From contig DAHXNY010000006.1 of the NCBI GenBank assembly GCA_027365175.1, forward strand, positions 1-47,538: a stretch of DNA of 47,538 bases, written 5' to 3'. The notes under the pieces are model-generated. The model was not told the DNA's origin, ran no database searches, and worked only from the letters and a program-made list of their open reading frames with translations. A program made the position numbers and the translations under genes. Within the stretch, counting starts at the first letter, position 1, and the number at the start of each line of letters is the position of its first letter. This DNA is from Microcaldota archaeon. GTDB lineage: Archaea > Micrarchaeota > Micrarchaeia > Micrarchaeales > CABMGC01. Shown one piece after another: positions 1 to 47,538 of the stretch.

Positions 1-303
1 TTGTCCCTGAAATCTTTTTCTGGCATCTGCTCTTAGGATAGAATTGGTTTCGTTAGCGACTTTGTTCAGGTCAAGTGATTCGAGGACCCGTGCAATCTGA
101 CGCCGTGACTTGCCGGTTTTCATTCTTTTTCTTGCTCCATGGATGCTGCTGCGTGAAGATGATGCCTTTATTGTAACAGCAGCGGCATCATTAAGCAGTC
201 TTATACTATGCGTCTTCACCGACGCATTATCGAGTATGGTTACCAAAGTATTTGCTGTCCGCAGAAAGGCAGCTTTGCCCCTATCTTTTTTTCGCCTGCC
301 CAT
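1..303 (-). CDS. unknown basic protein, C-terminus off the left edge
   Basis: An open frame of 101 codons runs leftward from an ATG at 303 to the window edge with no stop, so only the N-terminal part is visible. The visible part is rich in Lys, Arg, Ala and Ser, opens with a basic stretch (MGRRKKDRGK) and has no membrane segment or signal peptide. I do not recognise a family; a DNA-binding or transposase-like protein is possible from the basic character, but no catalytic motif is visible. It is transcribed away from the AbrB-like gene at 376, and the two share a 72-base intergenic region holding two palindromes, so they may be co-regulated. That ATG is the only good start close to the operator. 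Confidence 0.5.
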   Translation of the reverse strand, partial: MGRRKKDRGKAAFLRTANTLVTILDNASVKTHSIRLLNDAAAVTIKASSSRSSIHGARKRMKTGKSRRQIARVLESLDLNKVANETNSILRADARKRFQGQ

Positions 304-313
304 ACCACGCCTA

Positions 314-337
314 ATGTTATAATTTATATTATAACAT
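314..337. promoter_or_regulatory. 10-bp inverted repeat, probable operator
   Basis: The arms ATGTTATAAT (314-323) and ATTATAACAT (328-337) are perfect reverse complements around a TTAT spacer. The site lies 10 bases upstream of the leftward gene start and just upstream of the TATA-like stretch serving the rightward AbrB-like gene. MazE/AbrB-fold proteins commonly bind palindromes in their own promoter, so autoregulation is a reasonable inference. Confidence 0.6.
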
Positions 338-341
338 AATA

Positions 342-352
342 AGATATATAAA
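342..352 (+). promoter_or_regulatory. TATA box of the AbrB-like gene
   Basis: The AGATATATAAA stretch is centred about 29 bases before the ATG at 376. That is the archaeal TATA-to-start spacing expected for a leaderless transcript. Confidence 0.5.
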
Positions 353-363
353 TGTTATTACCC

Positions 364-375
364 AAGTTATAACTT
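364..375. promoter_or_regulatory. 12-bp perfect palindrome abutting the start codon
   Basis: AAGTTATAACTT is its own reverse complement and ends on the base before the ATG at 376. It shares the GTTATAA core with the 314-337 repeat. Its position over the predicted transcription start is typical of a repressor site. Confidence 0.55.
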
Positions 376-522
376 ATGAAGATAAAGATAAGGCGTATCG
401 GGAATAGTCTCGGATTTCTGATTCCAATGGACACACTTGCTCTTATGCATTTGAAAGAAGGCGACGAACTAGACCTAGAACCTAAGACCAAGACTATAAC
501 GTTGACCTTCAAAAAGATATAG
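376..522 (+). CDS. SpoVT-AbrB/MazE-fold DNA-binding mini protein
   Basis: This 48-residue protein has the swapped-hairpin AbrB signature: a K-x-R-R-I-G-N-S-L-G start followed by hydrophobic residues, then LKEGDELDLEP and a final beta-strand. The whole protein is one AbrB domain, as in MazE/PemI antitoxins and small archaeal AbrB regulators. It probably binds DNA as a dimer. Palindromes at 314-337 and 364-375 flank its TATA box, which suggests autorepression. No toxin gene (PemK, PIN) follows it, so it is either an orphan regulator or it pairs with the divergent truncated gene at 1-303. The frame ends with KKI and a TAG. Confidence 0.75.
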   Translation: MKIKIRRIGNSLGFLIPMDTLALMHLKEGDELDLEPKTKTITLTFKKI

Positions 523-927
523 TGCACAAGAAATTATGCAGGAAGTATTATCTACGTCGTCAGGTGTCCAACTACTGTAATTAGATAGATGTATAAATTA
601 GTGGTGTATGGATGGCAACTAGTATGAATAGAGTAAAGGCTTCATTAAGTGCTAGAGTAGAGCCTTATAGTGGCTTTGAGAAACCTGCAGATCAGAAACA
701 AGTAGATAAGAAGATAATAATAGTCCTTCTGCGCAAAGATCCTACCTTTGAGATGAGATGTACGAGAGCAGACACCAGATGTCATGGTAGCGACTGAATA
801 CCGTGACCATAAAGCCATTATAATCATTGATTAGTTTCTTTTTTATTATATTATTTTACCTAAAGGGCCTTGCAAAGGTAATATCGGTAGAATAACAACA
901 GGCATCTCGTACTATTTAGCATATCCA
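523..927. other. gene-poor 405-base stretch
   Basis: No recognisable gene lies here. A 61-codon frame (612-797, +) follows a TATA-like GTATAAATTA (589-598) at roughly leaderless spacing, but its product resembles nothing I know. It may be a decayed gene or a short unknown protein. Base composition is more A+T-rich than in the ribosomal operon. Confidence 0.3.
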
Positions 928-1698
928 TTATTTTTCAGAATCGTCTGCAGTATCCTGATCCCTGTCAAGCGTCTTCGCAAGCATGTCAGCAGCTATTGTC
1001 ACTGGATTTATGATGTTGTCTATGTCAAGATCCTTCAGGTGGGCCTCCGCGTCCGACGTATGCGTTATCACTGATATCCTGATGTCCTTGGCAAGCTTCT
1101 TGACCACAAGGACCACATAAACTGCCTTGGAGCTGTCCTTGAGGTCTATGACTATGTCGGTGGCTTTGCTTAGGTTGAACTTCTCAAGGTCCGCCTTTGA
1201 GGTATAATCTTCTAGGAATGCAGGATAGCCCTTCCTGCGCAGCATCTCCGCAGTAGGCTTGTCTGCAGTTATTATTATGAAATTCCTGTGCTGCACCTTA
1301 AGCTTATGCGATATTATTTCGTTTGCAGAATCGTATCCTATAAGAACTATGTGCTTATTCATCTTCTTTTTGTTCACATTGTTCAAGCCGGAATACAGCT
1401 TTTCTACTCTCGCACTCAAGAACTCACCAGACAGCACTGTAACTGCACTTAGGAATATACTTAATCCGGAGATTATTAAAATTATTACGAATATTCTGCC
1501 CGTCTCGGTAATCGGGGTTATATCCCCGTACCCCACTGTCGATATCGTTACAACTGTGAAATAGACGGCTTCTACCCAGGAGGTTATTTTTACGTTGAAG
1601 TTGCCGCTCTGCCCCAGAAGGTAGACGCCTACGGTACCATACAAGACCACTGCCACAATCGCAATTACGTAGAATATTATCCTTTTGTCTATCTCCAT
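928..1698 (-). CDS. two-TM potassium channel with cytoplasmic RCK (TrkA-N-like) domain
   Basis: The ATG at 1698 gives a 256-residue protein; an upstream in-frame start at 1755 would only add an unlikely N-terminus. Residues about 8-28 form TM1, a pore loop follows with the selectivity filter STVGYGD, and TM2 lies at about 70-95. A soluble domain beginning KHIVLIGYDSAN follows and resembles an RCK/TrkA-N Rossmann fold. The usual GxGxxG nucleotide loop is degenerate (GYDSAN), so the ligand may differ from NAD. The tail (about the last 15 residues) is acidic. This architecture matches MthK/Kch-type prokaryotic K+ channels. A paralogue with the same architecture lies at 26337-27086. The gene is divergent from L15e. 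Confidence 0.88.
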   Translation of the reverse strand: MEIDKRIIFYVIAIVAVVLYGTVGVYLLGQSGNFNVKITSWVEAVYFTVVTISTVGYGDITPITETGRIFVIILIISGLSIFLSAVTVLSGEFLSARVEKLYSGLNNVNKKKMNKHIVLIGYDSANEIISHKLKVQHRNFIIITADKPTAEMLRRKGYPAFLEDYTSKADLEKFNLSKATDIVIDLKDSSKAVYVVLVVKKLAKDIRISVITHTSDAEAHLKDLDIDNIINPVTIAADMLAKTLDRDQDTADDSEK

Positions 1699-1811
1699 GC
1701 GTATCAATCTCCAGCATAAATTAATGAAGCATATATACTGTACATGCTCATGCAAAGCACAGTAAGATTTAATTAGTTTCCCTTCTTAATGATTACACAT
1801 TTCTTGTTATA

Positions 1812-1824
1812 GAAATATATATAA
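1812..1824 (+). promoter_or_regulatory. TATA box of the L15e/Pcc1 unit
   Basis: The AAATATATATAAT stretch sits about 20-30 bases before the L15e start codons, the normal archaeal spacing for a leaderless or nearly leaderless mRNA. Confidence 0.5.
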
Positions 1825-1836
1825 TTAGTTTAATCA

Positions 1837-2352
1837 GTGAGTCAAATGGGAGCTTACGGGCATATAAAAGAGAGCATAGAGAGCGAATACCAGAACAGGG
1901 ATTCAGCCCTCAAGTCAAAGCTGATAAATTGGAGAAAGGAGCCATCAGTAATGAGGGTTCTCAGGCCTACGAACATCGCAAGGGCACGCGAGCTTGGCTA
2001 CAAGGCAAAGCAGGGAGTCGTAGTTGTAAGAGTAAGGATTAGAAAGGGGAAGCGAAAGCGCGAAAAGCCCCGAGGAGGCAGGAAGCCCAGCAAGAACGGA
2101 AGATTCTTTGCATATGCAACCTCTCTGCAGAGCATGGCAGAGGGAAGAGTATCAAGGAAGTTCATGAACTGCGAGGTTTTGAATTCATATTATGTAGGAG
2201 AGGATGGAACATACAGGTTCTACGAAGCGATACTTCTTGACAGGGACCACCCTGCAGTTGCAAAGGACAAGGATTACATGAATGTAGTGAAACAGAGAGG
2301 CAGGGCCTTCCGTGCACTGACCAGCTCAGGCAAAAAGCACAGGGGTCTCTGA
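1837..2352 (+). CDS. rpl15e: 50S ribosomal protein L15e
   Basis: The product is 171 residues from the GTG at 1837 or 168 from the ATG at 1846. The sequence is typical archaeal/eukaryal L15e: a GAYxHIKES start, MRVLRPTNIARARELGYKAK, a very basic RIRKGKRKREKPRGGRK segment, and a C-terminus with GRAFRALTSSGKKHRGL. L15e is a large-subunit protein without a bacterial homologue. A TATA box at 1812-1824 places the transcript start near the start codon, which favours the ATG at 1846, although GTG is also common here. A Pcc1-like gene follows one base after the stop, so the two are co-transcribed. Confidence 0.95.
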   Translation: MSQMGAYGHIKESIESEYQNRDSALKSKLINWRKEPSVMRVLRPTNIARARELGYKAKQGVVVVRVRIRKGKRKREKPRGGRKPSKNGRFFAYATSLQSMAEGRVSRKFMNCEVLNSYYVGEDGTYRFYEAILLDRDHPAVAKDKDYMNVVKQRGRAFRALTSSGKKHRGL

Positions 2353-2353
2353 T

Positions 2354-2581
2354 TTGCACAAGGCAGAATTAGTAATAAATATCGGCAGCGATTCCAAAGA
2401 GTATTCTGCAATAATGACAAAGGATATTGGAATAGACGGAGTAAAGGTAAAGCTCTCTTCAGACAGTAAGAGCATAAAGGCCTTGATCGAATCGGATGAT
2501 TCAAAGAAGCTCCTTGAAGCAACAGGCAGCCTGATAAAGGAGCTTAGAGTGATAGACAGCGTATGGCAGATTGTCAAATAG
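2354..2581 (+). CDS. KEOPS complex Pcc1-like subunit
   Basis: This 75-residue protein starts at a TTG one base after the L15e stop. It shows the short beta-alpha-beta layout of Pcc1: an N-terminal strand (AELVINIG), a paired strand region (GVKVKLSS), IKALIESDD, then a long helix with LLEATGSLIKELRVIDSV. This matches the Pcc1 pattern in which a strand plus acidic turn precedes a helix resembling LRAxxNsyLR. Pcc1 dimerises the KEOPS complex, which makes t6A on ANN-decoding tRNAs together with Sua5; a Sua5 gene lies at 27091. There is no catalytic motif to confirm the call, so it rests on length, pattern and the translation context. Confidence 0.6.
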   Translation: MHKAELVINIGSDSKEYSAIMTKDIGIDGVKVKLSSDSKSIKALIESDDSKKLLEATGSLIKELRVIDSVWQIVK

Positions 2582-2677
2582 CCTGAAAACAGCGATACTT
2601 TAATAAAAATATGTATTCAGAATATATTACTTTTTATTCTCTAAATAATGGCAGAGTAACATTAAGAAGTGCTGAGC

Positions 2678-3634
2678 ATGAGAAAAGGATCACTTGAATT
2701 TTGGCCTCATAGAAGGGCTCATAAGCAGACGCCAAGGATGCGTTCCTGGCCTTCGGCAGCGGAGCCTTCGTTCCTAGGGTTCGCAGCGTTCAAGGTAGGC
2801 ATGACACACGTCGCAATGATAGATGACTCGGACTCCCCTGCAAAGGGAAGCGAGATATCAAGGGCCGCTACGCTTCTTGAGATACCTGAGATACATGTAT
2901 ATGGCATAAGGACCTATACCAAAAAGTATGAATATGTAGAGCCTGCAACAGATTATGTCGATCAGAATCTTGCAAAGAAGCTGAACATGAAGAACGTGAA
3001 GAATACTGTTGACAAGATGCCTGACCCTTCAGACTTTGTAGATGTGAAGGCCTTGGTCTTCATAGACCCTGTAAACCTCGGAATCGCAAACAAGAGGATA
3101 AAGAGGATGGAGGTGGCAGTAGGGGGCAAGAGCGTAAAGGAGAAGGCTGATTTCATAAAGGGATGGATTGGGAAGACGGTGAAGGTTACTGATATACTTG
3201 GAATAGGAGATTACATAGACGTTAAGGCAATAAGCACAGGAAAGGGCTGGGCAGGCGTCGTCAAGAGATTCGGAGTCGCTACGCAGGGAAGAAAGGCTAC
3301 AGGAAAGAGAAGGCACCTTGGAGTCATGGGAGCATGGCACCCGGCAAAGGTGCTCTACACGGTACCGCACTCGGGGCATATGGGATACAACTACAGGACA
3401 GAGCTCAACAAGCGCATACTTAAGATAGGAAGTGCTAACGATGTAAAGGAGGTCAATGTAAAGGGCGGCTTCCTCAACTATGGAGTGATAAGGACAGATT
3501 ATATAATGATAGACGGTTCGATTCCTGGGCCTTCGAAGAGGTTCGTAAGGATAAGGAAGGCGCTGAGGAATACGCACGCAAAGAAGGAGCCTAAGATAAC
3601 CTATGTCTCATTGGCTTCGAAGCAGGGTTCTTGA
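2678..3634 (+). CDS. rpl3: 50S ribosomal protein L3
   Basis: The product is 318 residues from the ATG at 2678. A GTG at 2669 is in frame but lies ahead of the start predicted from the TATA-like CTAAATAAT at 2641-2649. Archaeal L3 features are visible: the basic RRAHKQTPRMRSWP start, GFAAFKVGMTHVAMIDD, KGWAGVVKRFGVATQGRKATGKRRHLG, and the GMTH-to-HPAKV and YRTELNKRI segments of the peptidyl-transferase-proximal loop. It is the first gene of the S10-like cluster. The next gene, L4, starts two bases after its stop. Confidence 0.96.
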   Translation: MRKGSLEFWPHRRAHKQTPRMRSWPSAAEPSFLGFAAFKVGMTHVAMIDDSDSPAKGSEISRAATLLEIPEIHVYGIRTYTKKYEYVEPATDYVDQNLAKKLNMKNVKNTVDKMPDPSDFVDVKALVFIDPVNLGIANKRIKRMEVAVGGKSVKEKADFIKGWIGKTVKVTDILGIGDYIDVKAISTGKGWAGVVKRFGVATQGRKATGKRRHLGVMGAWHPAKVLYTVPHSGHMGYNYRTELNKRILKIGSANDVKEVNVKGGFLNYGVIRTDYIMIDGSIPGPSKRFVRIRKALRNTHAKKEPKITYVSLASKQGS

Positions 3635-3635
3635 T

Positions 3636-4445
3636 ATGGATGTTTACTCGATTGATGGAAAGGTTTCAAAGAGCATAGAGCTCCCTAAGGTATTCTCCGA
3701 GAACTTCAGGAAGGAGCTTGTTCTGAGGGCGATACTCGCAGAGCAGAGCTTCAGGTACCAGCCGAAGGGAAGGAACCTGATGGCAGGTCTTCGCACCACA
3801 GCGACATATGTAGGAAACTACAAGAGCTACAGGACAGGAAGGCATATGGGAATAGCGATAAGGCCGAGGGAGAAGCTTGGTGGAGGAGCGATGGGATACG
3901 TAAGAAGAATACCAAGCAGCGTAAAGGGAAGACGGGCTCATGCGCAGAAGGTAGAGAAGAGACTGGAGGAGATGATGAATACAAAGGAATACATACTTGC
4001 ACTCAAATCAGCAATAGGAGGATTCTCAGACAAGGAGATGATAAAGACAGCAAGAGGCTTTGAAGGAAAGAGCCTTCCTATAGTAGTGGATGACAAGATA
4101 GAATCAGTGACAAAGACAAAGGATTTGATAAGTATACTCAAGGCTCTTGGAATAGGGGCTGATCTCGAGAAATCGCACAAGCCTAAGAGCAAGAGCAGTC
4201 TGAGAAGCAAGGAGAGAAGGAGAAAGTTCAGGAACAGCGCAGTTATAATAACTAAGAATGCTGAGAAGATAGGAAAGGCAGGCAGGAACATACCTGGAAT
4301 AGACGTATGCAGCCTGGACAGCCTGACAATAGAGAAGCTGGCTCCGGGAGGCGCCCCAAGGATATCGATATGGTCCGAGGATGCGGTGAAGGGAGTAGAA
4401 GAAGCAGTGTCAAAGGCAAGATTCAGAAAACTCGTAAGTGGTTAG
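3636..4445 (+). CDS. rpl4: 50S ribosomal protein L4 (L1e/L4e type)
   Basis: The product is 269 residues from the ATG at 3636, which begins one base after the L3 stop; an upstream in-frame ATG at 3603 would overlap L3 and is unlikely. The start MDVYSIDGKVSKSIELPKVF, the central loop with GRHMGIAIRPREKLGGGAMGYVRRIPSSVKGRRAHA and the late GRNIPGIDVCSLDSLTIEKLAPGG are diagnostic of archaeal L4. The extended loop binds 23S rRNA near the exit tunnel. It is co-transcribed with L3 and L23. Confidence 0.95.
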   Translation: MDVYSIDGKVSKSIELPKVFSENFRKELVLRAILAEQSFRYQPKGRNLMAGLRTTATYVGNYKSYRTGRHMGIAIRPREKLGGGAMGYVRRIPSSVKGRRAHAQKVEKRLEEMMNTKEYILALKSAIGGFSDKEMIKTARGFEGKSLPIVVDDKIESVTKTKDLISILKALGIGADLEKSHKPKSKSSLRSKERRRKFRNSAVIITKNAEKIGKAGRNIPGIDVCSLDSLTIEKLAPGGAPRISIWSEDAVKGVEEAVSKARFRKLVSG

Positions 4446-4447
4446 AT

Positions 4448-4699
4448 ATGAAGAACCTGATGTACCCGATAGCTACGGAAAAAGCATTGAATATGGTTGA
4501 CAAGGATAATGTTATACTCTATGTTGTTGACAGCAGGGCAGGAAAGAGTGAGATAAAGAAGGAGTTCGAGGAGACCTTTAACGTGAAGGTCAACAAGATA
4601 AATACATCATTGACGATGAGGAATGTGAAGAAGGCATACATAAAGATAGATCCTAAGTTCAAGGCAAGCGACATAGCGAGGAGGCTTAAGCTGGTATAA
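4448..4699 (+). CDS. rpl23: 50S ribosomal protein L23
   Basis: The product is 83 residues from the ATG at 4448, two bases after the L4 stop; longer in-frame starts would run far into L4. It has the normal archaeal L23 length, with MYPIATEKALNM at the start, KKEFEETFNVKVNKINT in the middle and a C-terminal KKAYIKIDPKFKASDIARRL. L23 lies at the exit tunnel and contacts nascent-chain factors. Its position between L4 and L2 is the conserved order. Confidence 0.95.
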   Translation: MKNLMYPIATEKALNMVDKDNVILYVVDSRAGKSEIKKEFEETFNVKVNKINTSLTMRNVKKAYIKIDPKFKASDIARRLKLV

Positions 4700-4718
4700 T
4701 TATATTACGTGAGTGAAA

Positions 4719-5435
4719 ATGGGAAAGCGATTGAAACAGCAGAGGAGAGGGAAGGGCGGATTCGCATTCAGGAAACCGCCAAACACCTTCAAGGCAGACG
4801 TTACTTTCGGTAGCCTAAGGAGCGGCAAGCTCATAGGAGAGGTAATGGAATTCATCGATGACCCAGGACACTCTGCACCTCTCATGCTCGTCAAGTACGA
4901 GGACGGAAGCGAGAATGTGCTCATAGCTCCTGAAGGAATAAAGGTAGGTGACAGGATAGAGGAGGGAAGCGGAGCAAGCGTCTCTCTCGGGAGCGTGATG
5001 GCACTGAGTGCAATCCCTGACGGAGTTCCTGTCTACAATATAGAGGTCTCGCCTGGAGACGGAGGCAAGATGACAAGGAGCGCAGGCAACTACGCCACAG
5101 TAATGGCACATGCAGGCAACAAGGTGACGGTGCTTCTGCCTTCGAAGCACATGCTTGAGATAGACCCTGAATGCAGGGCAGAGATAGGCGCAGTCGCAGG
5201 AGGCGGGAGGAAGACACAGCCTATAATGAAAGCTGGAAAAGCCCATTACATGATGCACGCTACAAACAAGAGATGGCCTGTGAACAGGGGAGTGAAATCC
5301 AATCCTGTGGACCACCCGTTCGGTGGAAAACAGCACCACAAAGGAGCTTCTAGCATGGTATCCAGGAATGCACCTCCTGGAGCAAAGGTCGGCCACATAG
5401 CAGCGAGGCGCACAGGAAGAAAGAAGAGAGGATGA
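4719..5435 (+). CDS. rpl2: 50S ribosomal protein L2
   Basis: The product is 238 residues from the ATG at 4719; a GTG at 4713 would add two residues, but the conserved start is MGKRLKQQRRGKGG. The conserved C-terminal segment NRGVKSNPVDHPFGGKQHHKG contains the histidine region needed for peptidyl-transferase assembly, and ends GHIAARRTGRKKRG. The protein lies in the core of the 50S subunit. S19 starts one base after its stop. Confidence 0.96.
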   Translation: MGKRLKQQRRGKGGFAFRKPPNTFKADVTFGSLRSGKLIGEVMEFIDDPGHSAPLMLVKYEDGSENVLIAPEGIKVGDRIEEGSGASVSLGSVMALSAIPDGVPVYNIEVSPGDGGKMTRSAGNYATVMAHAGNKVTVLLPSKHMLEIDPECRAEIGAVAGGGRKTQPIMKAGKAHYMMHATNKRWPVNRGVKSNPVDHPFGGKQHHKGASSMVSRNAPPGAKVGHIAARRTGRKKRG

Positions 5436-5436
5436 T

Positions 5437-5832
5437 ATGGCAAGAGTAATCACATTTAGAGGCAGGAATGCGGAAGAGCTGAAGGGAATTAAGAATGAGG
5501 AGTATGCAAAGATGATCAAGAGCAGGCAGAGGAGGTCCCTTAAGCGCATGGGAGTCACGTACAAGGAGCTTCTGGCGAAAGTAGAGGAGTACAAGAAGAA
5601 GGGAGTGAACAAGACGATAAAGACGCACGTGCGCGAAGCCGTCATACTTCCGTCATGGATGGGCCTCAAATTTGGCGTTTACAATGGAAAGGAGTTCAGG
5701 GAGGTTGAGATAACCGCAGAGATGCTGGGCCACAGGCTTGGCGAGTTCTCACCTGCAACCAAGACGGTCATGCACTCCGCCCCTGGTATAAGAGCTACAA
5801 GAGGAAGCAAGTTCCTATCGGTGAAAGGATGA
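5437..5832 (+). CDS. rps19: 30S ribosomal protein S19
   Basis: The product is 131 residues. The N-terminal RVITFRGRNAEELKG region and the core HVREAVILPSWMGLKFGVYNGKEFREVEI, followed by MLGHRLGEFSPATK, identify archaeal S19. The archaeal N-terminal extension is present. S19 sits in the head of the small subunit with S13. Its TGA overlaps the L22 ATG in an ATGA arrangement, implying translational coupling. Confidence 0.95.
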   Translation: MARVITFRGRNAEELKGIKNEEYAKMIKSRQRRSLKRMGVTYKELLAKVEEYKKKGVNKTIKTHVREAVILPSWMGLKFGVYNGKEFREVEITAEMLGHRLGEFSPATKTVMHSAPGIRATRGSKFLSVKG

Positions 5833-6575
5833 GCAATTATTCGTACAATCTGGACAGGCAGGACGTTGTGTTCGCCAAGCTTTACGACATTAATGTCAGC
5901 TACAAGAGTCTCAATGCAGTATGCAATGCGATAAGATACAGGAATGTCAATGACGCGATGAGGGTCCTTGACCAGGTCATAGCAATGGAGATGCCCATAC
6001 TGTACAAGCGGTACAACAAGAAGATAGGCGCAAGGAGCGAGCTCGGCGGAAGGAAGGGAAGGTATCCGCAGAAGGCTGCAAAGGAGGTCAAGAAAGTGCT
6101 TGCGAATGCGGTTGCAAACGCAGGCAACAAGGGGCTCAGCGGCGAATCGATGTTCGTTGTGCACGCATCTTCAAACAAGACAATCGTAGTCAGCAGGAAT
6201 CCTTCAAGAGGAAGCCTCGCATGGGGGCGCGGAATGTATGGAAGGAGCTCCATAAACCACAGCGATATCGAGTATGCAAAGATAGAGATAGGGATAGCTG
6301 ACATCAATGAGAAGCTGAGCGGCAACATGAAATACTTCATAAAGAAGAATAATCCTTCTGCAAAGGCCTCTTCGAAGAGCGCACAGAAGAAAGCAGCTGC
6401 TACGAAGAAGGAGGAGCATAAGCATGATGAGAAGGCAGCTGCACCGAAGAAGGAGGAAGCGAAGCCTGCAAAGCCGGCATCTGCTCCGAAGCAGGCACCT
6501 GAAAGCTCAAAGCCTGCAGCTCCTAAGAGGGAGGAACACGCACATGAAGCAGCTGTTGAAAAGCCAAAAGAATGA
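5829..6575 (+). CDS. rpl22: 50S ribosomal protein L22 with long charged C-terminal tail
   Basis: The product is 248 residues. Residues about 1-170 are archaeal L22, including VNDAMRVLDQVIAMEMPILYKRYNKKIG and a GRKGRYPQKAAKEVKKVLANA helix, ending with the RGMYGRSS beta-hairpin region that reaches the exit tunnel. Residues about 170-248 form a low-complexity tail of Ala, Lys, Glu and Pro with repeated KKEE, EEHKHDEKAA and KREEHAHEAA motifs, predicted to be disordered. Archaeal L22 is usually about 150-185 residues, so the tail is an addition. The start overlaps the S19 stop. Confidence 0.94.
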   Translation: MSNYSYNLDRQDVVFAKLYDINVSYKSLNAVCNAIRYRNVNDAMRVLDQVIAMEMPILYKRYNKKIGARSELGGRKGRYPQKAAKEVKKVLANAVANAGNKGLSGESMFVVHASSNKTIVVSRNPSRGSLAWGRGMYGRSSINHSDIEYAKIEIGIADINEKLSGNMKYFIKKNNPSAKASSKSAQKKAAATKKEEHKHDEKAAAPKKEEAKPAKPASAPKQAPESSKPAAPKREEHAHEAAVEKPKE

Positions 6576-6588
6576 TTGAAATGATTTT

Positions 6589-7266
6589 ATGATAACGCAC
6601 AAGAAATTCATAGACGACCTCGTTGTGAAGAGCAACATATCCAAGTATATGGAGAAGAAGCTGCAGAAGGCAGGCTTTTCAAGAGTAGAGATACAGAAGA
6701 CGCCTGTGATAACAAGGATAACCGCTTATGTCACTAACCCTGGAAAGGCGATAGGAAGAGGGGGAGAGACGATAGACTCGCTTACCGAGAACATGAAGAG
6801 AAGATTCGGCATAGAGAACCCTCAGATAAGCGTAGTGGAAGTAAAGAACGAGATGCTCGAACCGAGGATAGTCGCGAAGAACATAGCAAGGAGCCTTGAA
6901 CGCGGAAACAACGCAAGAAGGCTTCTGCACATGACGATAAAGGATATAATAAACAACGGGGCGATGGGAGCCGAGATAATAGCGAAGGGCAAGCTCGCAG
7001 CAAAGGGTGCGCGTGCAAAGACCATAAAGGTAAGGCAGGGCTATCTCCCGAAGTCCGGAGACGTTGTGAAGCTTGTTGACGAGGCAAAGGTAGCCTCGTA
7101 TCCAAAATACGGAGCAATAGGGATACAGGTCAGGATAGTGCAGGCAGGGACGGTCTTCCCTCAGGACAAGAGAAAGAAGTTCAAGGATGCAAAGAAGCAG
7201 AAGCGCTTCATAGTAGAAGCAGGAGAGGGGGAGGAGCAGATGAAAAGTAATATTAATCAGGAGTGA
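6589..7266 (+). CDS. rps3: 30S ribosomal protein S3
   Basis: The product is 225 residues. An N-terminal type II KH domain carries the GKAIGRGGETI loop (about residues 52-62) that contacts RNA. The S3 C-terminal domain follows, with GAMGAEIIAKGKLAAKGARAK and QGYLPKSGDVV. S3 lines the mRNA entry channel. The last 15 residues are acidic (EAGEGEEQMK). It follows L22 by 13 bases in the conserved order. Confidence 0.95.
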   Translation: MITHKKFIDDLVVKSNISKYMEKKLQKAGFSRVEIQKTPVITRITAYVTNPGKAIGRGGETIDSLTENMKRRFGIENPQISVVEVKNEMLEPRIVAKNIARSLERGNNARRLLHMTIKDIINNGAMGAEIIAKGKLAAKGARAKTIKVRQGYLPKSGDVVKLVDEAKVASYPKYGAIGIQVRIVQAGTVFPQDKRKKFKDAKKQKRFIVEAGEGEEQMKSNINQE

Positions 7267-7278
7267 GTGAGTCTTACC

Positions 7279-7476
7279 ATGAAGATAAACGATGTTAGGA
7301 AGATGTCGGACGATGAGCTGAAGTCAAGGATAAACGAGCTCAAGCTAGATCTAGGCATAGAGAAGAGGAAGCAGGTTTCGACAGGAGTAGCCAGCAAGAA
7401 GAATAAGTCAAAGGAGATGCGCAGAAGCGTTGCGCAGGCACTCACTGTACTCAGGCAGAGAGGTGCAAAGCGCTAA
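7279..7476 (+). CDS. rpl29: 50S ribosomal protein L29
   Basis: The product is 65 residues from the ATG at 7279; a GTG at 7267 would add four residues directly after the S3 stop. The L29 two-helix hairpin is clear: VRKMSDDELKSRINELKLDLGIEKR, then KSKEMRRSVAQALTVLRQR. L29 contacts L23 near the exit tunnel. Its TAA shares its last base with the next ATG (TAATG), so translation of the initiation factor is coupled. Confidence 0.93.
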   Translation: MKINDVRKMSDDELKSRINELKLDLGIEKRKQVSTGVASKKNKSKEMRRSVAQALTVLRQRGAKR

Positions 7477-7781
7477 TGGCTGACATCTGCCCGAAGTGTG
7501 GACTCCCAAAGGAGATTTGCGTATGCGATATACTTGACAGGGAGACCAACCGCAGAATAAAGGTTTATACCGAGAAGAAGAAGTTCAGGAAGTTCATGAC
7601 GATTGTCGAGGGCTTGACTGGGGAGGAGCTCGACAAAACTACAAAGGAGCTGAAGCATGTTCTTGCATGCGGAGGGACCTCGAAGAACGGGGTCATAGAG
7701 CTGCAGGGAAACCACAAGAACAATGTGAAAAAGGCGCTGCTCAGCATGGGTTACCAGGAGGATGTGATAGAGGTATCATAG
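7476..7781 (+). CDS. translation initiation factor aIF1 (SUI1 family)
   Basis: The product is 101 residues. An N-terminal zinc-binding knuckle (CPKCGLPKEICVC) precedes the SUI1 fold with FRKFMTIVEGL, the LKHVLACGGTSKNGVIELQGNHKNNV loop and a final strand. aIF1 checks start-codon selection on the 30S subunit. It overlaps L29 by one base, as in many archaeal S10 clusters. The usual downstream genes (RNase P Rpp29, S17, L14, L24) are absent, so the cluster breaks here. Confidence 0.93.
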   Translation: MADICPKCGLPKEICVCDILDRETNRRIKVYTEKKKFRKFMTIVEGLTGEELDKTTKELKHVLACGGTSKNGVIELQGNHKNNVKKALLSMGYQEDVIEVS

Positions 7782-7845
7782 CCTTTCCGTATTCTGCATT
7801 TGCATACCTATTTAAAATCTTATTCAGAGTATGTAGTTTGATTTA

Positions 7846-8676
7846 ATGTTAAGACATGCCCTTCCTTTGTTCGCAGCTCTCGCGTTGATAGGCTTGGCAG
7901 GAGCCACCTATGTATCGGTACAGGGTCCTGTAAATGCGAATCTCACCGATAACGGCTTCATATATCTAGGAAAGGTAGGGCCTGGTGAGAGCTTCTACGT
8001 ACTGGCATCAGCTACGACTACAAATGCAAGCGGCTCTGTAGTCAACATAGGATGGGACAGGCTCGAGGCGGTTAATCTGCCGAACGGGTGGTCCATGCAG
8101 GCCTCCCCTCTCTATGAGAACCCTATGAAACTGAAGATATCCGTGCCTTACAACATCAGCGGCACCTACAACCTTACGATAAGAGCAGTAAATGTAGGAA
8201 ACTACTCCAGGCTTGGGAACCTCACCTTCACCGCACAGGTTGACGTTACAAACAATGTCTTCAACGTATCTGTCTCGCCCAGAAATATAAGTGCAGGGGT
8301 AGGACAGCCTGTTGACATAAATGTAAAGGTTGTCAACACAGGCATAGCTGACGAGCCATTCAACATATCTGCGCAGGGACTGCCAGCATGGAACTTCTCT
8401 GATGACGTCATAGCGCTACATTCAAGAACAAGCTCCTTCGTCTACCCAGTGTATGTGAACGAGCCAGGCGTTTATCCGTTCAACCTTACGATAACCTCCG
8501 CTACAGGCCATCTTGTACAGAATGAGTATCCGATAAAATTCTCGGTAGTGGCGAGCCTGTACAACGACTACAGCGCAATAGGCAACGGCGTCGTATTGTC
8601 GCCGGTGATATTTGAACCGGTATATGCGATAGATTACCTCTTGTCCTATCTGATGGGGAGCGGGAACGGCCAATAA
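7846..8676 (+). CDS. secreted or surface protein with Ig-like beta repeats
   Basis: The product is 276 residues, starting with a signal peptide (MLRHALPLFAALALIGLAGA, about residues 1-20). The rest is rich in Asn, Val, Thr and N-x-S/T sites and falls into at least two beta-sandwich-like blocks. The second, around residues 130-240, resembles CARDB/NPCBM-associated Ig domains (VNVKVVNTGIADEPFNI type). The C-terminal hydrophobic stretch near FEPVYAIDYLLSYLMG may anchor it. TATA-like TATTTAAAA at about 7808-7817 supports the ATG. An extracellular role is inferred; there is no catalytic motif. Confidence 0.6.
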   Translation: MLRHALPLFAALALIGLAGATYVSVQGPVNANLTDNGFIYLGKVGPGESFYVLASATTTNASGSVVNIGWDRLEAVNLPNGWSMQASPLYENPMKLKISVPYNISGTYNLTIRAVNVGNYSRLGNLTFTAQVDVTNNVFNVSVSPRNISAGVGQPVDINVKVVNTGIADEPFNISAQGLPAWNFSDDVIALHSRTSSFVYPVYVNEPGVYPFNLTITSATGHLVQNEYPIKFSVVASLYNDYSAIGNGVVLSPVIFEPVYAIDYLLSYLMGSGNGQ

Positions 8677-8691
8677 GCAGCAGGTCTTTTT

Positions 8692-9366
8692 ATGAAGAAT
8701 AAGGAAGATGAAGACAAGAAGATTACTTATGTCAGGGTAGAATCGCTGATGGATCTGGCCAGGCTTGCCTTCGGCAACGACTTCTCCTCCAGGAACCTTT
8801 TCTGCTATCAGAAAGGGAGCATGTACAGAATTGCCATGCTTGGAGAGCATATAGCAAACAGCATTATAGCTTATTATGTGGATTCTGACAGAAAATGCAA
8901 GGGCATACTCTATGAGAGCAATGATTCGGGAGAAAGGGCAGATGTAAGCGATGCCGATCCGGGAATGGAGAAGGGATTCATAGATGTATTCGATATGGAT
9001 ATGGGGCATATGAAGGAAGGGAACGTAGACAGGAAGAATATCCAATTGGTAAAGACAGGTGCGGACAGCCTTGCCAAGATGGCTGTGAAGGCAGCCGTGC
9101 ATGACGAATTCATAAAGCATTTATACCTTTTTGCATACAAGGGAAAGCAGATAATAGGAGGATTTGAGCTTGTAGAGGAGCTGAACGACGATATAGGAAA
9201 CTTTTATTATGCAGTACTCCCAAAGGATGAGAAGGGAAACTTCGTCGCTTATGACTATAAGACAGGAAAGATAGAGTTCACGGAAAAGATAAGAGGATAT
9301 TCTTATATGTATCTGAAGATAATAAACCTCGCAGAGCCGTTCCCGTTCTTCAACGTGCCCGATTAG
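8692..9366 (+). CDS. unknown cytoplasmic protein overlapping tRNA-Asn
   Basis: The product is 224 residues with a charged N-terminus (KNKEDEDKKITYVRVESLM), no signal peptide, one central acidic segment (SNDSGERADVSDADPGME) and alternating strands near the end (KQIIGGFELVEELNDDIGNFYYAVLP). I do not recognise a family. It follows the secreted protein by 15 bases, so the two are probably one transcript. Its last three codons and TAG lie within the acceptor and position 8-9 region of tRNA-Asn, which starts at 9357; the mRNA could not stay full length if the tRNA were cut from the same transcript. Confidence 0.6.
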   Translation: MKNKEDEDKKITYVRVESLMDLARLAFGNDFSSRNLFCYQKGSMYRIAMLGEHIANSIIAYYVDSDRKCKGILYESNDSGERADVSDADPGMEKGFIDVFDMDMGHMKEGNVDRKNIQLVKTGADSLAKMAVKAAVHDEFIKHLYLFAYKGKQIIGGFELVEELNDDIGNFYYAVLPKDEKGNFVAYDYKTGKIEFTEKIRGYSYMYLKIINLAEPFPFFNVPD

Positions 9367-9427
9367 CTCAGTGGTAGAGCGCCTGGCTGTTAACCAGGAT
9401 GTCGCAGGTTCGACCCCTGCATCGGGC
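9357..9427 (+). tRNA. tRNA-Asn (GUU)
   Basis: The 71-base cloverleaf is complete. The acceptor stem pairs GCCCGAT with ATCGGGC (7 bp), D stem GCTC/GAGC, anticodon stem CCTGG/CCAGG around loop CTGTTAA (anticodon GTT), and T stem GCAGG/CCTGC around TTCGACC. Base 73 is G, as expected for tRNA-Asn. CCA is not encoded. The first ten bases overlap the end of the upstream coding region. Confidence 0.96.
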
Positions 9428-9474
9428 GATTCGCTTCGAGTTCTGCTCCACAGGCGGTAAAGTTACAGTAGACT

Positions 9475-10014
9475 TCACTCTTTCGCTTGCATCGGTTCAA
9501 TCAACTTTCCACTCCTTGCTACCTCGGGATCCGTGCACGTGCTGCGGTCAAAGCAGCACGCAGTTCGTTTTCCGGCCTTGAGTTTTGATAACGCTTTCAC
9601 GATCCTTATCTTACGCGTTTTAGGATTCCTGGTTCCGTTTATCCAGCGTATCCAATCCCAGCGTGCAAGTGGTGTGATGTCCAACCAAAGGTAGCGTGCC
9701 TTTGCGTCTGCTTCCAGAGCTTTCTTCAAATCTGCCGGTACTTTGGGTTCTGGCCACTCTTCGACCGGTTCGATTTCAAGCATTACTCGTTTCCCTACTA
9801 CTGCCCCTGCTTTGCGCATTGCTTTATCAATTTTAAGCCAGTGGCTCCTCTTCCCATCTGGTTCAAGAGGAGACTGAAAGTGAAAACTGTTGATGGTTCC
9901 GTTAATCATTGCCATGCCACGTGAGGGGAGCTTTGCACTTGCGCTCTTAGGAAGCCGGATTATAACCAATGAGCCAATCTTAACCGGTTCAGCTTTAAAA
10001 CTGATTTTCGCCAT
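9475..10014 (-). CDS. DUF1905 / YdeI-OmdA family protein
   Basis: The product is 179 residues. The N-terminal half is a DUF1905-type beta barrel (VIIRLPKSASAKL..., MAMINGTINSFHFQSPLEPDGKRSHWLKIDKAMRK). The second half carries the OmdA/YdeI pattern: VPADLKKALEADAKARYLWLDITPLARWDWIRWI, then a TRxxKTRKIRIVKALSKLKAGKR helix. The biochemical role of the family is unknown; some bacterial members are annotated as bacteriocin-protection or Omp-associated. It is convergent with tRNA-Asn, and its Arg codons include many CGT/CGC, unlike the AGG/AGA bias of the ribosomal operon. That fits acquisition beside a tRNA gene. Confidence 0.75.
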   Translation of the reverse strand: MAKISFKAEPVKIGSLVIIRLPKSASAKLPSRGMAMINGTINSFHFQSPLEPDGKRSHWLKIDKAMRKAGAVVGKRVMLEIEPVEEWPEPKVPADLKKALEADAKARYLWLDITPLARWDWIRWINGTRNPKTRKIRIVKALSKLKAGKRTACCFDRSTCTDPEVARSGKLIEPMQAKE

Positions 10015-10219
10015 GCTTAAATTAAGTCATTTAAATTATTTAAATGCATTCGCAAATTGATAGTATTTGAATGCCACAGACTGCCGTTGTTGCCATTCCG
10101 CCTGCAAATACCATAGTGGGGCTTGCCTTTCGGCGAGCTGATTAGCAGCACAGCCTTCCGTAAACATTAATTCTTGCTTCTTTTACTATCGAGGCATAGA
10201 ATATATGCAATAAGATATG

Positions 10220-10513
10220 CTACTTTGACTTTTTACCTAGTCGGGATTCGCTTCTGAAACCGATCCAGATGCCGTTGGGATCCTTGATGAAGCCCATTGT
10301 TATCTTCTTGCCATTGCTCTCGTGCTCCATTAGCTCCATGGCCGGCTTCATGCCTTTTTTAACCATTGCAGTGTACTTCTTCTTTGCATCAGGCACATCG
10401 AACATCAGGTGGTCAAGCTCCACGCCATCATCCTTCCAAGGCATGTACATCCTGCATTTCTTGCCGTACCACATAAGATTGAGCTTCTGCTTGTACAGGA
10501 AGAAATCTGACAA
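10220..10513 (-). pseudogene. C-terminal half of a VOC/glyoxalase-fold protein
   Basis: A TTG at 10513 opens 97 codons matching the second beta-alpha-beta-beta-beta module of a vicinal-oxygen-chelate protein: a KQKLNLMWY entry strand, GVELDHLMFDVPDAKKKYTAMVKKG, and a closing FIKDPNGIWIGF. The first module is missing and an in-frame TAG lies seven codons upstream, so this is not a start-site error. The expected metal ligand His is present (LDHLMF) but the final Glu is replaced (WIGF). The missing module is found on the opposite strand at 13274; see the finding on the inversion. Confidence 0.75.
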
Positions 10514-10522
10514 CGTGATAAT

Positions 10523-11014
10523 ATGCGCTACCTATCCGGCAATGAAGAGAACGAAGCTCTGGATTACCTGAATGCAGCTGCGCAGATTGCAAATAGCGCC
10601 ACTTGCAATAGGCATAAATGCGGCAGCGTAATAGTCAGCAATGGAAGCGTAATAGGGACAGGGATGAACTCTCCGCCTGCAAACAGGGAGAGCCAAAGAA
10701 GATGCTCCAATCGCAAAGAGTCTTACGATGGTCGTGTTACGGACAAGACCTGCTGCATGCATGCGGAGCAGAGGGCAATAATGGACGCGCTGAAAAAGAA
10801 TCCTGAAGAACTGCCAGGCTCCAGGCTATACTTCATAAGGCTGGCAGATGATGGTAAAATAGCAAAATCAGGAAAGCCCTACTGCACAATATGCAGCAAA
10901 ATGTCCCTTGACGCAGGCATAACGGAATTTGTATTGTGGCACGATGAAGGTATCTGTGTTTACGATGCCGAAGAATACAATGGGCTCTCCTATCAGTACA
11001 AAGACGAAAGGTAA
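10523..11014 (+). CDS. CMP/dCMP deaminase-family zinc protein
   Basis: The product is 163 residues. The zinc-dependent deaminase core is visible: a first strand CGSVIVSNGSVIGTG, the catalytic H-A-E at residues 80-82 (CCMHAEQRAI), and the second zinc motif P-Y-C-x-x-C with Cys 121 and 124. This resembles ComEB/dCMP deaminases, but the HAEQRA motif lacks the usual Asn of HAExNA, so the substrate (dCMP, cytidine or a modified base) is open. It starts ten bases from the broken VOC fragment, at a predicted inversion breakpoint, so its original promoter may have been changed. Confidence 0.8.
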   Translation: MRYLSGNEENEALDYLNAAAQIANSATCNRHKCGSVIVSNGSVIGTGMNSPPANRESQRRCSNRKESYDGRVTDKTCCMHAEQRAIMDALKKNPEELPGSRLYFIRLADDGKIAKSGKPYCTICSKMSLDAGITEFVLWHDEGICVYDAEEYNGLSYQYKDER

Positions 11015-11122
11015 TTAACGCAGCAAAAAGTCCTACCGGTAATAATAAATCAATGCAAGGATGCACTGCTTACACATATGCTCCGAGGCAAGCACTGCAT
11101 CCCGCATAAAACTCTAAATAAT

Positions 11123-11719
11123 CTATGAGGTGGTTGGTTTAGGCACCGTTACTGCATACCATACTCCTCCAAATGCATGCAGTCCGTTTCCATTCGTCTG
11201 CCCAGCAGCACTGTCCCCGGTGAACCGGTACAGCGGCCATCCATCATAGGTGAGCTGCGTTCCACCGCCAGTTCTCGTTATCGTGCCAAATGCAGAAGCG
11301 TTTATGCCTGTCTGTACGCTGAGTGCAGAGAGGTTGCCGCTGAACGTATAAGGAGGCCAATAGGTTGCACATGTGCCTGTGCAGGTGCTTGTCCTATATG
11401 GGGTATCTGTATTAAGAAGATATAGCGTAAAGCCATTTGAACTTTCAAGATAGTTGCCTATCGTTGGGCTGCTCCCCGCCATTACATTATACTTCTTTGT
11501 CGTATTTGATTGGCTTACCGAATTCGAAGGTGTTGTAGAATTCGCAACGCCAGTTGTGTTCTTGGCAGCACTCCTTGCAACTGTTGTTGCAACTGTAGTG
11601 TAACCAGCTGTTGTTACGCTGCCCGAATTGTTTTTCTGGCCAGAGAATGCCAAGGCCGCAATAGCCACTATCACTATCACCGCTATTACGCCGATTACTG
11701 CCATGCTGGATTGTTTCAT
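11123..11719 (-). CDS. secreted protein with YxFxxD-type (COG4315) repeats
   Basis: The product is 198 residues. An N-terminal hydrophobic segment (about residues 7-26) is followed by a Ser/Thr/Asn-rich linker, likely glycosylated, to about residue 80. The globular part carries two copies of the Y-x-(F/L)-x-x-D motif (LYLLNTD and LYRFTGD) and the CTGTCATYWPP segment typical of this lipoprotein-repeat family. No lipobox cysteine is seen, so it is probably anchored by the N-terminal helix. The function of the family is unknown; it is often found near redox and metal proteins. A palindrome at 11732-11744 lies between its TATA and its start. Confidence 0.75.
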   Translation of the reverse strand: MKQSSMAVIGVIAVIVIVAIAALAFSGQKNNSGSVTTAGYTTVATTVARSAAKNTTGVANSTTPSNSVSQSNTTKKYNVMAGSSPTIGNYLESSNGFTLYLLNTDTPYRTSTCTGTCATYWPPYTFSGNLSALSVQTGINASAFGTITRTGGGTQLTYDGWPLYRFTGDSAAGQTNGNGLHAFGGVWYAVTVPKPTTS

Positions 11720-11731
11720 TTAAATCACGTT

Positions 11732-11744
11732 ATAACCTGGTTAT
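11732..11744. promoter_or_regulatory. ATAACC-T-GGTTAT inverted repeat, probable operator
   Basis: The six-base arms are perfect reverse complements around one T. The site lies downstream of a leftward TATA-like TTTAAATAAATT (about 11748-11759) and upstream of the start at 11719, so a bound protein would block transcription start. Confidence 0.45.
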
Positions 11745-11792
11745 GTAATTTATTTAAACCTGCTGTGAATTGCACGTGTTCAATCTTAAGGA

Positions 11793-12179
11793 TCAGTGGC
11801 CGAGCAGACCAGGCACCACAAATATCGCAACCATGATGTTGATGAAGACTATCAGCGTTATAACCACATACAGCCAGTTTCTTTCATAAATGAATGACAA
11901 GACGGAGGCTATGACTCTGGCTATCGGCGTAATTATCAGAACTATTATCCCAAGAAGCATGAAGTCAAGGCCCTGGTAAGATAAAAGTCCATTTATCATA
12001 TCGGAAAAGGAGAACATGGAGGAGTTTATCTTGCTGCTAGTGCTTGCAAGTTCGCCTATGGGGAAGCCGTTGCTGCTTCCCTGCAGGAAGAGAAGCACAG
12101 CTCCTATCATTATCAGAATAATGCTTATTACTACTCCTATCTTGAGGACATAAGCTATACTATCATTCATCTCCATCAT
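11793..12179 (-). CDS. DUF1634 membrane protein
   Basis: The product is 128 residues with three predicted TM segments (about residues 9-33, 68-90 and 101-124) and the GLDFMLLGIIVLIITPIARVIASV region characteristic of DUF1634. The family is nearly always encoded with a TauE/SafE permease and probably forms part of the same exporter. Here the ATG overlaps the end of the TauE gene by four bases, which indicates translational coupling. Confidence 0.85.
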   Translation of the reverse strand: MMEMNDSIAYVLKIGVVISIILIMIGAVLLFLQGSSNGFPIGELASTSSKINSSMFSFSDMINGLLSYQGLDFMLLGIIVLIITPIARVIASVLSFIYERNWLYVVITLIVFINIMVAIFVVPGLLGH

Positions 12180-13030
12180 GCAACACCAATGCCTCTCAAT
12201 ATCATCTGAACCGCTATAACCCCAAGAAGTATCAGGAAGAGCAAGCGTATCTTCTGGCTTGCTGTTTTCTCCAGAAGCTTGGATCCGAGATAAGCTCCTG
12301 CCAATATGCCTATGACTGCTGGAGCCACTATAAACGGCTGTATGTATCCCAACGCCCAGTATATGGCGCTGCTAGTAGCTGCTGTAACTCCTATCATGAA
12401 GTTGCTTGTAGATGTGGTTACCTTCATGGGCAGCCTCATTCCCCTGTTCATGCCCATTACCTTCAATACCCCTCCGCCTATGCCAAGCAGTCCTGACATC
12501 AGCCCTCCTCCTCCGCTTACCAGCTCTCCAAGCCACCACCTATATCCAGAATACTTTATCATCTTTTTCTCAGCCTTGTCGTAATAACTTCCAGAGAGCT
12601 GGAAGAAATCGGTGCTCCAGTCCCTGTACATTCTCTTTCTATGCCTCCTCTTGTATTCCTTGTAAGTAGGATAAAGCGAGAGCAGAAGCACCACTCCGAA
12701 TATTATGAATAGGTAGCTGCTTATGCCATTTGCGTATATGTATGCCGCAAGCAGCGAACCAGCTATGGCTCCCAGGGTAGTGGCCACTTCCAGCGACATC
12801 CCTATCCTTATGTTGGAAAGCCTGTCCTTCACATATGCGCTAGCAGCACCGCTTGACGTGGCTATTGTAGATACAAGGCTTGCACCTGCCGCATACTCTA
12901 AGGGTATGCCGAAAAGCAGAGTGAGCGCAGGGACAATTACTACTCCTCCACCAAGCCCGCTCATTGATCCAACGATGCCTGCTGCAAAACCAGCGAGTAG
13001 CAGGGCTATGAAATATGCAATCGCAATCAT
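12176..13030 (-). CDS. TauE/SafE-family sulfite/anion exporter
   Basis: The ATG at 13030 gives 284 residues; a TTG at 13039 would add three. The protein has eight or so TM segments in two halves, each opening with the family's Gly-rich motif: GSMSGLGGGVVIVPAL near residue 25 and GLLGIGGGVLKVMGM near residue 185. A central cytoplasmic loop (about 125-165) is charged. The family exports sulfite, sulfonates or related anions; the substrate cannot be told from sequence. It is in an operon with DUF1634. Confidence 0.9.
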   Translation of the reverse strand: MIAIAYFIALLLAGFAAGIVGSMSGLGGGVVIVPALTLLFGIPLEYAAGASLVSTIATSSGAASAYVKDRLSNIRIGMSLEVATTLGAIAGSLLAAYIYANGISSYLFIIFGVVLLLSLYPTYKEYKRRHRKRMYRDWSTDFFQLSGSYYDKAEKKMIKYSGYRWWLGELVSGGGGLMSGLLGIGGGVLKVMGMNRGMRLPMKVTTSTSNFMIGVTAATSSAIYWALGYIQPFIVAPAVIGILAGAYLGSKLLEKTASQKIRLLFLILLGVIAVQMILRGIGVA

Positions 13031-13056
13031 GTAGCTCAAAAGTATTTATAAGTGAA

Positions 13057-13068
13057 AGTTATATAACT
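13057..13068. promoter_or_regulatory. 12-bp palindrome upstream of the TauE promoter
   Basis: AGTTATATAACT is its own reverse complement. The leftward TATA-like TTATAAATA (13043-13051) lies between it and the TauE start. It resembles the GTTATAA-core palindromes elsewhere in the window. Confidence 0.4.
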
Positions 13069-13273
13069 GATTACATATCGCATACGCAACAAACGTTTTT
13101 AATGACGGCACTGCACATGATTGCTGCAATCTGGAGGTAACCAAAAGATCCACAGAGAGAAGAACCGGACAAAGCAACGTTGAAGCCGATGCTGCACTAG
13201 CATTGCAAAAAAGGAGCGGGAAAAGCCTGTATATTATTTATTGATTTGCTTCCATATTATACTGGTGAAAGAT

Positions 13274-13513
13274 ATGGGATTAATGTATACTAGCATAAGA
13301 GTCAAGGACATGAAGAAGTCTCTCGCTTTCTACTCCAAGTACCTTGGATTGAAGGTGATAGGCAGAAGGGAGCCTATTCCAGATGAACTTGTCGTGAGCT
13401 TAGAAGACAAGTCTACCAAGCAGACGCTATACATGATCTTGATTAACTTATTAAAGTTTAATCCGCATAATATAGAGAGGTTGCCCTTCTGTTTATGGAT
13501 CAGATTCCGGTGA
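13274..13513 (+). pseudogene. N-terminal half of a VOC/glyoxalase-fold protein
   Basis: The ATG at 13274 gives 79 residues. Residues 1-54 are the first VOC module (YTSIRVKDMKKSLAFYSKYLGLKVIGR, then VVSLEDKSTKQTLYM). After about residue 54 the sequence becomes unrelated and ends in a short tail. The second module is absent here but occurs reversed at 10220-10513. The usual first metal ligand His is Tyr (LMYTSIRV). The remnant now lies directly upstream of the YHS gene, so it may be transcribed with the copper operon. Confidence 0.72.
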
Positions 13514-13517
13514 GATA

Positions 13518-13655
13518 ATGAATGACCCCGTGTGCATGATGGAAGTGGATGAAAGGTCGCCGTTTAAAAGCAGTTATAACGGCAAGGTTTATGTCTTCTG
13601 CTCTGCAGTATGCAAACAGAGCTTTGACAAGAACCCTGCCCCATATGTGAAATGA
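13518..13655 (+). CDS. stand-alone YHS-domain mini protein
   Basis: The 45-residue product is one YHS domain: NDPVCMMEVDE at the start, a YNGKVYVFCS strand, and CKQSFDKNP at the end. The three Cys positions (6, 28, 33) match those that bind metal in YHS/TRASH domains. A GGTGA Shine-Dalgarno sequence five bases upstream supports the ATG. The same domain is fused to the copper ATPase two genes on. It probably acts as a metal chaperone or sensor delivering copper to the pump. Confidence 0.82.
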   Translation: MNDPVCMMEVDERSPFKSSYNGKVYVFCSAVCKQSFDKNPAPYVK

Positions 13656-13662
13656 TGATAGA

Positions 13663-13812
13663 ATGACAGTATACCAGTGCAGCATATGCAAACTGCATTA
13701 TGGGAGCAAGGAATTGGCTGAAGAGTGCCATAAGTGGTGTTCGACGCATAACAGCTGCAATTTCCAAACTGCCAGACAATCTGTAGAAGCTATACAGAAG
13801 AACAAGGATTGA
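13663..13812 (+). CDS. Cys/His-rich mini protein of the copper operon
   Basis: The product is 49 residues. The pattern Y-x-C-x-x-C-x-L-H-Y, then ELAEECHKWC and HNSCN, gives five Cys and three His, which suggests one or two metal sites. Similar small CxxC...ECxxWCxxHxSCN proteins occur beside archaeal metal-resistance genes, as I remember them; the family has no name that I can give. It lies between the YHS mini protein and the YHS-ATPase with gaps of 7 and 4 bases, so one transcript is likely. Confidence 0.7.
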   Translation: MTVYQCSICKLHYGSKELAEECHKWCSTHNSCNFQTARQSVEAIQKNKD

Positions 13813-13816
13813 GTTT

Positions 13817-15886
13817 GTGGCCAACGATCCCGTATGCGGAATGTATGTTGATGAGAAAAACACCTCTCTGACCAGTGATAACGAAGGCAAGAGGTATTAT
13901 TTCTGCAGCACTGCATGCAAGCTCCAGTTCGATAGGCCGGAACTTGAGATGAAGATACTGAAGAGAGCTCTTGCTGTTTCATGGCCTCTGACCATAATAG
14001 TCGCTGTGCTGACATATCTGCTTAGGCTTGGTTACGGCAACTATATCATGCTCGCGCTTGCCAGCATAGTCCAGTTTTATTCAGGAAGGAGATTCTATGC
14101 AGGCATAATAGACGCTGTTAAGAATAGGTCTGCGAATATGGACACGCTGATAGCGATAGGCACGACCGCAGCGTGGTCTTATAGCGCGGTCGTGACTATC
14201 TTCCCTTATTTCTTCCCTTCAGGAGGGATCTTCTTCGATACTTCCACCATAATAATATCGCTCATACTTACGGGAACCTACCTGCAGAGGCTTGCTGAAG
14301 AGAAGGCTTCGGTAGCAGTATCAGCCCTTACTTCGTTGCAGTCAAAGACAGCGCATGTGATAAATGGAAATAGCGTTAAGGATGTGCCTTTGGAGCAGAT
14401 TGAGGAGAAGGATACGCTTCTTATCAGGCCTGGGGAGCGGGTGCCGACCGATGCCGTAATAATCGGAGGGGAGAGCTCTGTAGACGAATCCATGATTACC
14501 GGAGAGAGCATGCCTGTAACGAAAGGCGTCGGTGACAGCATAACTGGAGGCACGATAAACGTCACAGGAGCAGTGAAGGTCAAGGTCGTTAAGGTAGGGG
14601 ATGATACAACACTTGCGCAGATAATAAGGATCGTCAGAGATGCCGCTTCAAGCAAAGTGCCAATACAAAGGCTTGCTGACAAGGTAGCCTCTTATTTCGT
14701 ACCTGCAGTCGTACTGATAGGCGTATTGTCATCGCTCGCATGGTACTTCTTAGGAGGAGTGGGGCTCAACATCGCCATATTGATATTCGTCAGCGTGCTG
14801 ATAATAGCGTGTCCGTGTGCTCTTGGCATAGCTACTCCTGCTGCCTTGCTGGTATCTTCTGGAAAAGCTGCAAGGAAGGGAATATTGGTCAAGAGCGGAG
14901 AGAGCCTGCAGATTGCGAGCAAGGTAAATACAGTGGTACTTGACAAGACAGGCACGCTTACAAAAGGCAGGCCAGAGGTTACTGACATCGTCCCGCTCTC
15001 AGTTTATGACGATAAGCAGATACTCGGATTTGCTGCTGTCGCTGAGATGAATTCCGAACATGTGCTTGGCAGAGCCATAACTGCCAGGGCAAATGAAAAA
15101 GGGATTAAGGCAGACTTCCCAAAGAGCTTCAGCTACAGGCAGGGATTCGGAGTCATAGCCGTAGACAAGGAAGGGAGGGAGATAACTGTTGGAAACGCTG
15201 AGCTTTTCGGCAATACAGTATCAGAAGAGGCAAGGGGGCAGCTGCAGAGGCTCGAGGCAGATGGCAAAACCGCACTGGTAGTCAGGATCGGAGGTTCTGT
15301 AGCAGGAATCATAGCGCTTGCGGATGTGCTTAGAGGGGATAGCAAAAGAGCGATGGATGCGCTACGGAAGAATGGGATAGAGATATGGCTTGTTACGGGA
15401 GACAATCAGAATGTTGCAGAAGCTGTCGCGAAGCAGCTTGGCATAAAGAATGTCATCTCAAAAGCAAAGCCCGGGCAGAAGATGGAGAAGATAGTTGAGC
15501 TGCAGAAGAAAGGCAAGGTGGTGGCGATGGTCGGGGACGGTATAAATGATGCACCAGCACTCACCAAAGCAGACCTTGGAATCGCAATAGGTGCAGGCAC
15601 TGAGGTTGCTGCACAGGCAGGAGGAATAGTGCTTATAGAGAGTAAGGTATACAATGTGTATGTTGCCCTGGAGCTTGGCAAGAAGACCATGTCGAAGATA
15701 AGACAGAATCTTTTCTGGGCCTTCGGGTACAACATTGTTCTGATACCGATAGCTGCCGGTGCGCTGATACCAGTATTTACAATAAGCATATATCAGATCC
15801 TGCCGGTGCTTGCAGCGTTTGCAATGGCATTCAGCTCTGTAACTGTTGTATTGAATTCGCTTCTTCTTGGCAGGTTCAGGGCGTAG
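13817..15886 (+). CDS. copA: copper-transporting P1B-type ATPase with N-terminal YHS domain
   Basis: The product is 689 residues from a GTG. Residues about 1-45 are a YHS domain in place of the usual HMA domain. Eight TM segments follow. The actuator TGES is near residue 228, the ion-binding CPC motif (ACPCALGIATP) near 333, the phosphorylation loop DKTGTLTKG near 376, and the hinge GDGINDAP near 573. HP-type nucleotide-binding residues are present around SEHVLGRAI. These place it among Cu+ (or Ag+) exporters. It is the third gene of a metal operon with two small Cys-rich proteins. Cu+ efflux is the expected role in an acidic, metal-rich habitat. Confidence 0.93.
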   Translation: MANDPVCGMYVDEKNTSLTSDNEGKRYYFCSTACKLQFDRPELEMKILKRALAVSWPLTIIVAVLTYLLRLGYGNYIMLALASIVQFYSGRRFYAGIIDAVKNRSANMDTLIAIGTTAAWSYSAVVTIFPYFFPSGGIFFDTSTIIISLILTGTYLQRLAEEKASVAVSALTSLQSKTAHVINGNSVKDVPLEQIEEKDTLLIRPGERVPTDAVIIGGESSVDESMITGESMPVTKGVGDSITGGTINVTGAVKVKVVKVGDDTTLAQIIRIVRDAASSKVPIQRLADKVASYFVPAVVLIGVLSSLAWYFLGGVGLNIAILIFVSVLIIACPCALGIATPAALLVSSGKAARKGILVKSGESLQIASKVNTVVLDKTGTLTKGRPEVTDIVPLSVYDDKQILGFAAVAEMNSEHVLGRAITARANEKGIKADFPKSFSYRQGFGVIAVDKEGREITVGNAELFGNTVSEEARGQLQRLEADGKTALVVRIGGSVAGIIALADVLRGDSKRAMDALRKNGIEIWLVTGDNQNVAEAVAKQLGIKNVISKAKPGQKMEKIVELQKKGKVVAMVGDGINDAPALTKADLGIAIGAGTEVAAQAGGIVLIESKVYNVYVALELGKKTMSKIRQNLFWAFGYNIVLIPIAAGALIPVFTISIYQILPVLAAFAMAFSSVTVVLNSLLLGRFRA

Positions 15887-15962
15887 TTTATGTAGGGTTC
15901 TGCAACGCAGGTATATGCTTAATAACGTTTATTGATAATCGGTATAGAATGTGGAGATTATT

Positions 15963-16880
15963 ATGCAAGGCAGAGAGATAGGATTGATTGGACTCGGAAA
16001 GATGGGCAAGAACATAGCCATACAGATGCATAACAAGAGGTATGACGTTCTGGTATGGAACAGGTCAAAGGACCCTGTACACGAACTGGAGAAGATGGGA
16101 ATACGCAGCGCTGAGAGCATAGAGAGCATGGTCGGTATGCTGAAGCCTGCAAGGACCATCTGGGTTATGCTCCCATCCGGTGATGTGACAGTTGAGTTTA
16201 TAACCAAGCTTCTGGGCATGATGCAGAAAGGAGACACGGTAATAGACGGATCAAACTCTTTCTATAAGGAATCTGATATGCTGTATGAAAAGGCAAAGGA
16301 AAAGGGCATAAACTATCTTGATGCAGGCTGCAGCGGAGGGCCTAGTGGAGCGCTGAATGGGATGTCGATAATGGTCGGCGGTGACAAGGAGGTATTTGAC
16401 AGGTACGAGGAATTGTTCAGGGACTTAAGCGTCAAGAACGGTTATCTGCATACCGGCAATGCGGGATCGGGCCACTTTGTCAAGATGGCCCACAATGCGA
16501 TAGAGTATGGGATGATGCAGGCAATAGGAGAGGGCCTTGAGCTGATAGAGGCAGGTCCGTACAAGGATACGGATCTTGTAAAGGTATGCAAGTTATGGAA
16601 CAACGGCTCGGTCATACGTGGATACCTGATGGAGCTTGCAGAGAGGGCACTTTCCAAGGACAGGCATCTGTCTTCCATATCTCCATATGTACAGGATAAT
16701 GGGGAAGGGAGGTATGCCGTGCACACCGCGATAGATTATGACGTGCCTCTCGATATAATAACAACATCTTTGTATACCAGATTCGAGTCCAGATCCGAAA
16801 AGAAATTCCAGAGAAGGATGCTTGCTGCGCTGAGGCATGAGTTCGGAGGGCATGATGTTAAGACAGAGGAGAGCAAATGA
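15963..16880 (+). CDS. gnd: 6-phosphogluconate dehydrogenase (short, decarboxylating type)
   Basis: The ATG at 15963 gives 305 residues; a GTG at 15951 is also possible given the TATA-like CTTAATAAC at 15918-15926. The N-terminal Rossmann loop is GLIGLGKMGKNIA. The substrate-site motif DAGCSGGPSGALNGMSIMVGG and the catalytic Lys region GHFVKMAHNAIEYGMMQ are diagnostic. At about 300 residues it matches the short GndA/YqeC type rather than the 470-residue enzyme; members of that group often use NAD+. It converts 6-phosphogluconate to ribulose 5-phosphate. Its stop overlaps the next gene. Confidence 0.92.
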   Translation: MQGREIGLIGLGKMGKNIAIQMHNKRYDVLVWNRSKDPVHELEKMGIRSAESIESMVGMLKPARTIWVMLPSGDVTVEFITKLLGMMQKGDTVIDGSNSFYKESDMLYEKAKEKGINYLDAGCSGGPSGALNGMSIMVGGDKEVFDRYEELFRDLSVKNGYLHTGNAGSGHFVKMAHNAIEYGMMQAIGEGLELIEAGPYKDTDLVKVCKLWNNGSVIRGYLMELAERALSKDRHLSSISPYVQDNGEGRYAVHTAIDYDVPLDIITTSLYTRFESRSEKKFQRRMLAALRHEFGGHDVKTEESK

Positions 16881-17986
16881 CATATAATCTCGGTGCAGTG
16901 GGGTTCGGCCACTGGTTCAACAGGCTCTATGCGGGGCTCAAGGAGAGCAACGAATTCAAAATAGCAAAGGTGGTCGGAGTAAGCGAAGTTAGCAGAAAGA
17001 TAGAAAAACTGAGGGAGATAGGGCTTGCAGAAAGGGATTATTACAGGGTTTCCGATGGCGCTCTGCCGGAGAGCTTCTATGAGGGACTTGATCTTGTACA
17101 CATCTCCGATCCGAATGAATATCATGCGCAGCAGACGATAGACTCGCTGAAGCATGGAAAGTTTACAGTGACAGAGAAGACCTGGGGCGTAGACAGGGAG
17201 GAATTTGACAGGGTAGCGGAATTCATAAAGGCAAATGATCTTGAATCAAAAGCATACCTGCACCTCCATTACCTGCACAAGCAGCTTACATTTGGGCTGG
17301 AAGGACTTCTTGAGAAGTATACAAAGAGGTATGGGAAGGTAAGGAGAGTCTCTGCGACTTTGTTCGAGAGCGCAAGTGATGAGGACATGCGGAGGAGCGG
17401 ATGGCTCTTCTCCAGCAGGAGCGGAGGCCTGTTCATGGATACGGGAATACACCTGTTTGAGATAATAATAGCAGGTGCAAAGGCTGATGGGACCAGCATC
17501 AATGATGTTAAACAGTATGCCGTCAAAAAAGAGTACGGACAGGAGAATGCGACAGGAGTGGATGCGAGCATAAGCATATCTGGCAGGTTCTTCAAGGAAG
17601 GAGCTGATGGCTCGATAAGGATAGCCAAGGGAGCTCCTGCAGAGTCACGCTCGGCAAGATTTTATTTTGATAGCGGAGCTTATCTTGACCTGTCGTATCT
17701 GCATTCTGATATAGAATACAATTCTGACAAGAGAGGAAGGTGGGCACTCTGTGAGAACGGGACAGTTGTAGAATCAGGAGACCCTAAAGGACCTAACAAC
17801 TCCGAGGTTTTTGTCGGGCAGATAGTAGACCTGTGCAGAGGAAGGAATACCGGACTTACTATGCGGGAGATAGATCTGCTGTTCGGGCCGCAATGGCAGT
17901 ACCAGGAGATGGTGGGCGGAGTTGGCATTTCAACCTCTGGAAAGGAGGTAGAAGCGTTCGTATCCAAAGGCGTAGGTCTGGAATAG
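16877..17986 (+). CDS. Gfo/Idh/MocA-family oxidoreductase
   Basis: The product is 369 residues. The N-terminal Rossmann motif is AVGFGHWFNRLYAG (degenerate GxGxxx), followed by LDLVHISDPNEYHAQQTIDSLKHGKFTVTEKTW, where EKTW replaces the usual EKP catalytic motif. SGGLFMDTGIHLFEIII matches the conserved GGG-x3-DxGxHxxD region. The ATGA overlap with gnd shows coupling. Acting just before 6-phosphogluconate dehydrogenase, it is a candidate glucose or glucose-6-phosphate dehydrogenase; this substrate is inferred from context only. Confidence 0.82.
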   Translation: MTYNLGAVGFGHWFNRLYAGLKESNEFKIAKVVGVSEVSRKIEKLREIGLAERDYYRVSDGALPESFYEGLDLVHISDPNEYHAQQTIDSLKHGKFTVTEKTWGVDREEFDRVAEFIKANDLESKAYLHLHYLHKQLTFGLEGLLEKYTKRYGKVRRVSATLFESASDEDMRRSGWLFSSRSGGLFMDTGIHLFEIIIAGAKADGTSINDVKQYAVKKEYGQENATGVDASISISGRFFKEGADGSIRIAKGAPAESRSARFYFDSGAYLDLSYLHSDIEYNSDKRGRWALCENGTVVESGDPKGPNNSEVFVGQIVDLCRGRNTGLTMREIDLLFGPQWQYQEMVGGVGISTSGKEVEAFVSKGVGLE

Positions 17987-18091
17987 GATCCGTTTCTTTT
18001 ACCAGCCTCTTTACCTTTTTACCGTTGTACGATATGATGCTTTTAAATACTTTTCTAATGATTAGAATTTAGATTTGGTTGGTAATGCGGA

Positions 18092-18352
18092 ATGGTCAAG
18101 GCAGTTGATGTTACAATCGCTGTGCTCCTTCTTATACCGCTAGTGGCATTGCTCGCTATACCAACTTACAATATGATTAATCCTAATCTTGGAGGCATAT
18201 CCTTCTTCTACTGGTACCAGCTGTTATGGATGCCGTTGGGTGCATTGCTATACTACATAGCTGCTGTGCTCTGGGAAAAGAAGGATAAGGAAGAGAAGAA
18301 AGCTGCAAGACCGTCCAGGACTTCCAGGTCTAGGGGTAAGAGGAGGAGATGA
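18092..18352 (+). CDS. DUF3311 small membrane protein
   Basis: The product is 86 residues with two TM segments (about residues 8-26 and 40-60) separated by a short loop with FFYWYQLLWMPLG, then a very basic tail (KEEKKAARPSRTSRSRGKRRR). This is the DUF3311 layout; the family is found as a subunit of SSS transporters such as MctP. TATA-like CTTTTAAATAC near 18042 precedes it. The symporter starts immediately after its stop. Confidence 0.8.
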   Translation: MVKAVDVTIAVLLLIPLVALLAIPTYNMINPNLGGISFFYWYQLLWMPLGALLYYIAAVLWEKKDKEEKKAARPSRTSRSRGKRRR

Positions 18353-19873
18353 ATGATTGACCGTTTGTCCATAATTGTCTTCGGAGCACTATTCGTAGTT
18401 TTTGTCTTCCTTGGATTCTGGGGAGCCAGGTGGAGGAAGGGAGATCTTACAAAACTCAAGGAGTGGGGTCTTGCTGGAGGCAGGCTGGGGACATTCCTTG
18501 GATGGTTCCTTCTTGGAGCTGATATTTATACGGCATATACCTTTATTGCCGTTCCTTCCTCATTATTTGCCAAAGGGGCAATATACTTCTTCGCTGCGCC
18601 TTACGTGATAATAACATACGCGTTTGCAATGTGGGCGATGCCCAAGTTCTGGAAGCTCGCGAACAAGCACGGCTATGTCACTATGGCAGACTTCGTAAGA
18701 GGGGTTTTCAATAGCAGGCTTCTTGCAGTCTCGATAGCGCTTGTAGGAATAGTTGCAGAGCTCCCTTACATAGCTCTGCAGATAGTAGGTATGCAGGCAG
18801 TATTGATAGCGCTCCTGAGCAGCTTTGGAGCTGTAAACACCATAATAGAGCTTTCACTTATAGTATCGTTCATAATACTTGCAGCGTTTACCTGGACAAG
18901 CGGGCTTAGAGGAGCTACTCTTGCAGGAATTCTCAAGGATGCACTTATACTGGTTAGCGTAGTTGCAGTGGTTATTGCAGTTATAACACTTGGAGGCTTC
19001 CATACTGCATTTGTAAACGCCTCAGCTACCGGCATACATTACTTCACATTGCCTTCGAGCCTCTATAACGCATACTGGAGCCTCTTCGTATTCAGCGCCC
19101 TTGCACTTTATCTGTATCCCCATGTAGTGAATGGCACGCTTGCACAGAAGAGTGCTCAGTCTGTGAGGAAGACCGCTTCACTGCTCCCTCTGTATAGCAT
19201 AGGGTTAGGACTTCTCGCAATGTTCGGATTCATGATATATGGAGTTCCTGCAGCGCTTAATTATGTAAAGTCCTTCCCTGCGGCCATACAGGGTACGCAG
19301 GTGGTTCCTGGCTTGATACTAACATTGCTTCCTTCATGGCTTTCTGGAGCGGCGCTTCTCGGCATATTCATAGGCGGACTTGTACCTGCCGCAATAATGG
19401 CAATAGCTGCTGCCAACCTCTTTACAAGGAATATAGCAAAGGAGATAAAGCCGCATATGACGGATAAGCAGGAAACAAGGGTAGCTCAGGTATTCGCAGT
19501 GGTATTCAAGTTCCTTGCTCTTGGTTTTGTCTTCATAATACCCGCTGCATTTGCGATTCAGCTGCAGCTCTTTGGAGGAATACTGATACTGCAGGTGCTT
19601 CCTGCATTCGTCTTTGGGCTTATAACCAAGAATCTCAACAGGAGGGCCTTGTTCTTGGGGCTGCTTGCAGGAGTAGTATCTGGAGTCTATATGATGGAAG
19701 CGGCAAACAGCTACGCTACCTGGACAACAACTCTGATTGGCACAGGACTCGGGGCAGTATTCATAGGCATGATAGCTCTTGCAATTAACATAATAATCGT
19801 ATTTGTAGGAACTTGGATAGCCAATGCGATGAGAGTGACAAATGCACTGCCAAGAAATGTGGACGTCTATTGA
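18353..19873 (+). CDS. sodium:solute symporter (SSS family, MctP-like)
   Basis: The product is 506 residues with about 13 TM segments, starting directly after DUF3311. SSS signatures include FLGWFLLGADIYTAYTFIAVPS in TM2-3 and GLVPAAIMAIAAANLFTRNIAKE in TM9-10. The DUF3311 pairing is typical of monocarboxylate (acetate, lactate, pyruvate) uptake systems. In an acidophile the coupling ion may be H+ rather than Na+; substrate and ion are inferred. Confidence 0.88.
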   Translation: MIDRLSIIVFGALFVVFVFLGFWGARWRKGDLTKLKEWGLAGGRLGTFLGWFLLGADIYTAYTFIAVPSSLFAKGAIYFFAAPYVIITYAFAMWAMPKFWKLANKHGYVTMADFVRGVFNSRLLAVSIALVGIVAELPYIALQIVGMQAVLIALLSSFGAVNTIIELSLIVSFIILAAFTWTSGLRGATLAGILKDALILVSVVAVVIAVITLGGFHTAFVNASATGIHYFTLPSSLYNAYWSLFVFSALALYLYPHVVNGTLAQKSAQSVRKTASLLPLYSIGLGLLAMFGFMIYGVPAALNYVKSFPAAIQGTQVVPGLILTLLPSWLSGAALLGIFIGGLVPAAIMAIAAANLFTRNIAKEIKPHMTDKQETRVAQVFAVVFKFLALGFVFIIPAAFAIQLQLFGGILILQVLPAFVFGLITKNLNRRALFLGLLAGVVSGVYMMEAANSYATWTTTLIGTGLGAVFIGMIALAINIIIVFVGTWIANAMRVTNALPRNVDVY

Positions 19874-19885
19874 TGGCTCATTTTT

Positions 19886-20563
19886 ATGTACGGCAACCAG
19901 GTGGTTTTTAAGAGCAGGGATGAGACAGGAGGGCTTCTTGCAGAGAAGCTTCTTGCTCTTCGGATTAGCAACCCAATAGTAATAGCAATCCCGCGTGGAG
20001 GAGTGGTGATAGGGTGCGAGATAGCGAAACGCATAGGTGCAGATCTCGATATCATAACTCCAAAGAAGATGCCTGCCCCGCAGAATCCTGAGCTTGCAAT
20101 AGGCGCAGTAATGCATGATGGTAGCTTCTTCCTTAATGAAGAGGTTGCAGCTGCAAGCAGCGCTTCCGAGGCTTATATAGAAAACGCAAAGGAGAGGGCC
20201 ATGAATGAATCTGCAAGGAGGCTTGCGGTTTATAGAGGGGCAAGAGCCCCTCCGGCGTTGAACGGCAGGACTGTGATACTTACAGACGATGGAATAGCTA
20301 CGGGCTCCACGATGGAGGTTGCGATAAAATGGGTAAAGAAGCAGAATTCAGAGAGGATAGTTGTGGCCGTACCAGTAATACCGACAAGCATATTGGCAAA
20401 GCTGAGGAAATATGTTGATGATGTCGTATATGTTGAGGCTACCGAATCATTCTTTGCGATAGGGCAGTTCTACAAGATATTCGAGCAGGTAAGTGATGAG
20501 GAAGTAGTAAGGATGCTGCAGGACTACTGGAAGAGCTACAATAAGGAGAGGAAGATCGGCTGA
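19886..20563 (+). CDS. predicted phosphoribosyltransferase (COG1926 type)
   Basis: The product is 225 residues. The PRPP-binding motif VILTDDGIATGSTM (about residues 130-143) and the N-terminal VIAIPRGGVVIGCEIAKRIGADLDII region match stand-alone COG1926-like PRTases. This family has no settled substrate and is often near stress or energy genes. It follows the symporter by 12 bases. Confidence 0.85.
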   Translation: MYGNQVVFKSRDETGGLLAEKLLALRISNPIVIAIPRGGVVIGCEIAKRIGADLDIITPKKMPAPQNPELAIGAVMHDGSFFLNEEVAAASSASEAYIENAKERAMNESARRLAVYRGARAPPALNGRTVILTDDGIATGSTMEVAIKWVKKQNSERIVVAVPVIPTSILAKLRKYVDDVVYVEATESFFAIGQFYKIFEQVSDEEVVRMLQDYWKSYNKERKIG

Positions 20564-20613
20564 CAGCATATTTTACCGGTTTATAAACATGGAATCTGCA
20601 TAGAAAGCTCTTT

Positions 20614-20625
20614 ATAACATGTTAT
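20614..20625. promoter_or_regulatory. 12-bp palindrome before the DEAD-box promoter
   Basis: ATAACATGTTAT is its own reverse complement and sits just upstream of a TATA-like ATAAATATATT (20627-20637). It has the same ATAAC/GTTAT arms as other palindromes in this window. Confidence 0.4.
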
Positions 20626-20652
20626 TCATAAATATATTGAAAAATGAGACAG

Positions 20653-20671
20653 GCATGTCGTAAATACATGC
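20653..20671 (+). promoter_or_regulatory. 6-bp leader hairpin of the DEAD-box mRNA
   Basis: GCATGT (20653-20658) pairs with ACATGC (20666-20671) around a seven-base loop, 17 bases upstream of the GTG start. It lies near the predicted transcription start, so it would cap the mRNA 5' end. A temperature-sensitive role is only speculation. Confidence 0.35.
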
Positions 20672-20687
20672 TTTCTTAACCTACGGT

Positions 20688-21965
20688 GTGATATTGGAAT
20701 TCAAAGAAATGCAGTTAAAGCCTGGATTGGTAGAAGCTCTACGCAGAGTCGGCTTTGTGAGCGCTACAGAGGTGCAGAGCGAAGCCATCCCGATACTTCT
20801 TCAGGGCAAGAGCATAATAGCAAGGGCAAAGACAGGAACAGGAAAGACAGGAGCATTCATCGTGCCTATAATGGAGATGATGAGTGGCTCAAGGAAGATA
20901 GAGGCATTGATAATAGTGCCTACAAGGGAGCTTGCATCCCAGGTATCTAGCTTTGCACAGAAGGTAGGCAGCCATCTCCATATCTATACGACCACAGTAT
21001 ACGGAGGAGCATCCATAAACGTGCAGATGCAGTCCCTCAGGTCAAAGCCGAATATAGTCGTTGGGACCCCTGGAAGACTGCTGGATCTGATAAAGCACGG
21101 GGCCCTGGAGCTTGAAGATATAAAGTATCTTGTACTTGACGAAGCCGACATAATGCTTGATATGGGCTTCATAGATGATGTAGAGGAGATAATGTCATAT
21201 ACCCCAAGAGAGAAACAGGTGATGCTCTTCTCTGCGACAATGCCCAAGGAGATAGTCAAGATAGCCGAGAGGCATTCCGTTCCCGGACAGATGACAAGCA
21301 TAACAGTAGGGGAGGTAGAGGATCTAACTGTCAGCACGATAAAGCATTATTACACCGTAGTTCCTGCGAGGCTCAGGTTCTCCGCCCTGCTCGCATACAT
21401 AAAGACCTATTCGCCTAAGAAGGCGATAATCTTTGCAAGGACAAAGTACCAGGCAGACGCAATACACAGGGTTCTGGTAAGCCAGAAGTATAATGCCATA
21501 CTTATGCACGGAGGGCTCACGCAGGCTATGCGCGAGAGGTCGCTGAGCGGCTTCAGGGGAGGCGCACAGTTCCTTATAGCAACCAACGTCGCTGCGCGAG
21601 GCCTTGACATCGCAGGCGTTACTGATGTGATAAACTTCAGCGTGCCTGAAGACCCTAATGTATATGTACACAGGGTTGGCAGATCGGCGCGAATGGGGAA
21701 GGAGGGAAGAGCCATGATAATAGCAGAGCCTCTTGAGAAGAGGGACCTGCAGAATATAATGGATTACGCTAATGTTGACATGAAGAAGATAGAGCTAAAC
21801 CTTGAACCGTTCAAGAACCTCCATCTGCCTATAAACGAGAATGGGGGATTCAAGAGAAGGGGAGGAGGCTTCCGTGGACAGGATAGGAGAAACGAGCATA
21901 GCCGTCCTCATGGCAGCTCCAATAGCAATTTCAGGGGAAACAGGCACAGGCGGGACCAGAGATAA
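20688..21965 (+). CDS. DEAD-box RNA helicase
   Basis: The product is 425 residues from a GTG. Helicase motifs appear in order: Q motif near ATEVQSEAIP, Walker A ARAKTGTGKTGAF (I), PTRELASQ (Ia), TPGRLLDL (Ib), VLDEADIML (II), FSATMP (III), IIFARTK (IV), LIATNVAARGLDIAGV (V) and HRVGRSARMGKEG (VI). The C-terminal 40 residues are an RG/RGG-rich basic tail (KRRGGGFRGQDRR) for RNA binding. It probably remodels rRNA or mRNA structure. An upstream palindrome, TATA and leader hairpin suggest regulated expression. Confidence 0.94.
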   Translation: MILEFKEMQLKPGLVEALRRVGFVSATEVQSEAIPILLQGKSIIARAKTGTGKTGAFIVPIMEMMSGSRKIEALIIVPTRELASQVSSFAQKVGSHLHIYTTTVYGGASINVQMQSLRSKPNIVVGTPGRLLDLIKHGALELEDIKYLVLDEADIMLDMGFIDDVEEIMSYTPREKQVMLFSATMPKEIVKIAERHSVPGQMTSITVGEVEDLTVSTIKHYYTVVPARLRFSALLAYIKTYSPKKAIIFARTKYQADAIHRVLVSQKYNAILMHGGLTQAMRERSLSGFRGGAQFLIATNVAARGLDIAGVTDVINFSVPEDPNVYVHRVGRSARMGKEGRAMIIAEPLEKRDLQNIMDYANVDMKKIELNLEPFKNLHLPINENGGFKRRGGGFRGQDRRNEHSRPHGSSNSNFRGNRHRRDQR

Positions 21966-22053
21966 AAGATAGGTAATAAGTAAATCAAAGATTCAGGATA
22001 AGGATTAGTGCGACGCTGCAATGTTTAAACAATGCAGCGTACGCGATATCTGT

Positions 22054-22194
22054 TTATTTGCCGCCTATCTTGAACATCTTTGTACCGCATTCAGGACACT
22101 GTCCAGACATGGCCTTCTTACCATTCTTCATAGTGACTTCCTTTGCACTCTTCATCTCGCGCTTTTCCTTGCACTTAACACAATATGCTTCCAT
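22054..22194 (-). CDS. DUF5679-like zinc-ribbon mini protein
   Basis: The product is 46 residues. Two CxxC pairs (Cys 5/8 in YCVKCKEKREM and Cys 34/37 in GQCPECGTKMFKIG) form a zinc ribbon around a basic helix (MKNGKKAMSG). This matches the small archaeal DUF5679 family, whose role is unknown but may involve RNA or protein binding. It is too short for most gene finders. It is convergent with the helicase and lies ahead of the MFS gene in the leftward direction. Confidence 0.8.
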   Translation of the reverse strand: MEAYCVKCKEKREMKSAKEVTMKNGKKAMSGQCPECGTKMFKIGGK

Positions 22195-22258
22195 ATTATC
22201 GCCAAAGATATATCACATATCGTATTATAAAGCATGTTGCTTTGGTGTGATTAGCGGT

Positions 22259-23461
22259 TTATTTGTAGTCTCTTCCAAAATAAATGAGTATTATTACAGC
22301 TGCGGATGCCACTGCTGCCGCGTATATGTAAGAGTATGATGGGTTTATCGTGTATAGTATGCCCATGCCTATGTTTGCTGTGAAGAGGCCGATGCTCCTT
22401 GAAGAGGTAAGGTAGCCCAGCTTCCTTCCCTGCTCTTCCTTGCTCGTTATAAGGGATATTATCGTCGGTTCGAAGGTCTCTGTTGCACCAAGCGACACTC
22501 CCAGGAGAGCGACTGCAAAGTAGGATAGGAGGACATTTGCAGCTGAGATATAATACAGTGCAAGTATTGCGGAGGCTATTGCCGCTAACAGATATCCGAG
22601 GAAGGCAAGTCCCTTCACTATATTGAGCCTTCTTGCCTGCTGTCCCATTATATATCCTGCTGCTGCGGAAAAAGCGAGATACACTAGATATGATAAGATG
22701 CCTGTCAGGTCGCTGCCTGTGCGTGCGGCTATCGTTATTATTGGGAAGCCCAGGCTGTAGGAGCTGAATCCGAACAGTGCTGTTGAGATCAGCACTCCCT
22801 TGAGCGTGTCTGCTCTCATCCTGCTTTTGAGCGTCGTCCTTTTGCTTTGGATCTTGCGTTCAGGCTTCTTCGCACTGTTGTCCCTCTTCCTGCCCTTTAC
22901 TAAGGCAAGGCACACGGTAGAGATTGATATTGGTATTGCGGTAAATATGAATATCGACTGCAAACTCAGCTTCAGGTACAATAGTATCAGCAGGTATGCA
23001 ACTGCGATAACTCCGCCGCCTACGTCCAGGGCATGCAGAAGGCCGAATGCCCTTGGCCTTTGCTCCTTTGTAGTGGATTCGGACAGCATCGCCCTTCTTG
23101 GAGGGGATCTGAAGTTCCTTGCCCACCATCCTGTAGAGAATGTTAATAGCGCTTGTATCGCATTCACTGCGAAGCTTAGGAAAGGCAGTATTAGTATGAA
23201 CACGTTTCCGATAATTGCCATCCTCTTTCTTCCAAACCTGTCTCCCAGTATGCCTCCGGCCGTGCTGAAGAGTGCACCTATCCCGTATGCAAAAGCGTAT
23301 GCGATCCCAAGGTAATACGCCGGGGCATGGAGCACAAGGACCAGAAAGACAGGAAAGCCTGCGAGTATCGCCTGGTAGCCCATGTCTGCGAAAAAGGCAG
23401 ACATGCTGATAAGAAGCACATCGCCGTTTATCCACCACTTTTGCTCTGCCATATTCTTCAC
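22259..23461 (-). CDS. MFS transporter
   Basis: The product is 400 residues from a GTG overlapping the Tag stop (GTGA), or 397 from the ATG at 23452. There are about 12 TM segments, with the MFS motif A-like loop GGILGDRFGRKRMA after TM2 and a basic cytoplasmic loop in the middle (GRKRDNSAKKPERKIQSKR). The N-terminal half resembles drug or sugar exporters, but no substrate can be named. Translational coupling to the glycosylase gene suggests one operon. Confidence 0.85.
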   Translation of the reverse strand: MKNMAEQKWWINGDVLLISMSAFFADMGYQAILAGFPVFLVLVLHAPAYYLGIAYAFAYGIGALFSTAGGILGDRFGRKRMAIIGNVFILILPFLSFAVNAIQALLTFSTGWWARNFRSPPRRAMLSESTTKEQRPRAFGLLHALDVGGGVIAVAYLLILLYLKLSLQSIFIFTAIPISISTVCLALVKGRKRDNSAKKPERKIQSKRTTLKSRMRADTLKGVLISTALFGFSSYSLGFPIITIAARTGSDLTGILSYLVYLAFSAAAGYIMGQQARRLNIVKGLAFLGYLLAAIASAILALYYISAANVLLSYFAVALLGVSLGATETFEPTIISLITSKEEQGRKLGYLTSSRSIGLFTANIGMGILYTINPSYSYIYAAAVASAAVIILIYFGRDYK

Positions 23462-24027
23462 AGCTGCTTATACCTGAAGCATGAGGTTATATGATCGTTG
23501 ACCATCCCTGTTGCCTGCATATGCGAATAGCATATGGTCGTACCTGCGAATTTGAAGCCCCGTTCTAACAGATCCTTGCTCATCAGATCAGACTCCTTCG
23601 TATGGGCAGGTATCTGCCTTATGCTCTTCCACCTGTTCCTTCTCGGCATGCCATTTACGAACTTCCATATATAAGAATCGAAAGTGCCGAATTCCTTCTG
23701 CACCTCCATGAAAGCCTTTGCATTGTTAACCACGGAATTCACCTTCAGCCTGTTCCTTATTATTCCAGGATCCTGCAGAAGTTTGTTTATCTTGCTGCCG
23801 TCGTATTTGGCTATCTTCTTATAATCGAATCCATCGAATGCCTTCCTGTAATTCTCCCTCTTTTTTAAGACCGTGAGCCAGCTAAGGCCTGCCTGTGCGC
23901 CTTCGAGTACAAGGAATTCGAATATCTTTCTGTCATCGTGTACAGGAACTCCCCACTCCTGATCATGGTACTTTATGTACAATGGATCCGAAATAGACCA
24001 TGAGCATCTCGTTCTCGTTTCAGCCAT
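23458..24027 (-). CDS. tag: DNA-3-methyladenine glycosylase I
   Basis: The product is 189 residues. Tag hallmarks are visible: the start TRCSWSISDPLYIKYHDQEWGVPVHDD, FEFLVLEGAQAGLSWLTVLKKRENYRKAFDGFD, and a C-terminal FKFAGTTICYSHMQATGMVNDH. The N-terminal Cys/His and the C-terminal His residues fit the Tag zinc site. It removes 3-methyladenine from alkylated DNA. It is the first gene of a leftward pair with the MFS transporter. Confidence 0.92.
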   Translation of the reverse strand: MAETRTRCSWSISDPLYIKYHDQEWGVPVHDDRKIFEFLVLEGAQAGLSWLTVLKKRENYRKAFDGFDYKKIAKYDGSKINKLLQDPGIIRNRLKVNSVVNNAKAFMEVQKEFGTFDSYIWKFVNGMPRRNRWKSIRQIPAHTKESDLMSKDLLERGFKFAGTTICYSHMQATGMVNDHITSCFRYKQL

Positions 24028-24150
24028 TTGATCATAGAATAGAAGGCACTATACGGAATTTATATCTTATGCTTGGGCTTCTGAGCTGACCTCTTCTTAA
24101 TAGCAGGCATCTTCGGGTTCTGCTGGTGCCTTTTGCGTTGCTTTTTCGAT

Positions 24151-24173
24151 AAAACCTTTTCCCAAAAGGTTTT
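24151..24173 (-). terminator. 10-bp hairpin just after tRNA-Ala
   Basis: AAAACCTTTT (24151-24160) and AAAAGGTTTT (24164-24173) are perfect complementary arms around CCC, two bases beyond the tRNA 3' end on the leftward strand. The transcript would form a stable hairpin flanked by A/U. It may be a terminator or a 3'-end processing signal. Confidence 0.45.
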
Positions 24174-24175
24174 AT

Positions 24176-24277
24176 GGACTCTGCGGGATTCGAACCCGCG
24201 ACCTTCCGCTCTTTTGGTGGAACTTCTGTTAAAAAGTTCCTTGCAAAGCGGGCGCGCTACCACTGCGCCAAGAGCCC
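24176..24277 (-). tRNA. tRNA-Ala (UGC) with a 31-base intron
   Basis: Reading leftward, the acceptor stem pairs GGGCTCT with AGAGTCC and includes G3:U70, the alanine identity pair; base 73 is A. D stem GCGC/GCGC and T stem GCGGG/CCCGC are intact. The layout of the Asn tRNA applied here gives loop TTTGCAA with anticodon TGC and places a 31-base insert between positions 37 and 38. The intron holds a perfect 7-bp hairpin (GGAACTT with AAGTTCC). The anticodon stem CCCGC/GCGGA has one C-A mismatch at 27-43. An alternative pairing would give anticodon GCA (Cys), but G3:U70 and A73 favour alanine. Confidence 0.88.
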
Positions 24278-24368
24278 ATCTCATTTTATATAAATAAGTA
24301 GAGCTTAAAAAGGTGGCGCAAGGATATTGCCATGAATGCGCCTTGGTTTTTAATGCGCACGGAAGCCT

Positions 24369-24387
24369 AAACGTATCAGATACGTTT
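24369..24387. promoter_or_regulatory. 9-bp inverted repeat overlapping a TATA box
   Basis: AAACGTATC and GATACGTTT are perfect complements around a single A. The right arm runs into TTTAAATA (24385-24392), the TATA element of the acidic mini protein. A bound dimer would block TBP/TFB. Confidence 0.6.
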
Positions 24388-24426
24388 AAATAAGTTTTTA
24401 TTATACATGAGACTGAAGGTGACAGT

Positions 24427-24537
24427 ATGGCAAAGAAAGACGAAGACGAAGAGGAATTGGACGAAGAAGAGGAAGATGAAGATAGCGAAGACTTTGATGA
24501 CGAGGAATTTGACGACGATTCAGATTTCGACGAGTGA
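24427..24537 (+). CDS. very acidic 36-residue mini protein
   Basis: After MAKK, nearly all residues are Asp or Glu with a few Ser, Phe and Leu (for example EEELDEEEEDEDSEDFDDEE), so the predicted pI is extremely low. No family is recognised. A TATA box (24385-24392) about 35-40 bases upstream and a perfect palindrome over it argue that the frame is expressed and controlled. Such acidic peptides can act as histone or nucleic-acid mimics, metal buffers or chaperones; none is shown here. Confidence 0.55.
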   Translation: MAKKDEDEEELDEEEEDEDSEDFDDEEFDDDSDFDE

Positions 24538-24544
24538 GTCTGCC

Positions 24545-24567
24545 ATCTAGAATTATTTTATTTTATT
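24545..24567. terminator. T/A-rich tract between convergent genes
   Basis: Runs of ATTTTATTTTATTTTATAAT separate the acidic mini protein from the convergent hydrolase. T-rich tracts terminate archaeal transcription, and this one can serve both strands. Confidence 0.35.
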
Positions 24568-25308
24568 TTATAATATCTTTTTGCTTTGGGCGAGGAACTG
24601 GATGACCTTGTCCGCTACTTCTTGCGGATTCGTATAATGGGGAGTGTGTTTTGCGCCTTTGATTACGAATAATTCGCTGTTTTTTATGCTGCTGTTCAGC
24701 GTATGTGCAAACTTTACAGGGATCATCATGTCCTGCTCTCCCCAGATTATCAGCGTTTGCACGCCTATCTCCGATAGCCTGTCTTTGTTTAGGTAGTCGC
24801 CCTCAATCCTGGAATAGACTATGCTCCTCAATACGTGTTCGTTTGGATTTGTCACAAGCGCTTCTTTTATCAGCTTCTCCCTGAAATCCGGATCTGCCGC
24901 AAGTCTCTCATCGTCGAATTTGTCCATTCCTGCAGAATCCTCCAGTACGAGGTTGTCGCACCTGCCGTCGATTGCAAGAGTCGCCGCTATCCATCCCCCA
25001 TATGAATGGCCCATGATGGTGGTCCGTTTCCCCTTTAGGCTTGATATCAGCTCGCCTATTGCTTCTACCTGATTCCGGATAGTATACTCTATCTCAGGTG
25101 CATCGGAGCCCCCGTGACCAAGAAGATCGATGGCGATTATGCTTAATGAACCTGGAATTTTCTCTATAAATCTTGACCATGAGAGCGAACTTGCCCCGAA
25201 ACCATGAAGAAGAATTAGAGTATCTGGAGATCCGGACTCAGAGTGCTTGTAGTAAAGCCTTCCGAGGCTTGAGCTGAAGTACGCGTCTTTCATATTCTTG
25301 TAGTCCAT
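24568..25308 (-). CDS. alpha/beta-hydrolase
   Basis: The product is 246 residues. The oxyanion region is LILLHGFGASSLSWSRF, the nucleophile elbow is GHSYGG (Ser near residue 98), the acid Asp lies in IIWGEQDMMIPV, and the catalytic His in KGAKHTPH. A cap region (about 120-180) is helical. It probably hydrolyses a small ester, thioester or C-C bond; the substrate is unknown. It is divergent from the aldo/keto reductase. Confidence 0.88.
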   Translation of the reverse strand: MDYKNMKDAYFSSSLGRLYYKHSESGSPDTLILLHGFGASSLSWSRFIEKIPGSLSIIAIDLLGHGGSDAPEIEYTIRNQVEAIGELISSLKGKRTTIMGHSYGGWIAATLAIDGRCDNLVLEDSAGMDKFDDERLAADPDFREKLIKEALVTNPNEHVLRSIVYSRIEGDYLNKDRLSEIGVQTLIIWGEQDMMIPVKFAHTLNSSIKNSELFVIKGAKHTPHYTNPQEVADKVIQFLAQSKKIL

Positions 25309-25357
25309 AATTAAGCATAGTTATTAAACTTTTAATCCTTATTAGTCTTTGAATGGG

Positions 25358-26275
25358 ATGGAAGAAAGAGAGCTTGGAAAGACAGGAGAGATGATACCTG
25401 CGCTTGGAATAGGGACATGGCAGCTTGGCAGCGACCATGCTGCGGCCATAGAGTCGCTTAAGGATGGCATGCATCTGGGCATGCGCTTCATAGACACTGC
25501 TGAGATGTACCATACTGAGGATATAGTGGGCAAGGCGATACAGGGCGAAGAGGTCTTTCTTGCAACTAAGGTATCTCCGGAGCACTTCAGGTATGCCGAT
25601 GTGAAAAAAGCTTGCGATGCGAGCCTTAAACGCCTCGGTGTTAAGCAGATAGACCTGTACCAGCTGCACTGGCCGAATAGAAGAGTGCCGATAAGCGAGA
25701 CGATGAAGGCGATGGAGGAGCTGGTGAAGGAGGGGAAGATACGCTACATAGGTGTGAGCAACTTCAGCGTAGAGGACATAAATGAGGCAAACGCGTGCCT
25801 TAAGAACAATGAGATTGTATCGAACCAGGTGCAGTACAGCCTCGCGGCAAGGGAGATAGAGAAGGAGCTTGCTAGATTCTGCAAGAAGGAGGGAGTAACG
25901 GTAATAGCATACAGCCCGCTTGCACGTGGTAGCCTGTTGGGAAAGAGCCATGGGGACATGGATCTGCTCAGGGTGATCGGGGAGAGGCATGGAAAGAGCG
26001 CAGCGCAGGTGGCACTCAACTGGGTCGTATCAAAGGACAATGTAGTGGCGATACCTAAGGCAGGCAGGCTGGAGCATATACGCGAGAATGCGAAGGCGCT
26101 TGATTTCAAGCTTGAAAGGAAGGAGATAGAGGAGCTGGAGAATTTTTTTCGTGATTACGTGAACAGGAGCTTTGTCGAGTTCGGCAAGGAGCTTGCAAAG
26201 GGCAATTCTGCGATACTTGGCAAACTGGTCTCTTTGAGGGAGAGGATAAGGCAGAGGCCAAAGAGGGCAGCATAA
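25358..26275 (+). CDS. aldo/keto reductase
   Basis: The ATG at 25358 gives 305 residues; a TTG at 25349 is less likely. The AKR tetrad is visible: Asp and Tyr in MRFIDTAEMY, Lys in EVFLATKVSP, and His in YQLHWPN. The fold continues with IRYIGVSNFSVEDI and ends with the NADPH-binding VAIPKAGRLEHIRENAKAL. It probably reduces aldehydes or ketones with NADPH. TATA-like TTATTAAACTTTTAAT lies about 30 bases upstream. Confidence 0.9.
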   Translation: MEERELGKTGEMIPALGIGTWQLGSDHAAAIESLKDGMHLGMRFIDTAEMYHTEDIVGKAIQGEEVFLATKVSPEHFRYADVKKACDASLKRLGVKQIDLYQLHWPNRRVPISETMKAMEELVKEGKIRYIGVSNFSVEDINEANACLKNNEIVSNQVQYSLAAREIEKELARFCKKEGVTVIAYSPLARGSLLGKSHGDMDLLRVIGERHGKSAAQVALNWVVSKDNVVAIPKAGRLEHIRENAKALDFKLERKEIEELENFFRDYVNRSFVEFGKELAKGNSAILGKLVSLRERIRQRPKRAA

Positions 26276-26336
26276 GGTATTTATTACAGTACAGAGTATT
26301 CCTTCTTTATTAAACTAATTATCAAGACTGGTATCG

Positions 26337-27086
26337 ATGAGGTATAACACGAAGGTCGTTGCGTACGCAATAGTAGTCTTTTTAGTGCTCGTCTACGGCG
26401 TTGCCGGCACCTATTTTATCGGTAACGGCGGAGGCTTCAACCAGAATGTAGCAACTCCGTTGAATGCGCTTTACTTTACAGTGATAACACTCAGCACGGT
26501 AGGATATGGCGACTTCTATCCGGTAAGCCCCATTGCAAAGATATTTGTAATATCGTTGATAATTATTGGATTGGGTACATTCATTTCAGCAATTACAACG
26601 TTTTCAGGTGAATTCATGAACAGGAGAATAGAGAGAATAAGCGGCAGGATATCATCCTTTGAAAGGAGAGCCCTGAACAAGCACATGGTGCTGATAGGGG
26701 ATGGGCCTACAAACCTTTACATAGCAAACAAACTTTCAGAGACCGGAGAGAGATTCATAATCATAGTAAAATCTACAGAGAGCCTTGAAAGGCTTAAGAA
26801 ATACGGCTACCTCACCTTTCAGGCAGACCTCTCTTCCGATGGGGACATGCGCGAGATGAATCTCGATAAGGCAAAGGCAGTGGTGATAGATGTAGCAGAT
26901 AACTCCACCTCTCTCTATGCTCTTGTAAGCGTAAAGGAGCTTGCAGGAAATGCGGAGATAATAGTAGTGGCACCTAATAAGGATGCTGAGCACCATCTGA
27001 AGATAGTTGCCGGCAATAGGGCGGTTGTCGTGAATCCTTCAACAATAGCAGGCAGCTTCATAAATGATAGGCTGTTCAAAGGCTGA
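26337..27086 (+). CDS. two-TM potassium channel with cytoplasmic RCK domain (second copy)
   Basis: The product is 249 residues. TM1 lies at about residues 6-28, the filter is STVGYGD near residue 58, and TM2 is at about 68-90. A charged linker (NRRIERISGRISSFERRALNKH) leads to an RCK-like domain beginning HMVLIGDGPTNLYIANKL, whose nucleotide loop is degenerate. It has the same length and layout as the channel at 928-1698, so the two are paralogues. Sua5 starts four bases after its stop. Confidence 0.88.
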   Translation: MRYNTKVVAYAIVVFLVLVYGVAGTYFIGNGGGFNQNVATPLNALYFTVITLSTVGYGDFYPVSPIAKIFVISLIIIGLGTFISAITTFSGEFMNRRIERISGRISSFERRALNKHMVLIGDGPTNLYIANKLSETGERFIIIVKSTESLERLKKYGYLTFQADLSSDGDMREMNLDKAKAVVIDVADNSTSLYALVSVKELAGNAEIIVVAPNKDAEHHLKIVAGNRAVVVNPSTIAGSFINDRLFKG

Positions 27087-27090
27087 GCGC

Positions 27091-28152
27091 ATGAAGACTG
27101 TGGTCTGCAAGACAGATCCTAAAAGACCTTCTGCAAAAGCCATAGGTGTCGCTGCAGAGGCGATACTTAGAGGCAGGCTGGTTGTCTTTCCCACAGAGAC
27201 AGTGTACGGGATAGGTGCAAACGCATTCGATGATAAAGCATGCAGGGAGGTATACAGGGTGAAGGGCAGGGCCTCTGACAATCCGCTTATTGTACATGTA
27301 TACAGCGTAGAGGATGCATTAAAATTGGGCAGGTTTAACAGAGAGCATGCAAAGACACTCGGCAGAATATGGCCTGGCCCTCTTACTGTGATAGTAAAGG
27401 GCAGAGGAAGACTTCCTGAAACGGTAACCGCAGGCCTCGACAGCGTAGCTATAAGATGCCCCAGGGGCAATGTGATAAGGTCGATTATGAAGACAGCGGG
27501 AGTGCCGATAGCTGCGCCAAGCGCTAACATATCGACAAAACCTTCATCGACAAAAGGGGAGCATGCAATCGGCTACTTCATAGGAAAGGTATCTGTGATA
27601 ATAGACGGAGGGGAAGCCGATTATGGGATAGAATCGACGATACTTGACCTCAGGAGCTTCAGGATACTCAGGCCCGGGGCCTTCACCCCTGAACAGATAG
27701 AGAGGGCTTTTGGAAGGAAGCCCATACTCGGCAGGATTGCCAGAGGAACAGCAGGCGCGAAGAGAGCGATAAGCCCTGGTACAAAGTACAGGCATTATGC
27801 ACCACTCACACCATTGTTCGTTTATACCGGCGACAGAAAAGCTGTTCGCAGCATGATAAGGCCATTTGGAAAGAGTGCCGCGTTCATAGGCTCTGATGAG
27901 AGCTGCTCTTTCTTGAAAGGCACAGGAGTAAGGCCCATCTCATTGGGCCCGGCTAAAAGCTTGCGTATTCGCGTTCATAGGCTCTTTGACAAGCTCATAG
28001 AGCTTGATTCTCTCGGAGTGGATTTTGCAGTAATAGAACAGTTCCCTGAACATGGCCTCGGTTATTCCGCAATGAACAGGCTGCGCAAGGCTTCTGACCA
28101 TAAGAGCTTCTCAAACCTTGAGGAGCTGAAGAAACTGCTTGAGAATAAATGA
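27091..28152 (+). CDS. threonylcarbamoyl-AMP synthase (Sua5 type)
   Basis: The ATG at 27091 gives 353 residues; an upstream in-frame start overlaps the channel. The YrdC domain (about residues 1-200) has PTETVYGIGANAFD, VKGRASDNPLIVHV, RIWPGPLTVIVKG and APSANIS motifs that bind ATP, threonine and bicarbonate. The linker with SPGTKYRHYAP and the C-terminal Rossmann-like Sua5 domain follow, as in S. tokodaii Sua5. It makes threonylcarbamoyl-AMP for t6A; KEOPS (see the Pcc1-like gene at 2354) does the transfer. Confidence 0.95.
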   Translation: MKTVVCKTDPKRPSAKAIGVAAEAILRGRLVVFPTETVYGIGANAFDDKACREVYRVKGRASDNPLIVHVYSVEDALKLGRFNREHAKTLGRIWPGPLTVIVKGRGRLPETVTAGLDSVAIRCPRGNVIRSIMKTAGVPIAAPSANISTKPSSTKGEHAIGYFIGKVSVIIDGGEADYGIESTILDLRSFRILRPGAFTPEQIERAFGRKPILGRIARGTAGAKRAISPGTKYRHYAPLTPLFVYTGDRKAVRSMIRPFGKSAAFIGSDESCSFLKGTGVRPISLGPAKSLRIRVHRLFDKLIELDSLGVDFAVIEQFPEHGLGYSAMNRLRKASDHKSFSNLEELKKLLENK

Positions 28153-28190
28153 ATTATTATTAATTTGGATTCAATTCTCTTTGATGCTCT

Positions 28191-29204
28191 ATGAAGATAC
28201 TTGGATTCAACAACATATCTAATGTAATGCGTCTTGAACCCGAGAGTTTTGACGACCTGTACCTACTTGCGGTAGTGATAAACCAGGGAGATGAGGTAGA
28301 TGGTAAGAGCACCCGCAGGTTCAGGCCAAGCGAAGGGGATAAGGGAGAGCAGAAGGAGATAAGAGTAAGGATAGCTGTAGAAAAGGCAGAGATAGACAGG
28401 AGCGCCTTCAGGTTAAGGGTTTCCGGGAAGATAATAGACGGAAGCCCGCTTGAATTCATAAGTATGGGCAGCTATCACACCCTGAACATAGAGCCCAGAG
28501 ATGTAATCTCTGTGCATAAGGAGGAGTGGAAGGAATACATAATGAGAAGGCTCAAGGAAGCCGTCGCGGAAGCAAGGAAGGCCAGGCTTGGCGTAGTTGC
28601 CATGGATGAGGAAAAGGCATCTTTCGCATACATAAAAGGATACGGGATAGACATCTTCTCGGAGATATACAGCAAACTAAGCAAGAAGATGAATGAGAAG
28701 GAGTATAAGAAGCAGAAAGAGGCCTTCTTCGACTCTGTAATAAGCACCGTGAATAATATGCCTGTAGATGTGGTGGTCATAGGGGGGCCCGGATTCACCA
28801 AGGATGACATGAAGAAGTATATGGATAGCAATAGGAAGAGCATTGAGAAAAGGGTCTCGTATGTGCAGGCAAGCGATGCGGAGCGCTCGGGGATAAGAGA
28901 GATAATGCAGAGCGAGGCTGTTGCAAAGCTCCTTGAAAATGAGAGGGTGAAGAAAGAATTCTGGTATCTCAACATGTTCCTTAGCGGACTCGTATCGGGA
29001 AGGTCTGTTTACGGCGCCGACAACATAGAGCGCATGGTAGACGAGATTAAGCTGGTGATGGTCAATGACAACGTGCTCAATGAAAAGGAGGTTAAGAAGG
29101 TGCTTGATGTCGCAGACGCTCATGGAGTGAAGATAGAGATATTCAATTCAGGAGATGACGCTGGCATGCAGCTCGTAAGGTTCAAGGGCATAGCTGCCAT
29201 ATAA
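28191..29204 (+). CDS. pelA: pelota (aPelota/Dom34) ribosome-rescue factor
   Basis: The product is 337 residues. The N-terminal Sm-like domain has ESFDDLYLLAVVINQGDEVDGKSTRR, the eRF1_1-like region that enters the A site. The central domain includes VVVIGGPGFTKDDMKKYM, and the C-terminal eRF1_3 domain includes RSVYGADNIERMVDEIKLVMVNDNVL. It lacks the GGQ of eRF1, as expected for pelota. It releases stalled ribosomes together with aEF1A and ABCE1. It follows Sua5 by 38 bases. Confidence 0.95.
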   Translation: MKILGFNNISNVMRLEPESFDDLYLLAVVINQGDEVDGKSTRRFRPSEGDKGEQKEIRVRIAVEKAEIDRSAFRLRVSGKIIDGSPLEFISMGSYHTLNIEPRDVISVHKEEWKEYIMRRLKEAVAEARKARLGVVAMDEEKASFAYIKGYGIDIFSEIYSKLSKKMNEKEYKKQKEAFFDSVISTVNNMPVDVVVIGGPGFTKDDMKKYMDSNRKSIEKRVSYVQASDAERSGIREIMQSEAVAKLLENERVKKEFWYLNMFLSGLVSGRSVYGADNIERMVDEIKLVMVNDNVLNEKEVKKVLDVADAHGVKIEIFNSGDDAGMQLVRFKGIAAI

Positions 29205-29259
29205 ATAATTACAGTGCATTCAAGAGCGCATGCAAACGGTGTCCGATGACATTGACAGA

Positions 29260-30297
29260 TTATATGGTATCCAATCCTATGTCGTTATGCCTTGGCTCAT
29301 CCTTCCCTACCACTGATGAACCTCTTACCCCCGTAAATATGGCTATTACCTCTATCATGTCCCCGTATTCGGGGTCAAGCCTTGCACCCCATATGACGTT
29401 TGCATTTGGTGCAGACCTCTCTGTCAGCTTTGTGCCTATCTGGTTAGCCTCTCCGAGAGTCAGGCTCTTGCCTCCGGTTATGTGCAGAAGCACACCTGTG
29501 GCGTCGCTATAGTCGACATCAAGCAGCTTGTTCTTGAGCGTGTTTTGCACCACTTCCTCTACGCGGTGCGCGCCTGAAGCGGATCCTACGCTTATCACTG
29601 CCATGCCCCCGCTGTTCATTATCGACCTTACGTCTGCATAATCAGTATTTATCAGGCTTGGCTGGATTATGGCCTCGGTTATTCCGCGCACTGCCTTTGC
29701 CGTTATCTCGTCCGCTAGGGCAAAGGTCTTTTCTATAGGAAGGTTTGGATAGAGCTGAACCAGCCTCTGGTTGTCTATCACTATCAATGTGTCGACGTTG
29801 TTCTTCAGCTTGTCTATACCCTTTCTTGCCGTGTCGAGCCTGACTCTCTCCAATGCGAATGGTATTGTCACTACTCCTACTACTATTGATCCCGCATCCT
29901 TCGCTATTCTCCCGACTATAGGGGCTGCCCCTGTTCCTGTTCCTCCTCCCATGCCTGCGCACAGGAAGGTCAGGTTCATATCTCTAAGCAGCAGCTCTAT
30001 GTCCATCCTTGACATCTCAGCAGCCTTCTCCCCGACTTCAGGGTACCCTCCTGCCCCTAGCCCGTGAGTAAGTGAATTTCCAAGCATAAGCGTCTTTATG
30101 TTCGTCTTCATCGTATTAAGCTGCTTTCCGTCTGTGTTGAATGCAAACAAGCTTGCGCCCTTTATGTCCATGCCGCTTATCCTGTGTACAGTATTGTTTC
30201 CGCCGCCGCCTACCCCGACAACACATATCCTCGGCTTAAACATTTCATAATCAGCCATCATTTCCTGCTTCTGCTTTTCTATATCGTATTCAAACAT
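29260..30297 (-). CDS. ftsZ: cell-division protein FtsZ
   Basis: The product is 345 residues. After a 22-residue extension, RICVVGVGGGGNNTVHRI begins the GTPase fold. The tubulin signature GGGTGTG is in FLCAGMGGGTGTGAAPIVG, and the T7 loop NTDYADVRSIM carries the Asp that completes the GTP site of the next subunit. GDMIEVIAIFTGV lies near the C-terminus. This is the archaeal FtsZ1 type. It forms the contractile ring. It is divergent from PolX and convergent with pelota. Confidence 0.96.
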   Translation of the reverse strand: MFEYDIEKQKQEMMADYEMFKPRICVVGVGGGGNNTVHRISGMDIKGASLFAFNTDGKQLNTMKTNIKTLMLGNSLTHGLGAGGYPEVGEKAAEMSRMDIELLLRDMNLTFLCAGMGGGTGTGAAPIVGRIAKDAGSIVVGVVTIPFALERVRLDTARKGIDKLKNNVDTLIVIDNQRLVQLYPNLPIEKTFALADEITAKAVRGITEAIIQPSLINTDYADVRSIMNSGGMAVISVGSASGAHRVEEVVQNTLKNKLLDVDYSDATGVLLHITGGKSLTLGEANQIGTKLTERSAPNANVIWGARLDPEYGDMIEVIAIFTGVRGSSVVGKDEPRHNDIGLDTI

Positions 30298-30398
30298 AAC
30301 ATTACCCTTATAGGTACTTTATATCTAAGAATAAATAGCTTTCTCTTCTGCCTGCATATCCATGTAGGTTTTATTATTCTTGCAAACCTGATGTTAGT

Positions 30399-32126
30399 GT
30401 GGACAACAAGAGGATCTCTGAGATACTTGAGGAGATAGGGGATATATTAGAGGTAGAGGGAAAGAGAAGCAGGTTTGAGGTCCTTGCTTATAGAAAGGCG
30501 GCAATGACGATTGAGACCTTGCAGGAGAGAGCCGAAGATATATACAAAAAAGATGGCATAGAAGGATTGATGGAGCTGCAGGGGATAGGCAAGGGCATTG
30601 CAGGAGGGATAGCAGAACTGATAGACACCGGGCACATGAAGAAGTATGACACTCTGAAGAAGAGCTTCCCGGTAGACTTCAATACGCTTACAAGGATACA
30701 GGGATTGGGGGCAAAGAAGGCCTATAAGCTGTACAGAGAGCTCAGCATAAAGAATATCGATGAACTGAAGAAGGCGGTGCATGAACACAGGATAATGGAT
30801 CTTGAGGGCTTCGGGGAGAAGAGTGAGCTTGAGATAGGAAAGGGTCTTGCATTGCTCGAATCGAATAGCGGGAGGATGCTGCTCGGCAGGGCGCTTCCGG
30901 AAGCTGAGAAGATAATCGCACAGCTCCGAGAGTCAGGGCTTGCAGAAAGAGCGGAGCTTGCAGGCTCTGCAAGAAGGATGCGTGAAACAGTAGGGGATCT
31001 TGACATACTTGTGACTACCAGGAACCCTGAGAAGATGACAGATTTTTTTGTATCCCTCAAAGAGGTAGACAGGATAATCCTGAGAGGCCCTACAAAGACG
31101 ACAGTCCTGCTCAAGATAGGGATAAACTGCGACCTGCGGGTTGTGGGGACAGAGAGCTTCGGAGCGGCGATGCAGTATTTTATCGGCAACAAGGACCATA
31201 ATGTTAAGGTGCGCGAGATAGCCATTAAGAAAGGCTACAAGCTCAATGAATACGGGCTGTTTGACAGGAAGGGGAAGAGCATAGCGGCAGCTGATGAGAA
31301 GGAGGTATACGCAAAGCTCGGCATGCAGTACATGCCCCCTGAAATGCGCGAGAATCGCGGGGAGATAGAGCTCAGCCTTAAGGGAAAGATACCTGGACTC
31401 GTGGAGTTGGGCGACATAAAAGGGGATCTTCACGCCCATACCGACCATAGCGACGGCACATACGGCATGGCAGATATGGCAGCAGCGGCTAAAGGATACG
31501 GCTTGAGTTATATTGGGATAACAGACCATACAAAGAATGAGAGGATAGCGAACGGGATGGATGATAAGCAATTTGTGAAGCATTTTGAGGAGATGGACAG
31601 GGTTAATGACAAGCTTGATGGCATACGGTTGCTGAAAGGCGCCGAGATAGACATACTGAAGGACGGAAGCCTGGATCTCGGGAGGCAGACTTTGGAGATG
31701 ATGGATTACAGGCTTGCAAGCGTGCATACGAACCTGAAGATGACGAGAGAGGAGATGACAAAGAGGGTGGTGAAGGCGCTCTCAGGCGGCTATGTGGACA
31801 TAATGGGACATCCGACAGACAGGCTGATAGGAACCAGGGACCCTATAAACATGGATCTTGACAAGGTATTTGAGGTGGCGCATGACAATGGAGTTATTAT
31901 GGAGATTGACTCCTTCCCAGAGAGGCTCGACCTTGGCGATGAAAACATAATCAGGGCTAAGAAGCATGGCTTGCTGTTCTCCTTAGACAGCGATTCGCAT
32001 AGCACGGACCACTTCGGTGTACTAAGGTATGGAATAGGCACCGCAAGAAGAGGGTGGCTCCTTAAGGAAGACGTGGTTAACACGCTCCCTGTAGAGAAGC
32101 TCCTCAAGCACTTCAAGAAGTTCTAG
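30399..32126 (+). CDS. polX: PolX-type DNA polymerase with PHP nuclease domain
   Basis: The product is 575 residues from a GTG. The N-terminal 150 residues hold helix-hairpin-helix motifs (LMELQGIGKGIAGGI, LTRIQGLGAKKAY, DLEGFGEKSELEIG). The nucleotidyltransferase active site is ETVGDLDILV, with NCDLRVV as the third Asp. Residues about 335-575 form a PHP domain with the metal motifs GDLHAHTDHSDGTYG, ITDHTKN, KGAEIDIL, SVHTNL, MGHPT and DSDSHS. The pair gives gap-filling synthesis and 3'-5' or AP processing in base-excision repair. Confidence 0.95.
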   Translation: MDNKRISEILEEIGDILEVEGKRSRFEVLAYRKAAMTIETLQERAEDIYKKDGIEGLMELQGIGKGIAGGIAELIDTGHMKKYDTLKKSFPVDFNTLTRIQGLGAKKAYKLYRELSIKNIDELKKAVHEHRIMDLEGFGEKSELEIGKGLALLESNSGRMLLGRALPEAEKIIAQLRESGLAERAELAGSARRMRETVGDLDILVTTRNPEKMTDFFVSLKEVDRIILRGPTKTTVLLKIGINCDLRVVGTESFGAAMQYFIGNKDHNVKVREIAIKKGYKLNEYGLFDRKGKSIAAADEKEVYAKLGMQYMPPEMRENRGEIELSLKGKIPGLVELGDIKGDLHAHTDHSDGTYGMADMAAAAKGYGLSYIGITDHTKNERIANGMDDKQFVKHFEEMDRVNDKLDGIRLLKGAEIDILKDGSLDLGRQTLEMMDYRLASVHTNLKMTREEMTKRVVKALSGGYVDIMGHPTDRLIGTRDPINMDLDKVFEVAHDNGVIMEIDSFPERLDLGDENIIRAKKHGLLFSLDSDSHSTDHFGVLRYGIGTARRGWLLKEDVVNTLPVEKLLKHFKKF

Positions 32127-33395
32127 TCAATACCATCCGCGGGTCTTCATCGCGGCAGCAACCCTGCTTACCGCTATTATATATGCAGCCTCCCTGGGAG
32201 TCAACTTCTTCCCTTTTGCCGCGTATTCCGTCTGTGTCTTCATCACGTCGTGGAAGGATCTTGTCACTATCTTGTCCAGCTTCGAGTATACCTCGTCTAT
32301 GTCCCAGTAATAGCCCTGCAGGTTCTGCACCCACTCGAAGTATGAGACTATGACCCCTCCTGAATTAACAAGGAAGTCAGGAAGATCCACTATCCCTTTC
32401 TCAAAGAGTATCTCATCGGCTTCAGGAGTTACAGGACCGTTTGCAAGCTCTAGAAGCAGTGGCACATTTATCTTGTCTGCATTGCTTCCGGTTATCTGGT
32501 TCTCCATCGCTGCCGGTATCAGCACGTCAGCCTTGAGCTCAAGCAGCTTCTCGTTTGATATCTTCTCTGCGTTTTTGTCTGCATATCCCTGTATGCTTCC
32601 GGTCTTCTCCTTTGCGGCATCCAGCTTTGCAAGGTCAAGGCCGTCTTCGGAATAGATGCCGCCCTTCGAATCGCTTATTGCAATTACATTTGCTCCTATA
32701 TTATGCGCAAGTTCGAAGGCGAATTTGCCTGCGTTTCCGAATCCCTGTATTATCACCTTCGCGCCCTTCAGATTTATCTTAAGCTTGTTTGCCGCTTCTC
32801 TCATCACATACATGCCGCCCATTGCCGTCGAGTCAAACCTGCCTTCAGATCCCCATACCTCTACGGGCTTGCCTGTGAGTACGCCGAATGAATTATATCC
32901 CTTTAAAGCGCTGTACTCATCCATCATCCATGCCATTATCTGCGGGTTGGTGTACACATCTGGTGCAAGTATGTCAGTCTCAGGGCCTATCTCCCTCTGG
33001 ATAGAGCGTATATAACCTCTTGACATCCGCTCCACTTCGGAATCGCTCATTTTCTTGGTGTCGCATATTATTCCTCCCTTTCCTCCTCCGAAAGGAAGAT
33101 TTGCGAGAGAGCACTTCCATGTCATCCATGCGGAGAGCGCCTTTACAGTGTCTATGTTTTCCTGCGGATGGTATCTCACTCCGCCCTTTGCAGGTCCGCG
33201 TGCCGTATTGTATCTTACTCTGAAACCGGTGAATACCTCCACGGAACCGTCGTCCATACGTACGGGCATGGTTGTCTCCAGGGTGTTCATAGGTTCTCGC
33301 AGTATCGCGTGGGCAGTCTTGTCAAGCTGCATCTTCTCTGCTGCCTTGTCCAACTGTAGCTGTGAAATCTTGAAAGGGTTTAGTTCTTCAGCCAT
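32127..33395 (-). CDS. gdhA: glutamate dehydrogenase (Glu/Leu/Phe/Val family)
   Basis: The product is 422 residues, the normal archaeal length. The catalytic Lys is in LPFGGGKGGI, the substrate-binding GFRVRYNTARGPAKGGVRYHP precedes it, and the Rossmann loop is IIQGFGNAGKFAFELA. A C-terminal helix contains NSGGVIVSYFEW. It interconverts glutamate and 2-oxoglutarate plus ammonia; cofactor preference is not clear from the dinucleotide loop. It is convergent with PolX. Confidence 0.95.
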   Translation of the reverse strand: MAEELNPFKISQLQLDKAAEKMQLDKTAHAILREPMNTLETTMPVRMDDGSVEVFTGFRVRYNTARGPAKGGVRYHPQENIDTVKALSAWMTWKCSLANLPFGGGKGGIICDTKKMSDSEVERMSRGYIRSIQREIGPETDILAPDVYTNPQIMAWMMDEYSALKGYNSFGVLTGKPVEVWGSEGRFDSTAMGGMYVMREAANKLKINLKGAKVIIQGFGNAGKFAFELAHNIGANVIAISDSKGGIYSEDGLDLAKLDAAKEKTGSIQGYADKNAEKISNEKLLELKADVLIPAAMENQITGSNADKINVPLLLELANGPVTPEADEILFEKGIVDLPDFLVNSGGVIVSYFEWVQNLQGYYWDIDEVYSKLDKIVTRSFHDVMKTQTEYAAKGKKLTPREAAYIIAVSRVAAAMKTRGWY

Positions 33396-33452
33396 TTTAT
33401 CACTTGATATATTTGCTTAAATATATGCATTGAAATTGATAAAGATTATTTG

Positions 33453-33815
33453 TCAGGAATTATAGTATTCCGCCAGTCTCTCGCAAAGGGAGTTTATATC
33501 ATTTTCAACCGCTGACCTTCCCTTCTTCTTTACTATGCTCTCTATTATGTCATTATACAGCATCCCTTCTTCTATGTGTTTCTTCACTTCGCCAACATCT
33601 CCCGAGTATCTGCCGTTCATGTACTTGCTTACAGCTGCCTGCGCTATGCCTAGTTCAGCAGCTATGCTCTCCTGGCCGTATCCCATATCCGAAAGCTTCT
33701 CTGCAACAGATGCCCTTACAGCAGGAAGCATGAGATTGGTTATGTGCATGCAGTACATCTGCCCGAGCTTCTTCGGATTCAACATAGTAGATTTGTCCTT
33801 TTCCTGCATATTCAA
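33453..33815 (-). CDS. XRE-like helix-turn-helix regulator (COG2522 type)
   Basis: The product is 118-120 residues, from the TTG at 33815 or the ATG at 33809. Archaeal features are the N-terminal MLPAVRASVAEKLSDMGYGQESIAAELGIAQAAVSKYMNG, in which the Q-E-S-I-A-A-E-L-G-I-A-Q-A-A-V-S-K-Y segment is the recognition HTH. The C-terminal half is charged and probably dimerises. Lying three bases after the RpiB-fold gene, it is co-transcribed with it. Confidence 0.8.
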   Translation of the reverse strand: MNMQEKDKSTMLNPKKLGQMYCMHITNLMLPAVRASVAEKLSDMGYGQESIAAELGIAQAAVSKYMNGRYSGDVGEVKKHIEEGMLYNDIIESIVKKKGRSAVENDINSLCERLAEYYNS

Positions 33816-33818
33816 TAC

Positions 33819-34343
33819 CTATTCCTCTATGCCTAAAGAGTGCTTCAGCTTCTTGAACATCCCCTTACCTTCATAAGTCTGCTGGCTCCTGGTCTCCTGC
33901 TTCGCTTCCTGCTTTGGCTGCTGCCTTTGATTGGCCTCGATTTTCTGCTGGGTGCTACCCATCTGCACAAGTCTTGTGTCAGACCCCTGATTCTGCTGCG
34001 CAGCCGCTGTAAATAATCCGCTAAGCGTCTCTGAAGCGGTCGCACCGCTGCCGTTGGGTATTATGATTATGTTTGCGCCGTTCTCTTTTGCAAGCCCAAT
34101 GTCTTCTTTTGATACGCATATGGCAGCCCGTATGTTTTTGTCCCTATTAAGGCTTATCGATGCCATTATATGATCTGCTGGCACAATTATGCATGCAGAG
34201 TAGCTTTTATCCAGTGCGGCTTTCCTTACATAATCGACAAGCTTGGCTGTATCCGTTTCTGTTTCCTTTGCGATTACCCCTGATGCGTCAGGAATGCCTG
34301 ATAGGAGTGCGTCAATGGCTCCAGGCACGTTGGAAGCAAGCAA
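33819..34343 (-). CDS. RpiB/LacA-fold protein without the catalytic residues
   Basis: Starts at TTG 34343 or, more probably, GTG 34328, since the leftward TATA (TTTAAATAAAG, about 34347-34357) puts the RNA start near 34327. The segment CIIVPADHIMASISLNRDKNIRAAIC followed by LAKENGANIIIIP aligns with the RpiB core ILICGTGIGMSIAANK...IRAALC. The catalytic Cys becomes Val and the phosphate-binding GTG becomes PAD, so isomerase activity is unlikely. The last 55 residues are Gln/Lys-rich and end KGMFKKLKHSLG, a basic amphipathic helix. It forms an operon with an HTH regulator, so a ligand-sensing role is possible. Confidence 0.6.
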   Translation of the reverse strand: MLASNVPGAIDALLSGIPDASGVIAKETETDTAKLVDYVRKAALDKSYSACIIVPADHIMASISLNRDKNIRAAICVSKEDIGLAKENGANIIIIPNGSGATASETLSGLFTAAAQQNQGSDTRLVQMGSTQQKIEANQRQQPKQEAKQETRSQQTYEGKGMFKKLKHSLGIEE

Positions 34344-34450
34344 AATCTTTATTTAAACACCTGTTTGATTATATCCGGTTAATATTTATATTACAGCGTA
34401 TCTATAATATAGAGACAGGATAACAGGATTATATTGAAAAAGGTGATTTT

Positions 34451-34684
34451 CTGAGAGGCAAAGAGCAACTAGTAAACTGCTCCAACTGCGGCAGGATGGT
34501 TCCTAGGAACAAGGCCGTAGCTGATGAAAAGGTCATAAGATTCAGCACTGACGTTAGAGCGGACAGTGTGAATTACATGACAAGGAGAAAGGTTTACTAC
34601 TGCATAAGCTGCGCTAAGCACAAAGGAATCTTCGAAAAGAAGAAGGAGCAGGCACAGCGCGCTGCAGCAAGATATGATAGATAG
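34451..34684 (+). CDS. rps26e: 30S ribosomal protein S26e, probable CTG start
   Basis: The product is 77 residues. S26e motifs are QLVNCSNCGRMVPRNKAV and VYYCISCAKHKGI, giving the two CxxC pairs of the zinc site. The only nearby in-frame ATG (34496) would remove the first CxxC pair. In frame upstream, the only plausible start is CTG at 34451, preceded three bases earlier by AGGTGAT, an exact match to the archaeal Shine-Dalgarno. ATT at 34433 is the other in-frame option, with no such site. Thus either a CTG start or a sequence error is present. S26e lies at the mRNA exit of the small subunit. Confidence 0.85.
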   Translation: MRGKEQLVNCSNCGRMVPRNKAVADEKVIRFSTDVRADSVNYMTRRKVYYCISCAKHKGIFEKKKEQAQRAAARYDR

Positions 34685-34693
34685 GTGTAGGGT

Positions 34694-35473
34694 TTGGGTG
34701 ATGAGGAGTCTTCTGACCTGTTGATATTCAAGTTAAGGGATGGAAAAGAACTTGAAGAGAGTACTGAGGGGTCTGAGCCAATATCCGCAGGATCTGCAGT
34801 AGAGGGAGTGGCAGGGGAAGATGAGAGCTCCCCTAATCCGAATGTGGTAGCTTCAGCCAAAGGGCTGAAATGCTCGATACACCCTTGGAGGGCAGCATAC
34901 GCAGTGTGCAGCAAGTGCGGCCTGCCGTTCTGCTACGTAGACATAATCAAGAAAAATGGCAAGTATTACTGCTTGGACGACATATCCACCGTGGAGGCTG
35001 AAGAGGTGCATAAAAATGTCTCCAAAAACAACTTCTTCACCGGAGTTGGCGGAATCTTCCTGCTGTTCAACGGATTTTACCTTATCTACATCTTCTATCC
35101 GCAAGCTCTGGTCCTCTACCATAGCACACTGACTTCCCTTACTGTAAAAGGCATGATGAATCTGATTGCCGATTATTACTATCCTTCGATAGCCAACCTT
35201 GTTGCGATTATAGCTTCGCTTGCAGCAGGACTTGCAGCAGCGGCCTGGGGCAGGAGACGCTTAGGCATAGTGATAGGTTTCCTCATATCCATGCTCGTAA
35301 GTTACGAATTCATGAACAGCAGCGGGGTAAATTTCCTGATACTGCCGATTATAATCTCATTCTTTTCCATGATACTCATGGTGCTTGGAAACATGAGCGC
35401 TGTCAGAGAGGTAAATGAACTGGTAGACGAGGAGTACAAGCATGTCGACTGGCCAAGGCCAGAAGTATTCTGA
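34694..35473 (+). CDS. membrane protein with B-box-like zinc finger
   Basis: The product is 259 residues from a TTG. The first 60 residues are acidic and disordered. Residues about 58-95 hold a Cys/His cluster (LKCSIHPWRAAYAVCSKCGLPFCYVDI...YYCLDD) like a B-box zinc finger. Four or five TM segments follow (about 113-240). Proteins with this zinc-finger-plus-membrane layout are annotated as B-box zinc-finger or rhomboid-associated, without a known function. The gene lies ten bases after S26e, so it is probably co-transcribed. Confidence 0.65.
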   Translation: MGDEESSDLLIFKLRDGKELEESTEGSEPISAGSAVEGVAGEDESSPNPNVVASAKGLKCSIHPWRAAYAVCSKCGLPFCYVDIIKKNGKYYCLDDISTVEAEEVHKNVSKNNFFTGVGGIFLLFNGFYLIYIFYPQALVLYHSTLTSLTVKGMMNLIADYYYPSIANLVAIIASLAAGLAAAAWGRRRLGIVIGFLISMLVSYEFMNSSGVNFLILPIIISFFSMILMVLGNMSAVREVNELVDEEYKHVDWPRPEVF

Positions 35474-35521
35474 CCTCTGCCTTCTTGTCTGATTCTATCA
35501 CAGTTTCCTTGGGACTTGTAA

Positions 35522-36904
35522 TTATATCTTAGGCACTGCCATGAGATATGAAGCTGCTCCGTTTGCAAATGCAATAAGAGGCTGGGGGTATATCCCAAAG
35601 GCAAGAGTTATTGCAATGCATACCAGGACAACTGCCATCGTGTATCTGTCCATGCTCGTCTTTTTAGGAACCGCTTTTGAGGTGTATGCCGCTATTATCA
35701 CCTTTGCGTAATAGAAGACGGATATGACGCTGTTTATTATGCCTATTATCGCGAGCCATGCAAGCCCTGCGTTGACTGCGCTCAGGAAGATCAGGAACTT
35801 CCCGACAAATCCTGTTGTGAAAGGAAGACCTATCATTGAGAGAAGCATGAGGCTCAGGGCAAATGCTGCAAATTTATTGTCATCGTGAAGGCCTATTACA
35901 TCGTTGGTGGTGTTCCTGTTCCTGCTCTCCAGCCACGCTATTATCGCAAGTGTGCCTATGAAGAGGAACATGTGCGCAAAGATCTGGAACAGGCTTGCTG
36001 CAAGACCTGATGGCGTTGCAACAACTATGCCTATCAAGATGTATCCCGCCTGGGAAATGGACGAGTATGCAAGCATGCGCTTCATGTCCTTCTGCAGTAT
36101 CGCAGTTATATTGCCGTAGAACATGGTCAGTACTGCAAGTATGGTAAGGAGCATGAATGCCTGCGGATTCGTTATGAATACCAGTATCATTATCTGTATA
36201 AGAGCTGCAAAGCCCATCTTCTTGTTTATTCCTCCAAGCATCGCAGTGGCGTAAGCAGATGCTCCCTCATATACGTCGGGTATCAGAACGTTGAAGGGGA
36301 ATATGGAAGAGTCCATGCCTAGAGAGGCTATGAAGAGCACAGCTGCAAATGTTATTATGATGGATGGAGAGTAGCTTGAGAGCGCCAGACTGGAGGTGCT
36401 CCCGTAAAGAAGAACTGCTGCAAATGAGAATACGGCTATAGATATCGATGCCATTATGAAGAATTTCGCAGCGGATTCTATGCTTCCTTTCCTTGATAGG
36501 AGGATTATGAATACAGACGGTATGCTTGCAAGCTCCAATCCTATGAATATTGTTATTATTGAGGTTGATGCTGCGACAAGGAGCATGCCTGTAAACGCGA
36601 AGCTACCTATAAGAGCAAAATCACCGTACTCTTCAGAGTATTTGTATGCAAGCATGTTGACAAGGAGCATGCCTATTGCAAACAGTATGGTGAAGAACAG
36701 AGAGTAGGGATTTACAAGATAGGTGCCGAGGACCGAGAAGTTGTATCCTGAAACCGTTCCGATTACAGCATATGCGGCTATAAGGGCGAGCATGATGATG
36801 TTGAATCCGAGTTGGGTCTTTTTGCTGTTAAACATGCGTATAACCATGTTTCCCAGTACAAGGATTGCGGGAAGAAGAATTGTCATATATTCGTAATATT
36901 GCAT
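35522..36904 (-). CDS. nuoN: complex I subunit N (antiporter-like)
   Basis: The product is 460 residues with about 14 TM segments. The NuoN-type signature FPFNVLIPDVYEGASAYATAMLGG, the Lys on the broken helix (INKKMGFAAL) and AILQKDMKRMLAYSSISQAGY are visible. The N-terminal Glu-containing helix is IGLELASIPSV. It is the last gene of the nuo operon. It pumps protons by an antiporter-like half-channel. Confidence 0.94.
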   Translation of the reverse strand: MQYYEYMTILLPAILVLGNMVIRMFNSKKTQLGFNIIMLALIAAYAVIGTVSGYNFSVLGTYLVNPYSLFFTILFAIGMLLVNMLAYKYSEEYGDFALIGSFAFTGMLLVAASTSIITIFIGLELASIPSVFIILLSRKGSIESAAKFFIMASISIAVFSFAAVLLYGSTSSLALSSYSPSIIITFAAVLFIASLGMDSSIFPFNVLIPDVYEGASAYATAMLGGINKKMGFAALIQIMILVFITNPQAFMLLTILAVLTMFYGNITAILQKDMKRMLAYSSISQAGYILIGIVVATPSGLAASLFQIFAHMFLFIGTLAIIAWLESRNRNTTNDVIGLHDDNKFAAFALSLMLLSMIGLPFTTGFVGKFLIFLSAVNAGLAWLAIIGIINSVISVFYYAKVIIAAYTSKAVPKKTSMDRYTMAVVLVCIAITLAFGIYPQPLIAFANGAASYLMAVPKI

Positions 36905-36910
36905 GATTTT

Positions 36911-38686
36911 TCACACCAAGTATACGTATGCCACAAGGAGCACCAATGCTATTGCAAAGATAGCTGCATAGTAGTTTATCTGTCCTGCCGAGGTCCTTCT
37001 TATAATGTAGCCGGACCTGACAACGAATCTTCCCATATCGTCAAAAATGTCTCCGAGGTATCTGTCGAATATGAAAGCTCCTTCGGATATGTCCATTATG
37101 AAGTATGAGAAGTGTGTGTAGAAGGCGTTTACTGCAGGTGCAGTATATCCAAGCCTGGAGAACCTTTGAGATACGTTTATCCTCTTCTTTGCATATATGA
37201 GGTAAACGGCTATCGCCGCTATCGCTATCAGAACTGTGAATGATATCGCATCAGATATGCTGAATGCAAGAGGTATTCCAGAGCCGGCATAAGTGTAATA
37301 GGTACTGCTAGTAACCAATGACTGGAATTTTGTGAATAGAATAGATACTACAAGTGTCGCTATCGCCAGTATCACTATTGGGAGCAGCATACGCTTAGGC
37401 TGCGCCCTGTACCCGCTCTTCACGTCATCTATGTTTGTAGGAGCAGACACATAGAAGAACCATCTGAGTATGTAGAAGCTTGTCCCGAAGCTTATCAGCG
37501 AGAGTATGGCATATACAGGTATGTTGTCTGCAAGGGATGAGCTTATGCCTATGCTTGAGAAGAAGCCTGAGAATGGGATGAAGCCTGCAAGAGAGAGGAC
37601 TCCGAAGAGAGTGGAGTAGAGGAGAAGCTTGTTGGCACGCATGCCGTTAGCCTTCCTTATATCCTCCTCGTTAGTCGCCTTCATCGCAGAGCCTGCACTG
37701 AAGAAGAGCAGTGCCTTGTAGAAGCTCTGGACGAAGAAGAAGTATATGCCTGCAGTTATTGCGCCAGCAGCTATGGCCACCATCATGAGGGAGAGCTCCT
37801 GTATTGTGGAGTATGCTATTATCTTCTTTATGTGGAATTCGCGTATTGCATTAAGCGTCGCTATTATTGCGGTGATTATCCCGAGAACAAGTATCACATA
37901 TGTCATCTGGGTGTATTGGAATAATGGAAGGAGTATGAGGATTGAGAATACCCCTGCCTTTACCATCGTAGTGGAGTGCAGATATGCGGAAACTGGGGTG
38001 GGGCCTTCCATCGCATCTATCAGCCATTCGTGGAATGGGAACTGTGCAGACTTTGTGAAAGCAGCTATTGCAAGAAGGGCTGCGCTCAGGAAGACTGCGC
38101 CTTGCGGAACTGACGAGAGGCTGCCGAGTATTGTAGAGAAGTTCAGTGTGCCGAAGGTGCTGCCCATCACGCCTATCGCCGCAAGTATTGCGATGTCTCC
38201 TATGAATACCATGGTAAGCGCCTTCCTGGATGCCACTATCGGGCCCTGTTTTGTATTCCAGAAGCCTATGAGAAGATAGCTGGTGAGGCTGAGGAACTCC
38301 CATGCTATTGCAAAGGTGATGAAGCTCCCGCTGAATGCGAATGTCAGCATGGCTGCCTCGAATGCAAGGATCTCTATGTAGAACCTGCGCTGCTCGCTTG
38401 GCTTATCCATGTACCAGGTGGAATAAGAGAATACCAGAGGGGACACGAATAGTATTACTGCTATGAGCATGTAGCTTACCGGGCTGATAAGCGTCGTTAT
38501 CGCCAGTGACAGGGAGCCTACATTGAGCCATTGTATAGAATCCGTCCCGTATGTGATGAACGGCAGCATTGCCAGAGAGAGAAGGCTTCCCGTTATGGCT
38601 ATGTACCCGGGAGCCTTCCTGTTCTTGAGCAAAGCTATCGATATTATTGATGCAGCCAGCGGCAGCAGCAAAATGAACGGCAGCAT
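36911..38686 (-). CDS. nuoL: complex I subunit L (antiporter-like)
   Basis: The product is 591 residues with about 15-16 TM segments. NuoL signatures include FAIAWEFLSLTSYLLIGFW with the key Glu, AAFTKSAQFPFHEWLIDAMEGPTPVSAYLHSTTMVKAGV and HIKKIIAYSTIQELSLMM. A C-terminal lateral-helix region is followed by a last TM. Between L and N there is no M gene: NuoN starts six bases after this stop. Confidence 0.95.
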   Translation of the reverse strand: MLPFILLLPLAASIISIALLKNRKAPGYIAITGSLLSLAMLPFITYGTDSIQWLNVGSLSLAITTLISPVSYMLIAVILFVSPLVFSYSTWYMDKPSEQRRFYIEILAFEAAMLTFAFSGSFITFAIAWEFLSLTSYLLIGFWNTKQGPIVASRKALTMVFIGDIAILAAIGVMGSTFGTLNFSTILGSLSSVPQGAVFLSAALLAIAAFTKSAQFPFHEWLIDAMEGPTPVSAYLHSTTMVKAGVFSILILLPLFQYTQMTYVILVLGIITAIIATLNAIREFHIKKIIAYSTIQELSLMMVAIAAGAITAGIYFFFVQSFYKALLFFSAGSAMKATNEEDIRKANGMRANKLLLYSTLFGVLSLAGFIPFSGFFSSIGISSSLADNIPVYAILSLISFGTSFYILRWFFYVSAPTNIDDVKSGYRAQPKRMLLPIVILAIATLVVSILFTKFQSLVTSSTYYTYAGSGIPLAFSISDAISFTVLIAIAAIAVYLIYAKKRINVSQRFSRLGYTAPAVNAFYTHFSYFIMDISEGAFIFDRYLGDIFDDMGRFVVRSGYIIRRTSAGQINYYAAIFAIALVLLVAYVYLV

Positions 38687-38687
38687 A

Positions 38688-38990
38688 TTACCACTTCATC
38701 TTCGATAATTTTGTTATATCGAAGCTTATCCCATTATATTTCATATAAACATAGAATGTTATCAGCACTATTATCTCCGTGGCAGCCACTGCCCATATCG
38801 ATATGAGCAGGATTACAGGGTTTGCAGAAGGAGCAGCGCTTGCGGTGAAGAAGGATATCAGAGCTATGATGCTCCCGACCAGTATCAATTCTACTGCGAA
38901 GATTATTGCGACGAGGTGCCTGTCAGATGCTATCCCTGCGATTCCTATCGCGAAGAGGATAAATGCAAGTTCTATTAAGTAAGGGAACAT
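38688..38990 (-). CDS. nuoK: complex I subunit K
   Basis: The product is 100 residues with three TM segments. VAIIFAVELILVGSIIALISFF carries the conserved Glu in TM2, and the third helix AVAATEIIVLITFYVYMKY carries another Glu. It has the usual NuoK length. It overlaps NuoJ by one base. Confidence 0.93.
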   Translation of the reverse strand: MFPYLIELAFILFAIGIAGIASDRHLVAIIFAVELILVGSIIALISFFTASAAPSANPVILLISIWAVAATEIIVLITFYVYMKYNGISFDITKLSKMKW

Positions 38991-39466
38991 CAGACCACCA
39001 GCCTACGGAATTTCTTTATTATTATGACACCGCCTATCGCCGTAGAGAAGAGCAGCAGAGTGAGTATGAATAATACCAAGTAGTATTGGGAGAACATGGC
39101 TGCTGATGATTGCTGGAATGTGGATGAGAGGTATGCTCCCTGAGGGACAATGAAGGCTATTGCGGTGAAAGCTACAGAGAGTACGATTGCAGAAGCGAAA
39201 AATGAGGCATGCTTAAGCATCTCCTTCCCCTTGTTCTCTGTTGCTACCGCAGCTATAAGGTATGCAGATAGTCCACCGACGAATATCAGTATCTGCAGTA
39301 GGCCTATGAAGGTCTGCCCTATTGCAGCGAAGAGAAGAGCGCTTGCCAGAAATGTTACAGTAAGGGCCAATGCTGCGTGCAGCAGCTTCTTGAAGATGAA
39401 TACCAGAAGCGCCGAGATGACAGCGAATACGCTTATCAGTACATACAGCACATCTAATCCAATCAT
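38990..39466 (-). CDS. nuoJ: complex I subunit J
   Basis: The product is 158 residues with five TM segments. LLHAALALTVTFLASALLFAAIGQTFIGLLQILIFVGGLSAYLI matches the NuoJ core, which contains the pi-bulge helix. Positioned between I and K as in other complex I operons. Confidence 0.92.
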   Translation of the reverse strand: MIGLDVLYVLISVFAVISALLVFIFKKLLHAALALTVTFLASALLFAAIGQTFIGLLQILIFVGGLSAYLIAAVATENKGKEMLKHASFFASAIVLSVAFTAIAFIVPQGAYLSSTFQQSSAAMFSQYYLVLFILTLLLFSTAIGGVIIIKKFRRLVV

Positions 39467-39481
39467 AGCTACACTTTATCA

Positions 39482-39844
39482 TTATTCAAGGTCCGCAGGG
39501 TTCTTCAGCAGCTCCCTCTTGTCGTATGCCTCATAATCATAGTTCTTCGTAAGCGTAAGGCATTTCGGAGGGCAGACTTCTTCACATAGCGCACAGAACA
39601 GGCATCTCTCTATGCCTATCTGCGGCATCTTCTTTACCCCCTTTGCTGTGACCACATCTACCATCGTTATCGTTTTGTTCGGGCAGATTATGGCGCATGC
39701 TGAACAGCTTATGCATGTGTTCATGTCCAGTCTTAACATCCCGCGGTAGTTGTCAGGCATCGATTCCCTCTCCTCAGGGAAGTTAACGGTAAACCTCTTT
39801 GTGCCTATTGTCGTCTTCATCGTTTTTAGTATAGGCCATATCAT
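39482..39844 (-). CDS. nuoI: complex I subunit I (two 4Fe-4S clusters)
   Basis: The ATG at 39844 gives 120 residues; earlier in-frame codons overlap NuoH. Two ferredoxin motifs are complete: CISCSACAIICP and CLFCALCEEVCP, which bind clusters N6a and N6b. The short length is typical of archaeal NuoI/FpoI. It passes electrons to NuoB. It starts four bases after the NuoH stop. Confidence 0.94.
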   Translation of the reverse strand: MIWPILKTMKTTIGTKRFTVNFPEERESMPDNYRGMLRLDMNTCISCSACAIICPNKTITMVDVVTAKGVKKMPQIGIERCLFCALCEEVCPPKCLTLTKNYDYEAYDKRELLKNPADLE

Positions 39845-39848
39845 CGGA

Positions 39849-40856
39849 TCAACCAACAAACACTATATATGTTATTATAAGATTTATTAATGACAGAGGT
39901 ATGAGTATGAGCCATCCCATTCTCAGTATCCTGTCTATCCTCATACGGAAGGTAGTCGCTCTTATTATCACCGCAATAACAGCTATTACAATCGCTTTTA
40001 TCAGCAGCCATACCGCACCAGGTATCGGAGCCGGGCCTAGCCATCCTCCCAGGAAGAGTATTGATATGAGCAGGCTTGACATGAATACCTTCGAGTAGTC
40101 AAGGAAGAGGGCAAGTGCGTAATATGCAGGGCTCATGTCCGTCATCCATCCTGCTATGAGCTCAGAGTCAGCTTCCATCAGGTCGAACGGAGGGCGCTCT
40201 ATCTCCGCAAGCATCGCTATGAAGAATACTGCGAAACCTATAGGCATCAGTACTATGTAATAGGCATTTGACTGCATCGCTATTATGTTCTGCAGATTGT
40301 ATCCCTTTGATATCAGCCCTATGGCTGCTATCACAAGCATCAATGGTATTTCATAGCTGAGCAGCATGAGTATGGACCTCTGTGCAGATATGTCGGCGAA
40401 CTTATTTCCGCTCGCATACCCAGATAGGAATATGGCTATGGGCATGAATGCTATCACGACGAACACAAGCAGGAGTCCGAAACTTATGTTCGTTGCCTGT
40501 ATGCTCGGGAATATTGGTAGGAGCATTACCGTGAATATTGTGAGTGATATCAGGATTGGCAGTGCGGTGCTGTATAAGATAGAGTCTGCATTGTCAAGAT
40601 CCAGGCTTGCTTTGGAGAAGAGCTTTACCAGATCCGCGAAGTTCTGCAGAATCCCGTACTTTCCAACATATGTCGGACCGTGCCTGTACTGCGCTTTTGC
40701 TATCAGCTTCCTCTCGACCCAACCGAACATGTATCCGAATACTGCAAGTACGAGGAAGATTATTATCGCATATATTATCAGGGCTATCAGGTTGTAGGCG
40801 ATATTGCTTGAAGCAAGCAGGCTATTGAATAATTTAACTATGCTATCTATCAACAC
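39849..40856 (-). CDS. nuoH: complex I subunit H
   Basis: The product is 335 residues from a GTG, with eight TM segments. Conserved blocks are YMFGWVERKLIAKAQYRHGPTYVGKYGILQ, FFIAMLAEIERPPFDLMEADSELIAGWMTD and the C-terminal FRMRIDRILRMGW. These contain the quinone-channel Glu/Arg residues. The start overlaps the end of NuoD by 14 bases. Confidence 0.95.
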   Translation of the reverse strand: MLIDSIVKLFNSLLASSNIAYNLIALIIYAIIIFLVLAVFGYMFGWVERKLIAKAQYRHGPTYVGKYGILQNFADLVKLFSKASLDLDNADSILYSTALPILISLTIFTVMLLPIFPSIQATNISFGLLLVFVVIAFMPIAIFLSGYASGNKFADISAQRSILMLLSYEIPLMLVIAAIGLISKGYNLQNIIAMQSNAYYIVLMPIGFAVFFIAMLAEIERPPFDLMEADSELIAGWMTDMSPAYYALALFLDYSKVFMSSLLISILFLGGWLGPAPIPGAVWLLIKAIVIAVIAVIIRATTFRMRIDRILRMGWLILIPLSLINLIITYIVFVG

Positions 40857-41937
40857 AACCCATCACCAGATCCAGAGTACCGAGAGTCGCGAAGAGGTCG
40901 GCTGTCCTGAGACCTTTCGCCATATGCGTTATCGCCATCAAGTTTATGAAATTTGGAGACCTTATGGAAAGCCGGTAAGGCTTCTGGTCATCAGCAACTA
41001 AGTACATCATGAGCTCCCCTTTTGGTGCCTCCCTGCTTACGCAGACTATCTTATTCTTAGTCGGAGGGCTTCTTAGCTTAACAGGCTGGCCCAGTGCATC
41101 TCCAGCAGGCATCCGCTTGAATGCCTCCTTTATCAGCCTTATGCTCTCGCGCATCTCAAGCAGCCTCAGCTTATACCTTGCGAAGTTGTCCCCTTTTGTA
41201 AGTATCTTTATCTCGAAATGCAGTTTGTCGTATACGTAATATGGTGAATTCTTCCTTACATCATACTGCACGCCTGAAGCCCTGAGCACAGGGCCGGTAA
41301 CGCCCAGGTCGAGAGCCTTCTCCGGAGGCAGGATGCCTATGTTCTTCATCCTCTCATGGAATACCGGATTCTTCTCTATGAATGACTCATACTCCTTTAT
41401 CCTTTTCTCAACGTAGTCAAGCGTCTCCAGCGTCCTTTCCTCAAAATCAGGCGGAAGGTCGCTAAGCATGCCGCCCAGCCTCATGTTTACATAGAACATC
41501 CTGCTTCCTGTTGCCTCCTGCAGCAGATCCAGCACCTTGTCCCTGTCCATATATGCCCACATGAAGAGCGTGAACATCTGCCCCAGGTCATTTCCGATTG
41601 TGCCTATAAAGAAAAGATGGCTGGCTATCCTCTGCAGCTCAAGCAGTATCACCCTTATGTACATTGCCCGCTCCTTGACCTCTATTCCCAGAGCCTTTTC
41701 CACTGCGGATACATACGCTTCGTCGTATGACATCGGAGCGAGGTAGTCCAGCTTCTCCATGTAAGGAGGATTCTGCATATACATCCTTGTCTCTGTCAGC
41801 TTCTCCACCCCGCGATGCAGATAGCCTATGTGCGGATCCACCCGCTCTATCGTATCTCCGTCCAGGTCGACAACCAGCTGAAGGACCCCGTGGGTGCTCG
41901 GGTGCACAGGCCCTATGTTTATCCTTGTTATCGCCAT
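40843..41937 (-). CDS. nuoD: complex I subunit D (49-kDa)
   Basis: The product is 364 residues. It begins INIGPVHPSTHGVLQLVVDLDGDTIERVDPHIGYLHRGVEK, with the quinone-site His, and ends ATLGTLDLVMGCVDR. The GTPVLRASGVQYDVRKNSPY region is present. It forms the quinone-reduction pocket with NuoB. It descends from Ni-Fe hydrogenase large subunits; the Ni ligands are not all present, as expected for complex I. Confidence 0.95.
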   Translation of the reverse strand: MAITRINIGPVHPSTHGVLQLVVDLDGDTIERVDPHIGYLHRGVEKLTETRMYMQNPPYMEKLDYLAPMSYDEAYVSAVEKALGIEVKERAMYIRVILLELQRIASHLFFIGTIGNDLGQMFTLFMWAYMDRDKVLDLLQEATGSRMFYVNMRLGGMLSDLPPDFEERTLETLDYVEKRIKEYESFIEKNPVFHERMKNIGILPPEKALDLGVTGPVLRASGVQYDVRKNSPYYVYDKLHFEIKILTKGDNFARYKLRLLEMRESIRLIKEAFKRMPAGDALGQPVKLRSPPTKNKIVCVSREAPKGELMMYLVADDQKPYRLSIRSPNFINLMAITHMAKGLRTADLFATLGTLDLVMGCVDR

Positions 41938-41941
41938 ATAC

Positions 41942-42316
41942 TCACATTGATTTGTAATCCTCGCCCCATGCGAATCCTTTCCTCAGAGGGCCTTCCGTGC
42001 CGTCCCATCTCTCCAGAAGCAGTCTTGGTGCCTTCCTCCCCTTTATCTTTATGTCGAACATCTCTGACATCTCCCGTTCATACCAATCTGCAGAGGTGTG
42101 CGCCTTTATTATAGTTGGAAGCCAGAGATCCGTAGGCGCCAGGTCTATCTCAAGAGTCTCCTCCCTGTTCTTGTCTATATCTCTTAGGAAGTATAGTGCC
42201 GTGAGATGGTCTACGTAATCTACTGCAGTTATCTTTACCAGGTAGGAATAGCCCGATGCCTTCATCTCCCCTATCTTCTGTGCAAGTTCTTCTCGTTTAA
42301 TCTTCAATCTTACCAC
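41942..42316 (-). CDS. nuoC: complex I subunit C (30-kDa)
   Basis: The product is 124 residues from GTG 42316 or slightly shorter from TTG 42307. The NuoC core YSYLVKITAVDYVDHLTALYFL, then PTIIKAHTSADWYEREMSEMFDIKIKG, is clear, with a C-terminal LLLERWDGTEGPLRKGFAW. It is shorter than bacterial NuoC. The start overlaps the end of NuoB by about 20 bases. Confidence 0.93.
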   Translation of the reverse strand: MVRLKIKREELAQKIGEMKASGYSYLVKITAVDYVDHLTALYFLRDIDKNREETLEIDLAPTDLWLPTIIKAHTSADWYEREMSEMFDIKIKGRKAPRLLLERWDGTEGPLRKGFAWGEDYKSM

Positions 42317-42869
42317 TTATCTTCTCCTGGAGCTTTATCATGGCCTCAAAGAGGTTCTCCGGTTTCGGAGGGCAGCCTGCAACATATACATCTACCGGCA
42401 GAACCTGGTCTATGCCCCGTATTATGTTGTAGCTCTCGAACCATGGACCGCCGCAGGTTGCACACTCTCCGAAAGCTATGACATATCTGGGCTCGGTCAT
42501 CTGCTCATACAGCCTCTTTACCTCCGGCACCATTGACTTTGTCACCCAGCCGGCTACAAGCATCACATCGGACTGCCTCGGAGTGCTTCTGAAAAGAAGA
42601 TATCCTTTCCTTTCAGCGTCTATCCTTGCAGAGCCGAAGCCCATGAGCTCTATCGCACAGCATGCCAGGCCGAATTGCATAGGCCATAGTGAGTTTACCC
42701 GTGACCATTTCACCATGCCTTTCGAAATGCCAAGTGCACGTGATAGATCTGACATCTTTGCGAACATGACATTCGGCTTCACCTCCCTTCCCTTGAGGGA
42801 TTCATAGACGAGTCTATCCATCTCCTTCTTCGCAATCTTGAATTCCTCTTCAGGGTACTCCTCTGCCAT
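42297..42869 (-). CDS. nuoB: complex I subunit B (cluster N2)
   Basis: The product is 190 residues. N2 ligands are seen as the CC pair in FGLACCAIELM, then GECATCGGPW and VYVAGCPPKPENL. This is the last Fe-S cluster before quinone. The N-terminal 45 residues are charged and longer than usual. NuoA starts five bases upstream. Confidence 0.95.
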   Translation of the reverse strand: MAEEYPEEEFKIAKKEMDRLVYESLKGREVKPNVMFAKMSDLSRALGISKGMVKWSRVNSLWPMQFGLACCAIELMGFGSARIDAERKGYLLFRSTPRQSDVMLVAGWVTKSMVPEVKRLYEQMTEPRYVIAFGECATCGGPWFESYNIIRGIDQVLPVDVYVAGCPPKPENLFEAMIKLQEKISGKIED

Positions 42870-42873
42870 CTAC

Positions 42874-43227
42874 TCACTTAGTGAACTTTATCATCAAAAT
42901 CAATATCAGCACCATTATGAAACCTGCAACAGGCAGCATCAGTATCGTCATGCTGTCTGCCATCGTCAAAAGAGCTACGGAATAGGTCCATATGAACATT
43001 ATGCCTATTATTATATCGAATGCAATGAATATCGAGAAGTAGTGCATGTACTCGTTCATTATGCTTATCCTTGAACCCGTGCTTGCAGCGGCACTCTCGA
43101 AAGACGAGTTCTTGACCTTGTCTGATCTCTTCCTGTTCCTTATAAGGATGGAGCTGAAGATCATTGCAAAAGGCACTGCAAGCGCAAACAGTATGAATAT
43201 TAAAAGTGCCAGATATACTGAATACAT
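42874..43227 (-). CDS. nuoA: complex I subunit A
   Basis: The product is 117 residues with three TM segments. The central KNSFESAAASTGSRISIMNEYMHYFSIFIAFDI resembles NuoA (usual YESG and Asp/Glu in helix 2). It is the first gene of the leftward nuo operon, which therefore starts near 43240 with a TATA-like region shared with the divergent gene at 43278. Confidence 0.9.
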   Translation of the reverse strand: MYSVYLALLIFILFALAVPFAMIFSSILIRNRKRSDKVKNSSFESAAASTGSRISIMNEYMHYFSIFIAFDIIIGIMFIWTYSVALLTMADSMTILMLPVAGFIMVLILILMIKFTK

Positions 43228-43277
43228 AATAATACTATCACCATGATAGCTTTAATATTTTATAGTTGACAGGAGAG

Positions 43278-43553
43278 ATGATGGTACTTTCTGAAAAAGC
43301 TGCAAGAGTAATAAAAGACGGGGAGATAAAGATAAGGGTTATAAGGAGCGGGATGTATCAGAAGCTGACCTTCACTGTGGCAAAGGAAAAAGCAGGAGAG
43401 ATAGAGTATTACGAGCTTGCCACGGACAGGCTGATAGATGCATCTGAGCTTAGCAGGATAGCCGAGGAGACAGGATTGCCGGTAAGGGCGCATAACGGAA
43501 GGGCGTTTCCTAAAGGGACATCCGCAAGGGACTTCCAGGTTTCATCCCTTTGA
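43278..43553 (+). CDS. unknown small protein
   Basis: The ATG at 43278 gives 91 residues (43281 is also possible); the TATA-like TTTAATATTTTA at about 43250-43261 fits a leaderless start. The product alternates strands and helices (IKIRVIRSGMYQKLTFTVAKEKAGEIEYYELATDRL), with no known motif, and ends FQVSSL. It is cytoplasmic. Its last 12 bases overlap the convergent zinc-finger gene. I do not recognise a family. Confidence 0.6.
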   Translation: MMVLSEKAARVIKDGEIKIRVIRSGMYQKLTFTVAKEKAGEIEYYELATDRLIDASELSRIAEETGLPVRAHNGRAFPKGTSARDFQVSSL

Positions 43554-43694
43554 ACTTATTCTTCTCCCGTGGGCGCACGTTGTGCATACCCCTCTCTTTT
43601 CATCAAAATGCTCGCTGCAGACATGCCTTCCGCATAGCTTGCAGACATGTGAAGCGGGCTTCCCGCATATGTGGCATAATGTGTATTTATCCAT
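43542..43694 (-). CDS. HIT-type zinc-finger mini protein
   Basis: The product is 50 residues with the treble-clef pattern C-x2-C (7, 10), C-x2-C (18, 21), H/C (24, 26, 29) and C-x2-C (37, 40): LCHICGKPASHVCKLCGRHVC. This is a zf-HIT or similar cross-brace finger. It starts directly after the primase-like gene, so they are co-transcribed. Roles in archaea are unknown. Confidence 0.75.
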   Translation of the reverse strand: MDKYTLCHICGKPASHVCKLCGRHVCSEHFDEKRGVCTTCAHGRRISSKG

Positions 43695-44621
43695 CTATTC
43701 ACCAAGTTCAAGCGTACCTTCATAGAGCTCCTTCGCCCTCTTAAGCGATAATGGCTTCAGCCCTTTTGCTTTTGCATATCTGCACTGGTATTTTATGTAT
43801 GAGCCGTTCACATTCGTGTCAGGATTGAGCTCCTTGCACTTCTCTATGTATTCGGTTATTATCTTTTCTGCCTCTTCCTCCGGCATGCTCCTCACGTTTA
43901 TCAGGTATGGAGCCAGTATCAGGTTTACTGTGCGGTGCCTCACGTCGTGTATCGGCGTTTCCAGGATCTTCTCTATCCATCTGTAGATCTTACCTCCCTG
44001 CTGGACTCTTGCCTTCCTTACGGGCCTTTTTACGCTCTTGGCATACTCCAGTATCTCCTTGGGCAGCTTCTTTGTGCTTATTGGAAGATTTGCAGCTATC
44101 CTCTTCCTTGCAGCCTCCGCTATTATCTCTGACAGCTCTGCCAATGAGAGATAGACCTTTCCTTTGTCAAGGCTCCTGTTGACCAGCTGCAGTCCTGCGC
44201 CTTTCTGCTTATTCATTAGGAATTGGTCGAACCTTATGGCAAATGAACCGTCTTCGCCGGTTACAGGTATGCCGAGCTCTTTTGATAGCGCTAGGACATT
44301 ATCCGTCTCCTCTGATGATAGCGCAGACCTTATGCGGTTGCTCTCCGCACTAATGTACACGTTAAGCAGATACCTGTCATTCAGGGCGCTTGCAAGCATC
44401 CTTGAATATACGTAGCTTACCACTATCGATCTCTTTATCTCGTTCAGCTTTACATTCGTAAATTCTGGCGTTCGCCTGCTCAGGTCTTCCTCCAGCCTCA
44501 GCCTGCCCAGCCTGAGGTATTTCTCTTCTATCTTAGATGATGCACTGCTTATTATCTCCATTGCGGCGTTTGAGAACGGGTATTTGTATGAGAATTCAAG
44601 CTTCTCTGCCTCTGATTCCAT
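43695..44621 (-). CDS. DNA primase noncatalytic subunit, PriL N-domain fused to PriX-like domain
   Basis: The product is 308 residues. Residues 1-200 match the helical PriL N-domain: YKYPFSNAAMEIIS at the start, then VVSYVYSRMLASALNDRYLLNVYISAESNRIRSAL, and KVYLSLAELSEIIAEAARKRI. Residues about 215-305 match PriX-type accessory domains: KIYRWIEKILETPIHDVRHRTVNLILAPYLINVRSM then EEAEKIITEYIEKCKEL. Only two Cys exist in the whole protein, so the 4Fe-4S C-domain of normal PriL is absent. It would partner with PriS, which is not in this window. Confidence 0.68.
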   Translation of the reverse strand: MESEAEKLEFSYKYPFSNAAMEIISSASSKIEEKYLRLGRLRLEEDLSRRTPEFTNVKLNEIKRSIVVSYVYSRMLASALNDRYLLNVYISAESNRIRSALSSEETDNVLALSKELGIPVTGEDGSFAIRFDQFLMNKQKGAGLQLVNRSLDKGKVYLSLAELSEIIAEAARKRIAANLPISTKKLPKEILEYAKSVKRPVRKARVQQGGKIYRWIEKILETPIHDVRHRTVNLILAPYLINVRSMPEEEAEKIITEYIEKCKELNPDTNVNGSYIKYQCRYAKAKGLKPLSLKRAKELYEGTLELGE

Positions 44622-44742
44622 GATACTATATACGCACTAATGTATAACATACTTTCTGCATGCCGAGGTTATAGATAGAATCTCCTGCTGGCAGTTCTTT
44701 GAAGAGCTGCTGCGCAGTCCCATCACAGCACCTGCTATCTAC

Positions 44743-45000
44743 TCAGCGTACATACTGGCAGTGGCACATCGCCGTACTTGAGGTTCCGTTTACAGTCTTG
44801 TTTATCCTGTTGATGATCTCTTTGCCGTCATCTCTTGCCTTCACGACAAATCCATACTGCCCTTCTATAACAGATACCTCTTCTACAGAAGCTATAGACA
44901 TCAGCCTCTCTGCAGTCTCGTGCACATTCTCTTTGCTGTTGGGCTTCACAAAAAAATAGTGATAGCTATCAGCAATCCTGCGTATCCCCTTTCTATTCAT
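44743..45000 (-). CDS. stand-alone Lrp/AsnC-type ligand-binding (RAM) domain
   Basis: The product is 85 residues. HYFFVKPNSKENVHETAERLMSIASVEEVSVIEGQYGFVVKAR follows the beta-alpha-beta-beta pattern of the RAM domain, without a helix-turn-helix. Small stand-alone RAM domains probably bind amino acids or partner with Lrp-type regulators. An ATGA overlap joins it to a short upstream frame (44997-45089). Confidence 0.75.
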   Translation of the reverse strand: MNRKGIRRIADSYHYFFVKPNSKENVHETAERLMSIASVEEVSVIEGQYGFVVKARDDGKEIINRINKTVNGTSSTAMCHCQYVR

Positions 45001-45089
45001 TTTTCCACCAAAGCGTTTTTGTCCTTGATATTTTTGAGCTTAAGCTTCTCTCTGGGAGCATGTCCACCAAAAACACACTTGATCGTCAT
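44997..45089 (-). CDS. possible 30-residue protein before the RAM gene
   Basis: ATG 45089 to TGA, giving MTIKCVFGGHAPREKLKLKNIKDKNALVEK in two parts: a hydrophobic start with one Cys/His, then a basic tail. It overlaps the RAM ATG (ATGA). No family match. The frame extends upstream without a start codon before a stop, so a degraded longer gene is possible. Confidence 0.22.
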   Translation of the reverse strand: MTIKCVFGGHAPREKLKLKNIKDKNALVEK

Positions 45090-45456
45090 GCTGGCATTAA
45101 TGCCAATATGGACCGTCTTCCCAAGAGCAGGCTTATCCCCAGTATGTCAGTTGCCGCACCTAATGAAACATAAAAAGGAGATGAAATGAACGCATGTGGG
45201 TTGGTTGGGAAATAAGAAGTAGCCCCGTTTAAGGGTTTATTCTTTGCATTCATTTCATCCACCTGAAACAGGTTTGAATTTCTTTTTATAATAAAATGCC
45301 CTGCACCATAGGTATAAGTGTGTAGCCGATTTTAAGTAATAAATGGATTAATGTGAAATTATATCTATATAATAGCATATCTGATAAAGAAGAGTACCCC
45401 ATTTTATCTGTATTAATAACTAATATAAATAGTATGTACCCTATATTATTGATATT
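45090..45456. other. intergenic stretch of 367 bases
   Basis: No convincing gene was found. A 5-bp inverted repeat ACCTG-AAA-CAGGT lies at 45261-45273. The TATA-like AATATAAATA (45422-45431) belongs to the gene at 45457. The stretch becomes strongly A+T-rich after 45270. Confidence 0.35.
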
Positions 45457-46821
45457 TTGATAAAAAAACTGCCTGTAAAGATTGCAAAGTCGTTTGCCGC
45501 AGTTAAGAAGGAGTACGGCTTCCATCTGCAGGTCAAGTATATACACGGGACATACTGCCTTTTCGAGACAAAGACAAGATATGACGCGGAAACGAGGAAG
45601 CCGGTAAAGGCGACTTCATACATAGGGTGGATTTCCCAAGAAGGGGTGGTGGTTCCAGCAAGGCATCATGCGCCGAAAGAGCCACAGAAAAAAGCAGAGG
45701 TTGAGAGGCCGGAGCATGCTAAAGGTTTGGAGATACAGGAAGATGAGAGAGTAAAAAATCCTGAGACCGAAAAGCATGAGCGGGACATTTTAAGGGCGCT
45801 GTCAATGAATGCGAGGATAACTGTGCCTGAACTTGCAAAGATAACCAGATTAAGTAACACTGCAGTGAACTATCATTTGAGGAACCTTGAAAGAAAGTAC
45901 GACATAAAGTATCTCCTAGAAATAGACATAGAGAAGTTCGGGTACATCAACTACATAGCATTCGTCAAGTTCAAGGACAAGAAACCATCATATGAGGAGA
46001 TTAAGCAGCAGCTGGAAAGAATTTACCATGTTCAGACCGCGATGACCACCAACGGCATATACGATATGGTGATATTCATGACAGTCGGATCTACGGGAGG
46101 TGTAAGGTCTACAATATATGATTTCATGAAAAGATCTTTCCCATCTTATAATGCCGAATTGATCCTGACGCCAGCATACCAAACATTTGGATTCGTCCCT
46201 CTGCGAGATGAATTCTTTGACATTCTTAAAGAAAAGGTCTGGACAAGAGTGAAGGAGAGACCTAGGCCGAGCCATGACGAGATCACAGAGGTGGAGTATA
46301 AAGTACTTAGGGCGATGAACAGTAATGCATCTGCAGATTTTAGTTCGATAGATAAAAAAATCGGTGCGGACAAAGGCAGAGCGAATTATGCATACTACAA
46401 ATTAATGAATAGAGGAATAATAAAAAGGGCTACGATATCCATGCAGAAGCTACCGACTAACGGAGATATGATATTCATACTAAACCATACAAAATTTGAA
46501 GAATGGGATAAAACAAGAAAGAACCTTCTCATGGAGATAATAAAAGAAGGCAGACTTAACTATGACTCTTATCCGTTCACATGCGACATTATGGCCCCGC
46601 GAGGAGTATTAATGGTAAACCACGTGTCAGAAGGAGAAGAAGTTGAAATAAAGAAAGATACAGTAATGAATGTGATAAAAGGAATGCATTTAGAGATTCT
46701 TAATATAAACAGTGTACCTGTAGGAACGGTAGATAATAGACTATTTGATAAAAAAGAAACTAGCCAGTTTGAACTACTGGTTTCAGAATATGGTATTTCG
46801 CAGGATAACATATTGAGTTAA
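45457..46821 (+). CDS. double Lrp/AsnC-like regulator with an extra N-terminal domain
   Basis: The product is 454 residues from a TTG near a TATA box. Residues 1-70 (VKIAKSFAAVKKEYGFHLQVKYIHG..., KPVKATSYIGWISQEG) resemble the start of some archaeal transposases (YxG-I-x-x-x-G ending). A charged linker follows. An AsnC-type HTH is at about 110-160 (HERDILRALSMNARITVPELAKITRLSNTAVNYHLRNLERK) with a RAM-like sensor to about 240. A second HTH is at about 285-335 and another RAM-like domain at the end. The tandem layout suggests a pseudo-dimer. The gene's second half is more A+T-rich than the first. Confidence 0.7.
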   Translation: MIKKLPVKIAKSFAAVKKEYGFHLQVKYIHGTYCLFETKTRYDAETRKPVKATSYIGWISQEGVVVPARHHAPKEPQKKAEVERPEHAKGLEIQEDERVKNPETEKHERDILRALSMNARITVPELAKITRLSNTAVNYHLRNLERKYDIKYLLEIDIEKFGYINYIAFVKFKDKKPSYEEIKQQLERIYHVQTAMTTNGIYDMVIFMTVGSTGGVRSTIYDFMKRSFPSYNAELILTPAYQTFGFVPLRDEFFDILKEKVWTRVKERPRPSHDEITEVEYKVLRAMNSNASADFSSIDKKIGADKGRANYAYYKLMNRGIIKRATISMQKLPTNGDMIFILNHTKFEEWDKTRKNLLMEIIKEGRLNYDSYPFTCDIMAPRGVLMVNHVSEGEEVEIKKDTVMNVIKGMHLEILNINSVPVGTVDNRLFDKKETSQFELLVSEYGISQDNILS

Positions 46822-46847
46822 TTAAACACGTCATCTGCACCAACAGA

Positions 46848-46889
46848 TTAACCGCTGTCGCCTCCTCCGCCAGTTTTTCCTCCGGACAT
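46848..46889 (-). CDS. candidate Gly-rich 13-residue micropeptide
   Basis: MSGGKTGGGGDSG, ending in TAA. A Shine-Dalgarno AGGTGA lies five bases upstream (46900-46895), and a leftward TTTAAAAA (46922-46929) sits at TATA distance. A longer basic frame (46831-46893) starts four bases earlier in another frame with poor SD spacing. Expression is not shown. Confidence 0.25.
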   Translation of the reverse strand: MSGGKTGGGGDSG

Positions 46890-46944
46890 ACATTTCACCT
46901 GAATAAATTTCCGCTTGCAGCTTTAAAAACAATGCTATTTGCAT

Positions 46945-46962
46945 GTTATATTGGCATATAAC
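46945..46962. promoter_or_regulatory. GTTATAT-TGGC-ATATAAC inverted repeat
   Basis: Seven-base arms are perfect complements. It lies in the gap before the last gene, near leftward and rightward promoter-like sequences, and shares the GTTATA core with the other palindromes of the window. Confidence 0.4.
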
Positions 46963-47091
46963 CGTGACGACAGCAATAAGGATGAGCTTTTAACATACGG
47001 GAATCTCAGTACATAACATACAGTATAAACAGGTTGGGGCTTCTCCCTATTGGCTTATAAACTTTGAAAGAATATGTTGTAACGTGTTATA

Positions 47092-47538
47092 ATGGCAGAA
47101 TTAAGTGATATACTAAGCGAAGATTCACTGAGATATGTGACACAGCTTCAACCGGTTATCAGGAAGAAGTACAATATAGACGTTGAGGAACTTTTGAAGG
47201 AGCCTGCTAATTACGAAGATAATCCAGGCATGGCAGACAAGATAAGAGCGATTGAGAGGGATATTGACTCGTTCTTCGACCAGAGGATAGCAGGCATGGG
47301 GAGCGAGGCAGCTGAATTGAAGAGTGCACTGGCAGCCATAGATGGGGATACGAAGAAGATAACACAGGCCATAACTACAAAGGCTTCCATAGCCCAGGTG
47401 CCATTTGTCAGGCCGCTGTTCGTTGATGCCCAGGAGCGTGAGGAGATAGTAATAGAAGGATATGACGCTTCTGTTGACCAGCTCGTCACCAGGATGATAA
47501 ACATATCAGATTACATAGCAGACTTATCAACCGTCTAC
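47092..47538 (+). CDS. unknown protein cut by the right edge
   Basis: ATG 47092 opens 149 codons without a stop. TATA-like TTATAAA at 47055-47061 and a near-palindrome (47078-47091) abut the start. The visible part is helical and soluble, with charged blocks (SLRYVTQLQPVIRKKYNIDVEELL, ADKIRAIERDIDSFFDQRI). I do not recognise the family. Confidence 0.6.
   Translation, partial: MAELSDILSEDSLRYVTQLQPVIRKKYNIDVEELLKEPANYEDNPGMADKIRAIERDIDSFFDQRIAGMGSEAAELKSALAAIDGDTKKITQAITTKASIAQVPFVRPLFVDAQEREEIVIEGYDASVDQLVTRMINISDYIADLSTVY

Follow-up and report, generated by a model that had tools for sequence, protein, structure and literature searches.

Two described kinds of rearrangement resemble the locus analyzed here. 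Invertons, the recombinase-driven invertible DNA elements of phase variation, are inverted segments bounded by inverted repeats (PMC11892184). In inversions at short inverted repeats (microhomology), for example those attributed to template switching, the segment between the repeats is likewise flipped, and in yeast coding sequences such spacer inversions were confined to repeats with arms of more than 9 bp (PMC8604942). The window, the whole stretch of 47,538 nucleotides that was analyzed, is contig C26 of a 795-kb archaeal draft genome (29 contigs, about 89% complete), and it contains a segment flipped between short inverted repeats that separates the two halves of a gene of the VOC superfamily (Glyoxalase, PF00903). 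A single inversion of about 2.9 kb, which took place in this lineage after its split from the lineage of the congener G001, is in our assessment highly likely to have broken this gene. Our search of the literature on intragenic invertons, archaeal invertons and micrarchaeal rearrangements returned nothing on this locus. The features are listed in Table 1.

Table 1. Features at the split VOC gene and in its surroundings (positions in the window)
Feature	Position	Strand	Remarks
DUF1905/OmdA (YdeI-like) gene	9475..10014	-	PF08922 + PF13376; left of the inversion
C-terminal VOC/glyoxalase-fold piece	10220..10492	-	KQKLNLMWYGKK... to stop; PF00903 positions 71-121; 53-66% identity with five intact relatives (C-terminal part)
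Left breakpoint repeat	10482..10493	-	CAAGCAGAAGCT on the minus strand
Inverted segment (about 2.9 kb)	10494..13416		Holds deaminase, secreted-repeat surface protein, DUF1634, TauE and N-terminal VOC piece; orientation relative to YHS/CopA opposite to that in G001, G003, G005 and G071
dCMP/cytidine deaminase-like gene	10523..11014	+	PF00383; 85% identical to G001 gene (opposite orientation relative to CopA); forms a divergent pair with the C-terminal VOC piece in the window
Secreted repeat (Lipoprotein_15) surface protein	11123..11719	-	PF03640; 76% identical in G001
DUF1634 membrane protein	11793..12179	-	PF07843; 89% identical in G001
TauE/SafE sulfite-exporter-like permease	12176..13039	-	PF01925; 95% identical in G001
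N-terminal VOC piece	13274..13428	+	MGLMYTSIRV...EDKSTKQ; PF00903 positions 4-35; 54-73% identity with five intact relatives (N-terminal part)
Right breakpoint repeat	13417..13428	+	CAAGCAGACGCT; corresponds to CAGGCAGGCGTT in the intergenic DNA of G001 (uninverted)
YHS-domain protein, heads CopA-type ATPase operon	13518..13656	+	PF04945; first gene past the right breakpoint, outside the inversion; likewise beside the deaminase start in G001
P-type ATPase (CopA-like)	13817..15886	+	PF00122, PF00702, PF04945; 90% identical in G001; outside the inversion, orientation reference

The first-pass annotation had placed two VOC halves at 10220-10513 (minus strand) and 13274-13513 (plus strand), both carrying a K-Q junction, and had proposed that flipping the intervening segment restores one VOC open reading frame (ORF) of about 138 residues. 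Both ORFs were confirmed at these places; no single intact ORF is present, and the gene consists of two opposite-strand pieces 2.9 kb apart. The ORF from 13274 (plus strand) starts MGLMYTSIRVKDMKKSLAFY, encodes the domain's first half as far as EDKSTKQ and, past the K-Q, extends to 13513 with 29 residues that bear no visible relation to the VOC family. The mechanically called ORF of the C-terminal piece has a TTG start at 10513, within non-homologous sequence. Against PF00903 (curated cut-off 20.6), the separate pieces score 27.3 bits (plus strand) and 26.2 bits (minus strand), and the 138 joined residues score 58.8 bits over positions 4-121 of 121, so that the match of the restored protein to the family is full-length, the difference from other family members being that the gene is broken in the window. 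A search of the genome found no second copy of either half, both being single copy, and the one other PF00903 match in the genome is on contig C3.

Relatives with the joined gene, which the first-pass annotation had predicted, were found as intact single ORFs in five archaeal genomes. The closest named match, recovered by a scan of genome contigs, comes from a lake-sediment bin (L009) assigned to Candidatus Micrarchaeota and shares 64% identity with residues 1-129 of the joined protein; on the strength of this match, the organism of the window is probably a micrarchaeote or closely allied to one. An order-wide search yielded the genes of G036, G069, G106 and G126. In a multiple alignment with these five relatives, the joined window protein crosses the break without a gap, the joint STKQ + KLNLMWY corresponding to STKQRINLMWY in G126 and ATKQRLNLMWY in L009, and this alignment therefore strongly supports an origin of the two pieces from a single gene. 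Formally, two paralogous VOC genes at the two places, each without the opposite half, would yield the same two pieces. However, the pieces are complementary to the codon and overlap by no more than the K-Q, no alignment of either flank continues into the missing half, both pieces lie in the orientation that an inversion requires, and the intervening segment is independently shown to be inverted; the synteny with G001 described below largely refutes the paralogue reading, to which we give a vanishingly small chance. As regards orientation, G069, which belongs to a further genus of the family, carries an intact VOC gene and TauE in divergent orientation, separated by one TPR gene, which is the relative orientation expected once the window is un-flipped. 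The neighbors of the VOC genes of L009, G036, G106 and G126 show no match to the window flanks or to the segment and are uninformative in this respect. No VOC relatives were found in viral contigs, and there is no sign of a viral carrier.

Evidence for a former single gene is complemented by that for inversion of the segment. On one contig of G001, TauE, DUF1634 and the surface protein (all plus) are followed by the deaminase (minus) and by YHS, a small gene and CopA (plus), and further on past CopA the genes are the same as in the window; in the window itself the order is deaminase (plus), surface protein, DUF1634 and TauE (minus), the N-terminal VOC piece (plus) and then YHS and CopA (plus). 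The proteins of the segment are 76-95% identical between the two genomes. One contig of G003 carries the left-flank genes (KH/S3-like, g7846 and g8692), then TauE, DUF1634 and the surface protein (all plus) and the YHS domain, so that both sides are seen together in the uninverted state; in G005 and G071 (another genus), TauE is co-directional with YHS/CopA. Thus, opposite orientation between conserved flanks, as expected of a chromosomal inversion, was found in G001, G003, G005 and G071, and judging by this gene order the window therefore is the derived state. Furthermore, the DNA between the deaminase and YHS genes of G001 aligns across both breakpoint flanks of the window (the deaminase side of the left one and the YHS side of the right one), and the un-flipped window joint gives one continuous local alignment with G001, with a score of 391, compared with 213 and 136 for the separate flanks. 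The single inversion of about 2.9 kb that the first-pass annotation preferred is supported by the intact relatives together with the oppositely oriented segment, which it had likewise anticipated in relatives and which in G001 extends to a nucleotide-level match at the joint; neither of the outcomes that it named as contrary, two separate intact VOC genes at the two sites or the lack of any strain with the joined gene, was seen. No genome of this genus was found to combine an intact VOC gene with the whole uninverted segment, which would be the exact ancestral arrangement, as the five congeners searched yielded no intact VOC gene; the left ancestral joint is visible in outline only (G069 and G003).

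The one-mismatch inverted repeats noticed at the break in the first-pass annotation are indeed present at both breakpoints, although they are slightly longer than noted: CAAGCAGAAGCT (reverse complement of 10482-10493) and CAAGCAGACGCT (13417-13428) match over 12 nt with one mismatch, 8 nt being exact, and share the pattern CAAGCAGA-x-GCT, inverted relative to each other. By itself the repeat carries little weight because inverted pairs of equal quality are plentiful nearby, with about 38 in the 4 kb around; its coincidence with a given pair of breakpoints is rare by chance, an in-register match this good at the break having a frequency of 4.5e-5 among random position pairs. The coding copy consists of the K-Q codons, which are common to L009 and G126, and the other copy has a counterpart in the intergenic region of G001, which reads CAGGCAGGCGTTATACAT at the place of CAAGCAGACGCTATACAT in the window. 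Therefore, both copies very likely predate the event, one in the gene and the other in the intergenic region, and the exchange probably used them. Elsewhere in the 795-kb genome the repeat occurs once more; its interpretation as a multi-copy recombination site was dropped on this account.

Chimeras at short inverted repeats are known to arise in multiple displacement amplification, and if the source had been so amplified, the inverted order in this fragmented, incomplete draft might itself be chimeric, the real genome carrying an intact gene. However, both joints are present and consistent, which would take two independent chimeras at the same 12-nt repeat, and a repeat of this length is shorter than assembler k-mers and should not mislead a de Bruijn assembler. 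An assembly or amplification artefact is accordingly highly improbable.

The inverted repeats at both ends of the segment are also what a reversible switch would have, one in which repeated flipping of the segment within the population turns the VOC gene, and possibly expression of the deaminase, on and off. The pieces, which contain no stops or frameshifts and show no visible decay, fit such a switch as well. Unlike invertons, however, the window has no recombinase in or beside the segment, and its repeat is very short and imperfect and found at only one other place in the genome. Nor is the site conserved: the codons of the relatives differ there, and the intergenic copy of G001 differs at several bases. 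No match to the serine recombinase family (PF00239) was found in the genome, and the only tyrosine recombinase (PF00589) match is on another contig and apparently truncated at the amino end. We consider a reversible switch very unlikely. As a separate observation, in L059:914-1973 (G000 contig C27, about 32413-33472) the first 95 residues are surface-protein-like, 62% identical to a gene on contig C24, and run into a tyrosine recombinase frame that seems to be without its amino-terminal part; it may be another rearrangement joint or a surface-gene cassette linked to a recombinase.

Of the 48 positions at which the other sequences do not vary, the VOC pieces conserve 42 (0.875), a value within the range of the intact genes (0.75-1.0). 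As their reading frames are also undisrupted, the gene was probably broken recently compared with the divergence among members of the genus; undecayed pieces would fit a recent loss as well as a polymorphic state.

In the one-time inversion that we favor, one breakpoint would lie inside the VOC coding sequence, at the K-Q codons, and the other in the region between the deaminase and YHS genes, with exchange via microhomology, most likely through template switching or through break repair with annealing of the short repeats. The yeast inversions affect 2-5 bases inside hairpins (PMC8604942), whereas the spacer in the window is 2.9 kb, and annealing of distant short repeats in break repair is therefore as plausible. 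The outcome would be a broken, and presumably dispensable, VOC gene. The N-terminal piece appears to keep its upstream region and may yield a truncated product of 79 residues; since, in addition, the stop codon of its ORF is followed after 4 bp by the YHS start codon, the old VOC promoter may now drive transcription into the YHS-CopA operon, which also retains an A+T-rich upstream region of its own. For the C-terminal piece, no promoter is evident. In the window, 9 bp separate the start of the deaminase from that of the C-terminal ORF; in G001, a TATA-like element is located about 40 bp upstream of the deaminase, and the corresponding sequence of the window is beyond the right breakpoint, so that the deaminase has probably lost this element and changed its promoter. 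A slow, recombinase-independent switch, trading a working VOC gene for altered deaminase expression and coupling of the VOC promoter to the YHS-CopA metal-efflux operon, would draw on the same effects; the chance of this is very slim.

The inversion is very probably real and represents a known, ordinary kind of rearrangement. Its wider effect is local and its general interest modest, but it offers a clean case of a small inversion at microhomology that inactivates a gene. The genome is a reduced one from an uncultured archaeon, and both the derived state and most of the ancestral one can be seen. For annotation, the case is a warning: what would be recorded as two 'small VOC proteins' are fragments of one broken gene.

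Several minor observations concern the surroundings of the segment. Between YHS and CopA, the window contains a small cysteine/histidine-rich ORF (13664-13813) that is 67% identical in G001. In G003 (L032) and G005 (L031) the deaminase gene lies between CopA and the g15951 homologue, whereas G001 and the un-flipped window have it between the surface protein gene and YHS; judging by these differing positions, it has therefore moved within the genus. The interval between g8692 and TauE, which in the un-flipped window comprises 9366-10220 and 13039-13274, differs in gene content from congener to congener: it holds the YdeI-like and VOC genes in the window, a permease, a toxin-antitoxin-like pair and others in G001, and yet others in G003, the gene families of the latter two having been read by eye only. 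This interval appears to be a site of gene turnover.
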